Of a stretch of 64,000 nucleotides of DNA, positions 1 through 64,000 are shown one piece after another. A program made the position numbers and the translations under genes. The DNA is taken from NCBI RefSeq assembly GCF_028401385.1, contig NZ_JAQOMR010000001.1, forward strand, positions 2,420,501-2,484,500, in the 5' to 3' direction. Within the stretch, counting starts at the first letter, position 1. The number at the start of each line of letters is the position of its first letter. Source of the DNA: Marinicella algicola (GTDB lineage Bacteria; Pseudomonadota; Gammaproteobacteria; Xanthomonadales; Marinicellaceae). The notes beneath the pieces are model-generated. The model worked only from the letters and a program-made list of their open reading frames with translations, was not told where the DNA came from and ran no database searches.

Positions 1-1203
1 CTCCTGCCACTGCGCGGCACGGCGGAAGGCTACAGCGACATTGCGCTCGGTTTCATCGGCACGTCCTGGGCGTCGGGCTTCGTGCTTGGCTGTCTGCTGG
101 CACCGAAGCTGATCATGCGCATTGGTCATGTCCGTGCCTTTTCCGGCTTCATCGCTGTCATCTGCATGGTGGCGCTGATCACAGGCGTTTTCGTCAATCA
201 GTTCGGCTGGATCGTGCTGCGCGCAGCGACCGGGTTCGCGATGGCGGGAACCCAAATGATCATCGAGAGCTGGCTTAATGAGCGCGTCGACAATTCAAGC
301 CGCGGCACGGTCTTTACCTTCTACACCGGCATCACACTTTTCGGTGTCGTTGGCGGACAGATGGCCGTCGGCTTCGGCAACCCCAATACGCCGATCCTGT
401 TCATGGTTGCCGGCATTTTCTATTGCATCGCAATGCTGCCAACGACGGTTTCGAACGCGGCCTCGCCGCGTCCGCTCCAGGCGGTCAGGATCGATCTCAA
501 ATTGCTCTATCGCAATTCGCCCGTCGCCTTCTTCGGCGTGCTGTTGACCGGCATTGCCAATGGCGCTTTCGGCACACTGGCGGCGGTTTTCGCCTCGCGT
601 GCAGGACTTCCAGACTCACAGATTGCCTATCTGGTCACCGGTGCCATTCTGGCCGGCGCGCTGGCGCAGGTTCCCTTCGGTCGGCTTTCCGACCGCCTGG
701 ACCGTCGCCATGTGATCGCCGGGCTGGCAGCAATCGCGGCAGCGGCGGCCATCACCGTCGTTGTCTTCAGGCCCGGCAGCACCACGCTGATCGTCCTCAT
801 CGCCATCTATGGCGCAACCGCCAACGTGCTCTACCCGATCACGGCATCGCATGCGAACGACTTCGCCCGTCCGGAAGATTACGTCAAGATCGCCAGTGGT
901 CTGCTGTTCCTGTTCGGCATCGGCACGATCATCGGCCCGACGGTCGGCGGTCCGATAATGTCAAACTTCGGCCCCTATGCGCTGTTCATGGTAACCGCGA
1001 CTGCCCATGTGCTGATCCTCGTTTATGCGATCATCCGTTCGCGCATCCGCGCCGCCATCCCCGTTTCCGATCGCGATGCTTTCACCGCGATGCCGGATGC
1101 GGCGACCCCGGTTTCCACAACCGAAGGCATGGCGCTGAAGAACCCGAACCGAGACACGCCCGTTTCGGAAGACGAGGAAAGGAGGGACGATCATGCCGCT
1201 TGA
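1..1203 (+). CDS. MFS transporter, 5' truncated by window edge
   Basis: The frame is open from base 1, so the N-terminus lies outside the window. The visible ~400 residues contain repeated hydrophobic helices typical of a 12-TM major facilitator, including the intracellular loop signature GRLSDRLDRR (around base 680) that follows the A-type MFS motif. The start of the visible part (EGYSD, GTSWASGF) resembles a rhizobial MFS subfamily of unknown substrate. The C-terminal tail is hydrophilic and acidic, ending in DEERRDDHAA. The stop overlaps the start of the next gene by 11 bases, so the two are probably cotranscribed. Substrate cannot be deduced. Confidence 0.85.
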   Translation, partial: LLPLRGTAEGYSDIALGFIGTSWASGFVLGCLLAPKLIMRIGHVRAFSGFIAVICMVALITGVFVNQFGWIVLRAATGFAMAGTQMIIESWLNERVDNSSRGTVFTFYTGITLFGVVGGQMAVGFGNPNTPILFMVAGIFYCIAMLPTTVSNAASPRPLQAVRIDLKLLYRNSPVAFFGVLLTGIANGAFGTLAAVFASRAGLPDSQIAYLVTGAILAGALAQVPFGRLSDRLDRRHVIAGLAAIAAAAAITVVVFRPGSTTLIVLIAIYGATANVLYPITASHANDFARPEDYVKIASGLLFLFGIGTIIGPTVGGPIMSNFGPYALFMVTATAHVLILVYAIIRSRIRAAIPVSDRDAFTAMPDAATPVSTTEGMALKNPNRDTPVSEDEERRDDHAA

Positions 1204-1393
1204 TGACGAAAACGACGCCAAGAAACCGCCGAAAGGTCAGTACGTTATCGGCGCTGACCTTGAGGAGCACTCGGTCGAAGCCCTGCATGGTTTTATCGCG
1301 GATCTGCGTCGCGAGATTGAACGGCTCGAGACTGCCATCGGCAAGAAGGGCAGCGGCCGCGAAGCCGCCGAAAACTTCTTCAAGAAGAAGTAG
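1193..1393 (+). CDS. DUF1192 family small protein
   Basis: This 66-residue acidic/basic protein has a central amphipathic helix (VEALHGFIADLRREIERLE) and a lysine-rich tail (FFKKK), matching the short DUF1192 family found next to rcdA in rhizobia. The ATG at 1193 lies inside the end of the MFS gene and is preceded by a strong GGAAAGGAGGG ribosome binding site, which fixes the start and suggests translational coupling. There is no signal peptide or membrane segment. Its molecular role is unknown; the helix could be a small coiled-coil adaptor (inference). Confidence 0.85.
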   Translation: MPLDDENDAKKPPKGQYVIGADLEEHSVEALHGFIADLRREIERLETAIGKKGSGREAAENFFKKK

Positions 1394-1415
1394 CCGATGC
1401 GGGACCGAACGCCGA

Positions 1416-1430
1416 TTAACCGGATATTAA
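1416..1430 (+). promoter_or_regulatory. CtrA-type binding site (distal)
   Basis: The sequence shows TTAA, exactly seven bases, then TTAACC, matching the CtrA consensus TTAA-N7-TTAA. It lies about 250 bases upstream of rcdA, just after the DUF1192 stop. A GAGTC (GANTC, CcrM methylation type) lies nearby at 1465-1469. Binding is inferred from the motif only. Confidence 0.6.
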
Positions 1431-1510
1431 CCTTCCCGCGTTTCTATAGGGCATCCGCTTGCCGGAGTCGGGATCTCTGTCTTTATTCCGATCATCACCC
1501 TTTGACTTAC

Positions 1511-1535
1511 GAGCCGCTATTCGCGGCTCTTTTTT
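1511..1535 (+). terminator. Rho-independent terminator after DUF1192
   Basis: A perfect seven-base-pair hairpin (GAGCCGC / GCGGCTC, five-base loop) is followed directly by a run of six T. It closes the MFS-DUF1192 transcript and separates it from the proximal CtrA-type box and rcdA. Confidence 0.8.
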
Positions 1536-1561
1536 GGCCAAATCACAATCGGCGGTGGGTA

Positions 1562-1576
1562 TTAACCGTTCATTAA
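1562..1576 (+). promoter_or_regulatory. CtrA-type binding site (proximal, rcdA promoter)
   Basis: A second exact TTAA-N7-TTAA element (TTAACCGTTCATTAA) sits about 105 bases before the rcdA start and after the upstream terminator. In Caulobacter rcdA is known to be transcribed under CtrA control, so this placement is consistent with conserved regulation; this is inference from motif and position. Confidence 0.7.
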
Positions 1577-1680
1577 GAAACGGCTTGCGGAAATGCTGTA
1601 CAGGTCTATTTGTTGTCAACATTGTTGAAAACGTGCCGCACCAAGAGTACCGCGGGAACAAGCGTAGCCAGAGTATGCAG

Positions 1681-2188
1681 ATGACCAATACAGGGGCAAA
1701 CCCGATTAATTTTGCCGGACGAGCCGCCAACTCACCGCAATTCGAAGTCCTTTATGCCGAAGGCATGTCGCTCGTCGAAGATACGGCGGCCTATCTGGAC
1801 GGGCCCGGTCGGGCGGCGTCGCAACTGCTCAGCCCACAGGCTGCTGCGCTCTATTCCGCAGAATCGATCCGCCTCACCACACGCCTGATGCAGCTGGCAT
1901 CCTGGCTGTTGCTGCAGCGATCACTTAATTCCGGTGAAATGAGCCGTGAACAGGTGATCCAGGAGCGCACCAAGCTGCGGCTGGGCGGCGGCGGAAACGA
2001 GGACGGGCTTTCGTCATGGCGCGAACTCCCCCGGCTTCCGCGATCTGGCAGACCACGCCACACGGCTTGAAACCCGTATCCGCAAGCTCGATGAGAGCCT
2101 GATGCGCGATCGTGTCGAACCGGAACCGGCCAACAATCAGGTCATCGCCCAGATCGACCTGCTGCAAGCCGCATTCGCAAGACGATAA
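1681..2188 (+). CDS. rcdA: RcdA-like regulator of CtrA degradation (DUF1465), frameshifted
   Basis: The protein matches the alphaproteobacterial DUF1465/RcdA family: INFAGRAA near the N-terminus, then a helical core with SIRLTTRLMQLASWLLLQR. In Caulobacter RcdA is a helical adaptor that with CpdR and PopA brings CtrA to ClpXP. The start at 1681 (MTNTGANPINFAG) gives the family's usual N-terminus; an ATG two codons upstream is also possible. The frame breaks at a run of five C (2028-2032); removing one C restores ELPGFRDLADHATRLETRIR and an orderly end at 2188. The break is therefore probably a sequence error. Two CtrA-type boxes precede the gene. Confidence 0.85.
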
Positions 2189-2210
2189 ATCATCCGAAAA
2201 TGCCGCAACA

Positions 2211-2238
2211 AAAAACCCGGCGCGCAGGCCGGGTTTTT
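2211..2238. terminator. Bidirectional terminator between rcdA and rpmE
   Basis: AAAAACCCGGC and GCCGGGTTTTT form a hairpin flanked by A-run and T-run, so it can terminate both the rightward rcdA transcript and the leftward rpmE transcript, which converge here. Confidence 0.85.
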
Positions 2239-2262
2239 GTATTCTGCCGTCTGATTGAGAAA

Positions 2263-2484
2263 TCAGATACCAAGACCGCCGAAGCGCTTGTTGAACTTCG
2301 AGACGCGACCGCCCCGGTCGAGCATCTGCTGCGATCCGCCGGTCCATGCCGGGTGCGAGGTCGGGTCGATGTCAAGGTTCAGAACATCGCCTTCCTTGCC
2401 CCAGGTCGAACGCGTTTCGTATTCCGTGCCGTCCGTCATGACGACCTTGATCATGTGATAGTCGGGATGAATATCAGCCTTCAT
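2263..2484 (-). CDS. rpmE: 50S ribosomal protein L31
   Basis: This 73-residue protein begins [19 protein letters not shown] and ends in [12 protein letters not shown], the long-type bL31 pattern of rhizobia. The zinc-ribbon cysteines of C-plus L31 are absent, so this is a zinc-independent form. The start at 2484 gives the canonical N-terminus; the open frame extends upstream but that part has no L31 character. Divergent from the ABC exporter, with the intervening ~190 bases available for two promoters. Confidence 0.95.
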
Positions 2485-2678
2485 AACTCTCGTTCCTGCA
2501 AGTTCGTTCCAGGTCCGGCTGCCATTGCGCCCGCCGGGCCTATTGAATAAACAAAGCCGTGGGACCTCAAAAAGGCCACGGCTGTCGATTAGGTTGCGGT
2601 CGCTATACAGGAACGTGAGCCGAATAACAAGAGCCGCCGGGCGCAATATCCTGACCGGCGCGAGTGAAGGAAATACCC

Positions 2679-4467
2679 GTGAGCAGAAATGCCAAGACGA
2701 GCGGCGGAAGGGCCAAGGAGCTTCGCCCGCTAACTGCGATTTTGCCCTACATCACAGCCTATCGAGGCTTTGTTGCCGGTGCCCTCACCTTCCTGCTGAT
2801 CGCTTCTCTTGTAACGCTCGCGCTGCCTGTCGCCGTGCGCCGGGTTATAGACCATGGCTTTTCCTCCGACGACGCGCAACTGATCAACAACTATTTTCTG
2901 GTGCTGGGCCTGATGGCACTGGCACTGGGGATTTCCAGCGCTCTTCGCTATTTCTTCGTGATGATTCTCGGCGAGCGGGTCGTCACCGATCTCCGGCGTG
3001 ATGTGTTTGCCCATGTCATCAGGCTGTCTCCTGCCTTCTTCGACATCAACCAGTCGGGCGAAATCGTTTCCCGGCTTACGGCCGATACGGTGCAGATCAA
3101 ATCCGCCTTCGGCGCGAGCGCCTCGATCGCGCTGCGCAATCTGATCATGGGGACCGGCGCGCTGGCGATGATGATCTACACGTCGCCGCGCCTTTCGGTG
3201 CTGGTGATCGCAGCCATCCCGCTGGTGGTCCTGCCGCTGATTGCTGCCGGACGCAAGGTGCGATCACGCTCACGCACCGCACAGGACCAGTTGGCCGGCG
3301 CCACCGCATTTGCCGGCGAGGCAATCGGCGCCACCCGAACCCTGCAGGCCTTTACCGCCGAAGACATGGCCTCAAACCGCTACAGCCACGGCGTCGAAGG
3401 CGCGTTTTCGGCGGTACGCCTGACGCTCAAGGCGCGGGCGACACTGACGGCGGTGGCCATTTCCATGGTGTTCTGCTCAATTACAGCCATTCTGTGGTTC
3501 GGTGCCCAATCCGTGCTCGCCGGCACCATGTCGGGCGGCACGCTTGGCCAGTTTCTGCTCTATTCGGTTCTGGCCGCTGGCGCCCTTGGCCAGCTTTCGG
3601 AAGTCTGGGGCGAGCTGTCGCTTGCCGCCGGGGCTGCAGAGCGGCTCACCGAGCTCCTGGTTGAACCCTCCGCCATCAAGGCTCCGGACAACCCCGTGAC
3701 CCTGCCCGCGCCGTCGCGCGGCGGCCTTGAAGCTGACAAGGTCTCATTCCGTTACCCGACTGGTGGTGCCAAAGCCGGTGCATTGAACCGGCTTTCTCTT
3801 GCCGTTTCACCTGGAGAGACCGTTGCCGTTGTTGGCCCTTCGGGAGCCGGAAAAAGCACGCTGTTCTCACTGCTGCTGAGGTTTTACGATCCCGACGAGG
3901 GTGAAGTCCGGTTGGACGGCGTGGACCTGCGCAAGGCGGCCCCCGAGGCCGTGCGCAGCCGATTCTGCGCTGGTGCCACAGGATGTCGCCATCTTTGCCG
4001 CCAGCATCCACGACAATATCGCGCTCGGCCAACCCGACGCGACGCGCGAAGCGGTTCGCGCAGCAGCGATCGCCGCTCAGGCCGACGGCTTCATCGAAAG
4101 GCTCGAGAACGGCTACGATACGATGGCAGGCGAGCGCGGCATCACCTTGTCAGGCGGTCAGCGCCAGAGGATCGCGATTGCCCGTGCCGTGCTGCGCGAT
4201 GCACCGGTTCTGCTGCTGGACGAGGCAACATCGGCACTCGATGCGGAAAGCGAGACACTGGTTCAGGCTGCACTCGGCGCGCTGATGAAAGGCCGCACAA
4301 CACTCGTGATCGCCCATAGGCTGGCGACCGTGCTTTCAGCCGACCGGATCCTGGTAATGGATGAAGGGCACATCGTCGAAGAAGGCACACACGAAACACT
4401 GGTCGCCCGCGACGGACTTTACGCCCGGCTTGCGCGCCTTCAGTTCAATTCCGAGGAAAGCGCCTGA
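2679..4467 (+). CDS. ABC exporter (TMD-NBD fusion, MsbA/multidrug type), frameshifted
   Basis: An ABC half-transporter of about 595 residues: a six-helix membrane domain (residues ~25-310) followed by a nucleotide-binding domain. Visible motifs are Walker [10 protein letters not shown], signature LSGGQRQR, Walker [13 protein letters not shown] and H-loop IAHR. It would export a lipid or drug-like substrate across the inner membrane as a homodimer; the substrate is unknown. The GTG at 2679 is preferred because AAGGA lies seven bases upstream; GTG at 2664 is the alternative. The frame breaks near 3965 between Walker A and the Q-loop; removing one T (TTCTGCG to TTCGCG) joins RSRF to ALVPQD. Linkage to rpmE is common in rhizobia. 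Confidence 0.9.
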
Positions 4468-4474
4468 GTACGGG

Positions 4475-5362
4475 TCAGCCTGCCAACTTTTTGCCGGTGG
4501 GCATGAAAGTTGCCGCGAAGATCAGCGCGATACCGGCCCAGACAATCGGCTGCGGCCATTCTCCGAAGACGATCAGCCCCATTATCACCGCCAGCGGCAG
4601 TGCCATGTGCAGCGCCGGTGTGAGCGCCATGGCATCGGCCATCGAAAACGCCTTCAGCATGAAGTAATTGCTGGCGTTGACCAAAAACGCCGACACAAGC
4701 AGCAGCCCGAGGTCATCCAATCCGATCGGCGACCAGAAAAACATGGCGGGAATGGCGGCGATTGTCGCCATCAGTGCATACATCCAGAACAGCGCAGGCA
4801 CGAAGGCCTCGTTCATTGCCAGCATCTTCAACACGATGTTCTTTGCAGCGAGCGCGATGGCTGCCGCAATCGCCACCAGCCCCGCGGCCTGAAATGCCTC
4901 GCTGCCCGGACGCAGGATCAGGAACGCTCCACAAAGGCCAAGTGCGACGGCAAGCCAGCGACGCCAGTCCGCCTTTTCCTTCAAGAGCAGGATCGCCAGC
5001 GGGATCACGAAAAACGTCTCAAGCTGAAACAGCGAGGAGGCAATGGTGAACGGCAACAGAGACAATGAGGTGAAGATCAGAAAACTAACCGCAACGCCCA
5101 GCGCGGAGCGGATCAGCAACAGGCGCGGCGAGCGCAGTCGGAACCCGGCCGAGCCTTTCATGGCGGCAATCGGCAGCACCATCAGCGCCGCCAGCCCGGA
5201 CTGCACGAAAACCAGCACGACCGGTGCATGACGCGCCGTCAGTATCTTGGTGAATGTATCGACACACGTGAAAGCGGCAACGCCGGCAATCATCAGAAAA
5301 ATAGCGGCAAGGCGGCTGTCTGGCCGCCAGCGCACAGCCCGAGCGGGCAGGACGAAGGTCAT
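4475..5362 (-). CDS. EamA/DMT family transporter
   Basis: About 295 residues with ten hydrophobic segments arranged as two EamA repeats, the architecture of the drug/metabolite transporter superfamily. The start at 5362 (MTFVLPARAV) is chosen because AGGAG precedes it at good spacing; the upstream ATG at 5383 has no recognisable ribosome binding site. The gene converges tail to tail with the ABC exporter, leaving a gap of only a few bases. Substrate is unknown. Confidence 0.88.
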   Translation of the reverse strand: MTFVLPARAVRWRPDSRLAAIFLMIAGVAAFTCVDTFTKILTARHAPVVLVFVQSGLAALMVLPIAAMKGSAGFRLRSPRLLLIRSALGVAVSFLIFTSLSLLPFTIASSLFQLETFFVIPLAILLLKEKADWRRWLAVALGLCGAFLILRPGSEAFQAAGLVAIAAAIALAAKNIVLKMLAMNEAFVPALFWMYALMATIAAIPAMFFWSPIGLDDLGLLLVSAFLVNASNYFMLKAFSMADAMALTPALHMALPLAVIMGLIVFGEWPQPIVWAGIALIFAATFMPTGKKLAG

Positions 5363-5584
5363 CAATAACTCCTGAACAAGCATCTGTTCGTTTTGGGATG
5401 CTTCCTGGAGGAACCCCGTCCGCTTGTCAGGAAGAACAGCGCCCCTTCAAGGCGCGGCGGATGGGCATACAAGATACCGTACCACCCTTGCGGAGTATTC
5501 AGGATAGGAAAGAGCGCCGACAAAGGCAAGCCCAAGCGCAACCGCCCGTTCGATGGCGGAGAACAATACGGTTTCGCGAAAGCC

Positions 5585-6614
5585 TCAGCGTTCTGTCAGC
5601 TTGAACTCGATACGGCGGTTCTGGGCGCGCGCCTCGGGCGAATTGCCGGGAGCGATCGGCTGGTATTCCGCAAAACCCGCCGCAACAAGCCGATTGGCCG
5701 GTACCCCTGCGAGATCAGATAGCGCACAACGGAATTCGCACGTGCAGACGATAGCTCCCAATTGTCCGCAAACTGACCACCGGGCCGGATCGGCACATCA
5801 TCCGTGTGACCGTCAACGCGCAGCACCCAGCTGATATCCTCGGGGATTTCAGGCGCAATCTCGAGAAGGGCCGTCGCCAGTTTGGCCAGTTCGGCCCGGC
5901 CATCATCATTGAGCTCGTCGGCGCCGGACTGGAACAGCACTTCGGACTGGAACACAAAGCGGTCGCCGACAACGCGGATGTTTTCGCGGTCGGAGAGGAT
6001 CTGCCGCAGTCTGCCGAAGAAGTCGGAGCGGTAGCGGTTGAGTTCCTGCACCTTCTGCGCCAAAGCGACATTCAGGCGGCGGCCGAGATCGGCGATCCGC
6101 GCCTGCGAGGCGTCGTCCTTGGCTTCGGAGATTTCCAGCGCCTCCTCGACGGCGGCAAGCTGCGCGCGAAGCGCCGAAATCTGCTGATTGAGCAGTGCAA
6201 GCTGGCTCTGCGCCTTTGCGGTCAGCTGACGCTCTTCCTCAAGGTTTTGCGAAAGCATGCTGATGCGGGTCTGGGCGACGTCACTGACACCCGCCCCTTC
6301 GTCCAGAAGCGACTGCAGGCGGGACCTGTCTGCCTGTGCGGAGGCAAGAGAGGCCTGCAAAGAAGCGATCGTATCGTTGGCGTCCTGGGTGTTGCTTTTT
6401 CGAGTGCCAGAAGCTGCGTCAATTCAGCAATCTGGCTGTTCAGCCGGTTCAGCACCTCATCCTTGCCGGAGATTTCTCGGGTCAGAATGAACTGGCCGAT
6501 CACGAACACGGTCAAAAGGAACATGATCGCCAGCAGCAGCGTCGACAGCGCATCGACGAACCCGGGCCAGTAGTCGACGTTGCGGTTGGATCGACGGTTG
6601 CGGGCCAGCGCCAT
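5585..6614 (-). CDS. MotB/OmpA-type peptidoglycan-binding membrane protein, frameshifted
   Basis: One N-terminal helix (residues ~20-42) carries the MotB-like aspartate in PGFVDALSTLLL, followed by a coiled coil of about 130 residues and a C-terminal OmpA domain (VDGHTDDVPI, NWELSSARA, NRRIEFKL). It is the stator-anchor partner of the adjacent MotA/TolQ-like protein. It is not in a flagellar cluster, so it likely couples proton flow to an envelope process. Two homopolymer lesions break the frame: a lost A/T near 6396-6400 and a lost C/G near 5704-5707. Restoring both gives the full OmpA C-terminus ending KLTER. The start abuts the MotA-like stop (2 bp gap). Confidence 0.85.
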
Positions 6615-6616
6615 GT

Positions 6617-7644
6617 CTACCGGTCTCCAAGCTTGTCGGTCAGGCGCTGAAGCGTGCGGCGCATCTCCTGCGATTCCTCATGCTGCGCCTCGATCCAGTC
6701 GCGCAGCATTTGCTGCTCGTTGCGCATGTTCTTGACAACGCCCTGGATGCCTTCGGCAAGCTGGGCCATGGCAGGCACGGAGGCGGCGTCTGCGCCATTC
6801 GCCTCGGCGATGCGACGCAGTTCTCCCGCGAGGACCTCAAACTGTTCGGCTGATCCGCTGGCGACACCTTCAAGCGCCGGTGCCAGATCCGATGTCACGT
6901 CGGTCAGGGTTGAGAGCCAGTTTTCCAGCTCCATGTAAAAGCGGTTTTGGGCGCGGCCCGCCTGCAGATCGAGAAACCCCAGAACGAGCGAGCCCGAAAG
7001 GCCAAGTAGTGAAGACGAGAACGCCGTGCCCATGCCCGAAAGAGGTCCGGCAAGACCGTCCTTCAGAGCATCGAGAACATCGGCAGAATCGCCGGAATTC
7101 GGATCCAGATTCTGAATGATGTCGCCGATCGACCCAATGGTGCCGAGCAGGCCCCAGAAGGTGCCAAGCAGGCCCAGAAAACCAGAAGCCCGACCAGATA
7201 GCGCGAGGTGTCACGCTGCTCGTCCAGCCGGGTTGCGATGGAATCGAGAATGGACCGCAATGACGCGGTCGACAGCGCCATCGTCTGACGGCTACCGATC
7301 AGGGCGCGCATCGGTGCCAGCAGTTTCGGATCGCGTCCGACGCGGTCGGCGCTTCCCGCAGCGCGGAATGAATTCAGCCAGGTGACCTCTCGGCGAAGCG
7401 CCATAACCTGCGAGAACACCATCAGGATGCCGATCAGCAAAACCCCGAGGATCAGCCCGTTCAGGCCCGGATTGGTCATGAAATATTCGTTCGCCTGACG
7501 ATACAGGATCGCCACAAGAAAGCCGACGAGAATCAGAAAGATGACCATCGTCCAGACAAAGGTCATCGGGCTCGACATCTTCTGTGCGAAACCACGCGGC
7601 TGTGGGTGACGCCGATCGTCCTGCTCGAGTTCGAAATCCGACAT
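6617..7644 (-). CDS. MotA/TolQ/ExbB-family proton channel protein, frameshifted
   Basis: About 340 residues with two N-terminal membrane helices (FVWTMVIFLILVGFLVAI; LILGVLLIGILMVFSQV), a cytoplasmic segment, then two more helices (LGLLGTFWGLLGTIGSIGD; SSLLGLSGSLVLGFLDLQ) characteristic of MotA/TolQ/ExbB. The long cytoplasmic tail is helical and charged. The frame breaks at an A-run at 7178-7181 (T on the coding strand); adding one base restores LVFLGLLGTFWGLL. It forms a two-gene operon with the OmpA-domain protein and probably a 5:2 stator-like complex in the inner membrane (inference). The coding strand starts at 7644 with MSDFELEQDD. Confidence 0.87.
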
Positions 7645-7804
7645 TTCGCCCTATCCTCCGCTCATCACCTTCAGCGACCCCGCATTGCTGCGAGGCCGAA
7701 CAACCTTCCGTTCCGGCCGGTCACCAAAGCTCTATTCGAAAATGCGGGCGATTTGAAGGGCGTTGCCCGCAAAACTGGTGTTCGGTCCACCGGAACAGCC
7801 GGCC

Positions 7805-8602
7805 CTATTTTTCCAGTCGACGCTGAAGCTGATCGAAGAGCGCGATCCTGATCATCTCGTTACCGGCGACAACGCTGCCGGTTTCCAGGCATTGCTGGCC
7901 ACCCTTGGTGTCGGAAACAAATCCGCCCGCCTCACGGACAAGAATGAGACCGGCTGCCATATCCCAGGCAGAGAGGGCCTCTTCCCAATAGCCGTCAAGC
8001 CTTCCAGCTGCGACATAGGCAAGATCCAGCGAAGCGGCACCGAGACGACGAATACCGGCGACCTCGCCCATGACATGGCGCAGCTCCACAAGGAACTTGC
8101 CATGCTGGCCGCGACCGAGGTGCGGCACGCCGCATCCGATCACCGCGTCAGTAAGTTTGCGCCGTGCCGAAACGCGGATGCGCCTGTCATTGCAGAACGC
8201 ACCGCCACCCTTTTCCGCCACATAAAGCTCGTCCAGTATGGGGTTGAAGATGACACCGGCGACGATTTCGCCGGAGCGCTCAAGCGCGATCGACACTGCA
8301 AACTGCGGAATTCCGTGGAGAAAGTTTGTAGTGCCATCGAGAGGATCGACGATCCAGCGATGCTGGCCATCCGAGCCGGTCTCTTCGCCGCCTTCCTCAC
8401 CCAGGAAACCATAGGTCGGGCGCGCTCGCAAGAGTTCGGTGCGAACGATCTTTTCCGCTTTGATATCCGCCTGGGATACAAAATCGGCGGGTCCCTTGAC
8501 GGACACCTGCAGGTTCTGCACCTCGCCGAAATCGCGGGTCAGCGACCGACCCGCTTTCAGCGCGGCCTGAACCATGACATTGAGAAGGGCTGAACGGGCC
8601 AT
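7805..8602 (-). CDS. suhB: Inositol-1-monophosphatase family protein
   Basis: A complete 265-residue inositol monophosphatase-like protein. Metal and substrate motifs are intact: GEEGGEE (Glu69/70), IVDPLDGTTNF (Asp86, Asp89) and WDMAAG near residue 213. Family members dephosphorylate inositol phosphates; the SuhB branch also works with RNA polymerase and NusA in rRNA antitermination. Which role applies is not visible. It is followed by the MotA-like gene after ~160 bases and preceded by the diguanylate cyclase in the same direction. Confidence 0.92.
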   Translation of the reverse strand: MARSALLNVMVQAALKAGRSLTRDFGEVQNLQVSVKGPADFVSQADIKAEKIVRTELLRARPTYGFLGEEGGEETGSDGQHRWIVDPLDGTTNFLHGIPQFAVSIALERSGEIVAGVIFNPILDELYVAEKGGGAFCNDRRIRVSARRKLTDAVIGCGVPHLGRGQHGKFLVELRHVMGEVAGIRRLGAASLDLAYVAAGRLDGYWEEALSAWDMAAGLILVREAGGFVSDTKGGQQCLETGSVVAGNEMIRIALFDQLQRRLEK

Positions 8603-8704
8603 AACGGGATTCCTTGATTAACGCGCCGGCACGGTCATTCCGCTGACGGCAAACAGGCTGTTGGGCGGTTCATGACCACAGAACGCACCGAAATTCAAGG
8701 CCTG

Positions 8705-9865
8705 TCAGGCATTTGCGGTCATGGAAACCTTCTGAACACTCGGGACAACAAGGACTTCCGTGCGGTTTCTGTCCTGCATCCTTGGCTTTATAGAGCGCAC
8801 GATCGGCTCCATCGAGGGCCGCCTCGATACGTATCTTGCCGACCTCGAATTCAGAAATTCCGGCGCTGACTGTGACCGAAAAGGGTTCGCCATCATGGCT
8901 GAATACATGGCTTTCGACTATCACGCGGATTTTCTCGGCAATAAGCCAAGCATTGTCGACCGATGTTGAAAGCAAAATGACGGCAATCTCCTCTCCGCCA
9001 TAGCGCACGACAAAGTCAGATCGACGCACCCTGCTTTTCACTGTTGTCGCGACCGTCTTCAACACATCGTCGCCGCGCACATGACCAAACCGGTCATTGA
9101 CCGATTTGAAGCGATCAATATCGAACAGCACAACACAGCCGACTTGATTTTCCGAGTTCGCAGCCTGGGATATATTTCCTCGAACTGATACAGGGCACGG
9201 CGATTGAAAAGCCCCGTCAGCGGATCACGCTCGGCATTAAACTCAACAACGCGCAGATAGTCGGTGTTTCGTTTCGTTGCTTCCAGGGCCGAGCCGAGAA
9301 TGATGACGCCAACAATACTGGTCAGGGTAGTCGGAATACCGATACTGCCCAAAACCACCATCGCGGTCCGAAAATCCAGAAGAAAAACAGAAGCGGCCGT
9401 CAGCGACGTCATACACCCCAGAACGAACAGACTTCCGATCGTACGTCGCTTCGGAGCGAACCTGGCGAAGACCACCCCGACGGACGCCGAAATAGCGATC
9501 CCGGCCACTCCCGCTATCATCCCTTCGCCTCCGATCAGGATCCGGGGTATCGCGACGAAGATTGCGACCAGAGCTGCCCCGGCAGGCCCCGCGAACGGAC
9601 CTGCAAGCGCAATAAACACCGCACGCGCATCGAAGATGATGCCAGTTTGAAGCGTAATCGGATTTGTCATTGAAGCCAGAGCGCCGCATGCCAGCACGAT
9701 AGCGCTGGCATATTGCTCATACCACCGCCCGCGAAAATGGCGCAGGATCAGTCCGTATCCCATCACAACGAGCGCGCCCATTCCGAGGCTCGCTATCAAT
9801 TGTCCGAGAATACTGAACTGTATCAAATAACCGAACTCCCCGCTTTCGCCGCCCCCGCGAGACAT
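8705..9865 (-). CDS. Membrane diguanylate cyclase (5TM LytS-like sensor plus GGDEF), frameshifted
   Basis: The N-terminal ~195 residues form about six hydrophobic helices with the NPITLQTGIIFDAR signature of the 5TM-5TMR_LYT sensor domain. They are followed by a GGDEF domain with RDPLTGLFNRRAL, FDIDRFKSVND and the active-site RYGGEE. RRSD upstream of GGEE fits the RxxD inhibitory I-site, so product feedback is likely. It should make c-di-GMP in response to an envelope or small-molecule cue. Two lesions break the frame: a lost base near 9165 and an extra base near 8769; correcting them gives the usual KDAGRNRT ending and a stop at 8705. Confidence 0.85.
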
Positions 9866-9937
9866 GCCACAAGCGCTTTGCCCCTTTCAGAGATACACCA
9901 CCCCCATCCGAAGCGATAGGCAAAAACAAATTTCAAC

Positions 9938-11027
9938 CTAATACCGTCTGACGATTGCCTGCGATCTCAATCTCAGCTTCGCACGCTCTTGAGGCGGCAA
10001 CGATGACAGGAGCGACTCCATCTTCTGGTCCTTCAGTCCGACGGACCTTGCACTGAGATAAAAAGTGATGGCAGCATCCTCGTCGACAGGTGTGCCGATG
10101 CCGTTGAGATAGAGATAAGCGAGCCGGCTTGCCGCGGCCGGATTACCGTTGAGGGCGGCACGGTGCATCCAGTCGAAGCCTTCGGCAACATTGCGGGAAT
10201 GCCCGCGCCATTGATCAGCGCAAGCGCCAGATCGATCTGGGCGGTATCGTGTTCCGCAGCGGCCGCGCGGCGCAGCCAGTAGAGCCAAAGGCGTTTCTTT
10301 TCATCAGGGACACCTTCAACCGACCGATAGATCTGCGAGAGTGCATACTGACCGTCTGCAACGTCGGCCTCGGCGGCACGTTCGAACCAGGGCAGCGCCG
10401 CCAAAAGCCCCTCCGTCCGGGACTGTCCTGCACAAGAAGGCTTGCATAATTGAAAGCGGCAATAGGGTCGCCCGCCTCGGCAGCCTGCTTGATGAGAATG
10501 CGCCCCTTGTCGTGCTCACCCTCGTCATCGGATTCCAGCAGAAGCATGCCATAGCGGTTAAGCGCAAAGGGCATACCGCTGTCGGCGGCCATGCGATACC
10601 ATGGGTCGGGCGGCCCGGCTCGGCTTTCAGCGATCAGCTTTCGTTCAACAAGTTCCGCAATCAGGGTCTCGGCACGCGGATCGCCTTTGCCGGCACGCTT
10701 GATCGCGGCCTCATAGGCGGCATTGAACAGGCCGCGCTGATACGCCCCGTAGGCGTCGTCGACCGGCCCCTCATAGGGCGTCCGTTCAGGCGGCTCCGAA
10801 AGACTGGAAGCGGGGACGGCATCTTCTCCGCTCAACAGGAAACCCTGATGCGGCCGAGCGGCCAGATCGGGCGGCAGAAAGGTTCCGCCTTGCAGGGCAT
10901 CGCCCGGCGCACCGGCCACCAACCCTGCATCTGTTGCGAACTCCCGCGCCGTCAACGCCAAGCCGACCCCGGGAGACGCGAGAACAACGAGAATAGCGGC
11001 AAGTGTGCGACGACAGGAAAGGGTCAT
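9938..11027 (-). CDS. Exported Sel1/TPR-repeat protein, frameshifted
   Basis: The N-terminus has a signal peptide (MTLSCRRTLAAILVVLASPG). The rest is a string of Sel1-like repeats, such as AAEAGDPIAAFNYASLLV, AADVADGQYALSQIYRS and GNPAAASRLAYLYLNGIG, across about 360 residues. Such periplasmic solenoids act as protein-protein scaffolds, for example ExoR in rhizobia, but no specific partner is evident here. The frame changes twice, near 10400 and 10210; correcting both joins the three segments. The start lies seven bases after the ThiE-like stop, suggesting an operon with that gene. Confidence 0.83.
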
Positions 11028-11034
11028 GACCTCA

Positions 11035-11688
11035 TCAATAATCAAACCGTGGCGCTTTTTCGTCAAGCGCGGCATTGATCTGGGCAACCATGGCAGCAGC
11101 GCCCCCTGTGCCGAGAAGACGGCCTTGCCGACAGCAACAAACTCCGCCCAGGTCAGCGCCGCTTCGATAACGCTGGCGGGTTCGCTTCCAGACATCACGA
11201 TGGAGGGAATCTCGACCATCGAAGCCCACCATTCCCCGAGTTCGAGGTTTTTGGGGTGCGCATGCGGATGGGTGTCACCATCAAGCTTTCCAAAGAAAAC
11301 ATAGTCCGGGTTTAGTTCCCCATCCCCAGCGCCTGGTGCCGGTCCTGGGGGCGCTGCCACCGACAATCATGCGCGGAGAGAACCGCTCCATCGCATCGGC
11401 AAGGGCCTCCACCCCGCCGCCTTCGACATGAACACCATCCGCCTTCACGCGCCCGGCAACCCGCGTATCACCGGCAATGATTGCGGCCGTTTCATAGTTC
11501 TGGATCATCGGCACGATCAGCTCGGCGCGTTCTTGAAAGGCCTCGACCGGCTCATCGAACTGGGGAAGTATCACCGAGGCAACATCCCCACCGCGCAGCG
11601 CATCGGCAATCGCCTTTTCCTGCGTTTTCATATCTGCGATCTGCGGCGCTATCAGCACCAGTCGGCAACGATCCTGTTCCGTATCCAT
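11035..11688 (-). CDS. Thiamine-phosphate-synthase-like TIM-barrel protein, degenerate, frameshifted
   Basis: About 215 residues of TMP-TENI superfamily fold are recognisable (RVAGRVKADGVHVEGG, PDYVFFGKLDGD, AEFVAVGKAVF). Catalytic landmarks of true ThiE are missing: the QLRxK pyrophosphate motif is replaced by SVILPQFDEP, ND by GD, and the GPIFxTxTK loop by GKLDGDTHPHAHPK. It therefore probably does not make thiamine phosphate; a genuine thiE exists at 22871. Two lesions (near 11320 and 11110) break the frame; correcting them yields the C-terminus QINAALDEKAPRFDY. The start at 11688 is the first ATG; a TTG at 11697 is possible. Linkage to the Sel1 gene and suhB is typical of rhizobia. Confidence 0.78.
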
Positions 11689-11784
11689 GTTCCTCAATCC
11701 CTTCCGGTGCGGAGGCGGCGGTTCGCCCCTCGCTATTTCCCGATAAATCCGTTAGAGCGGAGTTTCAACAGGTGCTTTGATTTC

Positions 11785-12541
11785 ATGCTTCCCGATCCGA
11801 TTTTTACGCGGCGGCGATCCCCGCCGTTCTTCTTGTCGGCCTGACGAAAGGCGGCATGGGCGGCGCGCTCGCGCTGCTCGGCGTCCCTATCCTGACCTTT
11901 GTTGTCGAACCGGCCACAGCAGCAGCCATCATGCTTCCAATCCTGATCGTCATGGATGCGGTCGCGTTATGGTCGTGGCGACAATACGGCCACTGGCCGA
12001 CATTGCGGATACTCCTCCCCGGTGCTGTGATTGGCACTATTCTCGGCTGGTACACTTTCTCTGCCGTTCCCTTCGAGCTGACACGCATGCTCGTCGGTCT
12101 CGCCACTGTGGCATTTGCCGGAAAATATTTCTATGACAGATGGAAGCCCGGCGAAAAGATCGAAAAACCTGCCGCAGGCCAGCGCCCTGTTGCCGCCACC
12201 ATCTGGGGCGGCATCGCCGGCTACACCAGCTTCATCTCCCATTCCGGCGGACCGCCCTATCAGATCTATACCCTGCCGCTGAAGCTCGATCCGAAATCCT
12301 ACACCGGCGCCAGTGTCCGCTTCTTCGCCATCGTCAACGTGATGAAGCTTCTGCCCTATTACGCGCTCGGCGAGCTCGGAACGCCGAACCTTGTGGCGTC
12401 GGCAAGCCTGTTGCCGTTCGCCGTGGTCGCCACGGTGGCCGGCGCCATGGTCGTCAAGCGCATGCGGATGGAGGTTTTTATCCGTTCATGTACGCCATGG
12501 CATTTCTGGCCGGCATGAAACTCGTCCTCGACGGCTTTTAG
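11785..12541 (+). CDS. TauE/SafE-type sulfite/organosulfonate exporter family protein, frameshifted
   Basis: About 252 residues with roughly eight hydrophobic helices and family motifs near the N-terminus (LLVGLTKGGMGGALALLGVP) and in the second half (ISHSGGPPYQIYTLPLKLD). TauE/SafE proteins move sulfite, sulfoacetate or related anions across the inner membrane; the actual substrate is not visible. Two T-runs of five (near 11799 and 12476) should contain six: correcting them gives MLPDPIFYAAAIPAVLLVG at the start and FYPFMYAMAFLAGMKLVLD at the end. Divergent from the ThiE-like gene. Confidence 0.85.
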
Positions 12542-12610
12542 GAAAGCTGATCGCGGCCACGGTCTCAGCCGGCCGTTGGCCGCGTTCTGCCGTTCAGGGC
12601 GCGCGAACCA

Positions 12611-12877
12611 CTACCCCTCGGAAGGCTCGCGAATCATGCCGAGCGCGATCATGTAGGTGTCCAGAACGGCTTCTTCCTCCATACGCTCCTGCTCGTCCTT
12701 CTTGCGCAGCGCGATGATCCTGCGCAGCGCCTTGGTATCGAAACCGGTGCCCTTGGCCTCGGCATAGACATCCTTGATGTCATCCGAGATCGTTTTCTTT
12801 TCTTCTTCGAGACGTTCGATCCGCTCGATGATCGAACGCAACTGATCGCGCGCAATGCCGTGTGCGTCGTCGGCCAT
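12611..12877 (-). CDS. gapR: GapR-type nucleoid-associated protein (DUF2312)
   Basis: An 88-residue protein ([20 protein letters not shown]...) that matches the DUF2312/UPF0335 family: coiled-coil N-half ([20 protein letters not shown]) and DNA-binding C-half ([17 protein letters not shown]). Caulobacter GapR binds overtwisted, AT-rich DNA ahead of replication and transcription and is important for chromosome segregation. The ATG at 12877 is preceded by AAGGAG at seven bases; the upstream TTG at 12883 lies inside that spacing. It stands as a separate leftward gene between tauE and DUF1244. Confidence 0.93.
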
Positions 12878-12966
12878 GGTCAACTCCTTATGTCGCTGAA
12901 AAATGTTTGGGCTTCTGCCTGCCGAAAACGGCCGGTCAGGTCAAGTTCGTTCTTCGATTGTCCCGA

Positions 12967-13272
12967 TTATTCACTTTGGCTTGTTGTTTTCAAATCCTGC
13001 CTTTGCGCCGCGCTTGCTTCTTGCTGATTGAGCGCTTTCCAAACCTCGTAGGGCATGCCGTAGACAATTTCGCGCGCTTCGTCCTTGGTCAGCGCTATAT
13101 CGTCCGCCTCGGCTGCCTCGCGGTACCAGTTGGACAGGCAATTGCGGCAGAAACCGGCAAGGTTCATCAGATCGATGTTCTGCACGTCGCTACGTTCGCG
13201 CAAATGCGCCACCAGCCGCCGGAAGGCCGCAGCCTCAAGATCGCGTTGCTGCTCTTCACTCAAATCTGTCAT
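12967..13272 (-). CDS. DUF1244 family protein
   Basis: About 101 residues with the family core MNLAGFCRNCLSNWYREA and DEAREIVYGMPYEVWK. The CxxC pair suggests a metal or redox site, though no function is established. The start at 13272 (MTDLSEEQQ) has GGAGG five bases upstream; an ATG at 13291-13293 would overlap the upstream stop in ATGA fashion and is the alternative. It follows the N-formylglutamate amidohydrolase gene directly and is likely cotranscribed with it. Confidence 0.88.
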   Translation of the reverse strand: MTDLSEEQQRDLEAAAFRRLVAHLRERSDVQNIDLMNLAGFCRNCLSNWYREAAEADDIALTKDEAREIVYGMPYEVWKALNQQEASAAQRQDLKTTSQSE

Positions 13273-13289
13273 CTCAGCCTCCGGCACTT

Positions 13290-14072
13290 TCATTCGGTTC
13301 GGGTGGGATAAAGGCGGCGTTCATGCAGCTGGTCATCTGCATTCAAAAGGGCGAAGATCGGCTCGAGACGGCTAGCCCAGAGATTAACACCGGCCTCATC
13401 CGCAATCAGGTCCTGGCGAACCTCCAGCAACACATGGGCGATGCCGTTTTTCATGCAATGCCGGTTCATTGTATCGCCCTTCAGCGCGCCGTCATAGGGC
13501 TCGTTGTCTCCGACGATCACACCGTCAATGCCGGCAAGCATCTCGATCATCGGGCGTGCGGCCCGCGGATCGCTATCCCACAACACACCGGCATGCCAGG
13601 GTCGCGCAGTTGCTTTCCAGCGCGGCGTGAAGGAATGCACCGAAATCACCAATGGTGGCTTGCCGGCGGCCGCTTCGGCCGCGCCGATCACCGTGTCGAT
13701 GGCGTCGTGATAGGGTCTGTGGAAAAGATGAAGCCGTCTTTCACGCTCTTCCACGGACATTGGATGATTGGCAGGAATGATCGCCCCGTCAGATATTTTC
13801 ATGATCAACGTGGGATCGTCCTCGCCGCGATTGGGATCGATCAGAAGACGGGAAAAGGTGGACAGGACCGCAGGACAGGAAAGCCGCCGGGCAAGCGCCC
13901 GCGTCAAGGCTTCCACGCCGATATCATAAGCGACGTGACGCCTGAAAACGCTGGGGTCCAGGCCGAGATCGCCATATTCCGCAGGCACCGCCGCCATGGC
14001 ATGATCAGCCAGCAGGACTAAACCCGTGTCATATTTTCCGTCTATTCTCTCATAAGCGTTGATGTTCGGCAT
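13290..14072 (-). CDS. N-formylglutamate amidohydrolase family protein
   Basis: A complete 260-residue protein of the FGase (HutG) family: LLADHAMAAVP near the N-terminus, HVAYDIGVEAL, RLLIDPNRGEDDPTLI, SVHSFTP and GDNEPYDG are family landmarks; histidines and aspartates likely bind zinc. Family enzymes hydrolyse N-formylglutamate to formate and glutamate in histidine degradation. No hut genes are nearby and rhizobia carry several paralogues, so a different N-acyl substrate is possible. The start at 14072 (MPNINAYERIDGKYD) matches the usual family length. Confidence 0.85.
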   Translation of the reverse strand: MPNINAYERIDGKYDTGLVLLADHAMAAVPAEYGDLGLDPSVFRRHVAYDIGVEALTRALARRLSCPAVLSTFSRLLIDPNRGEDDPTLIMKISDGAIIPANHPMSVEERERRLHLFHRPYHDAIDTVIGAAEAAAGKPPLVISVHSFTPRWKATARPWHAGVLWDSDPRAARPMIEMLAGIDGVIVGDNEPYDGALKGDTMNRHCMKNGIAHVLLEVRQDLIADEAGVNLWASRLEPIFALLNADDQLHERRLYPTRTE

Positions 14073-14238
14073 GGATATCCGCCGCATAATTAACAATAAT
14101 GCGGGTGATGGCATAGGATCGGCACATTCGGCAAGCCGCGACAGCGCCATTTGCCTCGCCTGCGGCGGGGATTATGATAGGGGCTGCAAATCGATTGAAA
14201 GCGACTCCGATGAGGAGACGCAAATTGAGACTAGGCAC

Positions 14239-14742
14239 ATGCGAGATAAACCGAAACGTCCCATAAACGGCCTTGCGTTCCATGCACCCAAGAGCATGGC
14301 GCGGTCCCTCACTTGCTTCGGCATGTTCGCCGGCGGACTCGTCCTGGCGACACTATGGCCGTCAGATCAGGCGCACGCCGAATTTCGCGTCTGCAACGAT
14401 ACGGCCAACCTTGTCGGTGTTGCGGTCGGTTATCGCGCAGAAGAAGGCTGGACTTCGGAAGGTTGGTGGCAACTCCCGGCCACCACCTGCGCGACCGTTG
14501 TTCCGGGCCCCTTGCAATCACGCTACTACTACCTCTACGCAGAAGACGCCTCCGGAAGCGGGCGCTGGACGGGCTACACAAACATGTGTGTCGCCGAAGA
14601 CGAATTCGAAGTCGTCGGCGTCCAGAACTGCTTCACGCGCGGCTTTCAGCAGATGGGGTTCAGCGAATACGACACAGGGCGGGAAGAAAGCTGGACCGTT
14701 CAGCTCTCCAATAAGCCCAGCACTCAAGAAAGTCAGAATTGA
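14239..14742 (+). CDS. DUF1036 exported protein
   Basis: The mature part (FRVCNDTANLVGVAVGYRA..., EGWWQLPATTC, YYYLYAEDASG, NMCVAEDEFEVVGVQNCF) is a clear DUF1036 domain with paired cysteines, about 120 residues. It is preceded by a signal peptide ending SDQAHA. The start could be 14239 (168 aa) or 14296 (MARSLTCFGM), which would give a more typical signal peptide; neither has a strong ribosome binding site. The stop overlaps the pyk start in a TGATG arrangement, so the genes are translationally coupled. Function unknown. Confidence 0.85.
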   Translation: MRDKPKRPINGLAFHAPKSMARSLTCFGMFAGGLVLATLWPSDQAHAEFRVCNDTANLVGVAVGYRAEEGWTSEGWWQLPATTCATVVPGPLQSRYYYLYAEDASGSGRWTGYTNMCVAEDEFEVVGVQNCFTRGFQQMGFSEYDTGREESWTVQLSNKPSTQESQN

Positions 14743-16182
14743 TGAGACGTAACAGAAAAGTCAAAATCCTCGCCACGCTCGGCCCCGCCTCGTCTGAAGA
14801 AGAGCAGATCCAGAAGCTCCATGAAGCCGGTGCCGACCTCTTTCGCATCAATATGAGCCATGCAAGCCATGACCTGATGCGCACGTTGATCAAACGAGAT
14901 CCGCAACGTCGAAGCCCGCATCGGCCGTCCGATCGGCATTCTCTGCGACCTTCAGGGCCCGAAACTGCGCGTCGGCAAATTTCTCGACGGCAAGGTAGAG
15001 CTTGAAATCGGCCAGACGTTTACCCTCGACGACAAGGACGAACCCGGCAACGAAAAGCGGGTCTTCCTGCCGCATCCGGAAATTCTGCAATCGGTTCAGC
15101 CCGGTCACCGGCTGCTTATCGATGATGGCAAGCTGCAGCTGCGCGCCGAAAAATGCGACGGCAAGAGCATCGAATGCACCGTTGTTGCCGGCACCACGAT
15201 TTCCGACCGCAAGGGTGTTTCGCTCCCCGACACGCTTCTGGCTGTCGGCGCCCTGACGGACAAGGATCGCGCCGACCTCGACGCCGTTCTGGAAACCGGT
15301 GATGCCGACTGGGTCGCGCTTTCCTTCGTGCAGCGCCCCGACGACATTGCCGAAGTCCGCAAGATCGCCCGTGGCCAGGTCGGCCTGATGTCCAAGATCG
15401 AGAAGCCGCAGGCCATCGAGCGTATCGAGGAGATCATCGAGATGAGCGACGCGCTGATGGTTGCGCGTGGCGACCTCGGTGTCGAAATGCCGCTTGAAAC
15501 CGTACCGGGCCTCCAGAAGAAGCTGATCCGCCTGTGCCGCTCCGCCGGCAAGCCGGTTGTCGTGGCCACCCAGATGCTGGAATCGATGATCGAATCGCCG
15601 GTTCCCACCCGCGCCGAGGTCTCCGACGTCGCAACCGCCGTGTTCGAAGGTGCAGACGCCGTCATGCTGTCAGCCGAATCGGCTGCCGGTCAGTATCCGG
15701 TCGAAGCCGTTTCCACGATGGCCTCGGTCGCCCGCACAATCGAGCGTGAGCAGCTTTACCCGCAGATCCTCTACGCGCAGCGCCCGCAGCCGGAAGCCAC
15801 CGGCGCCGACGCCATCTCGCTCGCCACACGCGAGATCGCCGAAACGCTGAAGCTGACTGCACTGGTTTGCTACACCGCCTCCGGCACCACCGGTCTTCGC
15901 GCTGCCCGCGAGCGGCCGAATGTTCCGATTATCGCGCTGTCACCGGTGGTCAAGACCGCGCGGCGACTTTCGGTGGTCTGGGGTCTGCATTGCGTCGTCG
16001 CCGACGAACCGACGGACCTCGACACCATGGTGGACGGCGCCTGCCAGATCGTCGTTGACGAAGGCATTGGCAAGCCCGGCGACCGGATCATCATTTCCGC
16101 CGGTGTACCGCTCGGCACACCGGGTGCCACCAACATGCTGCGCATTGCCTATATCGGCATGGACGGCCGCTCCGGCGTCTGA
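14742..16182 (+). CDS. pyk: Pyruvate kinase, frameshifted
   Basis: About 479 residues of pyruvate kinase, the last glycolytic step (phosphoenolpyruvate + ADP to pyruvate + ATP). Visible motifs are KILATLGPAS at the N-terminus, RINMSHA, CDLQGPKLRVG, the active-site MSKIEKPQAIE, MVARGDLGVEMP and TQMLESMI. The frame breaks near 14894 (AAACGAGATC); removing one C gives IKEIRNVEARIGRPIGI and an uninterrupted enzyme. Pyruvate kinase with a DUF1036 gene immediately upstream is a known rhizobial arrangement. A terminator follows at 16210. Confidence 0.93.
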
Positions 16183-16209
16183 TCCGCGTCACAGCATCAA
16201 CCAATTGCG

Positions 16210-16237
16210 AAGGCCGGGTGCGAAAGCGCCCGGCCTT
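16210..16237 (+). terminator. Terminator between pyk and the TonB receptor gene
   Basis: AAGGCCGGG and CCCGGCCTT pair around a TGCGAAAGCG loop; TTTC follows. It ends the DUF1036-pyk transcript and, read in reverse, lies just beyond the receptor gene stop. Confidence 0.75.
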
Positions 16238-16262
16238 TCATTTTCGTTGCTGTTGCACGACC

Positions 16263-18493
16263 TCAAAAAGTCTGTGTGAGCGAGATCTTGAAGGTCCGTC
16301 CGGGCTCCGAATAGAAGGGCTCCGGCTGATCCATCGTTACATCCTGCAGGTCCAGTGCGTCATAATAGGTCTGGTCGAACAGGTTGTAGACGCCGGCCTG
16401 AAGCGTCATGCCCTCGAAACGCTCGGGCGCCCACCAGGCGGTAACATCGACAATGCCGTAACCCGGCGCCTGGAAGCTTGCCGTCGAACCATCCGGCACC
16501 TTGGCGGCGAGGATCCAGTTTGAGTTCACGCCCCAGGTCTCGTCATTGTATCCGCCGCCGATGACAGCCTTGAGCGGCGCCACGGAGCCCAGTTTCTCGT
16601 TGGTATCCATATTGAAGCCACGGGCAAAGGCCAGCGAAGCATGGATGTCCCAGTTGTTGACGAATGACTTCTGGAAGCTTGCCTCGACACCGGCGATCTC
16701 GACATTGTCGATATTGACCGTCTGGGTGATCCCGAACGGATAGAGGCCGGGCAGAATTCCAACATCGCCCGGTTCCACCGACTGAGTGTCGATGAAGTCC
16801 TTGTAGCGGCTGTAGAAGGCAGAGAGCCGGCCGCCATTCATGTCGTCACCAAAATTGGCGCCGAGTTCAAAGCCCCAACTGGTTTCCGGCTTGAGGTCCG
16901 GGTTGCCGATCCTGAGATAGGTGCCCGGCCCGCCGTAATTCACATAAAGTTCGCCCGGCGTCGGCGCACGAAAAGCCGTCGAAAACTGCCCGTAGAGCTG
17001 GGTGAAATCGGTCAGATCGTAGGTCGCCAGGATCTTCGGCGAAATCCGCCAGTCACTCTGGCCATCCGGCAACCCGTTGTAGTTCGGGTTGTTGGTGTAG
17101 GCTTCCGTTTCCTTCGGATCATACTGGTACCAGTCGAAACGCACGCCCGGGGTCAGCGCGAAGCCGCTGTCACCGAAGACAATTTCGTCATGGGCGTAAA
17201 GGCCGAGAACATAGCCATCCACATCCGGCGTGTCCGCCTGGTTGGTGTGGAGGAAGTTACATGCGCTGTAGGGCGAATAGGGTCCGGGGCCGCAATTGTC
17301 CTTGCCACTCGAATACTGACTGGTCTGCGAATAGTAGAAATCGCCGCCGAGCGTGAAAGTGTGGAACAGTGAACCGGTGTCGACGCCCTTTTCTGCCCAG
17401 CCGGACCAGCCATAGCGTTCGTCAGATGTATTCGAGGCCCGCGAATAGGGGCCGTAGGGCGGCGTGGGGCGTCCGCTTGGCAGGCGGATACCGCTGGTGC
17501 CGCTGTCGCGCTCGCTCTTCAGCCAATAAAGCGTGCCGAACGCGCTGTCGAACAGGCCGTCATTGGCGATCGCCTCGTAATTATAGTCGATCGATACGCG
17601 GTCGCGATGCTTGTTCTCGCTGCCATCCCAGTTGTCCGGCGCATAGGTCGAACCTTGCTCGGTCAAAAGCTCGGTATTTTTGTCCCTGTCATAACGCTCG
17701 AGCGTCAGGCCGAGCGTGTGGGCGCCCATAAACTGCTGGCGGAGTTTGAACAGAAGATTATTCTCATCGAAGTTTGCCGGGTTCGCTTCGGTTCGTGTCG
17801 CGCCGTAGCCTCCGACCGTGCCCTGGTTCTCCGTTTCGCTGCCCGAGGTGATATCACCCTGAAACAACATCGAGGTGTTGCCCGACTGTATCGCAAACGC
17901 CCCTGGGCATTAATGCTCTCGCTGGCACTGTCATACATGATGCCGGTGCGCCCGCCCCAGCCCTTTTCGGGATCGATCAGGTCTTCGGGCTCAAGTGTAC
18001 GCAGCACCACAGTGCCGCCGAGCGATCCGCTGCCGGAGCGCGACGAATCGGAGCCGCGCACAATGTCGATGGTTGCAATCGAGTCGAAACTGAAGCTGTC
18101 CATGCCGCCATTGGCATCGCCACGCGCGGTATCGTCCAGATACGGAATCTGGATGCCGTCGATAACGGTGGAGACGCGCGGACCCTGCATGCCGCGAATA
18201 TTGACCGAGCCGGAATCGTCGCCGACAAAAGTGACGCCGGGTTCGAGGATGCGCGTGAAGTCATCGAAGTTGGTGACAATATTGGCATCAAGCGCATCGC
18301 GCGTGGTCTCGGTGGCAAGCGGCGTGTCCGCAATCCCCGTCTTGCCGCTGGTCGTGGTCACGTTGACCGGGGCCAGAACCGTGGTCGTGTCGGCCAATGT
18401 GGCATCCTGCGCAAACGCAGAATGTGTCAAAAACGCCGACGCGAGCGCTGTGCACGACGCCAGCAATACCGTGCGGGAAATTCCCATACGCAT
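16263..18493 (-). CDS. TonB-dependent heme/hemoglobin-type outer membrane receptor, frameshifted
   Basis: About 743 residues: signal peptide (ISRTVLLASCTALASAF), plug domain with IRGMQGPRVSTVIDGIQIP, and a beta-barrel ending in KISLTQTF with C-terminal aromatic residue. FRAP and NPDL boxes (AFRAPTPGELYV, RIGNPDLKPETS) place it with hemin/hemoglobin receptors such as ShmR/HmuR. The histidine that many heme receptors carry between these boxes is not seen. One frame change near 17880 in the early barrel is probably a sequence error. Start at 18493; an ATG two codons downstream also fits. A candidate iron-responsive element lies ~120 bases upstream. No tonB or heme ABC genes are in the window. 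Confidence 0.87.
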
Positions 18494-18610
18494 CACCCAT
18501 TCCTTCTGTTCTCTCGAGAACCTGGCTGGCTGGCGCAAGGAAAACCCGAAACGAACTGGCTGGCTGGGCATTCTGGACCGGCAGCACGCCGGCTTCTAGA
18601 GTTATCCGCT

Positions 18611-18633
18611 ATAAAACATGAGTTTTATTGTCA
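18611..18633 (-). promoter_or_regulatory. Candidate iron-responsive operator upstream of the receptor
   Basis: A perfect inverted repeat ATAAAAC-ATGA-GTTTTAT (18611-18628) overlaps a TGA-N9-TCA element (18619-18633), the core of the RirA iron-responsive operator described in rhizobia. Placement upstream of a heme-type receptor supports iron control, but the TGA/TCA core alone is short and could arise by chance. Confidence 0.4.
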
Positions 18634-18777
18634 AGTTAAATTGCCTGATTTCTGTCACAATTTCCACGCTGTGGTTACACCGCAGCAGACAGATGACTTA
18701 TTCGATGCCATCTCAGGCTTGGTCCGCCATCAAAGCGATGCTAATTAACCTACTGAAAAGGTCGAAGGTGAAGGCAA

Positions 18778-19344
18778 ATGGGCGTAAAATCCGCTTTGAA
18801 GCGCTGTACTTGGATGGCCGGGGCACTGTTGATTAGCGGTGGCCTCTATCTTGGCGGCCTGCAGTTGACAGGCAACTTCCATGAGGTTCATGCGGGTACG
18901 CTCTATCGCTCGGCTCAGCCAAGTGCCGGCGATCTTGCAGACTATGCCAAGCGTCATGGCATCAGGACGGTGATCAACCTGCGCGGGGCGCATCCGAACC
19001 GGGAATGGTATGATTCGGAAGTTGCGGCAAGCAAAGCGCTGGGCATAACCCATATCGATTTCGCCATGTCGGACGGCGAGGAACTGCCGCTTGAGCGCAG
19101 CATGGAACTTCTGGCACTGATGCGGGATGCCGAAAAACCGCTTCTGATCCACTGCAAGGCCGGCGCCGACCGCACGGGCCTGGCCTCGGTGATGTATCTC
19201 CAGCAGGTGGCCGGTGTGGACGAGGAACGCGCTGAATGGCAGCTCTCCCCGATCTACGGACACCTCAATATTCCCCTGACCCGTCCCTATGCCATGGACA
19301 AGACCTGGGAGCAGCTGGAAAAGGATTTCGGCCTGCCGAGCTGA
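18778..19344 (+). CDS. Membrane-anchored dual-specificity/tyrosine phosphatase-like protein
   Basis: A complete 188-residue protein with an uncleaved or signal-anchor helix (residues ~12-31) and a phosphatase domain carrying the P-loop HCKAGADRTG (Cys126, Arg132), which fits CX5R(T). Upstream, YRSAQPSAGDLADYAKRHGIRTVINLRG is typical of the DSP family found in alphaproteobacteria. Orientation suggests a periplasmic enzyme acting on phosphoproteins, lipids or polyphosphates; the substrate is unknown. It converges with the LysR gene, separated by five bases. Confidence 0.87.
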   Translation: MGVKSALKRCTWMAGALLISGGLYLGGLQLTGNFHEVHAGTLYRSAQPSAGDLADYAKRHGIRTVINLRGAHPNREWYDSEVAASKALGITHIDFAMSDGEELPLERSMELLALMRDAEKPLLIHCKAGADRTGLASVMYLQQVAGVDEERAEWQLSPIYGHLNIPLTRPYAMDKTWEQLEKDFGLPS

Positions 19345-19349
19345 CGGCA

Positions 19350-20242
19350 TCAGGCAGGGTCTGAGATAAACCGGCTTCGTTCCTCACGGAACCGTCGGGT
19401 CAGGAAGGCCCGCACCAGCGCGATGCGCGCCAGATTGCCGGTATCGGGATGCGACAGAAGATAATAGGAGCGCCTGAAGCGAATTGACGGCAGGATGCTG
19501 ACCAGGCCCGGACTGTCACGCACCACAAAATCATGAAGAATGCCGATGCCGATGCCGGCGCGCACCGCCTCGATCTGACCGGCGACACCGGCGCAGCGGA
19601 ACAGCCGCCCGGCCGACCGTCCAAGATGATTGGCATAGTTCAGCGATGAGGCATAGGCGTAGTCCTCAACCCCCGTCACCGCCGCATGGCCGGACAGTGC
19701 ATGCTCATCCTCCGGCGTGCCGTAACGGTCGAGATAGGCACGGGCTGCGTAAACCCCGAGCGTGTAATCCGTCAGCCGCGAAATCACCAGCCTGCCCTCT
19801 TCTGGCGGATCAAGCGTGATCGCCAGATCTGCCTCACGCTTTGACAAAGAGAATGTGCGCGGCAGAGGCACCAGTTCGATCACGAGCCCGGGATGGTCTT
19901 CCTGCAGCCGACCAAGTTCACCGGCAAGGAAATAGGTCCCGAGACCATCCGGCGCGCCGACCCTCACGGTTCCGGCAAGACTTGCCCCGCGCGCCCGTGT
20001 ATCCTCGGCAACCCCGAGGATTTCCGTCTCCACCCTTTCGGCAACCGACAAAAGCCGTTCCCCGCTTCCGTCAATGCCGAACCAGCAGGCGTGCGTTCGA
20101 ACAACGGCTCCCCGAGCGTATCTTCCAGCGCATTAAGGCGGCGCGAAACCGTGGCATGATTGAGCGCGAGTGCCTGTGCGGCGGCGAGGATCTGGCCGCG
20201 TCGTGCGACGGCGAGAAAGATGCGCAGGTGATCCCAATCCAT
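19350..20242 (-). CDS. LysR-family transcriptional regulator, frameshifted
   Basis: About 297 residues: N-terminal winged HTH (MDWDHLRIFLAVARRG, NHATVSRRLNALEDTLGEPL) and a substrate-binding domain to the end. A G-run lesion at about 20060 (4 G instead of 5 on the coding strand) splits HTH from the sensor domain; restoring it yields TEAGERLLSVAERVETEIL. It is divergently transcribed from mmsA across ~119 bases, so it is the likely regulator of that gene. The effector is unknown. Confidence 0.9.
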
Positions 20243-20361
20243 GCATGGCCTTTAATTTTTGCACAATGGATTTGTAAACTATCCTGTTTCTTTGCAGAAA
20301 TTAACAGGCAAGATGGCGGCAAGTGAAAAACATGATGCAGACAGACTGCGGAGGAAACACC

Positions 20362-21857
20362 ATGAAATCCATCCAGCATTTTATCGGCGGCAAGATCGTC
20401 AGCGGTTCCGGCACCCGCACCGTGCCGACCTATAACCCGGCGACGGGCGAACAAAGCGGTGCATTGTCGCTTGCCAATACTGCCGATGTGCGCACCGCTG
20501 TCGAGGCCGCAAAGGCTGCCTTTCCCGGCTGGGCAGAAACAACCCGCTGCGCCGTGCCCGCATCCTGAACAAATTTCTCGGCATTCTCGAGGAACGCGTG
20601 GGCGACCTTGCAAAGGTGATCACCGCCGAACACGGCAAGGTCCATTCCGATGCGCTCGGCGAAATCCAGCGCGGCATGGAGGTCGTTGAGTTCGCCACCT
20701 CAGCCCCGCAGCTTCTGAAAGGCGAATTCACCGAAAATGTCGGCACCGCCGTCGACAGTTGGTCGATGCGCCAGCCGCTTGGCGTTGTTGCCGGGATCAC
20801 GCCGTTCAACTTTCCCGCCATGGTGCCTATGTGGATGTTCCCGGTGGCGCTTGCCTGCGGCAACTGCTTCATTTTGAAGCCATCCGAGCGCGACCCTTCC
20901 GCCGCACTGCTGATTGCCGAATGGCTGAAAGAAGCCGGCCTTCCCGATGGCGTCTTCAACGTCGTACAGGGCGACAAGGAGGCCGTCGACGCTATCCTCG
21001 CCAATCCTGATATTCAGGCCGTAAGCTTCGTCGGCTCGACGCCGATCGCGCGCTATATCTACACCACGGCCACAGCAAACGGCAAACGCTGCCAGGCCCT
21101 CGGCGGTGCCAAGAACCATATGATCGTGATGCCCGACGCCGATATGGATCAGGCAGCCGACGCTTTGATGGGCGCGGCCTACGGGTCGGCCGGCGAGCGC
21201 TGCATGGCGATCTCGGTCGCGGTTCCCGTCGGCGACGAGACAGCGGACCGTCTGATCGAAAAGCTCAAGCCCCGCATTGCCGCCCTCAAGGTCGGCCCCG
21301 GCAACGATCCGGAAGCCGACATGGGACCGGTCGTTACAGCTGCTGCCCGCGACAAGATCCTCGGCTATATCGATTCGGGCGTTGAAGAAGGTGCGGACCT
21401 CGTGATCGACGGACGCGACCTCAATCTTCAGGGCTACGAGAACGGCTATTTCGTCGGCGCAACCCTGTTCGATCGCGTCACCACCGACATGAAGATCTAC
21501 AAGGAAGAAATCTTCGGCCCGGTTCTCTCGGTCGCCCGTGCATCCAGCTATGACGAGGCGGCACAGTGGATCAACGACCACGAATTCGGCAATGGCACGG
21601 CGATCTTCACCCGCGACGGCGATGCAGCCCGCGCATTCGCGCACAAGATCCAGGTCGGCATGGTCGGCATCAATGTGCCGATCCCGGTTCCGATGGCGTT
21701 TCATTCCTTTGGCGGCTGGAAGGCATCGCTGTTCGGCGATCATCACATGCATGGCCCGGAAGGCATGCGCTTCTACACGCGCCTGAAGACCATCACCAGC
21801 CGCTGGCCCAAGGGCATCCGCTCAGGCGCAGAATTCTCCATGCCGACGATGAAGTAA
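20362..21857 (+). CDS. mmsA: Methylmalonate-semialdehyde dehydrogenase (acylating), frameshifted
   Basis: About 498 residues of the CoA-acylating aldehyde dehydrogenase that converts (methyl)malonate semialdehyde to propionyl- or acetyl-CoA in valine and myo-inositol catabolism. Landmarks are [29 protein letters not shown], the nucleotide loop [10 protein letters not shown] and the catalytic cysteine in [11 protein letters not shown]. The start at 20362 is set by GGAGG seven bases upstream. One base is missing near 20545 (CAGAAACAACCC), after which the frame reads [14 protein letters not shown]. No iol or bkd genes are nearby; regulation is probably by the adjacent LysR protein. Confidence 0.93.
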
Positions 21858-21884
21858 CGGCAGAGATTAAATTCCTGCCGGTTC

Positions 21885-21914
21885 AATCCGCCCCCTTATC
21901 GGGGCGGATTTTTC
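21885..21914 (+). terminator. Rho-independent terminator after mmsA
   Basis: A perfect ten-base-pair stem (AATCCGCCCC / GGGGCGGATT, loop CTTATC) is followed by TTTT. It isolates the mmsA transcript from the thiamine operon leader that begins about 25 bases later. Confidence 0.88.
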
Positions 21915-21934
21915 TGCTATAAGACTGCCATGAT

Positions 21935-22020
21935 GAGCGACGGGGGCGTCCGCTTTTGCGGGCTGAGAAGCACCCTTGGAACCTGATCCGGATCATACCG
22001 GCGGAGGGAGTCACTCGGGC
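21935..22020 (+). ncRNA. TPP riboswitch (THI element)
   Basis: The conserved THI-box segments are present in order: CTGAGA at 21963-21968, then ACCCTTGGAACCTGATCCGG, and ATACCGGCGGAGGGA to about 22010. These form the pyrimidine-sensing and pyrophosphate-sensing helices. The element lies about 55 bases before thiM and should repress thiM-thiE-thiD when thiamine pyrophosphate is abundant. The intervening bases include CCGGCTTTCCCGCC and GAAAGGGAAACCGGG near the start codon, which could form the regulatory stem that hides the ribosome binding site (inference). Confidence 0.93.
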
Positions 22021-22075
22021 CTTTCCTCAATCTGGCCCGACCGGCTTTCCCGCCACAAAAGAAAGGGAAACCGGG

Positions 22076-22874
22076 ATGACGGATGCGACCCCCGATATTC
22101 TGCTGACCGAGATGCGTGCAAAGGCTCCCTTGTGCAATGCATTACCAATTACGTGGCGATGAATGTCGCAGCCAATGTACTGCTGTCCGCAGGCGCCTCG
22201 CCTGCCATGGTCCATTGTGAGGAGGAAGCCGGAGAGTTCGCCGGCCTGGTCTCCGCGCTGACCATCAATATCGGTACGCTGTCGCCGCAATGGATCGGAG
22301 GCATGAAGGCGGCAATCGCGGGTGCCGCGGCAAAGGGCACGCCGTGGGTGTTCGATCCCGTTGCCCATTTTGCGACCGGGTTCCGAAAAATGCAGCCCTC
22401 GAACTACTTGATCTCCGCCCGACAGTCTTGCGCGGCAACGCCTCCGAAATTCTCGCCTTTTCCGGTGCGACCAGCGGCGGCAGGGGCGTGGACGCCGGTG
22501 ACAGTGTTGAGGCGGCGGAAGAAACGGCGCGCCACCTGGCCAATGAACGCTCCATGGTGGTGGCCGTCACCGGAGAAAGCGACTTTGTGACCGACGGCAG
22601 CCGCAGTGCCCGCATAGAAGGCGGATCGCCACTGATGCCGCGCGTGACAGCGCTCGGTTGCGCGCTGACCTGCCTTGTCGGCGCCTTCGCCGGCACCCGC
22701 CCCGCCGACCCGTTTTCCGCAACTGTCGCCGCGCTCACGCTCTACGCCGTCGCCGGTGAACGTGCCCATGAGCGTGCCAACGGACCGGGTTCTTTCGCCG
22801 TTCAGTTCCTGGATCAGCTTGCGGCTGTCACACCTGCGGAACTCAAGGCCGGTGCAAGGGTTACCCTTTCATGA
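22076..22874 (+). CDS. thiM: Hydroxyethylthiazole kinase, frameshifted
   Basis: About 266 residues of ThiM, which phosphorylates 4-methyl-5-(2-hydroxyethyl)thiazole for thiamine salvage. Visible: LVQCITNYVAMNVAANVLLSAGASPAMV, VFDPVA and the anion hole with catalytic cysteine in ALGCALTCLVGAF. Two frame changes occur, near 22130 (KAPL to VQCITN) and near 22388 (TGFRK to NAALELLDLRP); both look like single-base consensus errors. The stop overlaps the thiE start (ATGA). It is the first gene of the riboswitch-controlled operon. Confidence 0.92.
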
Positions 22875-23509
22875 GGCTCGTTTTCGATCTGTCGCTTTAT
22901 CTCGTACTTGACCCTGTGCTCTGCGCTTCCTTTGGCATGGCAGAAACAGCCAGAGCCGCCGTGCGTGGTGGCGTGACCATGGTGCAGCTCCGCATGAAGG
23001 ACGCCACAACAGTGGAACGCATCACTGCGGGCCAAGAACTGAAAAAGGGGCTCGACGGGACCAATGCCCGCCTGATCGTCAATGACGATGTCGACGCGGC
23101 AATCGCGCTTCGCGCCGATGGTGTCCATGTCGGTCAGTCGGATGACAATCCGGCAGCGGTCAGAGGCCGTATCGGACCGGATATGCTGCTCGGCCTGTCA
23201 ATCGACAGCCTTGAGGCCGCGCACAATTTCGACCCGGCAGGGCTGGATTATATCGGCGCCGGGCCAATTTTTGCGACGAATACCAAGCCCGGTCATGCCG
23301 TTCCTCTCGGATTTGAGGGGCTCACAGAAATAACGGCGCTTTCCGCCCTGCCCGTCGTCGCTATCGGCGGATTGAAAGCCGAACATGTGGCCGCCACATT
23401 CGAAGCGGGCGCCGACGGCATTGCCGTGGTCTCCGCGATCTGCGGACAAACCGATCCCTATCAGGCATCGATGGCGCTCATGGAAGCCATCGGGAAGGCA
23501 AAGACATGA
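22871..23509 (+). CDS. thiE: Thiamine-phosphate synthase
   Basis: A complete 212-residue TIM barrel that joins HMP-PP and thiazole phosphate to thiamine phosphate. Catalytic motifs are intact: MVQLRMKDA, LIVNDDVDAAI, DGVHVGQSDD and GAGPIFATNTKPGH. It begins in an ATGA overlap with the thiM stop and ends in a second ATGA overlap with thiD, so the three genes are translationally coupled. Compare the degenerate ThiE-like protein at 11035. Confidence 0.96.
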   Translation: MRLVFDLSLYLVLDPVLCASFGMAETARAAVRGGVTMVQLRMKDATTVERITAGQELKKGLDGTNARLIVNDDVDAAIALRADGVHVGQSDDNPAAVRGRIGPDMLLGLSIDSLEAAHNFDPAGLDYIGAGPIFATNTKPGHAVPLGFEGLTEITALSALPVVAIGGLKAEHVAATFEAGADGIAVVSAICGQTDPYQASMALMEAIGKAKT

Positions 23510-24306
23510 TTGCGAACATTCTTTCGATCGCAGGTTCCGACCCCTCGGGCGGCGCCGGCATTCAGGCCGACCTCAAGACGTTTTCGGCGCGCGGAACCTA
23601 CGGCATGGCCGTGCTGACGGCGCTGACGGCACAGAACACGCGCGGTGTCACCAGCGTGCACCAGGTGCCATCAGCTTTTGTGGCCGAGCAGATTGCAGCG
23701 ATCTTCGACGATGTTTCGGTCAGCGCGATCAAGATCGGCATGATCGCCAATGCCAATATCGCGGTCACCGTCGCCGACAGTCTGCGCCACCATGTCGAAG
23801 TGCCGGTCGTCCTGGACCCGGTGATGGTCGCCAAGGGCGGTCACCGGCTGCTGCCGGAAGACGCGGTTGAGGCGCTGAAGGAGCATCTGCTGCCACTTGC
23901 TGCGCTTCTGACACCCAACCTGCCGGAAGCCGCCGCCTTGCTTGACGAAGACGTTGCGAACGACCGCGCGGCGATGATTGCCCAGGGCAAGGCCCTGCGC
24001 GGACTTGGGGCCCAGGCTGTGCTGATGAAGGGCGGACATCTCGAAGGCGACGATTGCCCGGACCTTCTGGTGACCGCCGAAGGTCATCACTGGCTTGAAG
24101 GCGAGCGCATCGACACCGCCAATACACACGGTACAGGCTGCACGCTCTCCAGCGCGATTGCCGCCGAAATCGGCAAAGGGCTTTCATTGCCGGAAGCCGT
24201 AGCCGAGGCAAAGGCCTATGTCATTGGCGCCATTGCCGCATCCGACAAGCTTGCCGTCGGATCCGGCCACGGCCCCACCCATCATTTCCACGCGCTCTGG
24301 TCGTGA
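23506..24306 (+). CDS. thiD: Hydroxymethylpyrimidine (phosphate) kinase
   Basis: A complete 266-residue ribokinase-fold kinase that phosphorylates HMP to HMP-P and HMP-PP. Family motifs: AGSDPSGGAGIQADLKTF at the N-terminus, VLDPVMVAKGGHRLL, LTPNLPEA and the catalytic loop THGTGCTLSSAIAAE. Third gene of the riboswitch operon. The set thiM-thiE-thiD without thiC or thiG points to salvage from HMP and thiazole here, although de novo genes may lie elsewhere. Confidence 0.96.
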   Translation: MIANILSIAGSDPSGGAGIQADLKTFSARGTYGMAVLTALTAQNTRGVTSVHQVPSAFVAEQIAAIFDDVSVSAIKIGMIANANIAVTVADSLRHHVEVPVVLDPVMVAKGGHRLLPEDAVEALKEHLLPLAALLTPNLPEAAALLDEDVANDRAAMIAQGKALRGLGAQAVLMKGGHLEGDDCPDLLVTAEGHHWLEGERIDTANTHGTGCTLSSAIAAEIGKGLSLPEAVAEAKAYVIGAIAASDKLAVGSGHGPTHHFHALWS

Positions 24307-24429
24307 TCTCAACAAATCGTGATGGCGATATCAGCGACCATGTCGAATTGACATTATGCAACATTCTCTTGCCTCTGGTTTCCTGTTGGCAGCACGCTAT
24401 ACTGATCCTGAGAAGAGAAGGAGGCATTG

Positions 24430-24872
24430 ATGAAAAACGGTTTTTGATTGCGGGCGCTCTGTCGCTGTGTCTGAGCGCGGGTGCTGTTTTTGCACAGGAC
24501 GCCCCACAAATGCTGCGTCAGGATGACATGAAGGCCATCGGTCAAGCGATGGGCCAGCTTGGCGCCATCGCCAAGGGCCAGAAGGACTATGATCCGGTCG
24601 TCGTCGAGGGCGCACTTTCCTCGATCGCCACGCACGCGACGGACTTCCCGACGCATTTCCCGCCGGATTCGAAAACCGGAAACGATAGCGAAGCAAGCCC
24701 TGCGATCTGGGAAAACATGGACGACTTCACGGCCCGTTCCAAGAAGCTCGCCAGCGACGCCAACGCTCTTCTCGCCAACCTGCCGGCGGATCAAGCCGCT
24801 GTTGGCAAGGCAATGCAGACACTCGGCGCAAATTGCGGCGCCTGCCACGAGATCTATCGCGTCAAGAAGTGA
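24430..24872 (+). CDS. Cytochrome c556/c'-type protein, frameshifted at codon 2-3
   Basis: About 147 residues: signal peptide (FLIAGALSLCLSAGAVFA), a four-helix bundle with LRQDDMKAIGQAMGQLGAIAKG, and a C-terminal heme motif CGACH followed by EIYRVKK, the cytochrome c' fold. Family members bind heme in the periplasm and often handle NO or electrons for oxidases. The start ATG at 24430 has GAAGGAGG upstream, but the frame needs a sixth A in ATGAAAAACGG; adding it gives MKKRFLIAG. The next gene is a diheme cytochrome c 52 bases downstream, and the two are a common pair. Confidence 0.85.
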
Positions 24873-24924
24873 CAGGGCAGGACCGGTCGTCTTCTGGCGA
24901 TAATGGGCCTGAAGGAGCCAAGGC

Positions 24925-25828
24925 GTGAAACCAGGCATTACGATTGGGGTTCTGATCATTGCAGGTCTGTTCATGGGCTCAGCATTTCTGGTTGCGCTCG
25001 CGCCCCCAAGCTTGACCCGGACGATCTTGGAAGCCTTGCAGCCGCCAACCCCAAAAACGGAGAGAATATCTTCTGGGCGAGCGGCTGTTCCGGCTGCCAT
25101 GCCGCCCCGTATGCAGAGGGTGACCAAAGGCTGGTGTTATCCGGGGCCTGCCCATTCAAACCGATTTCGGCACGTTTTATGCGCCCAACGTTTCACCTGA
25201 TGAAAGCCAAGGGATCGGCGACTGGACCTTCTATGAGTTTGCCAACGCGCTGAAAAAGGCATCGGACGGCATGGCCAAAACCTCTATCCGTCCCTGCCCT
25301 ACACCTCCTATGTGCACATGAAGGTCCAGGATGTCAGGGACGTTCACGACTTCATCATGACACTGCCGAAAAGCAGCGATCCGAGCAAGCCCCATGACCT
25401 CGCCTTCCCCTTCAATAACCGGCTGGCCGTTTCCTTCTGGAAGCAGCTCTTTTTGACGATGAGCCGCGTATTCAACTGGCCAATGCCGCACCGGACGTGA
25501 TGCGCGGACAATACCTGGTGGAAGGCCCGGGCCATTGCGGGGAGTGTCACACCCCGCGCAATATTCTCGGCGGGCTGAAATATGACGACTGGTTGGCTGG
25601 CGGGCGAAACCCCGAAGGCGGCGGCATAGTGCCCGATATCACACCGGGATCCCCGAAATCGGTAGCTGGACAGCAAGCGAAATCGCCGACTACCTCGAAA
25701 CCGGGTTCACGCCCGATTACGACACGGTCGGCGGTTCAATGGTGGAGGTGCAGAAAAACATCTCGCGTCTGCCGCGCGCCGACCTTGAAGCGATCGGCGC
25801 CTATCTGAAGGCCATTCCGGCACACTGA
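24925..25828 (+). CDS. Diheme cytochrome c, multiply frameshifted
   Basis: Reconstruction gives about 302 residues: a GTG start, N-terminal anchor (MKPGITIGVLIIAGLFMGSA), a first heme site CSGCH near 25085, FYAPNVSPDESQGIGDWTFY, a second heme site CGECH near 25537 and an end in LEAIGAYLKAIPAH. This is the membrane-anchored two-heme subunit type seen with periplasmic dehydrogenases. Five frame changes are needed (near 25006, 25148, 25268, 25450 and 25650); four are lost bases in homopolymers. The number of lesions is high even for this window, so true decay cannot be excluded. It should pass electrons together with the c'-type protein upstream (inference). Confidence 0.78.
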
Positions 25829-25840
25829 AGAACCAGCCCG

Positions 25841-26332
25841 TCAGGCCAACGTCTGCAGATAGCGCATGCCCGTCACCGGCCGGGCGACAAACTCCATCTG
25901 CTGGTAAAAATGGTGCGCCCTGGTGTTACCCGTGGCTGCACTGACGGACAGGTAGGCGCAACCCGCCGCCTTTGCGAAGTCACGCGCGCGGGAGATCAGA
26001 TGCTGGCCGACACCATGGCTTCTGTGACCGTCGCGCACGAACAGATGGTGCAGATCCATGCCGCGCTTGCCCTGCTGGGCCCTGTAAAGCGGTGTCATCA
26101 GCGCATACCCCAAAAGCGTTGATCCGCTGTCGGCAACAAGCGCCGTCACCCAGGGTGAAGCTCCGAAGAGGTCGCGTCTCAGTCCCTCAGCGCTTGCTTC
26201 CAGCGCATCGCCGTGAAACGCAGCCAAGAGGCCGATCATTTCAAGAATTTGGGGAATATCAGTTTCGACCGCTTTTCTGATGGTCATCAGAGCGGGTCTT
26301 TCCAGCGAAATTTCGTCTTGATCTTCAGTCAT
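25841..26332 (-). CDS. GNAT family N-acetyltransferase
   Basis: A complete 163-residue GNAT domain: beta-4 MDLHHLFVRDGHRSHGVGQHLIS with the acetyl-CoA pyrophosphate loop (RSHGVG) and the C-terminal GNTRAHHFYQQMEF. AGGGA lies seven bases before ATG 26332; an internal ATG at 26287 (MTIRKAVE) would give a more compact protein. The acceptor is unknown. It converges with the cytochrome gene and marks the left shoulder of the AT-rich islet. Confidence 0.87.
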   Translation of the reverse strand: MTEDQDEISLERPALMTIRKAVETDIPQILEMIGLLAAFHGDALEASAEGLRRDLFGASPWVTALVADSGSTLLGYALMTPLYRAQQGKRGMDLHHLFVRDGHRSHGVGQHLISRARDFAKAAGCAYLSVSAATGNTRAHHFYQQMEFVARPVTGMRYLQTLA

Positions 26333-26621
26333 TGTCGTCCCTTGGCCTTTTCTGCAGTGCCGCTTGGGACGTTATGTTTTCAACACCGTGCCGCCCCAGG
26401 CGGCCGGTGATGAACATGATCAATCGCGGCCGCTCCTATTGGAACTGCCAAAAATACGCGCAAATGTGGGTCATGTGCTTGATCATCACAGTTCCAATGC
26501 TTCAAGTTGATCCTGTTGTCAATATCACGCGAGAAAACAGCCATTGCATGCCGCATCAAAGCTCCAAGTTGCCTCAGTATCACGCTTAGCGTCTCAACCG
26601 AGGCTCAAGAAAGCAATATCA
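26333..26621. other. Non-coding stretch bordering the AT-rich islet, with a 10-bp inverted repeat
   Basis: No convincing gene is seen in these 289 bases. A perfect inverted repeat, ATTGGAACTG (26438-26447) and CAGTTCCAAT (26489-26498), is separated by 41 bases. A leftward frame at 26380-26583 is open but resembles no family I recognise. Base composition shifts from GC-rich to AT-rich across this stretch, so it may hold the left junction of a transferred segment. Confidence 0.4.
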
Positions 26622-27275
26622 TCAATCATACAGGATTTTAAACAGGAGCTGCACTGATACACTTGCGCTGTCTCCAGAGACATAATCAAGGACCTCCGTT
26701 CCAAACAACATTGAGTCCGCTTGCGAATACGATGTCGTACCATCTGGGGCTGTAACTACAGAAGGAATGCTGAAATATGATCCATTTTTACTATAAGCGG
26801 CATTAATATGAGTTCTACCTCCTGTGTTATATTTGTACATATTAGACTTACGTCCGTTCAAATAGTAAAAATACTCAACTCGAGAATAGGATTCATAGTC
26901 AATATTATCTTGATACCCATACTTCACTCGATATTTACTAAACGAAATATCATGGTGATCTAATTGGCATATGTATGTTTCCGGCGGATTGTCCCTGGCA
27001 GATACGGCAGACCGCTCAAACGAGCATAGCGTATATCCGCTGGCAACGGCCTGTCCGTTCCACTCAGGAACCAGGGTTACCCCTAAAGCCGGATCGAGAA
27101 GTCCACCGCTACACGCATTTTCATCCAGAAAGACAAGTGTTCCGATGTAGTTCCCTGTTGGATCCAGCGTATTCTGGCAGTCTTGCGTTCCACTATCGGC
27201 TGAGGCAGATCCAACCCCAGCCCCCAATCCAATAGAAGTAATAGTGATCACAACGAGAGCACGAAATATTGGCAT
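26622..27275 (-). CDS. Exported protein of unknown function (AT-rich islet, second gene)
   Basis: A 217-residue protein with a signal peptide (FRALVVITITSIGLGAGVG, cleavage near SASADS). The mature part is rich in Tyr, Ser, Asn and Gly, with four cysteines and a run of aromatic beta-strand-like segments (SYSRVEYFYYLNGRKSNMY). No family is recognised. Codon and base use are clearly AT-richer than the chromosomal neighbours. It starts 13 bases after the stop of the companion gene, so the two form an operon. Horizontal origin is likely; function is unknown. Confidence 0.75.
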   Translation of the reverse strand: MPIFRALVVITITSIGLGAGVGSASADSGTQDCQNTLDPTGNYIGTLVFLDENACSGGLLDPALGVTLVPEWNGQAVASGYTLCSFERSAVSARDNPPETYICQLDHHDISFSKYRVKYGYQDNIDYESYSRVEYFYYLNGRKSNMYKYNTGGRTHINAAYSKNGSYFSIPSVVTAPDGTTSYSQADSMLFGTEVLDYVSGDSASVSVQLLFKILYD

Positions 27276-27288
27276 GACAATCACCCCA

Positions 27289-27825
27289 TCAGTAAATTGG
27301 TGAATATTGCGCAGAATTAAATATATTGCTACCTGTAGTACCAACAAATTTTTCATAAGAAACATGCTTTACAATCCACAAAGGACTGGTATTTGAATTC
27401 GGAACGATCAGATAATATCCATTGGAAGAACACGGATACATCCCATCTACTTTTTGAGATCCCGTTTGGGAATAACATCCGCCAGTGACAATTCCCATTT
27501 TATTTACAGCGTTGAACTTCAACTCGGTTTCGTATCCTGATACACCATCAAAAGTATAATCGTAGCATGTTGTCGACCAACTTCCTGCCGCCAAATCTAC
27601 GACGCCATCACCCGTGAGCTTCCCGCTTGTTACGGTAAAATTGCCTGATTCGTATGTATCACCCGAGAAACTCCAGACGGTGTAGAAACCTCCGTGATAG
27701 TAAGCCATTGATTTTTGTGCGAGACTGATAGTGGGCACACAATCATCAGCAAGGGCTTTAGAGGTGGGAAGAAGAACGGTTGCCAATAATGCAAAAACCG
27801 TCAAAAAGAACACATTACTCTTCAT
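27289..27825 (-). CDS. Exported protein of unknown function (AT-rich islet, first gene)
   Basis: A 178-residue protein with a clear signal peptide (MKSNVFFLTVFALLATVLLP, cleavage near KALADD). The mature chain is small-residue and Tyr/Ser rich with five cysteines, probably a disulfide-stabilised secreted beta protein. The start at 27825 is fixed by GGAGG six bases upstream; the ATG at 27837 is part of that GGAGG context. No family recognised. Same AT-rich composition and operon as the next gene, with an AT-rich leader upstream (27838-27914). It could be an envelope or secreted factor. Confidence 0.77.
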   Translation of the reverse strand: MKSNVFFLTVFALLATVLLPTSKALADDCVPTISLAQKSMAYYHGGFYTVWSFSGDTYESGNFTVTSGKLTGDGVVDLAAGSWSTTCYDYTFDGVSGYETELKFNAVNKMGIVTGGCYSQTGSQKVDGMYPCSSNGYYLIVPNSNTSPLWIVKHVSYEKFVGTTGSNIFNSAQYSPIY

Positions 27826-27914
27826 TTTACCCTCCATTTTTTATTTATAACAATTACTATAAAATACACATGACAAATACTATACTCAATAACACAAGTA
27901 ATAATTATTTCACT

Positions 27915-28328
27915 TCAATGATCGCTCTCACAAAGATCATGATTTGAAAGAGATCGCAGCACATAGCATTCACCAACGGCATGGTCCCCGCAAAGCTCCG
28001 TGATCCGCGCAAGCTCCGCCTCCAGACGTTTCAGCCGTGCGATCTTCTCGCGCACCAGCGCAAGATGGTCACGGGCAATGGCATCCGCGCGTTCGCAGGG
28101 CTTTTCCGGATGGGCCGAAAGCTCCAGCAATTCGCGAATGGCATCAACCTTGATGCCGAGGTCACGGGCATGGCGGATGAAGGTCAGCCGGCTTTCCTCT
28201 TCGCGCCCATAGCGCCGCTGATTACCCTCGGAGCGCTCGGCCGGCGCCATCAATCCGCTCTGCTCATAATAACGGATCGTCGGCACCTTGACGCCGGTGC
28301 GCCGGGAAAGTTCACCGATTGAAAACAT
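27915..28328 (-). CDS. MerR-family regulator, heavy-metal type
   Basis: A complete 137-residue MerR protein: HTH MFSIGELSRRTGVKVPTIRY and YYEQSGLM, a dimerisation helix, and cysteines at 78, 113 and 121. Metal sensors of the CadR/PbrR/ZntR group use cysteines near 78, 113 and 122, so metal sensing is likely. Extra cysteine 133 lies at the tail. The coding DNA is GC-rich, unlike the islet genes downstream. A MerR-type promoter and a truncated metal-transporter-like frame lie directly upstream on the opposite strand. Confidence 0.87.
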   Translation of the reverse strand: MFSIGELSRRTGVKVPTIRYYEQSGLMAPAERSEGNQRRYGREEESRLTFIRHARDLGIKVDAIRELLELSAHPEKPCERADAIARDHLALVREKIARLKRLEAELARITELCGDHAVGECYVLRSLSNHDLCESDH

Positions 28329-28340
28329 GTTTTGAAAAAC

Positions 28341-28371
28341 CTTCTGAAGCTATAGTCTCTGGAGCTATAAT
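28341..28371 (+). promoter_or_regulatory. MerR-type operator-promoter
   Basis: Divergent from merR. A TTCTGA-like -35 and a TATAAT -10 (28366-28371) are separated by 18 bases, or 19 if the -35 is read one base earlier; long spacers of this kind are typical of MerR-activated promoters. The interior CTATAGTCTCTGGAG resembles the CTATAGT-N-CTAGAG dyads of Pb/Cd regulators. AGCTATA occurs twice, flanking the centre. Confidence 0.55.
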
Positions 28372-28408
28372 GGTGGCGCTCAATACCAAAAACAACAGGT
28401 ACCAGACA

Positions 28409-28504
28409 ATGAGCGCGCATTGCGGGCATGACCACGCCCCTTTTAAACGGCATTTTGGATGCTTCAAGAAAAGGCTACGGCTGTTGCGCCATCGGCGCGG
28501 CTGA
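28409..28504 (+). pseudogene. Probable 5' remnant of a cation-efflux (CDF-type) gene
   Basis: Downstream of the MerR-type promoter, an ATG opens a frame beginning MSAHCGHDHAPF, a His/Cys-rich metal-binding start typical of cation diffusion facilitators controlled by MerR proteins. After about 12 residues the similarity ends and the frame stops at 28504, with no membrane helix. The rest of a ~200-residue transporter is absent and ilvE follows. A frame-shifted reading also terminates soon after. I interpret this as a deletion remnant; the assignment rests on a short motif and context. Confidence 0.45.
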
Positions 28505-28510
28505 GACATA

Positions 28511-28537
28511 AAAAGCCCGGACGGTGCCGTCCGGGCT
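28511..28537 (-). terminator. Terminator downstream of ilvE
   Basis: AGCCCGGACGG and CCGTCCGGGCT form a strong stem (28514-28537) with a T-run on the minus strand (A-run at 28511-28514 on the plus strand). It ends the leftward ilvE transcript. Confidence 0.85.
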
Positions 28538-28562
28538 TCCTATCTGAGCGAAGACCCTCCGC

Positions 28563-29436
28563 CTATTTGCAGTTGACGCGGGCCCAGTCCATGTAGAGAG
28601 ACATCGCCTTTTAGCCATCGGCCCGAGGTCGTAATCACGGTCGTCGAGTTTGGAGACCGGGACAACCTTGTTGTAGTTGCCGGTCATGAACAGCTCGTCG
28701 GCTTCCATGAAGTCCTTGACCGTCAGCGTCCGTTCTTCGGCGGCAATGCCGTTTTCGCGGAACAGTTTCAGGGTACGGCGGCGGGTGATGCCGGCAAGAA
28801 AACAGCCATTGTCGGCCGGTGTCATCGGGACGCCGTCCTTGACCAGAAAAATATTGGCAGAGGCGGTTTCGGCGATATTACCGTTCATGTCGCAGGCAAG
28901 GGCATTGTCGAAGCCGCGGCTGCGCGCCTCCAGCATCATACGGCCGGAATTGGGATAAAGGCTGCCGGCCTTGGCTTGGGTCATCGCCACTTCCGGCGAC
29001 GGGCGGCGGAAAGGCGAAAGCGTGAGGCGAACCGGCACGGTCGAGCGCATCGGCGTTTCAAACAGACAAAGCGCAAACCGTGTCGACGTGGGGTCGGGCG
29101 GCACCAGACCGGCAAGCCCGTGCTCGGCCCAGTACATCGGCTTGATATAAACGGCTTCGGCCCCCTTGAAGCGCTGCAGCCCCTCCCAGACGAGCGCCTC
29201 GATCTCCTCAGGCGTATGTGTCGGTTCAAGGCCAAGCGCACGGGCCGAACGGTTGATGCGCTTGCAATGCTCATCCAGATCCGGCGCCATGCCCTCGAAA
29301 AACGAGCGCCATCGAACACTGTCGAGGCAAGCCACATCGCGTGTGAGGTCGGGCCGATCAGCGGCGGATTGCCGGGAAGCCACTCCCCATCGACATGGGT
29401 CCAGGTTTCAGATGATGGGGACGTATCGACTGCCAT
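28563..29436 (-). CDS. ilvE: Branched-chain amino acid aminotransferase, frameshifted
   Basis: About 290 residues of a class IV PLP aminotransferase, interconverting Leu/Ile/Val and their 2-oxoacids. Landmarks: STVFDGAR (N-terminal), AVYIKPMYWAEHGL, the PLP-region SRGFDNALACDMNGNIAET and SANIFLVKDG, and ELFMTGNYNKVVPV. Two lesions: near 29305 after DGAR, and near 28613 (A-run in GCTAAAAGGCG on the coding strand). Correction gives MAKKAMSLYMDWARVNCK and a stop at 28563. The start MAVDTSPSSETW at 29436 fits the rhizobial length. A single-gene unit with its own terminator. Confidence 0.9.
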
Positions 29437-29631
29437 TTCATTCTCCTTGCAACGCCGCGGCTCTTGGAATGCGCGCTGCAGTGTCGGTCACTTGGAAAAT
29501 GGGCCGGAGCGGCAGCCAGCGCGGCAGGATGGCGGCGGAAATTCAACGTCGCCAATCAAGACTTCGCCCGCCAGAAGGTCAAGCGGAAATTCTTCTAAGG
29601 TCCATTTTCCACGACCGCAAAAACGCAAACG

Positions 29632-29659
29632 AAAAGGCCGGCGGAAAACCCACCGGCCT
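29632..29659 (-). terminator. Terminator downstream of ohr
   Basis: AGGCCGG and CCGGCCT (29635-29641, 29653-29659) form a hairpin with a T-run on the minus strand, placed 24 bases beyond the ohr stop. The remaining ~190 bases up to ilvE (29437-29631) show no gene. Confidence 0.75.
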
Positions 29660-29682
29660 GGTCATGTTGATTTCGATTGGCC

Positions 29683-30111
29683 TTATTCGGCCAGCGATAC
29701 CGGAACCTCATATTTCACCCTGAGCGCATGGCTGTAGGGGCAGACGATATGGGCCTGCTTGACGAGATCTTCGCCCGTTGCGCGATCAATGCCGGGAATC
29801 GCGACGGTAAGCTCGGCGGTAATGCCGAAACCTTCGCCGTCGTCACGCGGACCGACGCCGACGGTTGCGGCAACGGCCGTATCCTTCGGCAGCTTGACCT
29901 TGTTCTTGGAGGCAACATTGTGAAGCGCGGAATTGAAGCAGGCTGCATAACCGGCAGCAAACAGCTGCTCGGGATTGGCGCCATCGCCGCCCGGGCCGCC
30001 CATTTCCTTGGGCAGAGCCAGATTGACTTCGAATGCGCCGTCTTCTGTGCGGGCAGTACCTTCGCGACCGCCGGTCGAAATGGCTTTGGTGGTGTAAAGC
30101 GTCTTGATCAT
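29683..30111 (-). CDS. ohr: Organic hydroperoxide resistance protein
   Basis: A complete 142-residue OsmC/Ohr thiol peroxidase that reduces lipid and organic hydroperoxides. Both redox cysteines are present: peroxidatic Cys58 in AAGYAACFNSAL and the resolving cysteine in AHIVCPYSHALR. The N-terminus KTLYTTKAISTGGREG is typical. It is divergent from ohrR, whose product should repress it until oxidised. A terminator lies just downstream. Confidence 0.96.
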   Translation of the reverse strand: MIKTLYTTKAISTGGREGTARTEDGAFEVNLALPKEMGGPGGDGANPEQLFAAGYAACFNSALHNVASKNKVKLPKDTAVAATVGVGPRDDGEGFGITAELTVAIPGIDRATGEDLVKQAHIVCPYSHALRVKYEVPVSLAE

Positions 30112-30236
30112 GGCGTTACTCCTTTCGGGACGAGAAATCGTCTTGTTGCGGGAGAATTCCCGTTTCTTCTACGAGGCGGCGAAAACGGATCGGTTCCATT
30201 ATGCCTCGCTTGTATTTTACATAGTGCGCAATTTAG

Positions 30237-30262
30237 TTGTTTACAATATTATTTTGCAAAAT
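30237..30262. promoter_or_regulatory. Candidate OhrR operator in the ohr-ohrR intergenic region
   Basis: The intergenic stretch is strongly AT-rich and contains TTGT-TT-ACAA (30237-30246) and a perfect 12-base palindrome ATTTTGCAAAAT (30251-30262). OhrR operators are AT-rich palindromes with TACAA/TTGTA half-sites, so this is a reasonable location. The exact footprint cannot be read from sequence alone. Confidence 0.45.
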
Positions 30263-30288
30263 TTTATTTCAGCTATTATATTCCGGTT

Positions 30289-30747
30289 ATGACTGATGAT
30301 GACGACCTGACATTTTTGCCCCGGCTTGACAGCCAGCTCTGCTTTGCCGTCTACGCGACCGAGCATGCCTTTGCCCGCGCCTACAAGCCGCTGCTGTCGC
30401 AGCTGGGGCTGACCTATCCGCAATATCTGGTGATGATGGTTTTGTGGGAGCACCGAACGCTTTCGGTGAATGCAATCGGCGCCCGGCTGGGGCTCGACAG
30501 CGGCACGCTGTCACCGCTGCTGAAGCGACTCGAGACGGCAGGCTACATCGCAAGGCGGCGCGCGCAAGACGACGAGCGCCGCGTCGAGATCACAGTCACG
30601 CAAAAAGGCATGGATGCCCGCAAGGACGCAGAAGCCGTCGCCCGCTCGATTGCCGTCAAGACCGGCTGCACAGCCGAAGAGGCCCGCGAGCTTCACGCAC
30701 GGCTGAATGCATTGCGCCAGCATCTGCTCGCGAGCGAAGAGGAATAA
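30289..30747 (+). CDS. ohrR: MarR-family organic peroxide sensor
   Basis: A complete 152-residue MarR protein with the OhrR-specific reactive cysteine (Cys18 in RLDSQLCFAVYATEHAF), the YxxYLVMMVLWE helix and wing RRRAQDDERRVEITVT. Oxidation of the cysteine releases ohr. The ATG at 30289 is the natural start; the open frame further upstream is antisense to ohr and should be ignored. Its stop abuts the asparaginase stop with no gap. Confidence 0.94.
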   Translation: MTDDDDLTFLPRLDSQLCFAVYATEHAFARAYKPLLSQLGLTYPQYLVMMVLWEHRTLSVNAIGARLGLDSGTLSPLLKRLETAGYIARRRAQDDERRVEITVTQKGMDARKDAEAVARSIAVKTGCTAEEARELHARLNALRQHLLASEEE

Positions 30748-31744
30748 TCAGGGCAGAACGGCGCGCACACGTCCCACTTCAGTTCCGTTCCAGTTTTTCA
30801 ACTCGGAATCGGCGATGCCGAGGAGCCGCTCTGCCAGTTCCTGATCATCGCCGAGAAGCCGGGCGAAAACGGCAGCAATCATGACCTCAGCGGCACGCGT
30901 CGTACCGTCTTCGCACTTCAGTGCAATGCCAAGCCCCTGTTCCGGCAGAGCCGCGCAGAACACGCCTTCTGCACCGGTCTTGGCAAAATCCGCCCTGGAG
31001 CAAGGGACATCAGCGTGGTGCAGGCCCGTCCCGTGCCGGCGACATAATATGGCTCGGCCATGGCCGCATCCAGAATGCGCCGTGACGCACGGGCCCTTTC
31101 AGCTGAAAACCCGTCACCCGTGGCCATCCGGGCAAAGCCGCGTGCCAGCGCCTTCAGCGGCACAGCGTAGGTCGGAATATTGCAGCCATCCGTGCCGCAG
31201 ACATCGGTTCCGACAATGGCACCGGTGACGTCCTCCATCGCTTCCCGGATCTGCACCTGAAGCGGGTGATCGTAGCCGGTGTAGCCCTTCGGATCGATGT
31301 CCTGATGGCAGCAGGCACAGACAAAGCCGGCATGCTTTCCCGAACAATTGTTGCACAATGCGTCAGGAAATCCCGTGTGCGGGCCTGATGAATGAGAACC
31401 GGCTGCTGAAACGACCAGTGCGCACCGCATTCAAGATCGGCAACGCCGCGCCCTGCCCTTGCGAGCATGTCGGCAGCAAGGGCCGCATGCGCATCCTCGC
31501 CGGAATGGGAGGACGCCGCGAGCGCTATCTCGCGATTGCCGAAGCCATAAGCGTCAGCCGCACCGCTTTCGACAAGCGGCAGCGCCTGGATCGCCTTGCA
31601 GGCCGAACGCGGAAACACCACCGCATCGATATCACCGGCGGAATAGACCACGCTGCCTGCCGAATCGGTTACCGCGATCATGCCACGGTGGCGGCTTTCG
31701 GTAAGCGCGCCGCGCGTCACCTCAACCAGAACAGGATTCACCAT
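30748..31744 (-). CDS. Class 3 (asparaginase II / ReAV-type) L-asparaginase, frameshifted
   Basis: About 332 residues of the Asparaginase_II family (pfam06089), unrelated to class 1 and 2 L-asparaginases. The Rhizobium etli ReAV hallmarks are visible: Ser-x-x-Lys in PRSACKAIQALP (residues ~47-50), NNCSGKHAGF (zinc Cys and Lys) and a second zinc cysteine in GTDVCGTDGCNIP. Two frame changes, near 31366 and near 31000, split the gene into three pieces that join cleanly. The start MVNPVLVEVTRG at 31744 is canonical. It hydrolyses asparagine to aspartate and ammonia, relevant to nitrogen or plant-derived asparagine use. Confidence 0.87.
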
Positions 31745-31771
31745 GGATCACAACCTCTCGGAACGTTGGTA

Positions 31772-32764
31772 TCATTCGAATGTCAAAACGATCTTGCCGA
31801 TATGATCGCCCGCTTCCATGTGGCGGTGCGCATCGGCAGCATCCTCGAACGCGAACACGCGGTCGATCAGCGACGTCACGCGGCCCGCTTCAATCAATGG
31901 CCAGACCTTTTCAAGAAGTTCGTCGCGAATGGATCGCTTTTCGTCATCCGTGCGCGGCCGCATGGTCGACCCGGTCAGCTTCAGGCGTTTGACCATGATA
32001 GGCGCCAGATTGACGTTTTCAGCCTTCGGCCCGCTCAGAAACGCGATCATCGAAAGACAGCCGTCTCTGGCAAGGGCGGAAAGGTTGCGCTGGAAATAGG
32101 CGGCACCGACCATGTCGAGAATGATGTCGACGCCGCGCCCGTCGGTTTCGGCCTTCGCAACCTCGACGAAATCCTGCTGGTGATAGTTGATCGCAACGGC
32201 AGCGCCGAGTTTCAGGCAGGCCTCACATTTTTCGTCGGTTCCTGCGGTCACAAACACCCGGGCGCCAAAGGCGCTGGCGAGCTGGATGGCTGTGGTGCCA
32301 ATACCGCTCGAGCCGCCATGGATCATGACATCCTGCCCTTCACGCAGCCCCGCCATCTGGAAAAGATTGGCCCATACCGTAAAGAAGGTCTCGGGGATCG
32401 CTGCCGCCGCGACATCGTCAATGCCATCAGGGACCGGCAAAATCTGACCGGCAGGAACAACACAATATTCCGCATAGCCACCGCCATTGGCGAGGCCGCA
32501 GACCCGTTCGCCGATCTCGAACCCGCTGACCTGATCACCCTTTGCAACAATGGTGCCGGCGACTTCCAGACCCAGAACCGCGCTGGCACCGGGCGGTGGC
32601 GGATAGCTGCCCTGCCGCTGGGCCACATCCGGCCGGTTCACACCAGCGGCAGCGACCCTGACAAGCACATCGTTCGGGCCCGGCTTCGGGCGCGGTCCCG
32701 TTGCGACCGACATCACCTCCGGACCGCCAAAGCCGCTGATTGCGATATAGCGCATTGAAGACAT
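31772..32764 (-). CDS. NAD(P)H quinone oxidoreductase (zinc-free MDR family, PIG3 type)
   Basis: A complete 330-residue medium-chain dehydrogenase/reductase without zinc-binding cysteines. Landmarks: [23 protein letters not shown] at the N-terminus, nucleotide loop [16 protein letters not shown], and the GYRP-like end [15 protein letters not shown]. It probably reduces quinones with NADPH. The start at 32764 ([14 protein letters not shown]) is preferred to the upstream TTG-type frame. It sits 27 bases upstream of the asparaginase start. Confidence 0.9.
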
Positions 32765-32810
32765 CGGCTTCCTCCCTCGGCCGTAAAACACCTGTATCCG
32801 ATAACACAAA

Positions 32811-32850
32811 GGCCCGGCTTCCGCCCTGTTGTGGGCGCGTCAGCCGGGCC
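32811..32850 (-). terminator. Terminator downstream of hdeD
   Basis: GGCCCGGCT (32811-32819) pairs with AGCCGGGCC (32842-32850) with a 22-base loop; the minus strand continues into TTTGTG. It ends the leftward hdeD transcript. Confidence 0.6.
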
Positions 32851-32862
32851 TGTCGCGTAGGG

Positions 32863-33424
32863 TCATCCGTTGCTGCGCGGCTTCAGTGCGAGCGCGAAGA
32901 CCACCATCGATACGCCATAGACCAGGAAGTCGGCGGCGACGAACAGGCCGAGCAGCCACAGGCTGTTCTGCGGGAAGTTGGAGGCGATCATCACGGCGGC
33001 AAGGATCAGCACCAGACCGGAAAAGATCATAAAGCCCCAGCCCTTGACCGGCCGCATGGTCATGCCGAGGTAAAGACGAAAGCCCCGGCAACGGCCAGTG
33101 AAATACCGACAATAATCGTGAACAGGCTGGAAGCCAGCACCGGATTGCGCATCAGAAGAATGCCGGCCAGCACATAAAGCAGACCCGAAATCACCCAGAA
33201 GGCCACATGCCCGGTGGAGCGGTTGTAGAAGAGCTGCGACAGGTGAACCACGCCCGCAACGATCAGCATGGCGCCGAAGAACACCACCGAGGCGACAGTT
33301 GCCACCACCAGATTGCCCAGAAGTATCAGGCTGAAAAGAACGAGCAACAGGCCAAAGGCCATGACCCAGCCCCAGCGCCCCTCATCTTGTCAACATCCGG
33401 GCCCTGCCCCGCAAAATTTGTCAT
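32863..33424 (-). CDS. HdeD family acid-resistance membrane protein, frameshifted
   Basis: About 187 residues forming six membrane helices (for example MAFGLLLVLFSLILLG, VASVVFFGAMLIVAGVVHL, LYVLAGILLMRNP, LVLILAAVMIASNFP). This is the DUF308/HdeD fold, a two-fold repeat in the inner membrane, associated with acid or stress resistance in enterobacteria. Two lesions: near 33385 (joining DKMRG to RWGWVMAFG) and near 33062 (TSA to GMTMRPVKGWG). ATG at 33424 gives a short hydrophilic N-terminus. Confidence 0.85.
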
Positions 33425-33530
33425 GGTGGAATATCCCCTTCATCACCGCGTAAAATCGAGCAGACGATAGTGAGGAAGCTGAATATTAGCAACTATTCTT
33501 CGCGAGCAGCAGCGTTTTCCGCCTGCGATT

Positions 33531-34394
33531 TCAATGCGCCTGATGGCGAACAGCAGGTCGGAGATAAATGATCCAATAGGCAATAGCGACGAAGAGAGCG
33601 CCGCCGATGATATTGCCGATGGTGACTGGTATCAGATTGGCAAAAACGAAATTGCTCCATGTAAGGTCGGCAAAATCCGCGATATTCGCACCCGAAGCCT
33701 CCCAGAACTCCGGCCCGGCAAACGCCTTGGTGAGGATCGCCATCGGGATCTGGAACATGTTGGCAACACAGTGTTCGAACCCGGCAGCCACGAACATGGC
33801 AACCGGCAGAATGATCGCCAGGATCTTGTCCGTCGCCGTCCGGCCGGCATAGGTCATCCACACACCGAGGCAGACAAGCACGTTACACATGATCCCGAGC
33901 GCCACAGCCTGCACGAAGGTGTGGTGTAGCTTGTGCTGGGCAATGTGCATGTAATTGATCCCCAGAAGACCGCCATCGCCTTCATAGTGACGTGCGGCCT
34001 GCATGATGATCACCAGCGTCATCGCACCGATGAAATTGCCGATATAAACCGTCGCCCAGTTACGGGCGAGCGCGACCCAGGTAATCTGTCCGGTCACCTT
34101 GCCAAGGATGGTGAGAACGGTGCTGGTGAAAAGATCGGCGCCCGTCAGTACGACCAGCACCAGTCCGAGGCTGAAGGCCAGCCCGCCGATGAACTTGTTG
34201 GCACCCCAGCCCATGTCGCCATTGCCGGTTGTCACGACTGTGTAGAAGATGAACGCTATGCCGATGAAGGCCCCGGCCATCATCGCTGAAACGAGCAGGG
34301 AAACGGGATCCTTGTTGACCTTTGCAATACCGGCTGTCTCGGCCTTTTCGGCCATGACATGGGGCGGGAAGGCATCGAAATTGAAATGCTGCAT
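33531..34394 (-). CDS. Formate/nitrite transporter family channel
   Basis: A complete 287-residue FNT protein with six helices and the family signatures: GAFIGIAFIFYTVV, LTGADLFTSTVL, LARNWATVYIGNFIGA and the NMFQIPMAIL region, plus GNIIGGALFVA. These pentameric channels pass formate, nitrite or hydrosulfide. No formate dehydrogenase or nitrite reductase gene is in the window, so the anion cannot be fixed. It is divergent from the GST gene; 34395-34574 is the shared promoter region. Confidence 0.92.
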   Translation of the reverse strand: MQHFNFDAFPPHVMAEKAETAGIAKVNKDPVSLLVSAMMAGAFIGIAFIFYTVVTTGNGDMGWGANKFIGGLAFSLGLVLVVLTGADLFTSTVLTILGKVTGQITWVALARNWATVYIGNFIGAMTLVIIMQAARHYEGDGGLLGINYMHIAQHKLHHTFVQAVALGIMCNVLVCLGVWMTYAGRTATDKILAIILPVAMFVAAGFEHCVANMFQIPMAILTKAFAGPEFWEASGANIADFADLTWSNFVFANLIPVTIGNIIGGALFVAIAYWIIYLRPAVRHQAH

Positions 34395-34574
34395 GATCAG
34401 GAAACTCCGTCAGTATGCGCTTGGGAGGGGCGCGTGGCCGATATCTAGCAATCTCGGCCGCCTTCGCTTTGATCTTGATCAGTTTGTTGCAGGCAAGCCA
34501 CGAGCGGGCTGATTGCGGCAATGCAGCACTGCATAATACCCTTCGCAAACGAATCACAACTGAAGGACCATGAC

Positions 34575-35219
34575 ATGCTGAAAATCTGGGGGCGCACGAC
34601 ATCATCCAACGTGCAGGCCGTCATGTGGACCGTCGGCGAACTCGATCTTGAATTCGAACGCTATGATGTCGGCTTCAAGTTCGGCGGCACCGACACACCG
34701 GAATTCCTTGCAATGAACCCGAACGGGCTGATCCCGGTGCTGAAAGACGGGGACGGCAGCGAGGCGCTGTTCGAATCGGCTGCCATCTGCCGCTATCTCG
34801 CCGCCCGCTATGGCAGCGATACGTTCTGGCCGGCCGACCCTGTTGCACGCGCGCAGGTCGACAAATGGGCCGAATGGGCCAAGATCACAGCCGCTGCCGC
34901 CTTTACCATGCCGATCTTCTGGCCGATGGTGCGCATGCCGGAAAAAGACCGCGATCCGCAATCAATCGCCAGCGCCATTGCCGCTTTCGACAGGCTTTTG
35001 GGCATGGCCGAAGCCCAGCTTTCCAAACACGCCTTTCTGGCAGGCGACCTGTTCACGCTCGCCGACATCATGCTCGGCCACCTGCTCTACCGCTATTACA
35101 CGATGGAGATCGATCGCCCGCCTCGCCCGGCAGTCGAGGCCTATTATTCCGCTTTGAGCAAACGCGAGGCCTATCGCACTCATGTCATGGTATCCTACGA
35201 AGGGTTGCGCCCAAAATGA
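34575..35219 (+). CDS. Glutathione S-transferase family protein
   Basis: A complete 214-residue GST: thioredoxin-like N-domain with MLKIWGRTTSSNVQAVMW (Ser at the catalytic position), NPNGLIPVLKDG and ESAAICRYLA, then an all-helical C-domain (LAGDLFTLADIMLG). Acts in detoxification or peroxide reduction. The start at 34575 is preferred over the longer open frame at 34521. Its stop overlaps the SDR start (ATGA), so the two are coupled. Confidence 0.93.
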   Translation: MLKIWGRTTSSNVQAVMWTVGELDLEFERYDVGFKFGGTDTPEFLAMNPNGLIPVLKDGDGSEALFESAAICRYLAARYGSDTFWPADPVARAQVDKWAEWAKITAAAAFTMPIFWPMVRMPEKDRDPQSIASAIAAFDRLLGMAEAQLSKHAFLAGDLFTLADIMLGHLLYRYYTMEIDRPPRPAVEAYYSALSKREAYRTHVMVSYEGLRPK

Positions 35220-36136
35220 ATGACAACATTGAAAATGAACATTCCCGGCAGAGAGACGGCACTTCGCCCCGCACGGTGCTTGTCGCCGGGGCTACCGGCT
35301 ATCTTGGACGTCATCTGGTTTCAGCCTTCCGGGCATCCGGTTTCAGGGTGATCGCCCTTGTGCGCAACGAAGAGCGTGCGAAACAGATTTTGCCCGAAGC
35401 AGACGGATTGATCGAGGCAGAGGCGACAGCGCCCGAAAGCCTTCAGGGCATCATGAAGGGCGTCGATATCGTGATATCGGCCCTCGGCATCACCCGGCAA
35501 AAGGACGGCCTCACCTATCGTGACGTCGATTTCGGCGCAAATTGCAATCTGCTCGAAGAGGCTGAACGGGCCGGCGTTTCGCGTTTTGCCTATGTCCATG
35601 TTTTCAACGGCGCTCAGATGGCCTCCAAAAGCGCCCTTGCCCGTGCCAAACAGGATTTTGTCACAAGACTTGAAAACAGCGCCTTGCCTTCGACGGTCAT
35701 CGCGCCGACTGGCTATTTTTCGGACATGGGCGATATTTTCGACATGGCCGCGCGCGGACGCGTCTATCTGTTCGGCGATGGCCGTCAACACGTAAATCCG
35801 ATTGACGGTGCGGACCTTGCGGCAGTCTCGGTGGATGCAGTGAAAAACGGCTCACCATTTGTCGATGTCGGCGGCCCCGATATCCTTACCTTCAACGAAA
35901 TTGGTGCACTCGCTTTTTCCGCCCTTGGAAAAAGCCGCGTTTTTGCGCCTTCCCTTCATTCTTGCCGATAGCGCATTGTTTATTCTGAAAAGGTTTTCCG
36001 GGCCTGGCACATGGGGCCCCTTCGAATTTTTCTGGCCGCCTCGCGCGGTGACATGATCGCTCCATGTTTCGGCAGTACCCGGCTCAGTGAACATTTCCGC
36101 CAACTTGCGGGGCAAAACACAAAAGCCGGACCATGA
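35216..36136 (+). CDS. NmrA-like SDR family oxidoreductase, frameshifted
   Basis: About 306 residues: Rossmann loop VLVAGATGYLGRHLV, a substrate region ending VDIVISALGITRQKDGLTYRDVD, and the NmrA-type PTGYFSDMGDIFDMA. Lacks the classical SDR YxxxK in obvious form, consistent with atypical NmrA/CC3-like SDRs. Two T-runs (near 35940 and 36027) are each one base short; correction gives RVFLRLPFILADSALFIL, then FEFFLAASRGDMIAP and an end at 36136. Coupled to the GST gene by ATGA overlap. Confidence 0.82.
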
Positions 36137-36277
36137 ACGGAATTTCCGTTATCCGGCCTTGAAATCGGCCAAAGGCAAGAGGATAACGGGGCAACCGCCC
36201 CGCTTCCTGTTCATTGATACCGGGCTTCGGACCGGGATATTTTCGAACATTCAAGACATTGCCGCGAAAGCCGAGCC

Positions 36278-37690
36278 ATGCGCCCCTATTACAAGAACGT
36301 CAAAATGGTCCGCCGTACACGGGTGATGTGGGGATCATGGCGCATCTGGCAGCCGCGGCTGGTGTTCTGGATCGGAGCCCTCATGATCGGCGTGATCAGC
36401 GTGGGTTTTGCCTGGGCCGCTGATTTCGCCTATGAGCTGTTCGAAACCATGCGGCACGCGACCGCCTATTCGCCCTACCTGCCCCTCATTCTGACCCCGC
36501 TTGGGTTCATGCTCTGCTCCTATATGAGCAGTCGCTGGTTTCCCAACTCGCAAGGCTCCGGCATTCCGCAGGCAATCGCCGCGCGGCATCTGCACAATAC
36601 CGAAAGCCAACATCGCCTGCTTAATCTGAAGGTCGCCGCCGGCAAGATCCTGATGACCATTATCGGGCTGTTCTGCGGCGCCTCGATTGGCCGTGAGGGT
36701 CCGACCGTGCAGGTCGGCGCCTCGATCATGATCCAGACCGCACGCTGGGGAAAGATGATCCAGACCAAGGGCCTGATCGTCGCGGGTTCGGCGGCCGGCA
36801 TCTCGGCCGCCTTCAACACGCCACTGGCGGGCATCGTGTTCGCGATCGAGGAAATGAGCCGGGCTTATGAATCGCGCGCCAACGGCCTTGTCGTCTCGGC
36901 CATCATCCTGTCCGGTCTGGCCGCCATCGGCCTCGCCGGCAACTACACCTATTTCGGCCAGGCCTCGGCCATTGCCGTCAAACCTGAGGAATGGGTCGCG
37001 GTTTTCGTCTGCGGCATCGGTGGCGGTCTTCTGGGCGCGATGTTCTCGCTCTACTCACTGAAGGCGGCCCGCCGCATCAAGCGCTGGGCGCAGCGCACGC
37101 CGGTCAAGCGGATGGCGCTTGTTGCCGGCGGTTGCGGACTGGCCGTCGCATTGATCGGCATCGTCTTTGATGGCGCGACTTTCGGCACGGGTTACGCGCA
37201 GGCCAGAACCGTCATCGAAGGCGGGTCGATCAGCCCGTTCTTCTTCCTCGGCAAGCTTGCGGCAACGTTCCTTTCCATGGCGTCCGGCATTCCCGGCGGC
37301 ATCTTCGCACCGTCTCTTTCCGTTGGTGCAACGCTCGGCTCGACGGTCGCCGATGTTCTCGGAGTCAGCATCGGCCTTGGCGCGATCCTGGGTATGGCGG
37401 GTTATTTCGCCGGTGTCGTTCAGTCGCCGATGACGGCCTTCGTCATCATTCTGGAAATGACCGACAATCACGACGGCATCATCACGCTGATGGCAACCTC
37501 GATGCTCGGCTATATCGCGTCGCGGATGATCTCGCGCGAACCGCTTTATCACGGCCTGTCGCGCGCCTTCATCGCCGACAGTATCAAATTCCAGCGCGCA
37601 CGCCGACGGGAGACCTCCGACGAAGACCGCGACACCGTTGACGAAATGCGCGAGGAAACCCGCCGTTTCAACGACAAGGGCGCAGTCTAG
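36278..37690 (+). CDS. ClC-family chloride channel/antiporter
   Basis: A complete 470-residue ClC protein with about 18 helical segments. Selectivity-filter motifs are intact: GSGIPQAIAA, GREGPTVQVGAS (gating glutamate) and GIPGGIFAPSLSVGA. FAIEEMSRAYE contains the glutamate used for proton coupling in ClC antiporters, suggesting a chloride/proton exchanger. The charged tail lacks CBS domains. Preceded by ~140 bases with a GGGGC/GCCCC hairpin-like stretch and no gene. Confidence 0.94.
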   Translation: MRPYYKNVKMVRRTRVMWGSWRIWQPRLVFWIGALMIGVISVGFAWAADFAYELFETMRHATAYSPYLPLILTPLGFMLCSYMSSRWFPNSQGSGIPQAIAARHLHNTESQHRLLNLKVAAGKILMTIIGLFCGASIGREGPTVQVGASIMIQTARWGKMIQTKGLIVAGSAAGISAAFNTPLAGIVFAIEEMSRAYESRANGLVVSAIILSGLAAIGLAGNYTYFGQASAIAVKPEEWVAVFVCGIGGGLLGAMFSLYSLKAARRIKRWAQRTPVKRMALVAGGCGLAVALIGIVFDGATFGTGYAQARTVIEGGSISPFFFLGKLAATFLSMASGIPGGIFAPSLSVGATLGSTVADVLGVSIGLGAILGMAGYFAGVVQSPMTAFVIILEMTDNHDGIITLMATSMLGYIASRMISREPLYHGLSRAFIADSIKFQRARRRETSDEDRDTVDEMREETRRFNDKGAV

Positions 37691-37834
37691 GACCGGATAA
37701 AGAGCGGTGCGTTCTAGCAATCACGGTTTCAACGCCATGGTTTTTCCGTTGGCGTTTGAAAATCGGCAAGCCGGTTCCTCGCCCGCAATGCATTGCGCCG
37801 CGATACTGCATCAAATGCCCCGAAAACGAGTTTG

Positions 37835-38551
37835 ATGATGACGCTTTCGACCACGACTGATCTTGAAAACACTCTGGCAGAGCTGGACCTTGAGGGACGG
37901 TTGCGGCGCATTGCCGAGACGGGACGCCCCGCGGTGTTCACATCAAGCCTCGGCATCGAGGATCAGGTGGTCACCGCCGCGATCGCCATGGCCGGATTAC
38001 CGATTAGGGTTATCACACTCGATACCGGCCGGCTTTTTGAGGAAACGCTGCAGCTTATTGACGATACCGAACAACGGTTCGGCATCACGATCGAGCGCTA
38101 TACGCCGCGCGAAAATACGGTTGCCGACTATGTGGCCGAATATGGCCGCAACGGGTTTTATGAGAGCATCGAGGCACGCCATGCCTGCTGTCAGATCCGA
38201 AAGATCGAGCCGCTGGCCCGCGCACTCAAGGGTGCGGCATACTGGGTCACCGGGCTTAGGCGCAGCCAGTCGGGCAACCGCGCCACAATTCCCTTTGCCG
38301 AAGAAGATGCCGCGCGCGGGCTCACCAAGATCAATCCGCTGGCCGACTGGCGCATCGAGGACGTGCAGACCTTCGCCGACACCCACGATGTTCCGCTGAA
38401 CCCGCTTCACGCACGCGGCTACCCTTCGATCGGATGCGAGCCATGTACCCGCGCCATCAAACCGGGTGAGCCGGAACGCGCCGGGCGCTGGTGGTGGGAA
38501 AACGACGCCAAGCGCGAATGCGGCCTGCATGTGGCCGGCGGCGCGCGCTAA
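37835..38551 (+). CDS. cysH: Adenylylsulfate (APS/PAPS) reductase
   Basis: A complete ~238-residue CysH: SSLGIEDQVV, LDTGRLFEETL, CCQIRK and GCEPCTR plus ECGLH. The CC...CxxC cysteines indicate the 4Fe-4S-containing APS reductase of the assimilatory type, and ECGLH carries the catalytic cysteine. It reduces APS to sulfite for cysteine biosynthesis with thioredoxin. Two adjacent ATGs (37835 and 37838) are possible starts. No cysD/N or cysI in the window. The ~170 bases after it hold no gene. Confidence 0.94.
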   Translation: MMTLSTTTDLENTLAELDLEGRLRRIAETGRPAVFTSSLGIEDQVVTAAIAMAGLPIRVITLDTGRLFEETLQLIDDTEQRFGITIERYTPRENTVADYVAEYGRNGFYESIEARHACCQIRKIEPLARALKGAAYWVTGLRRSQSGNRATIPFAEEDAARGLTKINPLADWRIEDVQTFADTHDVPLNPLHARGYPSIGCEPCTRAIKPGEPERAGRWWWENDAKRECGLHVAGGAR

Positions 38552-38720
38552 CGCATCCCTGACGTTTCCAAAACGTTTTCACTACCGGCCTGCCTTTCCC
38601 TGGTTGTCCCCCTGTGGCAGGCGGAATCGCAATATGCTTTACGCGTTGTCCGGCAACACATATTGACACAAGACGCGAAACACGCTGGAAAAGGGCCGCT
38701 TCTCCAGAGGACGGCATTAC

Positions 38721-39433
38721 ATGTTCATTATTGCAGGGCTCGGCAATCCGGGCGGCCAGTACGCCGGAAACCGGCATAATATCGGATTCATGGCCGTCGA
38801 TGTCATCGCCGACAAGAATCGTTTTTCGCCTTGGACGGCCAAATTCAAAGGGCTGATTTCCGAAGGCAGCCTTGCCGGCGAGAAAGCGCTGCTGATCAAG
38901 CCGCAGACCTTCATGAACCTGTCAGGCGAAAGCGTCGGCGAAGTGCTGCGCTTCTACAAGCTTACCGTCGCGGACCTTCTGGTGATCTATGACGAGCTCG
39001 ACCTGATCCCCGGAAAGGCACGGATCAAGACCGGTGGCGGCTCGGGCGGGCATAACGGCATCAAATCGATCGATGCCCATTGCGGCAAGGATTACCGGCG
39101 CCTGCGCCTCGGCATCGGTCATCCGGGCGACAAGGCACGTGTCCACGGCCATGTGCTCGGCAATTTCGCCAAGGTCGACAATGAATGGCTGGAACCGTTG
39201 CTGGAAGGCATTGCGCTCAACGCCGATCTTCTGGTGCGCGGCGAGGATTCGCAATTCATGAACAAGATTGCACTCGGCGGCGGGGATAAACCGAAACCGA
39301 AGCCAGTGCAAAAACCGGCGGCAAAACCGCAATCGCACATCCATAAAGCACGCCAGCGCGGACAGCAGAAACTGCCCGAAAGCGGCCCGATGGCCGATAT
39401 GCTGAAAAAATGTTCGGCCAGAAGAAGGACTGA
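38721..39433 (+). CDS. pth: Peptidyl-tRNA hydrolase, frameshifted near the C-terminus
   Basis: Complete hydrolase core of ~190 residues: [21 protein letters not shown] with the catalytic His, [21 protein letters not shown] and [11 protein letters not shown]. It recycles peptidyl-tRNA and is essential. The alphaproteobacterial basic extension ([16 protein letters not shown]) follows. The frame breaks in the A-run at 39405-39410; adding one A gives [11 protein letters not shown] and a stop at 39431. In rhizobia pth usually follows rplY; that gene is not between cysH and pth here. Confidence 0.94.
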
Positions 39434-39448
39434 CCGCAAGGCCGGATG

Positions 39449-39760
39449 CTAATCTTCTGGTTCGGTAACAAACATCAGCGGAAAACCGGCCTGCTTGGCG
39501 AGGTCAATCGCTTCCTTGGCCTTGGTCTCGGCAATATCGCGGCTGTAGACGGCGACGACGCACTTGCCCTTCTGGTGCGCGGTCATCATCACACTGTAGC
39601 ACTGCTCCTCGCTCATGCGGAAAACCGCCTTGAGGATGACCAGCACGAACTCGCGGGGCGTGAAGTCGTCGTTAACGAGAATGACCTTGTAAAGTCGCGG
39701 CTTGGCTAGCTTCAGCTTGGTCTTTGTCTTGCGTTTCGTATCGGAGCCCGTGTCGCTCAT
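39449..39760 (-). CDS. clpS: ATP-dependent Clp protease adaptor ClpS
   Basis: A complete 103-residue ClpS with the N-degron pocket landmarks [20 protein letters not shown] and the zinc/substrate region [21 protein letters not shown]. It delivers N-end-rule substrates to ClpAP. The start at 39760 ([13 protein letters not shown]) is canonical; the upstream frame is not ClpS. No clpA is adjacent, so this fits the second, stand-alone rhizobial clpS type. It is antisense-oriented between pth and ychF. Confidence 0.94.
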
Positions 39761-39994
39761 GGCCGACCCGTCCCTTCTTTTCAGCGTTCGAAAATGAAGA
39801 ATGTGCGGCCGGCGCAAGCGCGCATCGCCTCTGAAACTGACAAACCGCAATTGACCCATTTTGCGCCCTAAGGCCCGATTTCGCAAGGCTCCGCCTTCAG
39901 AAAAGCCGCTCATTGGCGATGAGGCCTTGACCTTGGCCGCCTTCATCGCCCATAGCCTCGGGCCAGAGAAACGAGTTTAAAGCAGGATATCCCC

Positions 39995-41097
39995 ATGGGC
40001 TTCAAATGCGGAATTGTCGGCCTGCCCAATGTCGGCAAATCAACCCTCTTCAACGCGCTGACCAAGACCGCCGCAGCTCAGGCCGCCAATTATCCGTTCT
40101 GCACGATCGAGCCCAATACCGGTGAAGTCGCCGTTCCCGATCCGCGCATGGCAGCACTTGCCCAGGTCGCCGGCTCGAAGGAGATCATTCCCACCCGCAT
40201 CTCCTTCGTGGACATTGCAGGCCTCGTGCGTGGCGCCTCCAAGGGCGAAGGCCTCGGCAACCAGTTCCTCGCCAATATCCGCGAGGTCGATGCCGTGGTT
40301 CATGTGCTGCGCTGTTTCGAAGACGATGACATCACCCATGTCGAAGGCAAAATCGACCCGGTCGCCGACGCCGATACCATCGAGACCGAACTGATGCTGG
40401 CCGACCTTGACAGTCTGGAGCGCCGTGTCGACCAGACGCGCAAGCGCGCGACCGGCAAGGACAAGGAAGCCCAGACCCTGCTGCCGGTCATGGAAGCCTC
40501 GCTGAAGCTGCTTCAGGATGGCAAACCGGTGCGCGGCCTTCTGAATGAGCTTGACGCCGAGGATATCAAAATCCTCAAGGGGCTGAACCTGCTGACCTCA
40601 AAGCCGGTGCTTTACGTCTGCAACGTCGCCGAGGGCGATGCCTCGAAGGGTAACGCCCAGACCGAAAAAGTGGCCGCCATGGCCACGGAACAATCGGCCG
40701 GAACAGTCACCATTTCAGCGGCGATCGAGGCGGAAGTCGCCCAGCTCGACGCCGAGGAAGCCGAAATGTTCCTCTCCGAAATGGGTCTTGAGGAAGCTGG
40801 CCTCGACCGGTTGATCCGCGCCGGTTACGAGCTTCTGGAGCTGATTACCTATTTCACCGTCGGCCCCAAGGAGACTCGCGCCTGGACCGTGCACCAGGGC
40901 ACCAAGGCACCGGCAGCCGCAGGCGTGATCCACACCGATTTCGAACGCGGCTTCATCCGCGCCTTCACCATCGCCTATAACGACTTCATCACCTTCAAGG
41001 GGAAACCGGCGCCAAGGAAGCCGGCAAGGCCCGCGACGAAGGCAAGGAATATGTTGTCCAGGACGGCGACGTGATCCACTTCCGGTTCAATACTTAA
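39995..41097 (+). CDS. ychF: Redox-regulated ATPase/GTPase YchF (Obg family), frameshifted near the end
   Basis: About 367 residues of YchF: P-loop [32 protein letters not shown], the noncanonical nucleotide motif in VCNVAEGD (ATP preferred), and a TGS domain. The frame breaks in GGGG at 40999-41002; adding one G gives [17 protein letters not shown] and [14 protein letters not shown]. It associates with ribosomes and tunes stress translation. It follows pth/clpS in an otherwise conserved neighbourhood. A terminator follows. Confidence 0.95.
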
Positions 41098-41123
41098 CCG
41101 CCGAACACACGACCGATGACAGG

Positions 41124-41157
41124 AAAGGCCGGCCGCGCATCAGCGCGCCGGCCTTTT
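41124..41157 (+). terminator. Rho-independent terminator after ychF
   Basis: AAAGGCCGG (41124-41132) pairs with CCGGCCTTTT (41148-41157), followed by T-rich sequence. It ends the rightward ychF transcript. Confidence 0.85.
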
Positions 41158-41224
41158 TGACTTGAAGCGCCCGCCGCTCTGCCCCACCTTCGTGCCACAG
41201 CGAAACAAACCGTGCGGGCAGCAG

Positions 41225-41714
41225 ATGAGCATTTATGATTTTTCAGCCAAAAGCATCGACGGCAGCACCGTCGACCTTTCCGAATACAGCGGACATGTGC
41301 TTCTGATCGTCAACACGGCGAGCGGCTGCGGTTTTACACCGCAATATGAAGGCCTCGAAAACCTTTACACGAAATACCGCGAACAGGCGTTTTCGGTGCT
41401 CGGCTTTCCTGCAACCAGTTCGGCGGTCAGGAACCGGGGATGAGACCGAAATCGCTGAATTCTGCAAAACGCAATTCAGCGTCAACTTTCCAATGTTCGC
41501 CAAGGTCGACGTCAACGGCAACGACGCCCACCCGCTGTTCCGGTTCCTGAAGAAGGAACGGCCGGGCTTTCTCGGTTCCGGGATCATCAAATGGAATTTC
41601 ACGAAATTCCTGATCGGCCGCAATGGCGAACCGATCAAACGTTATGCCCCGACCGTCAAGCCGGAAGATATCCAGGACGATATCAACGACGCTCTGGCCG
41701 CCGCGAGGGACTGA
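41225..41714 (+). CDS. Glutathione peroxidase-like protein, frameshifted
   Basis: About 164 residues: catalytic NTASGCGFTPQYEGL (Cys in place of selenocysteine), CNQFGGQEPG and the C-terminal WNFTKFLIGRNGEPIKRY. The Cys enzymes are usually thioredoxin-dependent peroxidases. Two lesions: one C is missing near 41408 (FPCNQFG) and one G is missing in GGGG near 41438 (PGDETE). The start MSIYDFSAKSIDG at 41225 is canonical. It follows the ychF terminator. Confidence 0.9.
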
Positions 41715-41733
41715 GGAGACTGGCGGCGAGGGC

Positions 41734-42273
41734 CTAATGACCTTCGTACTGAACCAGTGAACGGACCTCGACATCCATGGCTTCGAGCTTCTTGCGGCCG
41801 GGCAGGTCCTTCAGGTCGATGATGAAGCAGGCAGACACGATCTCCGCGCCGATCTGACGGAGAAGTTTGACAGCGCCTTCGGCCGTACCGCCGGTGGCAA
41901 TCAGATCATCGACCAGAATGACCTTCTCGCCCGGTTTGACGGCATCGACATGCATCTCCATCTCGTCTTCGCCGTACTCCAGCGAATAGGTCATGGAAAC
42001 GGTCTTGTCGGGCAGCTTGCCCTTCTTGCGGATCGGCACGAAACCGGCGGAAAGCTGGTGTGCCAATGCACCGCCCAGAATGAAGCCGCGCGCCTCGATA
42101 CCGGCGATCTTGTCGATCTTCATCCCGACATAGGGCTGCACCAGTTCGTCGACGGCACGGCGAAAGGCGCGCGCATCGCCCAGAAGCGTGGTGATGTCAC
42201 GAAAGATGATACCGGGTTTCGGATAATCCGGAATCGAGCGAATGGCATTGAGCAATTCGGGATTGGCACTCAT
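41734..42273 (-). CDS. apt: Adenine phosphoribosyltransferase
   Basis: A complete 179-residue type I PRTase: [14 protein letters not shown], the loop [17 protein letters not shown] and the PRPP site [14 protein letters not shown]. It salvages adenine to AMP. The start at 42273 ([21 protein letters not shown]) matches the family. It converges with gpx and lies immediately downstream of petC, as in many rhizobia, separated by a terminator. Confidence 0.96.
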
Positions 42274-42330
42274 CTTCTGACGTCCTTTTCTCGGCTTTTG
42301 TCCAGGCACACGCGACCGGGCCGCCTCATC

Positions 42331-42353
42331 AAAAAGGCGGCCTGAGCCGCCTT
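42331..42353 (-). terminator. Terminator after the petABC operon
   Basis: AAGGCGGC-CTGA-GCCGCCTT (42334-42353) is a perfect eight-base-pair hairpin with a T-run on the minus strand. It ends the petABC transcript before apt. Confidence 0.88.
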
Positions 42354-42380
42354 TCCTTGTTCACGCCCATGCACGAAAAA

Positions 42381-43238
42381 TCAATCGTGCTTGCGTCCAT
42401 AGACCGATTTTTTCGTGAGAAAGACCAGAACGGTCATGATCACCAGGAAGATCATGACCACGAGGCCTGTCTGCTTGCGCTCTTCCAGCTTGGGTTCGGC
42501 CGTCCACATCAGAAAAGCGGAGATATCCCGCGCATACTGATCAACCGTTTCCGGTGCACCATCGTCATATGCGACAACGCCATCTGAAAGCGGCGGCGCC
42601 ATGGCAAGCGAGGCAGCGTTGGCGAAATAAGGATTGTAGTAGGTCCCAGCCGGGATTTCGACACCTGCGGGCGGTTCTTCATAGCCAGTCAGCAGCGCAT
42701 GGATATAGTCCGGGCCGCCTTCCTGATACTGCGTGAAAATATCGAACACGAAGGTCGGGAAACCGCGCGTGATCCCGCGCGCCTTGGCCATCAGAGAAAG
42801 ATCAGGCGGAGCGGCACCATTATTTGAGGCGGCTGCCTGTTCGGTGTTTTCGAAAGGCGCCGGAAAATAGTCCGACGGGATGCCGGGCCGCATATACATG
42901 TTGCCATCATTGTCGGGACCGGCCTCTATCTCGTATTCGGCGGCAAAGGCCTTCACCTGCTCTTCGGAATAACCAAGCCCCGAAAGGGTACGGAAGGCCA
43001 CCAGATCGAGCGAGTGACAGGCCGAGCAGACATCCTTGTAGACCTTCAGACCGCGCTGGAGCTGGCCGCGGTCATAGGTACCAAACGGCCCGGCAAAGCT
43101 CCAGTCGACGGGATGCGGGTGCTCGATCGGATAGTGCGGCGTTCCGCCGCCCTCGCCCTCTTCTGCCGCCTGAGCAGCAGGAAGACAGAAGGGCGTCAGC
43201 AGTGCGGTGAACAGGACACGGGCGATAAGCTTTTTCAT
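42381..43238 (-). CDS. petC: Cytochrome c1 of the bc1 complex
   Basis: A complete ~285-residue protein: signal peptide (KKLIARVLFTALLTPFCLP), heme site CSACH, the methionine ligand region ASLAMAPPLSDG and a C-terminal membrane anchor (LVVMIFLVIMTVLVFLT) followed by KKSVYGRKHD. It carries electrons from Rieske to cytochrome c. The start at 43238 is preferred; the frame continues upstream without family similarity. It is the third gene of the operon, 22 bases after petB. Confidence 0.95.
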   Translation of the reverse strand: MKKLIARVLFTALLTPFCLPAAQAAEEGEGGGTPHYPIEHPHPVDWSFAGPFGTYDRGQLQRGLKVYKDVCSACHSLDLVAFRTLSGLGYSEEQVKAFAAEYEIEAGPDNDGNMYMRPGIPSDYFPAPFENTEQAAASNNGAAPPDLSLMAKARGITRGFPTFVFDIFTQYQEGGPDYIHALLTGYEEPPAGVEIPAGTYYNPYFANAASLAMAPPLSDGVVAYDDGAPETVDQYARDISAFLMWTAEPKLEERKQTGLVVMIFLVIMTVLVFLTKKSVYGRKHD

Positions 43239-43260
43239 GATGTTTTCCTCTCGCCACGCA

Positions 43261-44537
43261 TCAACCGTTGCTCCCGGCCGGCTTTTTGCGCGCGGCCTCC
43301 TTTTCAAGCACCGCCTCGGTGATTGAGTTCGGTATCCGGGTTGGCTTCTCGACCAGTCCCAGCACCGGCATGATCACAAGGAAGAACCCGAAATAGAACA
43401 GCGTTCCAAGCTGCGACATCACCACAAAGACGCCCTCGGCAGGCTGTGAGCCAAGCCAGCCAAGCAGAACCGCATTGGCAACGAACAGCCAGAAGAACAG
43501 CTTGAACCACGGACGATAGGATGCGGAGCGAACCTTGGAGGTATCGAGCCAGGGCAGGAAGAACAGGATGATGATCGAGCCGAACATCACCAGCACGCCG
43601 CCGAGTTTGGAATCGATCGGGCCGATGTCGAAGGTGATCGCTCTCAGCATCGCGTAGAACGGCAGGTAATACCATTCGGGAACGATATGGGAGGGCGTCT
43701 TCATCGAATCAGCCGGAATGTAATTATCCGGATGGCCGAGGAAATTCGGCATGTAGAACACGAACCAGACATAGGCGATCAGGAAGATCGTCACCCCGAG
43801 CGCGTCCTTGAGGGTCGCATAGGGCGTAAACGGCACGGTATCGCTCTTCTGCTTGACCTCTACACCGGTTGGATTGGTCTGCCCGGTCACATGCAGCGCC
43901 CAGACATGCAGAACCACAACGCCGGCGATCATGAAGGGCAGCAGATAGTGCAGCGCGAAAAACCGTTGCAGCGTCGGCTCACCAACGGCAAACCCGCCGA
44001 GCAGAAGTTGCTGGACCCAGTCGCCGATCAACGGAAAGGCGGTGAAGAAACCGGTGATCACGGTCGCGCCCCAGAACGACATCTGGCCCCAGGGCAGCAC
44101 ATAGCCCATGAAGCCGGTCGCCATCATCAAGAGATAGATCACGACGCCGAGCATCCAGAGAATTTCGCGCGGTGCCTTGTAGGACCCGTAATAAAGCCCC
44201 GGGCGATATGCAGATAGACCGCAATGAAGAAGAAAGAGGCACCGTTTGCGTGCATATAGCGCAGCATCCAGCCATAATTCACGTCCCGCATGATCTTCTC
44301 GACCGACAGGAAGGCGGCGGACGTGGAGGAGGTGTAGTGCATGGCCAGGACAATGCCGGTCGCGATCTGCACAATCAGCATCACCGAAAGCATGGCGCCG
44401 AAGGTGTAGGCGTAATTCAGATTGCGCGGTACGGGATAGCTGACGAAGCTGTCATACAGCATGCGGGGCAGCGGCAGGCGCGTATCCACCCATTTCGACA
44501 CACCATTCTTCGGCACATAACTCGAGTGTCCACTCAT
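43261..44537 (-). CDS. petB: Cytochrome b of the bc1 complex, frameshifted
   Basis: About 425 residues, eight membrane helices, fused b6/subunit-IV type. Conserved points: [14 protein letters not shown], the first heme histidine pair in [41 protein letters not shown], and the Qo-site [15 protein letters not shown]. The frame breaks in CCCC at 44197-44200; adding one base gives [20 protein letters not shown]. It catalyses quinol oxidation in respiration. Without the correction the essential complex would be inactive, which argues for a sequence error. Confidence 0.95.
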
Positions 44538-44553
44538 GATTCAGTCTCTCCCC

Positions 44554-45132
44554 TCAACCGATCCTGATCACAGTGTCGGACGTAAATTCGTATAGCGGTA
44601 TGGCAAGGTTTTGCGGCGCGGGGCCTTTGCGGATGCGGCCCGCCGTATCGTAGTGCGAGCCATGACAGGGACAGAACCACCCGCCGAAATCGCCGGCCTG
44701 ACCGAGCGGGATACAGCCGAGATGGGTGCAGGACCCGATCATGACGATCCAGTTTTCGTTGGATTCGCCAGCAGAGCGGTCAACATCGGTTGCCGGAGAG
44801 CCTGAAGGCAAGTTCTCGTTGCGTGCCTCGGGATCCTTGAGTTCGGAAAGCGGCACCTCCCTTGCCTCTTCGATCTCGCGCTCTGTGCGGTTGCGAACGA
44901 AGACGGGCTTACCGCGCCATTTCACCGTCAGTGACATTCCCGGCTCAAGGCTGGAAACATCCACTTCAACGGTCGAAAGGGCCAGCGTCGAAGCATCGGG
45001 CTGCATCTGGTCGATGAACGGCCAGGCAACAGCTGCCGCTCCCACTGCCGCAGCCACGCCAGTCGTCAGATACAGAAAATCACGCCGGGTCGGTTCGCCG
45101 GAATGATCCGTCGAAACAGTCTCGTCTTGCAC
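44554..45132 (-). CDS. petA: Rieske iron-sulfur protein of the bc1 complex
   Basis: About 192 residues: twin-arginine start [21 protein letters not shown] (anchor), then the 2Fe-2S domain with [11 protein letters not shown] and [10 protein letters not shown]. The start is a GTG at 45132 because GGAGG lies seven bases upstream; no ATG is available at the usual N-terminus, and the longer frame upstream lacks Rieske character. It is first in petA-petB-petC and the Tat substrate of the complex. Confidence 0.94.
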
Positions 45133-45400
45133 CGCTATCCCTCCATCAGCTGATGCCGTTGCCTGCGGTGACGTCCCTCCTTCGCATGGTTTGCGAAAGC
45201 GCCTAGGCAACGTTCATATGATCGCCAAGTTTTATGCGCGATTACTTTCGATGTCCAGTGTTTGACCTATTTCAATAACAGGCAAGAGGCAAAGAAAAAA
45301 GTCTGTGAAATTCAGACCCTTCTTGACGTTTGCGAAGCAATCGAAACACGCCTCATTTTCCAACTACGGATAGTCTGGACGAGACATCATACGACGCAGC
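45133..45400. other. Intergenic region upstream of petABC, no gene seen
   Basis: The 268 bases between the petA start and the end of the ABC exporter are moderately AT-rich. They should contain the petABC promoter near petA and the 3' end of the exporter transcript, but I see no strong hairpin or recognisable operator. Confidence 0.4.
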
Positions 45401-47272
45401 TTAAGCGTCCTCGTCGCCCAGTTCCGGCAGAAAACCTCCGGACTGGCGGGCCCACAGCGAGGCATAAAGCCCGCCCAATCCGATCAGCGCGTCATGGGTA
45501 CCCTCCTCGACGATCTCGTCCCTTGTCCATGACGATCAGCCGGTCCAGCGCCGCGATGGTGGAAAGCCGGTGGGCGATGGCAAGCACGGTCTTGCCTTCC
45601 ATCAATTTCATCAGATTGGCCTGGATTGCGGCCTCAACCTCGGAATCGAGCGCGGACGTGGCCTCGTCCAACACCAGGATCGGCGCATCCTTCAGCATCA
45701 CGCGCGAGATCGCGATGCGCTGACGCTGACCACCCGACAGCTTCACCCCGCGTTCTCCGACATAAGCATCAAGTCCTTTTCGCCCGCGCATATCGGCAAG
45801 ATCGGCAATGAAACTGTCAGCTTCCGCCCGTTCGACAGCCTCCCACAGCATGTCATCATCGGCGTCTTCATTGCCAAAACGGATGTTGTCGCGGATCGGG
45901 CGGTGCAACAGGCCTGTGTCCTGGGTGACCATGCCGATCTGCGCGCGCAGGCTTTCCTGTGTCACGTCGGCAACGTTGTGGCCATCGATCAGAATTCTTC
46001 CCGTGTCGATGTCATAGAAGCGTAGCAGCAGATTGACGAGCGTGGACTTACCCGCGCCCGAGCGGCCAACGATGCCGACCTTCTCCCCGCCGATACCTCG
46101 AGCGACAGATCGCGGATCACGCCCTTGCCGCCGTCATAGCCGAAGCTGACACTATCGAAGCGAACCTCGGGACTGCGCAGGACAAGCGGCACTGCCTCCG
46201 GCTTGTCGACAAGTCCGATCGGTTGCGAGATCAACTCGGCCGAGTTCTGAATGGTGCCGATGGCGCGCATGATGCCGTTAAGCTGCATCATCAACCGCCC
46301 GAGCAGCATGGAAAGCCTCAGCGAAAGGCCGAGCGTGAAGGCGACATCGCCAGAGGAAATATCACTGGTGAACCACAGATGCACAGAAAAGGCGGCAATC
46401 GCCGTGATCATCACGCCGGACAGCAGGCTGAGCGAGGCCCTGACCCCGGTGATCAGCCGCGTAAACGCCTGGACACGGGCGATCAGCCGCTCGAACCCGC
46501 GACGCATGTAGCCGTCATTGCCATCGTCGCTGCCGAACAGCTTGAGCGTCATGATATTGGAGAAGGAATCGACCATCCGCCCGGACATCATCGAATTGGC
46601 CTCGGCCAGTTCACGGGCGTTTTCGCGGATGCGCGGCACGAAGAACCGCGCCAAAACGGCAAACACCACAATCCAGAGCGCAATGAGCGCTGCCAGCCGC
46701 CAGTCAAGCGCTGCCACCAGCGCCATGGTCGAGATCGCATAGATTGCCATGAACCACACGACCTGCAGAAGTGACGACATCAAATCGCCGATCGACTGCC
46801 CCGCAGCAGACACCTTGGTGACGATCCGCCCTGCGAAATCATTCTGGAAGAAGTCGAGCGACTGGCGCGCAACATAGCGATAGGACTGCCAGCGCACCAG
46901 ATTGTTGAATCCGGGAACAATGGTCTGTTCCTCGATCAGCATCTGCAATGTTGTCAGGCTAACCCGGACAACGACCATGGCGAAGGCCATGCCGATCAGC
47001 ACCCAGCCATACTCGGCCATCAGCCCCGACCAGCCGGCCTCACGCGGGATGCTATCGAGAATATCGATCAGCACGCCCATGAACCAGAATGAGGCCGTTT
47101 CCATGACCGCGACACCGCCGCCGACCACAAGCATGGCGAAGAACGGCCATTTGGCCTGACGCAGGAAATACCAGAGAAACGGCACGAGCTTCTCGGGCGG
47201 CCGCTCCGGCGAGCGCGCGGCCAGCGGATCGATCCACCGCTCGAAAAGTTCTGCAATGCGCTGAAATATCAT
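45401..47272 (-). CDS. ABC exporter (TMD-NBD fusion), second of a tandem pair, frameshifted
   Basis: About 622 residues: six-helix membrane domain (for example [36 protein letters not shown]) and NBD with Walker [10 protein letters not shown], signature LSGGQRQR, Walker [12 protein letters not shown] and H-loop IAHRLST. One lesion lies at 46095, just before Walker A, and one at 45520; the second, once corrected, gives [20 protein letters not shown] and a stop at 45401. Start at 47272 ([13 protein letters not shown]). All ATP-site motifs are consensus, so it can act alone or pair with its upstream neighbour. Substrate unknown. Confidence 0.9.
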
Positions 47273-47334
47273 GATGAAAAGAGATACAGGGATTCGCGTT
47301 CCGCGCAAACGCGCAATTATCGTTTGATCAAAGA

Positions 47335-47364
47335 GAACGGGCCCACCGATCAGCGGGCCCGTTC
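47335..47364 (-). repeat. Inverted repeat between the two tandem ABC exporter genes
   Basis: GAACGGGCCC and GGGCCCGTTC form a ten-base-pair stem with a ten-base loop in the 96-base gap. On the minus strand it is followed by TCTTTGATC, only weakly T-rich, so it may be an attenuating or stabilising hairpin rather than a full terminator. Confidence 0.6.
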
Positions 47365-47368
47365 ATAT

Positions 47369-49221
47369 TCATTCGGCTGCTTCTCCGGCGACAATGTCGT
47401 CTTCGGCAAGAAAGCCGCCGGACTGGCGTTTCCAGAGATCGGCGTAGATACCGCCGGCCTCGGCAAGCTGCTGATGCGTGCCGGTCTCGATGATCTCACC
47501 CTTGTCGAGGACCACGAGCCGGTCCATCTCTGTCAGCGTCGACAGCCGGTGGGCAATCGCGATCACGGTCTTGCCTTCCATCAGCCCGAACAGGCTTTCC
47601 TGAATGGCCGCCTCGACTTCGGAATCGAGCGCCGAGGTTGCCTCGTCCAGCACCAGGATCGGCGCGTCCTTCAGAAACACGCGGGCAATCGCGATGCGCT
47701 GGCGCTGGCCACCGGAAAGCTTCACACCACGCTCGCCGACATGGGCATCAAGGCCGGTGCGGCCCTGCAGGTCAGAAAGCCCTTCAATGAACTCCCAGGC
47801 ATTGGCGCGTTTGGCCGCGGCAATCACCTCCTCATCGGTTACGCCCGGACGGCTATAGGCTATGTTGTCGCGGATCGAACGATGCAGCAGCGAGGTATCC
47901 TGCGACACCACACCGATCATCGAACGCAGGCTGTCCTGCGTCACATCCGAGACACTCTGACCGTCAATAGTGATGCGCCCGGCCTCCAGATCGAAAACCG
48001 CAGCAGCAGGTTCATCATCGTGGTCTTGCCCGCGCCGGAGCGCCCGACAAGGCCGACCTTCTCGCCCGGTTTGATGATGAGCGAGAGACCGGTGATCACA
48101 CCGCCCTGCTTGCCGTAGTGGAAGGAGATATCGTCATAGACGATCTCGCCCTTTTCACGACAAGTACGGGTGCATCCTCGACATCGACCAGTTCGTGCTT
48201 CTTCGCCATCATCGACATGCCGTCATAAACCGTACCGATGTTTTCAAACAGCGCGGTAACTTCCCACATGATCCATTGCGACATGCCGCCAATGCGCATC
48301 ACAAGGCCGAGCGTCAGAGCAATGGCGCCGATGGTGATGCTCTCCTCAAGCCAGAAGCGGATCGCCAGCGCGCTCACTGCGAACAGCGCGACCGCATTGT
48401 TGAGGTAGACCAGAGCCTGAAGCTGGGTTACCCGCCGCATCTGACGGTAGACCGTCTCGAGGAACCCATCCATGCCTTCGCGCGCGAACAGCTCCTCGCG
48501 TCCGGCATGCGAGAACAGCTTGACGGTGGCGATATTGGTATAGCTGTCGACCACCCGCCCCGTCATCAGCGACCGGGCATCGGCCTGATCTGCCGAGATC
48601 TTGCGCAGACGCGGAATGAAATACCACAACAACAACGCATAGACCACGATCCACACCAGAAGCGGAATGACGAGACGCTTGTCCGCCGCCGCGACAATGA
48701 AAATCATCGAGACGAAATAGGTGATGACGTAGACGAACATGTCGAGCGCCTTCATCACGGTTTCACGGATAGCCAGCGAGGTCTGCATGACCTTTGCGAC
48801 ACCCGCCCCGCAAACTCGTTGGCGAAGAAGTTCATCGAATGACGCAGCACATAGCGGTGCATCTGCCATCGGCTGATCATCGGCAGGTTGCCCAAAAGCA
48901 CCTGATGGATCAGCAGCGAGGAAAAGATCGTCAACGCCGGCAGCAGCACCAGCACCAGCGCGCCCATAAAGGCAAGGCGCCAGCCTTCGTCGGCCAGGAA
49001 GGTTGACCGATCGGCCGTCGACAGCCAGTCAACGATGTCACCGAGAAAGCGGAACAGATAGACTTCCCCGAAAGCCACCAGCGCGGCCACGAAAGCCATC
49101 ACCGCCAGATAGGGGGCGGCAGGCTTCGAATAATGCCACAAAAACGGGATCAGCCCCGTGGGGGTGCGGTGGGCTCTGCCTCGGGATAAGGATTGAGGCG
49201 GTTTTCAAACCAACGAAACAT
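47369..49221 (-). CDS. ABC exporter (TMD-NBD fusion), first of a tandem pair, frameshifted
   Basis: About 617 residues with an N-terminal MFRWFENRLNPYPEAEPTAPP, six helices and an NBD ([32 protein letters not shown]). Four frame changes (near 49163, 48810, 48160 and 47998) split it; the first is a lost G in CGGGG and gives PRGLIPFLWHYSKPAAP. It shares the domain plan of the next gene and could form a heterodimer with it. An 18-residue leader ORF and hairpins precede it, suggesting inducible expression. Substrate unknown; MDR-like. Confidence 0.88.
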
Positions 49222-49302
49222 AATCGGACTCCAATGACCCCCGGCTGCCCTCAAACGCAAAGAGCACAAGGCATCCGCACAAACGGATCCGGGACAGGAA
49301 CG

Positions 49303-49375
49303 GCGGCCGTTCAAACGGCCGCGCTAATTCAGATGATTAAATAGGAAACAAGAAGGGCGTGTGAAAGGTCACACG
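49303..49375 (-). promoter_or_regulatory. Attenuator-like hairpins between leader ORF and ABC exporter
   Basis: Read on the minus strand: CGTGTGA-CCTT-TCACACG (49358-49375) overlaps the leader stop codon, and GCGGCCGTT-TG-AACGGCCGC (49303-49322) follows. Neither has a T-run, so they look like switchable RNA stems rather than terminators. Stem alternatives cannot be worked out reliably by eye. Confidence 0.5.
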
Positions 49376-49425
49376 AGACGGCGACGCGGTGGAACGCGGA
49401 GCAATTCAAAGCCAGTGATGTTCAT
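49369..49425 (-). CDS. 18-residue leader peptide upstream of tandem ABC exporters
   Basis: A short frame MNITGFELLRVPPRRRLV begins at ATG 49425 and ends in TGA. It is preceded on the minus strand by AAAGGAG at good spacing, so it is probably translated. The tail VPPRRRLV combines a di-proline with three arginines and fits the +x+ pattern that stalls macrolide-bound ribosomes. It lies 147 bases before the exporter start, with hairpins between, as expected for translational attenuation. The peptide itself matches no protein I know; coding status is inferred. Confidence 0.5.
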   Translation of the reverse strand: MNITGFELLRVPPRRRLV

Positions 49426-49651
49426 CCTGCCGTGCTCCTTTCGCCGGTTTGAGAAAAGCCGGGCCGTTATAGCCCCATCCGTCTGGATTGGCCATAGCCC
49501 TTGCCCGGAGCCCGAGGTTTAGTGCAATTATGTTGCCTCTCGGCAACGCCCTTTGCGGCACCTGAAATGATTTTTGGACACAGTCCGGTGTTGTGTCGCT
49601 TGCAGGTAGCCGTGTTAGATGGGCTGAGAATCATCCTTTGAAAGGACAGAA

Positions 49652-51648
49652 GTGTTCGGGAAAGCACGCTGGCTCCACAATCTCGCTTTGCTGAAGCCAA
49701 CCCCTTACCGACCGTGGCGTCATTCGATCCGGCTGTCGCTCGGCACCGGACTGCCGTTGCTGATCGGCGAACTGAGCGGCCATCCGGTGCCGATGCTCTA
49801 TGTCGCGCTGGGTGGCTTTCTGGCAGCCGTGACCGTGCGCCTCGATCCTTATCGCGAGCGTTTCCGCCAGCTTGGCATCTCCGCGCTGATCGGTGCAACG
49901 GGGTGCCTGATCGGCCCGGAAATCGGTGAGCACGGCCTAGCGACCATTGCGCTTTTGATGGCGGTCGGCCTCATTTCCGGCCTCATCAGCGGCTATGGCG
50001 CTGCATTTTCCACCGGGGCGCTCAACATGCTGGTGCTTGCCGTGGTCAATGCCCATGCTCCGGCGGCCATTCCGGCATGGCTGGTTTTATAAATTTTCTC
50101 GCCGGTGCGGGTTTTGTGGCGGCGATGCTCGGCATCGGCGCGTTGTTTGAGCGCGACCGGCCCGAACGGCGCATGCTCTCCGACATTGTCGGCATGCTGG
50201 CGCGTCTCGCCCGCGCCTCCGAGGCAGCAGGAAAGGCCCCGACGCCGGAAAACCGCAGCCAGATGATCGCAGCGCGGCGCGCGCTGGCGGATGCCACCAA
50301 GACCGCCTATGCGACGCTGATCGAAAAACGAAGCCACGGACGGGCGCGCACAAGATACACGCTGAGAACCGCGGCCGTGCTTTCACTCGTCAACCAGCTC
50401 TCAATGGCAATCATCGCCGCGCGCGGCAGCGAAATGGAAGCGACCGCGCGACAGCTCGACGCCATTGCCGCCGCCTATATGACCCGCGCCCGGCGGCCAT
50501 CCGACGCCGCGTCAGACGATAGCGGCGCGCATGAACCGGACCGGCTTGTTGCGCGCCTCGCCGCGGCGATGTGGCCTTCATCATCCGCAGCCGACACGGC
50601 TGGCGACGCTCTGCCCGACACCGCACACGACGCCGTCTTTTCCGCCGGTCTCGTCAAAAGGATCGCACGCCGCCTCGTCCTCGGTCGCGAGGTCGTCATT
50701 TCTGCCGTCAGGCTGTCGCTCTGCATGGGGTTGGCGGTTGCCGTCAGCCGCCAGATCCCCGGCGATCACTCCTACTGGCTGCCAATGACCGTCGCTATCG
50801 TACTCAAGCCCGATTTCGGCTCGGTCTTTCTCCGGGCGATCCACCGCAGCCTCGGCACGCTCGTCGGCGTCGCCATCGCCCTTTCACTTGCCGCCGTCGT
50901 TCCGAAGGGCCTCGCGTTCATACCGGTCATCATGGTGCTCTGCGCCTTCATTCCGTATGCCGTTCTGCGCAGCTATGCCGTGATGGTCACCTTTCTGACG
51001 CCCGTCATCCTGCTGATGATCGATCTGGTGGCACCGGGACCGGCCGCAAGCTATGATATTCAGAGGCTTGCCGACACAATCGCCGGCTCCGTGATCGCGC
51101 TCATATTCGGCTACCTGATCTGGCCTCGGTCGCAGGAAAAGGAACTTGGCAAGGCATTTGCCGACACGATGCTCAAGGTAGGCGCATTTCTCGCCGCGGC
51201 AACCGTACCCAAGCCTGAAGATGAAACCGGGCTTGCGCAGCTGCGTCAAACCCTCCTCAGCAGTGAATTTACAGCCTCGCGGGCTCTCTCCGACCTTCGC
51301 ACCGTGCTCGGCCGCCTGGTTGCCGAACCTCCACCTGCTGGTCGCGAAGCCGCCTCCTGGTTTCCGGCGGTCGCCGGCGCCGAAAGGCTTTCCGACGCCA
51401 TCACCGTTTATGCGGAGGGACGCCGACTCGGCGATCCACCGCCTGATGCCGAGCGCGCGCAACGTGCCCAAGCAGCACTTGCCGCCATTGCAGGTGTCGG
51501 CAAGCCCGCAGATGAAGCCAACGGGCGAGAAAAGGATGATCATTTCGGTGAGGTCGAGGCAGAAATCGCCTGGATCCGGAGCTATCTCAAGCGCAGGCCA
51601 GGCACCAAGCAGGCTCAGCCGACATCGCCCGAACCGGTTCTCAGATAG
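49652..51648 (+). CDS. FUSC/YccS-type membrane protein, frameshifted
   Basis: About 665 residues: an N-terminal six-helix FUSC domain (PLLIGELSGHPVPMLYVALGG, GALNMLVLAVVNAH), a cytoplasmic stretch, and a second FUSC block (SYWLPMTVAIVLKPDFGSVF, FIPVIMVLCAFIPYAVL). Such proteins resemble the fusaric-acid resistance and aromatic-acid exporter AaeB. A GTG start at 49652 follows AAAGGA. One lesion near 50080 breaks the frame within the first membrane block. The 3' end overlaps the AraC gene tail to tail by 34 bases. Confidence 0.87.
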
Positions 51649-52441
51649 GATTGCGGCGGTAGCCCGAAATGTCGCCGAAAGGCGGCCACAAAGGCGCTGG
51701 CGCTGCGATATCCCAGAAGCCCGGCAATTTCGACACTGCTCCGGCCATGGCTCAGGTGTTCCACGGCCTCCATCAGCCGCAGACGGTTGCGCCACTCGGA
51801 AAAGCGCAGCCCGGTCTCCCTCTGGAACAAGCGCTCGAGCGTGCGGGCGCCGGCGCCGGCGAAACGCGCCAGTTCTTCCAGACTGGCATGATCATCGGGG
51901 TTTTCGAGAAGCCTGTTGGTAACGCGCTTGAGGCGCGGATCACTGCCCGCCGGCAGGTTCAGCGGAGCGTTCGGCAAGGTTGAAAGCTCGTCGATAATAA
52001 CGGCAGCCAGGCGTGACAGGCGTCCCTCTGCTTCTTCGGTCAATGGTTCGGGTATGCGAAACCGCAGAAGAAGATGACGCATCAGCGGCGTCATGTGCAG
52101 AACCTCGCAGCGCTTGCCACGGACCCCAGTCACCGAGGGGTCGATATAGATGAAACACGCCGACACATCTGTCTCCATCATCACCTCATGTACGGTATCG
52201 CCGGGAATCCAGACCGCATGGCTGGTCGGCGCCAGCCAGTGCGCGCCGCAGGAGCGCACCCTGAGGATGCCCTCCTCTGCCCACAGAAGCTGGCCGCGGG
52301 GATGCGCGTGCGATGCACGGCCGATTTCCCCGCCCGCCAGCGCTGCACCCGCGCCGTGACCGGACGCGAGGCATCGATGATCCAGCCGGGACCGACCTCC
52401 GGCATCAAGAATGACGCAAATTCAATATCATTTGGCATCAT
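51615..52441 (-). CDS. AraC-family transcriptional regulator, frameshifted
   Basis: About 275 residues: an N-terminal cupin-like arm (HAHPRGQLLWAEEGILRV, AVWIPGDTVHEVMMETD) and two C-terminal HTH motifs (LEELARFAGAGARTLERLF, VEIAGLLGYRSASAFVAAFRRHFG). A G-run near 52330 is one base short; adding it joins RWRAGGEIGRASHAHP. Divergent from the DASS permease gene across ~70 bases, so it probably controls that gene or the FUSC gene. Confidence 0.87.
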
Positions 52442-52514
52442 GTAGCTGTTCCGTAGTTTCGGCTGTACGCATAGTATGGGTTGTGAAATTTTCCAAGACA
52501 TTCGAACGGTTCGC

Positions 52515-53897
52515 ATGCTGACCTACAAGAAGATCATCGTTGCCGCCCTTGCCGCTCTCGCGCTTGGGCTTGCCTTCTACCCCCAATCGCTGATGACCAC
52601 GGAACAGGCGCGTACCCTCGGCATTGTTCTGGTGACGCTCAGCCTGTGGGCGACCGCGCTTGTTCCCGCCTATCTGGCAAGCCTGATTTTCGTCGCCGTA
52701 GCGCTGCTGTTCAAACTGGCACCGCCGGACGTCGTCTTTTCCGGTTTCCATTCTTCGGCCATGTGGCTGATCTTCTCCGGCTTTCTGATCGCTGCCGGTG
52801 TCCGCAAGGCAGGGCTCAGCGAACGCATCGGTGCTGGCCTGACAGCGCGGATTTCACATAATTTCACGCTGCTGATCTTCGGCATCTTCGCGATTGCCAT
52901 TGTCCTCAGTTTCGTCATGCCTTCCTCGCTTGGCCGGTTCTTCCTGCTCTGGCCAATCGCATCCGCTCTCGCCGACAAACTCGGCTTTTCCAAAGGAACG
53001 GCGGGACGGGCGGCGGTCGCGCTTGCCACCACCTTTGCCTGCCACATTCCCGGTTTCACACTGCTGCCGTCCAACGTGCCAAACCTCGTGCTCGCGGGTG
53101 CGGCGCAGACGATTTACGGCGTCGATCTCACCTATGCCCAATACATGGCTCTGCACTTTCCCATTCTGGGCCTTGTGAAAAGCCTGATCATCATCGCCCT
53201 GATCCTGCATTTCTTCCCTGACACGCCAGTCCCTGTTGCCTCGCAGGACCAGACCAAGACGCAACCAGCGCCGCTCGACTGGCGGCAATGGTATGTGATC
53301 GCGGTGCTGGTCGTCACGCTCGCCTTCTGGATGACGGACACATTTCACGGCATCAATCCGGCCTGGATCGGGATCTGCGCCTCGATTGCGCTTCTGATGC
53401 CGGGCATCGGTCCCGTGGGTCCGGAGGATTTCGACAAGAACATGAATTTCAGCGTCTTCCTGTTCATGGCGGGCTTCCTTGCCGTTGGCGCCGTCGTCAA
53501 CATCACCGGGCTTGGCGTTGTCATCGCCCATGGTATGGAGCAGGTTCTGCCGCTCGCCCCCGGCCAGGATTTCCTGAATTTCCTGTCACTATCGCTGATG
53601 GCGTTCGTGGTTGGCATCATTTCGATTCTGCCCGGGGTGCCCGCCGTGCTGACACCGATGGCCGCGGAGCTGTCGTCTTTGACGGGGCTTTCCCTGATGA
53701 CCGTATTGATGACGCAGGTCATCGGCTTTTCGACCATTCTGTTCCCATACCAGTCCGCGCCGCTGATGGTCGGCATGCAGGTGACGGAGCAACCGATCAA
53801 AAACATGATGAAGATTCTGTTGCCGCTGGCGCTGATCACCACATTCATTCTGGTGCCGCTCGATTTTCTCTGGTGGAAGTTGCTCGGCTTCATGTAA
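52515..53897 (+). CDS. DASS (SLC13-type) anion permease
   Basis: A complete 460-residue membrane protein with about 11-12 helices. DASS-like features are LPSNVPNLVLAG, a variant of the SNT motif (SNV instead of SNT), and PLMVGMQ in the second half. Such carriers move di- or tricarboxylates or sulfate with sodium. Start at 52515 (MLTYKKIIVAALAAL). Expression is probably controlled by the divergent AraC regulator; the substrate cannot be assigned. Confidence 0.87.
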   Translation: MLTYKKIIVAALAALALGLAFYPQSLMTTEQARTLGIVLVTLSLWATALVPAYLASLIFVAVALLFKLAPPDVVFSGFHSSAMWLIFSGFLIAAGVRKAGLSERIGAGLTARISHNFTLLIFGIFAIAIVLSFVMPSSLGRFFLLWPIASALADKLGFSKGTAGRAAVALATTFACHIPGFTLLPSNVPNLVLAGAAQTIYGVDLTYAQYMALHFPILGLVKSLIIIALILHFFPDTPVPVASQDQTKTQPAPLDWRQWYVIAVLVVTLAFWMTDTFHGINPAWIGICASIALLMPGIGPVGPEDFDKNMNFSVFLFMAGFLAVGAVVNITGLGVVIAHGMEQVLPLAPGQDFLNFLSLSLMAFVVGIISILPGVPAVLTPMAAELSSLTGLSLMTVLMTQVIGFSTILFPYQSAPLMVGMQVTEQPIKNMMKILLPLALITTFILVPLDFLWWKLLGFM

Positions 53898-53942
53898 TCA
53901 GGCCCGGTTGAGAACTGCATGAACAGCACATGGATTGCCGCA

Positions 53943-54412
53943 ATGACCCTGCGTATCGCACTTTATCAGCCTGATATCGCCGGCAATACCGGCACGATCT
54001 TGAGGCTCGCGGCCTGCCTCGGCCTTGCCGTCGACATTATCGAGCCGGCGGGTTTCGCACTCTCCGACAAGAACCTCAAACGCGCAGGCATGGATTACAT
54101 CGCCAAGGCGGTGATGACCCGGCATGTCGACTGGCAAGCGTTTGAGGACTGGCGGCTTGAGAGCGGCAGGCGCCTAGTGCTGGCCTCCACCAAGGCAAGC
54201 CTTGCCTATACTGAATTTCCGTTTGAAACAGACGACATTCTGCTTTTCGGTCGCGAGAGCGCGGGGTGCCGGATATCGTCCATGAAAGCGCCGACCACCG
54301 GGTGCGCATTCCGATGGTGCCGGACGAGCGCTCGATCAACCTCGCCGTTTCCGTCGGGATGATGGCCGGAGAGGCGCTCAGGCAGACAGGCGGATTTGAA
54401 GGACTCTCGTGA
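53943..54412 (+). CDS. trmL: tRNA (cytidine(34)-2'-O)-methyltransferase, frameshifted
   Basis: About 155 residues of SPOUT fold: MTLRIALYQPDIAGNTGTILRL, GFALSDKNLKRAGMDY, DDILLFGRESAGVPD with the knot, and IPMVPDERSINLAVSVG. It methylates the wobble ribose of tRNA-Leu. GGGG near 54265 (GAGCGCGGGGTG) is one G short; adding it restores SAGVPDIVHES. The start at 53943 is canonical; the open frame begins eight codons earlier. It lies in the conserved rhizobial trmL-hemF neighbourhood. Confidence 0.92.
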
Positions 54413-54416
54413 GAAC

Positions 54417-54668
54417 TCAATCCGCCGACGACAGCCTGCGCATGGTAAACTCGATCCGGTCGCCGCTCAGCACACGCCAGCTTTCGACCTCGGTCCAGTA
54501 AGCGGCCTTGGGATAGCTGTCGAACCATTCGCGCGCCTTGGCGCGGGCGTCCTCGCGTGACAGGCAATAGCGTTCGCGCACGAAACCGCCGCCGCCTTCA
54601 AGCTGACGGTGTTGCCTGATCCGCTTTTTCAGCCCGTCCATGGAGGGCGGCTTGGGAAGATTGGCCAT
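54417..54668 (-). CDS. Small conserved-type hypothetical protein between trmL and hemF
   Basis: An 83-residue protein starting [19 protein letters not shown] and ending [11 protein letters not shown]. It has a central [19 protein letters not shown] motif and is charged and soluble. I do not recognise a characterised family; in rhizobia a short gene commonly sits here. It converges with trmL (4-base gap) and is divergent from hemF. The open frame continues far upstream but that part is antisense to hemF and should be discarded. Confidence 0.75.
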
Positions 54669-54876
54669 CCCGCTATCCTTCAACCTGCAAAAAGATAAGG
54701 TTTTATCGTTAGATTTGCGAGTCAAATCAAAAGCCCGGACAACCGGGGAAAAGCAATTCCAGGAAAAGTGGAAACCGGTTTTCCGTTCGGAATGCGTAAA
54801 AACGAAAAGACAGAGCATTGCAGGTGACACAACTTTCACCGGAAATGTTCTCGTGCGTCGAAGCGGAGTGCATGAC

Positions 54877-55787
54877 ATGGAACGGCCGAACCTGTCCACA
54901 GGTCTACCGGACGATATCGAGACCAGAAAGAGTGCGGCCCGAGCCTGGTTCGAAAGCCTGCGCGATACGATCTGTTCCGGCTTCGAGACCCTTGAAAAGA
55001 GCTTACCGGCCCGCTCAGCGATCTTGAGCCCGGACAGTTCGAGGCCAAGGACTGGACCCGTGAAAACGGAGAGGGCGGCGGCCGGATGTCGGTGATGCAC
55101 GGTCGCGTGTTTGAGAAAGTCGGGGTTCACACCTCGACCGTCGAGGGCGAATTCTCCGAGGAGATGGCCAAGTCCATGCCGGGCGCCGATGAAAACGGGC
55201 GCTACTGGGCAAGCGGCATCTCGCTGATCGCCCATCCCGTCAATCCGAATGTACCTGCCGTCCACATGAACACGCGGATGATCGTGACCGGAAGCTGGTG
55301 GTTCGGCGGCGGCGCCGATCTTACCCCGGTGCTCAACCGCCGCCGTCGCCAGGAAGACACGGATACCATCCTGTTTCACCGCGCCATGGAAATTGCCTGC
55401 AACCGGCATCAGGGCGTCGTTGATTACAACAAGATGAAAAAGTGGTGCGACGACTATTTCTATTTGCCGCATCGCAAGGAGCACCGCGGCGTCGGCGGCA
55501 TTTTCTTCGACTGGCAGCACTCGGCGGATGAAAAAGGCGGCATGGATGCCGATTTTGCCTTCGTGCAGGATGTCGGCCGCGCCTTCAATCTCGTCTATCC
55601 GCGGCTGGTGCGCTCCAACTTCAACCACGAATGGACATCTGCCGATCGCGACGAGCAGTTGATCCGCCGGGGGCGCTACGTCGAGTTCAACCTGCTCTAT
55701 GACCGCGGCACCGTTTTCGGGCTGAAAACCGGTGGCAATATCGAGGCAATTCTCTCTTCCCTGCCGCCTGTCACGAGATGGCCTTAA
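54877..55787 (+). CDS. hemF: Oxygen-dependent coproporphyrinogen III oxidase, frameshifted
   Basis: About 303 residues: [29 protein letters not shown] glycine-rich region, [23 protein letters not shown] (catalytic), [17 protein letters not shown] and the end PPVTRWP. It converts coproporphyrinogen III to protoporphyrinogen IX with oxygen. A frame change near 55005 interrupts the N-terminal third; correction gives [20 protein letters not shown]. Start [15 protein letters not shown] at 54877; an earlier ATG at 54872 is out of frame. Confidence 0.93.
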
Positions 55788-55907
55788 TCTAAATCGTTAT
55801 AGTTATTTTTTACCCATAATTTGCCTTGTTCACCTTGCACAAAAGGGTTCTACTGACCAAGTCGGAAGAAGACTTGAACCCCGAACTTGTCCGAGAGGAG
55901 CAGGACA

Positions 55908-56132
55908 ATGGCAGACAAAGTCAAGCATACCGAACACAAGGCATCATTGGACGACTACAAACCCAAACCTCAGAAGGTGGCGGGTACCGATGACAGCAAA
56001 TACGCCGCCGAGATGGCATACCGGCATGGTCGGCCATGCGAGATCCTCAGCAGTGTTCGAGACCTGGGCCCAGCACTGAGTCCCAGCGGTGATACAATGG
56101 ACAAATGCTCTTTTCCGTTGAAAGGGTGTTGA
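55908..56132 (+). CDS. Small hypothetical protein
   Basis: A 74-residue frame starting MADKVKHTEHKASLDDYKPKPQ, preceded by GAGGAG. The first ~45 residues are lysine-rich and hydrophilic; the tail is less convincing (KCSFPLKGC) and may reflect a frameshift. No family recognised. It lies between hemF and a DUF1059 gene, ~120 bases after hemF and ~130 bases before DUF1059. Confidence 0.45.
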   Translation: MADKVKHTEHKASLDDYKPKPQKVAGTDDSKYAAEMAYRHGRPCEILSSVRDLGPALSPSGDTMDKCSFPLKGC

Positions 56133-56265
56133 ACGCTCCACCTCGGCGCATATTTACCGCCGAGGCGGCAGCAACCACGAAAAAATGTCTCAAGGCGCCG
56201 GTTTCGGGCGAACAATTGACCTCCACCGGCGTTTTAACTGAAGACGGAAAACGAAGGAGGAAGAC

Positions 56266-56448
56266 ATGAAACGTTTTGATTGCGGAACGCTGGTGCCGGG
56301 TTGCACCTGGCACACAAGCGCAGAAGACGAAGCCGAAGTTGTCCGCCGCTCAGTTCAGCATCTGCGCACAAGCCATGGCGAACACATTATTCGCGAAAAC
56401 ATGGTCGAAAATATCAAGGAGCGGATCAAGGACGAAGAAAAGGCCTGA
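56266..56448 (+). CDS. DUF1059 small protein
   Basis: A complete 60-residue DUF1059 domain: MKRFDCGTLVPGCTWHTSAEDEAEVV and HLRTSHGEH. The two N-terminal cysteines and the histidines suggest a small metal site. The start is confirmed by GGAGGAAGAC directly upstream. It converges with cca (9-base gap). Function unknown, often stress associated. Confidence 0.85.
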   Translation: MKRFDCGTLVPGCTWHTSAEDEAEVVRRSVQHLRTSHGEHIIRENMVENIKERIKDEEKA

Positions 56449-56457
56449 GGCCCTACC

Positions 56458-57723
56458 CTACGTCCTATCTGACTTCAGCATATCCAACCGGGCGGCCAGC
56501 GCTGCCCGGTCCAGTTCAAAATCGCTTTCCACCCACTGCTTTTCCAGGCTTGCAAGTATTTTGCCAACCTCGGGACCAGCCGGAACTCCGGCCTTGACGA
56601 CCTCCCCGCCCGAAATCGGCATTTGCGGCTTCTCCCAAACCTTTGCCTCTTGGACGAGCCGTGACAATCCCGCAGCATCGGCAAGCGCGTCGTGGTCACC
56701 GCCAGCCGCTTTTGTCCGCGCCGTTGCAAGTGCCAGACGGAGCTGCATCATGATCCCCGACTGTCCGTGTTCATAGAGCAGCTTGTGCAGACGCGCCTTT
56801 GAACTTGCAGATTCTACGGAAGGTGCGACGGCGAAGGCCAGCATCCGGTCGCGCTCGGCATTCGAAAACTTGAGCCGTTCCGCCATTTCTTTCAGCCGCA
56901 CATCATAGGGTGGCACCATGGCTGCAAGCCTGAGGCAGGGATCCGGCGCCCAGCCAAAATGGCGCTCGGCGTCAATCAGGCCCGGGATGGCATCAATCCC
57001 CCATTTCTCTGTTTCCGGCACCACGATGGTCAAAACACCGGTCTGGCGCATCCACAACAGCGCACGCGATGGGTCAGTGGCGCCCAGAAGCTTCTTCAAC
57101 TCGGCCCAGACCCGTTCAGCCGAAAGCGTCTTCAATCCGTCGCGCTGGCGCACGCTTGCTCTCAGGCCATCCGCATCGGGTCTGCCGCCGCCATACCAGG
57201 CGAAGAACCGGAAGAACCTGAGGATCCGGAGATAGTCCTCGGTGATCCGCGTTTCTGCCTCACCGATGAAACGGACAGTCTTGGTCTCGATATCGGCCAG
57301 CCCCTCGACGAGATCGATCACATTGCCATCGCGACCGGCGTAGAGCGCGTTGATCGTCAGATCGCGGCGCGCGGCATCCTCAGCCCAGTCGGTGCCAAAC
57401 CGCACCGTCGCGTGGCGCCCGAAAGTTTCAATATCGGCCCGCAGTGTCGTGACCTCGAAGGGCTTACCCTCGCAGACAATTGTCACCGTGCCGTGCTCGA
57501 TACCGGTCGGCACGGGCTTCATACCCGCCGCCTTTGCTCGCGCGATGACCGCGTCCGGCACCAGCGTGGTCGCCATATCGATATCGCCGACAGGCATGCC
57601 CATCAGCGCATTGCGCACGGCCCCGCCGACAACCCGCGTTTCAGCGCCTTCGCCGTTGAGCACATCAAGCACCTGTTGCAGCCGGGTTTCGTTGAACCAT
57701 GGATCGTCACTGACTGTTTTCAC
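56458..57723 (-). CDS. cca: CCA-adding tRNA nucleotidyltransferase family protein
   Basis: A complete 421-residue polynucleotide polymerase head domain: RVVGGAVRNALMGMPVGDIDMATTL with the catalytic DxD, EVTTLRAD, the RRDLTINALYAGRDG motif and EDYLRILRFFRFFAWYG. It maintains the 3' CCA end of tRNAs. The start overlaps the Nudix stop (ATGA), third gene of the DUF1285-Nudix-cca operon. The C-terminal half is the rhizobial helical type. Confidence 0.93.
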   Translation of the reverse strand: MKTVSDDPWFNETRLQQVLDVLNGEGAETRVVGGAVRNALMGMPVGDIDMATTLVPDAVIARAKAAGMKPVPTGIEHGTVTIVCEGKPFEVTTLRADIETFGRHATVRFGTDWAEDAARRDLTINALYAGRDGNVIDLVEGLADIETKTVRFIGEAETRITEDYLRILRFFRFFAWYGGGRPDADGLRASVRQRDGLKTLSAERVWAELKKLLGATDPSRALLWMRQTGVLTIVVPETEKWGIDAIPGLIDAERHFGWAPDPCLRLAAMVPPYDVRLKEMAERLKFSNAERDRMLAFAVAPSVESASSKARLHKLLYEHGQSGIMMQLRLALATARTKAAGGDHDALADAAGLSRLVQEAKVWEKPQMPISGGEVVKAGVPAGPEVGKILASLEKQWVESDFELDRAALAARLDMLKSDRT

Positions 57724-58358
57724 GCATAAAGCCTTTCATATATTGTCCTGACGATGCTGGCCGTAATGCCCCAGATCCGGTATTCGCCATAATTGATTTC
57801 GTAATAGCGCCTGGTTTTGCCGCCCAGCATGCCGCTTCCATGCTGATGGTTGGCCGGGTCCATGATGAAACCGAGCGGCACTTCGAAAATGTGGTCGACC
57901 TCGTCCGGGCTCGCCTTCAGCGAAAATCCCGTCCGCACTACCGAGAGGATCGGCGTAATCCTGTAACCGGTGCCTGCGAGATAGACCGGAAGCCGTGCAA
58001 CGGGCTGCACAAAACGGCGTTCGAGGCCGATTTCTTCCTCGCACTCACGCAAAGCCGCATCCTCCGGCGACAGGTCCTCAGGGTCGATTGATCCACCCGG
58101 AAAGGCAATCTGGCCGGAATGCTTGCGAAGCTTGGTGGTACGCCGTGTAAAAATCACCCGCGCCTCATCTCCGTAATCGACGACAGGGATCAGCACGGCT
58201 GCCGCGCGCATTTCAAGGTTCTCGATATAAGCGGAAAGGTCCGGATTGAGCTTGTGATCGCCGTGATCGCGCCATGCCTGTTCTGCCGGGAGCCCGCGCT
58301 GGCTGAGTGCGCGCTGGCGAAAGTTCGCCGCGGCAAAAGGCGGGTTCATGGCAGTCAC
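57720..58358 (-). CDS. CoA pyrophosphatase-type Nudix hydrolase
   Basis: A complete 212-residue NUDT7/8-like Nudix protein: AAAVLIPVVDYGDEARVIFTRRT, LRKHSGQIAFPGG with the CoA-specific pattern, and a complete Nudix box spanning residues ~88-112 (glycine-led, ending ECEEEIGL). It probably hydrolyses CoA derivatives. Starts and stops overlap both neighbours (ATGA), so it is tightly coupled with DUF1285 and cca. Confidence 0.92.
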   Translation of the reverse strand: MTAMNPPFAAANFRQRALSQRGLPAEQAWRDHGDHKLNPDLSAYIENLEMRAAAVLIPVVDYGDEARVIFTRRTTKLRKHSGQIAFPGGSIDPEDLSPEDAALRECEEEIGLERRFVQPVARLPVYLAGTGYRITPILSVVRTGFSLKASPDEVDHIFEVPLGFIMDPANHQHGSGMLGGKTRRYYEINYGEYRIWGITASIVRTIYERLYA

Positions 58359-58969
58359 AGGCCTTTCTCCAGCTTCGCCATTTCCATCACCGGGAACAGC
58401 TGACCGCAGGAACGTATCGCAAACATAGCTTCACCTTCGATAACAACCTCCTCGCCAAATTCGACCAGATCATAGGTCAGCGCCCTCGAAAACAGCGCCT
58501 CCAGCCGTCCCCTGACCAGCACATAGGGCTTCAGTTCCGCGTTTTCCCCTGAAATTTCAAACCGCAACGGATGGTCGCCGCCGATCTCCACCACGTCACC
58601 CATATTGGTCCGCACCGAAAGAATCTTTTGATCGCCCTCGCCTGAAATATCCATGGCAACGGCGACAAACGGGGCATCCTCGACGCGGATCCTGATCTTT
58701 TCAACAGGCGTTACCAGATAGGTCTCGCCGTCGGCATCCTTGCGCAATACCGTTGAAAACAGATGCGCAAGCGCTGCACGGCCGATGGCCGTCCCACAAT
58801 AAAACCATGTACCATCGCGGCGGATTTCGATGTCGAGATCACCGCAAAACGCCGGGTCCCACTTTTCAACCGGCGCGGGCCCGCGTTTGCCTCCGCCCTC
58901 AAGCTGGCGCGCAATCGCCGAGGCCAGCCCCTGCGCGTCGTTTATCTGTGATGTCGTCCGGTCCGTCAT
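58355..58969 (-). CDS. DUF1285 domain protein
   Basis: A complete 204-residue DUF1285 protein: WDPAFCGDLDIEIRRDGTWFYCGT and LVTPVEKIRIRVEDAPFVA, with a C-terminal EAMFAIRSCGQLFPV. First gene of the operon with Nudix and cca. It starts at 58969, and the 156 bases to moxR form the divergent promoter region. Function unknown. Confidence 0.9.
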   Translation of the reverse strand: MTDRTTSQINDAQGLASAIARQLEGGGKRGPAPVEKWDPAFCGDLDIEIRRDGTWFYCGTAIGRAALAHLFSTVLRKDADGETYLVTPVEKIRIRVEDAPFVAVAMDISGEGDQKILSVRTNMGDVVEIGGDHPLRFEISGENAELKPYVLVRGRLEALFSRALTYDLVEFGEEVVIEGEAMFAIRSCGQLFPVMEMAKLEKGL

Positions 58970-59125
58970 CTTTCCGTCCCAGTTTCGGGTCGAATATTGT
59001 TCGCTCTCGAAATAGTCATTCCAAACCGGCTTGTCAGCCGCTGGCAGGTGATTATCCTTTTGAAAGACAAAACCAGCGATATGCTGGCAAAACCCGAACT
59101 GGCTCTAGGCCGTGGAGACGTTTGT

Positions 59126-60127
59126 ATGGATGCGACTGACACGAATGCTGCTCAGGAGATCGTGGCAGAGGCCGAAAAAGCGCTTGAAGACATCCAGAAC
59201 GTAAAGGCAGAAGTCTCCAAGGTCATCTATGGCCAGGAGAATGTTGTGGAGAGCGTGCTGCTGGCCGTTCTTTCCGGCGGGCATGCCTTGCTCGTTGGCG
59301 TTCCGGGACTGGCCAAAACCAAGCTGGTGATGACGCTTGGCACAGTGCTCGGGCTTGCGGGCAGCCGTATCCAGTTCACCCCGGATCTGATGCCGTCGGA
59401 TATTCTGGGCTCCGAAGTGCTTGAGGAAAGCGAGACCGGACGCCGGTCCTTCCGTTTCATCAAGGGGCCGGTGTTTGCGCAATTGCTGATGGCCGATGAA
59501 ATCAACCGTGCCTCGCCGCGCACCCAGTCGGCACTTTTGCAGTCGATGCAGGAATATTCCGTCACCATCGCCGGCCAGCATTACGATCTGCCGCGCCCCT
59601 TCCATGTGCTCGCCACCCAGAACCCGCTGGAGCAGGAAGGCACCTATCCCCTGCCCGAAGCCCAGCTCGACCGATTTCTGCTGCAGGTCAATGTGGGCTA
59701 TCCGGACATGGCATCGGAACGCCGTATCCTTCTGGAAACCACCGGCGCGACGGAAGAAACGGCAAGCGCCGTCGTCACAGCCGAACGGCTGATGGAAATC
59801 CAGGCGCTGATCCGCAAGATGCCGGTAAGCGAAAACGTGCTGAACGCAATCCTGGAACTTGTACGCGCCGCCCGCCCTGGCCAGGGCTTTGAGGAGACCG
59901 ACCGCAATGTGGCCTGGGGTCCGGGCCCGCGCGCCGGACAGGCGCTGATGCTGACGGCACGCGCCCGTGCGCTTTATCAGGGACGGCTTGCGCCTTCTGT
60001 TGACGATGTGCGCGCGCTTGCTGCACCGGTTCTCCAGCATCGCATGGCGCTGACATTTTCCGCACGCGCCGAAGGCATTACCGTCACCGACGTCATCGCC
60101 ACCATCGCCGAGCGCGACTTAAACTGA
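59126..60127 (+). CDS. moxR: MoxR-family AAA ATPase
   Basis: A complete 333-residue MoxR AAA+ protein: Walker A GVPGLAKTK (residues ~58-66), Walker B LLMADEINRASPRTQSALLQ, sensor ATQNPLEQEGTYPLPEAQLD. MoxR ATPases act as chaperones with vWA partners. The start at 59126 (MDATDTNAAQEIV) is favoured; an ATG at 59081 is possible. It heads the moxR-DUF58-DUF4159 operon and lies 13 bases before DUF58. Confidence 0.92.
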   Translation: MDATDTNAAQEIVAEAEKALEDIQNVKAEVSKVIYGQENVVESVLLAVLSGGHALLVGVPGLAKTKLVMTLGTVLGLAGSRIQFTPDLMPSDILGSEVLEESETGRRSFRFIKGPVFAQLLMADEINRASPRTQSALLQSMQEYSVTIAGQHYDLPRPFHVLATQNPLEQEGTYPLPEAQLDRFLLQVNVGYPDMASERRILLETTGATEETASAVVTAERLMEIQALIRKMPVSENVLNAILELVRAARPGQGFEETDRNVAWGPGPRAGQALMLTARARALYQGRLAPSVDDVRALAAPVLQHRMALTFSARAEGITVTDVIATIAERDLN

Positions 60128-60140
60128 CAGGCAGCCGCCA

Positions 60141-61048
60141 TTGGCTTCGATCGGACAAACGACACCGCCGACCGCCCGCAACTCGGCCCTTGTCGAAGGC
60201 AAGAGACGTGCAGCACTGCTGCCGGATTGCCTGATCGAGGCGCGTCGCATTGCCAATACGGTGATTGCCGGCTGGCATGGTCGCCGCCGTCGGGGACCGG
60301 GCGAGAACTTCTGGCAGTTCCGCCCCTATGCGCCGGGCGAGATCTCTGATGAAGGTCGATTGGCGGCGCTCTGCGCGTGACGACCACACCTATGTGCGGG
60401 ATATGGAATGGGAGGCGGCCCACACGGTCTGGCTTTTGCCGACCTGACGCCATCGATGCATTTCCGCTCCGAACTTGCCCCGGTCTCCAAGGAGCACCGC
60501 GCGCTGGTTCTGCTGCTGGCCGTTGCCGACACGCTGCTGCGCTCGGGCGAGCGGGTCGGTTGTCCCGGCCTGATGGAGCCTGTGGCAAACCGCAATGGCG
60601 CGGAAAAGCTCGCCCACCTTCTGGCCACCGCGCCCGACATGCCTTCTGTTCTGCCAGACACACAGATGATGCGGGGACCATCCGAACTGATCATCATCGG
60701 CGATTTCCTTGATACCCCGGACGCGCTGTTTTCGCAGATTGCACCGCTTTCAGAGCGCGGGCTGAAAGCCCATCTGGTGGAGGTTGCAGACCCGGCGGAA
60801 GAAAGCTTTCCTATAGCGGCCGCACCGCCTTTGCCGATCCGGAAACGGGCCAGGAACTCACCCTCGGTCGTGCCGAAAGCCTGAAGGACGCCTATCTGGA
60901 GCAATATCTGGCCCGACGTGACGTGATTTCAAACACCGCGCGCCGTTCCGGGTGGACCTTCTTCACCCATCACACCGACCGCCCGGCCTCCGAAGCGCTG
61001 ACGGCGATGCATATGCGGCTTTCCGGTGATAACGGAGGGCAGCGCTGA
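60141..61048 (+). CDS. DUF58 domain protein, frameshifted
   Basis: About 303 residues with the DUF58 core WHGRRRRGPGENFWQFRPYAPGE, VDWRRSARDDHTYVRDMEWEAAH and DLTPSMHFRSE. The start is TTG at 60141 giving MASIGQTTPPT, the usual N-terminus. At least three frame changes (near 60350, 60425 and 60815) split it; the reconstruction ends RLSGDNGGQR at 61048. The stop and next start overlap (TGATG). Partner of MoxR, related to vWA proteins. Confidence 0.87.
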
Positions 61049-63842
61049 TGGGTGGTTTTGAATTTATCAGCCCGTTTGTGCTCGCCGCCCTGGTGGTGCT
61101 GCCCGCAATCTGGTGGCTCTTGAAACTCACGCCGCCACGCCCGCGCCGCGAGGTATTTCCGCCGCTTGCCATCCTTCTCAGTCTGGCAAAGCGCGACGAA
61201 ACCCCGGCCAAAAGCCCGTGGTGGCTGACATTGCTGAGGATGGCGCTTGCAACGCTCGTCGTTCTCGCCATCGCCAATCCGGTGATCAATCCGGACCGCA
61301 CCGAGATATCATCAGATGGCCCGCTGGCACTGCTGATCGACAATGGCTGGGCGAGCGCCGAAGACTGGGCCGCCAGAACCAGCGCCGCCGACGCGCTGAT
61401 CGAGGCGGCCGGGCGCGCCGACCAGCCCGTGGCACTGGCATTCACCGCAGACAGAACCGCAGACACACGCCCGGTTTCGGCAAGCGAGGCCCGGCAGAGA
61501 CTGGCCGCTGCCGAGCCGCAAGCCGCGCGTCCCGAAAGGTTGCCGGCCGCGAGCGCGCTTGTCGCAGCGCTGGACGGCACGCCCCCGGCACCATCGCCTT
61601 CCTGACCGACGGGCTTGCCGGGCCGGACGATGCCGCCACCATCGACATGCTGGCCAGCGCGAACGCCGATGACCTTCTTGTGATGCGCTCCGAGCGCCCT
61701 CTCCCGTCAGCGATCACAGAAGTGGACAACGGCGCAACGGCGAGCCGGATCACGGCTGTGCGAGCCGAACCGGGCCCGCGTGAAGAGCTGACCGTCAACG
61801 CCTATGACCTGCAGGGGCGCGTGATCGCTGCGAGCCCACTTGTCTTCGAGACCGGCGCGCGCGCGTCAACCACGGAAATCCGCGCGCCCTTCGAAGTCCG
61901 CAATGATTTCGCCCGGATCGCGATCGATGGCGCAGCCAATGCAGGTGCGGTGCAGCTTCTCGACGACGGCTTCCAGCGCCGCAGAGTGGCACTCGTTTCC
62001 GGCAGCCCAGCCAATGAGGCCCAGCCGCTGCTGTCTGCAGCCTATTACCTGCGCCAGGCGCTGGCCCCTTATGCCGATCTGATTTCAAGTGATACGGCAA
62101 CGCTGCCCGAACAGCTTGACGCCCTTATCGAACAGAAGCCGTCCGTCATCATCTTAAGCGACATAGGAACGTTGAGCGAGGAGACCCATGCGCTTCTCGA
62201 ACATTGGGTGGAAGGCGGTGGCACGCTGATCCGTTTTGCCGGGCCTCGTCTGGCATCTTCAGAAGGTGACGATACGCTTTTGCCGGTGCGCCTTCGCTCC
62301 GGCGCGCGCGCATTCGGTGGGGCCATGAGCTGGAGCGAGCCGCAAAGCCTTGCGCCCTTCCCGCAGACCAGCCCGTTTTACGGCCTGCCCGTGCCGGAGG
62401 ACATCACCGTGTCCCGCCAGGTTCTGGCCGAACCCGCACCGACATTGGCCGACCACACCTGGGCAAGCCTTGCTGACGGCACGCCGCTGGTGACCGAAGG
62501 CGTGCTCGGCGACGGGCGGCTGGTGCTGTTCCATACCTCTGCCGATCCCAACTGGTCGAACCTTCCGATCTCTGGCTATTTCGTCGAAATGCTGCGCCGG
62601 ATCGTCAATCTCTCGCAGGCCAGTGCGGCCGCTGACGGCGACGGCGGTTCAGCGCCCCTGCTCGCCCCCTATCGTCTGCTTGTTGCCAACGGCACGCTGA
62701 CCGGCAATATCAGCGGCGCAAACCCGCTTGCCGATACCGGTGGAAATCTGATCGCGACAGCGGAAAACCCGCCCGGGCTCTACGGCTCGGCCGACGGCTT
62801 TACCGCCGTCAATCTCTTCGGCCCGCAGGATACGCTTTCGCCGCTGGACGTTTCCGCGTTTGGCGATGGCAGTCGTTTCCAGCCGATCGGCGATGCCCGT
62901 GCCTTCAGCCTCAAACCCTGGCTGCTGACGGCCGCGATGATACTGCTGATTGCCGACGGGCTGATCATGCTGGCCATGAATGGTGCATTTTCGAGCCTCA
63001 AGGCGCGGCGCGCGGCGCTGCCGCTGATCCTCGCGGCAAGCCTTGCCGCCGCTCTGCCCTTTGCGCCCGACGTCGTCAGCAAGGCCCATGCGCAGATGAG
63101 CGACATGGAAATCGCCGACCTGCTCTATGAAACGCATCTTGCCTATGTCGTCACCGGCGAGGCGGAGACCGACCGGATTTCCGAACGCGGGCTCAAGGGC
63201 CTGTCCGACTACATCTCCTATCGCACAGCACTGGAGCCGGGCGACCCCATCGGTGTCGATCCGGCGGAAGACGAACTGGCGTTTTATCCGCTGATCTACT
63301 GGCCGGTTTCTGCCTCCGCACCGATGCCCTCGCAGGAGGCCATTGCCGGGATCGAGGCCTATATGCGCAATGGCGGCACGGTGTTATTCGATACCCGTGA
63401 CCAGTATTCGCCGCTCGGCCAGAATGCCGTCAGCGCCAATACAGCAAGGCTGCGTGCAATCCTCGACAATATCGACGTGCCGCCGCTCGAGCCGGTGCCC
63501 GAAGGTCACGTGCTGACGCGCTCATTCTATCTGCTGTCTGATTTTCCCGGCCGCTATGACGGTTCGCCGCTTTGGGTCGAGGCGCGTTCGGGCGCGACCT
63601 CCGACATGGTGACGAGCGGCGGTGATGGCGTTTCGCCGATTATCATCACCGGCAATGATTTCGCCGGCGCCTGGGCCACCAATGCCGACATGACGCCGAT
63701 GCTGCCAACCGTGCCCGAAAACCCGCGCCAGCGCCAGTTCGCCTACCGCACCGGCGTCAACATCGTGATGTATATGCTGACAGGCAACTACAAGGCCGAT
63801 CAGGTGCATGTTCCGGCGCTGCTGGAAAGGCTGGGGCAATAA
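61048..63842 (+). CDS. BatA-N-terminal / DUF4159 membrane protein, frameshifted
   Basis: About 932 residues. The N-terminus (FEFISPFVLAALVVLPAIWWLL, then LRMALATLVVLAIANPV) is a BatA-type membrane anchor. A periplasmic region follows with vWA/glutamine amidotransferase-like character, then a helix (LLTAAMILLIADGLIMLAM), and a C-terminal DUF4159 domain (LPFAPDVVSKAHAQMSD... HLAYVVTGEAETDRISERGL, GGTVLFDTRDQ). A run of C near 61585 causes one frame change; correction gives APGTIAFLTDGLAGPD. It is the membrane component of the MoxR-DUF58 system, which is thought to mature or check envelope complexes. Confidence 0.87.
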
Positions 63843-64000
63843 TGAACCTGACCTTCGCCCCCTGGTGCCGCTGACCGCAATCTACGCAGCGCTTGCCGCC
63901 GTCATCGCCCTGATGGTGCTCGGCTATCTCACCCGTATGCGCGCAACGACACTGCGTGCCGCCGCCGGTTTTCTGCTGGTCGCAGCCATTGCCAACCCGA
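63842..64000 (+). CDS. Membrane protein, downstream gene of the moxR operon, 3' truncated and frameshifted
   Basis: The ATG at 63842 overlaps the previous stop (TAATG), so it continues the operon. The first visible helix (IYAALAAVIALMVLGYL) is followed by RMRATTLRAAAGFLLVAAIANP. A missing C near 63861 breaks the frame; adding it gives LTFAPLVPLTAIYAALAAV. In rhizobia the next gene is a large membrane protein with glutamine amidotransferase-like domain; only its beginning is visible here. Confidence 0.7.

Follow-up and report, generated by a model that had tools for sequence, protein, structure and literature searches.

A conserved leader frame and Shine-Dalgarno pairing before rhizobial ABC exporters, plausibly an attenuator that answers translation stress

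Described leaders and the exporter leader

Transcription factors are the usual explanation for inducible efflux in Gram-negative bacteria. In the window, by which we mean the whole 64,000-nucleotide stretch of DNA analysed, a leader ORF and conserved RNA pairing precede a pair of ABC exporter genes and plausibly form an attenuator that answers translation stress. The layout resembles that of the S. meliloti duf1127_1 uORF (sORF26), for which tetracycline-relieved, peptide-independent and probably Rho-dependent attenuation was shown experimentally (PMC12218461; here and below, statements on published systems refer to the available part of each source). The RBS of that uORF is predicted to form a hairpin with codons 1 to 10, recoding its C-rich codons synonymously derepresses, and a 45-nt element past its stop contains 38% C and 18% G (PMC12218461). 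The same source counts an ABC multidrug operon with two translated sORFs upstream among the 30 most tetracycline-induced genes, and may therein touch the exporter operon considered here, to which SM2011_RS23660 is not tied in the available part. The exporter leader of S. meliloti 4H41 contains an 18-codon ORF together with an overlapping frame of 55 codons that begins 4 nt before it, an arrangement that would suit two sORFs. A literature search, with subscription journals and supplements outside its reach, returned no paper naming the exporter leader.

Other systems share single elements with it. In E. coli the toiL uORF, located before topAI, senses inhibitors of the ribosome that belong to several classes, and Rho acts downstream (PMC12121999); its uORF region masks the RBS of the target gene, whereas the pairing detected in the exporter leader involves the SD of the uORF itself and release of the exporter SD is unsupported. 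BmrB of B. subtilis is a leader ORF before the MDR-type ABC exporter pair bmrCD, induced by translation inhibitors (PMC4191407), with an intrinsic terminator inside bmrB, while the exporter-leader family shows no terminator enrichment even though the window hairpin is terminator-like. The Arg-x-Pro-Pro of the RAPP-type peptides ApdA, ApdP and ApcA (PMC12992588) likewise occurs in Martelella leaders; the motif of the exporter leaders is, however, RVPP or RLP-x rather than RAPP or RGPP, and it lacks conservation. The copper-related CruR uORF (PMC9426467) couples a uORF to Rho, as we propose for the exporter leader. Finally, peTrpL/rnTrpL of S. meliloti is, like the exporter leader, a rhizobial leader linked to a multidrug efflux operon; peTrpL is however the product of the trp attenuator and is described as acting on that operon from elsewhere (PMC7298713).

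Architecture and conservation of the exporter leader

The features of the locus, in ascending coordinates of the window, are as follows.

45492..47308, minus strand: second ABC exporter, in this assembly divided between two frames (32% identity to the orthologue of the first)
47369..49221, minus strand: first ABC exporter, its coding sequence broken into several frames in this assembly (pieces 93% and 91% identical)
49221..49232, minus strand: exporter SD GGAG (49232-49229) to the A of the start codon (49221), read from the sequence
49273..49288, minus strand: stem ATCCG/CGGAT (two pairs altered on both sides in the Martelella-type set)
49303..49322, minus strand: GC-rich stem GCGGCCG/CGGCCGC (49322-49316 with 49309-49303; double-sided changes in the Martelella-type set)
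49324..49368, minus strand: 45 nt 3' of the leader stop, C 29% and G 9%, by composition a candidate second attenuation/rut element
49358..49375, minus strand: P4 hairpin CGTGTGACCTTTCACACG (CGTGTGA-CCTT-TCACACG) spanning the stop codon, terminator-like in a scan
49369..49425, minus strand: leader ORF MNITGFELLRVPPRRRLV plus TGA, 18 codons (ATG 49425, TGA 49371-49369)
49379..49384, minus strand: P1 3' arm TCGCCG, leader codons 14-16 (covariation)
49398..49402, minus strand: P2 3' arm GCTCC, codons 8-10, an anti-SD inside the leader ORF (permutation tests)
49434..49441, minus strand: leader Shine-Dalgarno site AAAGGAGC (AAAGGAG at 49441-49435), read from the sequence
49438-49434, minus strand: P2 5' arm GGAGC, within the leader SD (permutation tests)
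49441..49446, minus strand: P1 5' arm CGGCGA, immediately 5' of the leader SD (covariation)
49466..49471, minus strand: -10-like hexamer TATAAC, read from the sequence (TATAAG at the matching place in L032-L036)

The ORF, its SD, the hairpin over the stop codon, the GC-rich stem and the distance of 147 nt from the leader stop codon to the exporter ATG at 49221, all of which an earlier note on this DNA had described, can be read directly on the minus strand. That note did not mention P2, in which the SD can pair with the ORF's own codons 8-10, or P1, which encloses most of the ORF. A sigma-70 promoter scan found no promoter; judged by its position alone, TATAAC would put the transcript start shortly before the P1 5' arm. 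In the orthologous locus L034 the first exporter is an intact open frame of 618 aa with the same protein start.

An ATG-started leader ORF with an SD-like site upstream is present in all of the best 80 of 363 orthologous loci (ATG start, 12-30 codons, SD-like site, 140-330 nt upstream), a count that does not stand for 80 independent events since these loci are mutually related and L037 and L039 are two contigs from one MAG. Equivalent ORFs occur in 56 of 1600 dinucleotide-shuffled upstream sequences (3.5%). Pairs chosen on the exporter (44 in number, with 6 left out because their leaders differ in length) gave a selection ratio of 0.71 in the leader frame (bootstrap 0.58-0.87), as against 0.97 and 0.98, with wide intervals, in the other two frames; these pairs replace a set chosen by leader similarity, which had yielded a biased ratio of 0.87. 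The comparison of synonymous and nonsynonymous changes that the earlier note had proposed thus detects in-frame selection, but of a weakly purifying kind. Counting indels by frame across the leaders was uninformative.

For the tests of pairing the loci were reduced to 49, 35 and 26 representatives by clustering at 75, 65 and 60% identity across the leader start, levels at which related clades keep contributing. L141 and L183 were left out as they lie at contig ends, and L118, L119, L120, L123, L126, L175 and L223, in which the ORF appeared unrelated on visual inspection, were removed ahead of the structure tests. L118 and L120 do carry an ORF of 18 codons that is conserved between them.

Predicted pairing of the leader Shine-Dalgarno site with its own codons

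The strongest conserved helix is P1: at each of the three clustering levels (49, 35 and 26 representatives) none of 2000 permutations reached its pairing, and in a scan of 597 window pairs it ranked first (z -6.0). An ungapped P1 helix of at least 6 bp can be formed in 25 of the 35 representatives (permuted mean 13.8, maximum 21 over 200 permutations), and two of its pairs are altered on both sides among seven Martelella-type sequences. Among the same seven the GC-rich stem likewise has two pairs altered on both sides, and P4 is paired in 90.5% of cells without compensatory changes. Covariation of the stems, which the earlier note had put forward as a check, was found, though its strongest instance is a helix absent from that note's list.

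The mean pairing of P2 was equalled by 2 of 2000 permutations with 49 representatives, by 17 with 35 and by 114 with 26, and by none of 2000 in a separate run with 49; P2 ranks eighth in the window-pair scan and alone would not survive correction. Of 11 more distant leaders in which the ORF persists, 9 form P2 only weakly (-4.6 to -9.9). Inside A2, where 1 and 19 of 500 shuffles were counted by two measures and 90, 118 and 497 by the other three, near-invariance on the SD side limits covariation. Codon usage also bears on P2: among 105 distinct leaders codon 8 is Arg in 70, codon 9 Leu in 74 and codon 10 Pro in 53, and Leu9 is encoded by CTC or CTT in 73 of the 74. At other positions of these leaders, leucine codons are TTG 67, CTG 59, CTC 40, CTT 23, CTA 4 and TTA 1 times. 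Codon 9 is thus constrained as a codon, which points to base pairing and ties the R-L-P-like codons to the SD. Codons 8-10 contain 51% C, and C exceeds G there in 45 of the 49 representatives.

These features permit a comparison with the duf1127_1 uORF: 1) in both, the gene is preceded by a uORF whose SD can form a duplex with C-rich codons early in the frame. 2) The duf1127_1 leader has a C-rich, G-poor stretch past the stop; in the exporter loci C exceeds G in these 45 nt in 43 of 49 representatives but likewise in 38 of 49 when the remainder of the intergenic DNA is counted, and G is lowest 20-40 nt past the leader stop. 3) The peptide is unimportant in duf1127_1 and weakly constrained in the exporter leader. 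4) The duf1127_1 uORF controls a DUF1127 gene and has 29 codons in S. meliloti, whereas exporter leaders mostly have 15-23. 5) The outer helix P1 covaries in the exporter leader; for duf1127_1 it is not described in the available part of PMC12218461, nor is it established there.

On balance we favour, with modest confidence, the view that the leader is a 5' attenuator of the exporter operon, in which structured RNA and a short ORF report how readily ribosomes initiate, as opposed to a drug-stalled peptide. By analogy with the S. meliloti duf1127_1 uORF, from which leader translation, induction, Rho and the direction of control are borrowed, ribosomes passing under normal translation would expose the C-rich codons and the post-stop stretch to a factor that terminates transcription, probably Rho, and would thereby keep the exporters low. 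An inhibitor that holds ribosomes at the leader start would leave the C-rich element covered, and transcription would continue into the exporters. Were ribosomes too scarce to load, P1 and P2 would form and cover the C-rich element, with the same outcome. The leader fold may in this manner be a built-in gauge of cellular protein synthesis.

Alternative readings and recurrence of the RNA element

The earlier note had taken the locus for an attenuator in which an Arg-rich tail stalls the ribosome. A conserved leader ORF with conserved pairing before ABC exporters makes an attenuator plausible, but peptide-specific stalling is unsupported; the Pro-Pro/Arg-Arg-Arg tail lacks conservation. The LRVPPR of the window recurs in L032-L035 and as LRVPPF in L157. 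Among Martelella loci it is gone from L036 (LLVSPRR) and L038/L041 (LGVLPVR), although L036 and L038 retain the ORF; RRR occurs in 1 and a +x+ site (R/K-x-R/K) in 15 of the best 80 of 363 loci. Nor is +x+, proposed as a macrolide-type stalling site, clearly enriched, being present in 18 of 49 representatives against a shuffled-peptide mean of 14.5 (25 of 200 shuffles equally high). An R-[LV]-P(-P) core that arrests the ribosome near codons 9-10, in the manner of RAPP or of macrolide +x+ sites, and thereby switches the RNA, would agree with the frequencies of Arg8, Leu9 and Pro10 and with the excess of R-x-P-P (5 of 49 representatives, shuffled mean 0.6) and of PP (9 of 49, mean 4.2), and the weak in-frame selection leaves room for a role of the peptide. 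However, four of the five R-x-P-P rows are the window, L034, L035 and L157, none of the 105 leaders has RAPP or RGPP, and RVPP is confined to Martelella-type leaders. In ApdA/ApdP the Ala of RAPP can be replaced by Gly with full, and by Ser, Asp or Pro with partial, activity, while Val is partially active in ApdP in B. subtilis only (PMC12992588). As the codon-level constraint at Leu9 accounts for the core as an anti-SD, we consider such an arrest unlikely. It had served as the main reading while LRVPPR in four Martelella loci seemed RAPP-like, and was given up when the wider leaders proved to retain R-L-P-like codons only. The conserved feature looks like an RNA fold that hides the SD rather than an Arg-rich stalling peptide; such a fold would account for a leader peptide that drifts although its frame, its start and codon 9 are retained. 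An Arg-Leu-Pro-type motif can hence be the shadow of base pairing, which calls for caution in predicting stalling peptides from sequence.

Translational attenuation of the Erm or toiL type, in which a ribosome stalled on the leader would refold the RNA so as to release the SD of the exporter itself, is also improbable, and slightly more so. It operates for toiL in E. coli (PMC12121999), and the predicted ensemble has the exporter SD in a largely paired state (unpaired 0.21 on average, 49 representatives). Yet a ribosome modelled on these 49 at codon 9 raised exporter-SD accessibility in 7 and lowered it in 2, one at the start raised it in 4 and lowered it in 7, and one at the stop raised it in 2 and lowered it in 3; no modelled position shifted accessibility in a consistent direction, which leaves release of the exporter SD unsupported. 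No covarying leader partner of the exporter SD stands out, the best scan partners of windows near it lying in the intergenic stretch rather than the leader (z -3.2 and -3.4).

A constitutive 5' structure that serves mRNA stability or keeps leader initiation low, without any signal, would suit the ordinary folding energy, which alone is no more than chance: positions 49342-49459 of the window have z -1.41, with 20 of 200 shuffles folding equally well, and the mean z of the 49 leader representatives is -0.85 versus -0.92 for equal-length DNA directly upstream. Conservation, on the other hand, exceeds chance; SD, ATG and frame are retained under in-frame selection and the P1 arms co-vary between the SD side and the stop side, which makes a purely constitutive role very unlikely.

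When 49150-49700 was scanned for terminator-like sites, 4 were listed (shuffled mean 1.0, sd 1.2), two being overlapping versions of the stop-codon hairpin. Ribosome-controlled intrinsic termination at this hairpin, as in bmrB, is nevertheless the least probable account. Such sites show no family-wide enrichment, one lying near the stop in 9 of 49 representatives (18%) versus 11.7% for shuffled sequences and 11 of 46 for a control region located farther downstream, and the tail CCCTTCTTGT in the window is T-poor at its start.

Returning to the preferred attenuator, a family-wide RNA fold before an exporter operon suggests control by ribosome state without a drug-specific peptide. We put forward, as a tentative extension, that it belongs to a recurrent rhizobial RNA module in which the SD of a uORF is hidden in its own codons (P2) within P1 and gauges ribosome availability, placed before unrelated genes: the multidrug-type pair of ABC exporters and, as far as P2 is concerned, duf1127_1. 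Such a module would sense translation for efflux in Gram-negatives independently of the peptide, would be conserved in the family and is absent from Rfam. Rfam gave no match at the gathering score in 20 of the 80 loci; in the window it matched a TPP riboswitch elsewhere only, the best match in the leader region at E<=5 being a sub-threshold L31 leader.

A covariance model, R1, run with stricter filters on 101 genomes, listed 41 matches at E<=0.1 in 33 genomes, of which 20 were taken as loci and examined. Ten precede the exporter. Four others (L235, L236, L238 and L241) resemble a single recurring site that has no leader ORF, L242 and L244-L247 fall at the beginning of longer ORFs or within them, and L243 was placed in no class. 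In genome group G744 R1 listed no duf1127_1 leader at E<=1, and it did not connect the two leader groups. In 6 of 7 duf1127_1 loci the uORF SD can pair with early codons at -12.0 to -19.3 kcal/mol, values without a permutation control; folds of the full leader have the SD hairpin in the best structure of L249 and L254 only. By eye, a GTGCGCCTC core can be seen in L250 and in Rhizobium leaders.

Conservation and coding constraint of the leader ORF

On re-reading the sequence upstream of the tandem ABC exporters we recovered every element that the earlier note had described there, namely the frame, the Shine-Dalgarno (SD)-like site, the stop hairpin, the GC-rich stem and the gap before the first exporter:

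Features of the leader region
49441-49435, minus strand: leader SD, AAAGGAG, 5' of the leader ORF, read from the sequence
49425-49369, minus strand: leader ORF of 18 codons, MNITGFELLRVPPRRRLV, read from the sequence
49375-49358, minus strand: hairpin across the leader stop codon
49322-49303, minus strand: GC-rich stem
49221, minus strand: start of the first ABC exporter, 147 nt past the leader stop codon

Of the 363 loci yielded by searches for exporter homologues, the best 80 were kept; they include Martelella, Rhizobium and Sinorhizobium/Ensifer among others, and two of them, L037 and L039, come from separate contigs of one Pleomorphomonas MAG. All of these best 80 of 363 carry an ORF of 12-30 codons that begins with ATG, has an SD-like site and lies 140-330 nt 5' of the exporter (at 201-220 nt in 66 of them), versus 56/1600 dinucleotide-shuffled upstream regions; a leader ORF thus recurs before orthologous exporters, the point on which the earlier note had proposed a search. 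In a wider set 43/114 loci have a qualifying leader ORF, and extending the search to 900 nt (600 nt for some) gave candidates in 11 of the remaining 71. More leaders, about 380-700 nt 5' of the exporter, came up in more distant genomes with a covariance model of the leader start. Loci L118 and L120 have in common a different 18-codon leader ORF, MRIRFGCYPPGIPRMRAA, about 252 nt 5' of the exporter.

For 38 locus pairs picked by exporter similarity, the nonsynonymous/synonymous ratio was 0.71 in the leader frame (bootstrap 0.58-0.87), 0.97 (0.72-1.26) and 0.98 (0.71-1.41) in the other two frames, and 0.11 in the first 100 codons of the exporter. This comparison points to weak selection for the coding frame. 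As frame 2 was open in 83/102 cases of a 45-nt test (frame 0 in 98/102), openness of the leader frame alone is little informative. The peptides vary from MTVLMLTRLPRVTRPFLA (Sinorhizobium) and MNILLYVRLPAMMPSSAIFRR (Rhizobium) to MDISVTVNLRVMWLRPVRTASHR, and the conserved Arg-rich, Pro-Pro tail once proposed to stall ribosomes did not hold up: LRVPPR is found only in the window and loci L032-L035, being lost from three other Martelella loci, and RRR occurs in 1/80 and the macrolide arrest motif +x+ (R/K-x-R/K) in 15/80 leaders (best 80 of 363 loci). The peptide may nevertheless have a role, because R-x-P-P is enriched (5/49 representatives versus a shuffled mean of 0.6), though mostly through Martelella-type rows. 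Codon 9 specifies leucine in 74 distinct leaders, as CTC in 57, CTT in 16 and CTG in 1; the other leucines of those leaders are TTG 67, CTG 59, CTC 40, CTT 23, CTA 4 and TTA 1, and CTG is the most frequent leucine codon at the exporter start. Since the bias at codon 9 is unlike that of leucines elsewhere, the constraint acts on bases. Judged from sequence, codons 8-10 rather than the peptide are the recurring part of the leaders.

Covariation of helices P1 and P2

The outer helix P1 (49446-49441 with 49384-49379 in the window) pairs bases just 5' of the SD with the last codons or with bases just past the stop:

Arms of P1 in the window and other loci
L095: CGCGAACCG/CGGUUCGCG
L058: AUCGCCA/UGGCGAU
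L096: AUCGUCAG/CUGACGAU
L158: CCCGUGAGC/GUUCACGGG
Window: CGGCGA/UCGCCG

Within it, P2 pairs GGAGGC-like letters of the SD with GCCUCC-like ones in codons 8-10, so that its loop holds the start codon; the paired letters change together across clades, as in GGAGC/GCTCC (Martelella) and GGGAGCGC/GCGCTCTC (one Rhizobium group). The observed value for P1 was reached by 0/2000 permutations at each of three clustering levels (49, 35 and 26 representatives), and 25/35 representatives have a gap-free helix of 6 bp or longer, versus a permuted mean of 13.8 and maximum of 21 (200 permutations). For P2, 2, 17 and 114 of 2000 permutations, respectively, equalled or exceeded the observed mean pairing; neighbouring codon windows gave no signal in the same test. 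An unguided scan covered 597 window pairs (mean z -0.05, sd 1.11): P1 ranked first at z -6.0, a hairpin near the ORF end (P3) scored -3.5 and P2 was eighth at -2.9; with 597 tests P1 alone stands out unaided. Covariation, the check proposed for the leader RNA, is shown for P1 and less firmly for P2. As folding stability of the leader is ordinary, the structural case depends on covariation. In seven Martelella-type sequences 81.2% of cells are paired versus 77.0% in shuffles (0/500), and 6 pairs changed on both sides versus 2.9 (9/500). By folding only, a P1-like helix is able to form in 11 more distant leaders (-10.1 to -21.0 kcal/mol), in 9 of which P2 is weak.

Likeness to known attenuators

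In the excerpts of PMC12218461 used here, the duf1127_1 leader of S. meliloti has a uORF with a predicted pairing between its ribosome-binding site and the first ten codons. The uORF stop is followed by 45 nt richer in C than in G, and the sole candidate intrinsic terminator is inactive; synonymous recoding of its C-rich codons causes derepression, and tetracycline relieves attenuation, for which the authors infer Rho. The leader pattern quoted there, allowing 2 mismatches, matched 1/3 Sinorhizobium genomes (S. medicae); by DUF1127 protein, orthologues were found in 7/24 genomes, with none in the window's genome. At 6/7 loci the uORF SD could form a duplex with early codons (-12.0 to -19.3 kcal/mol); when the full leaders were folded, only L249 and L254 had the SD hairpin in their best structure. 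In S. meliloti 4H41 the 29-codon uORF lies 249 nt upstream, agreeing with the excerpted numbers.

C-rich early codons (51% C in codons 8-10 of the exporter leaders) are common to both leaders. The 45 nt past the stop hold more C than G in 43/49 exporter leaders, but the rest of the intergenic stretch does so in 38/49 as well, which makes the post-stop likeness soft. P1 is not established in duf1127_1 loci, and the excerpts describe no such helix. The exporter leader resembles a uORF attenuator, with the duf1127_1 leader as its nearest known system and P1 as an addition. We infer leader translation, masking of the C-rich codons, Rho action, induction by translation stress and the exporter substrate.

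A bmrB-like intrinsic terminator is not well supported: the window's own stop hairpin is terminator-like, but such hairpins occur near the stop in 9/49 leaders versus 11.7% in shuffles and 11/46 in a control stretch, so the family is not enriched. Erm/toiL-like release of the exporter SD is likewise poorly supported, as a ribosome modelled at the start, codon 9 or stop did not consistently free it.

The same excerpts report two translated sORFs upstream of SM2011_RS23660, which is the first of the large genes in an ABC multidrug operon and ranks among the 30 most tetracycline-induced genes; this operon may or may not be the present exporter operon. The exporter leader of S. meliloti 4H41 (L060) has two small frames that overlap, one of 18 codons and one of 55, the ATG of the latter sitting 4 nt 5' of the leader ATG.

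Exporters and kinship of the window

By sequence the exporter groups with MsbA/P-glycoprotein-type transporters, a grouping that names no substrate; the window's exporter fragments reached the cut-off of no listed NCBIfam model. Both exporters are broken across several frames, and the L034 orthologue of the first is a single open frame of 618 residues, to which two window pieces are 93% and 91% identical. At 43261-49221 (minus strand) both exporters and cytochrome b each lie in at least two frames, with long single frames in relatives; scattered single-base assembly errors would be the likeliest cause. The window is Martelella-like: identity to Martelella radicis is 95% for the exporter fragment and 96% for a cytochrome b piece. 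That cytochrome b piece is 46-51% identical to tested members of its assigned family/order, and the family assigned to this genome looks wrong.

The divergent neighbour (49652-51648, plus strand) matched YccS/YhfK-type transporter models below cut-off at 50077-51648; a 146-aa ORF at 49652-50092 (plus strand), overlapping the start of this neighbour, may belong to the same gene but in a different frame. Elsewhere, a TPP riboswitch lies at 21932-22026 (plus strand; 66.4 bits, above the gathering score).
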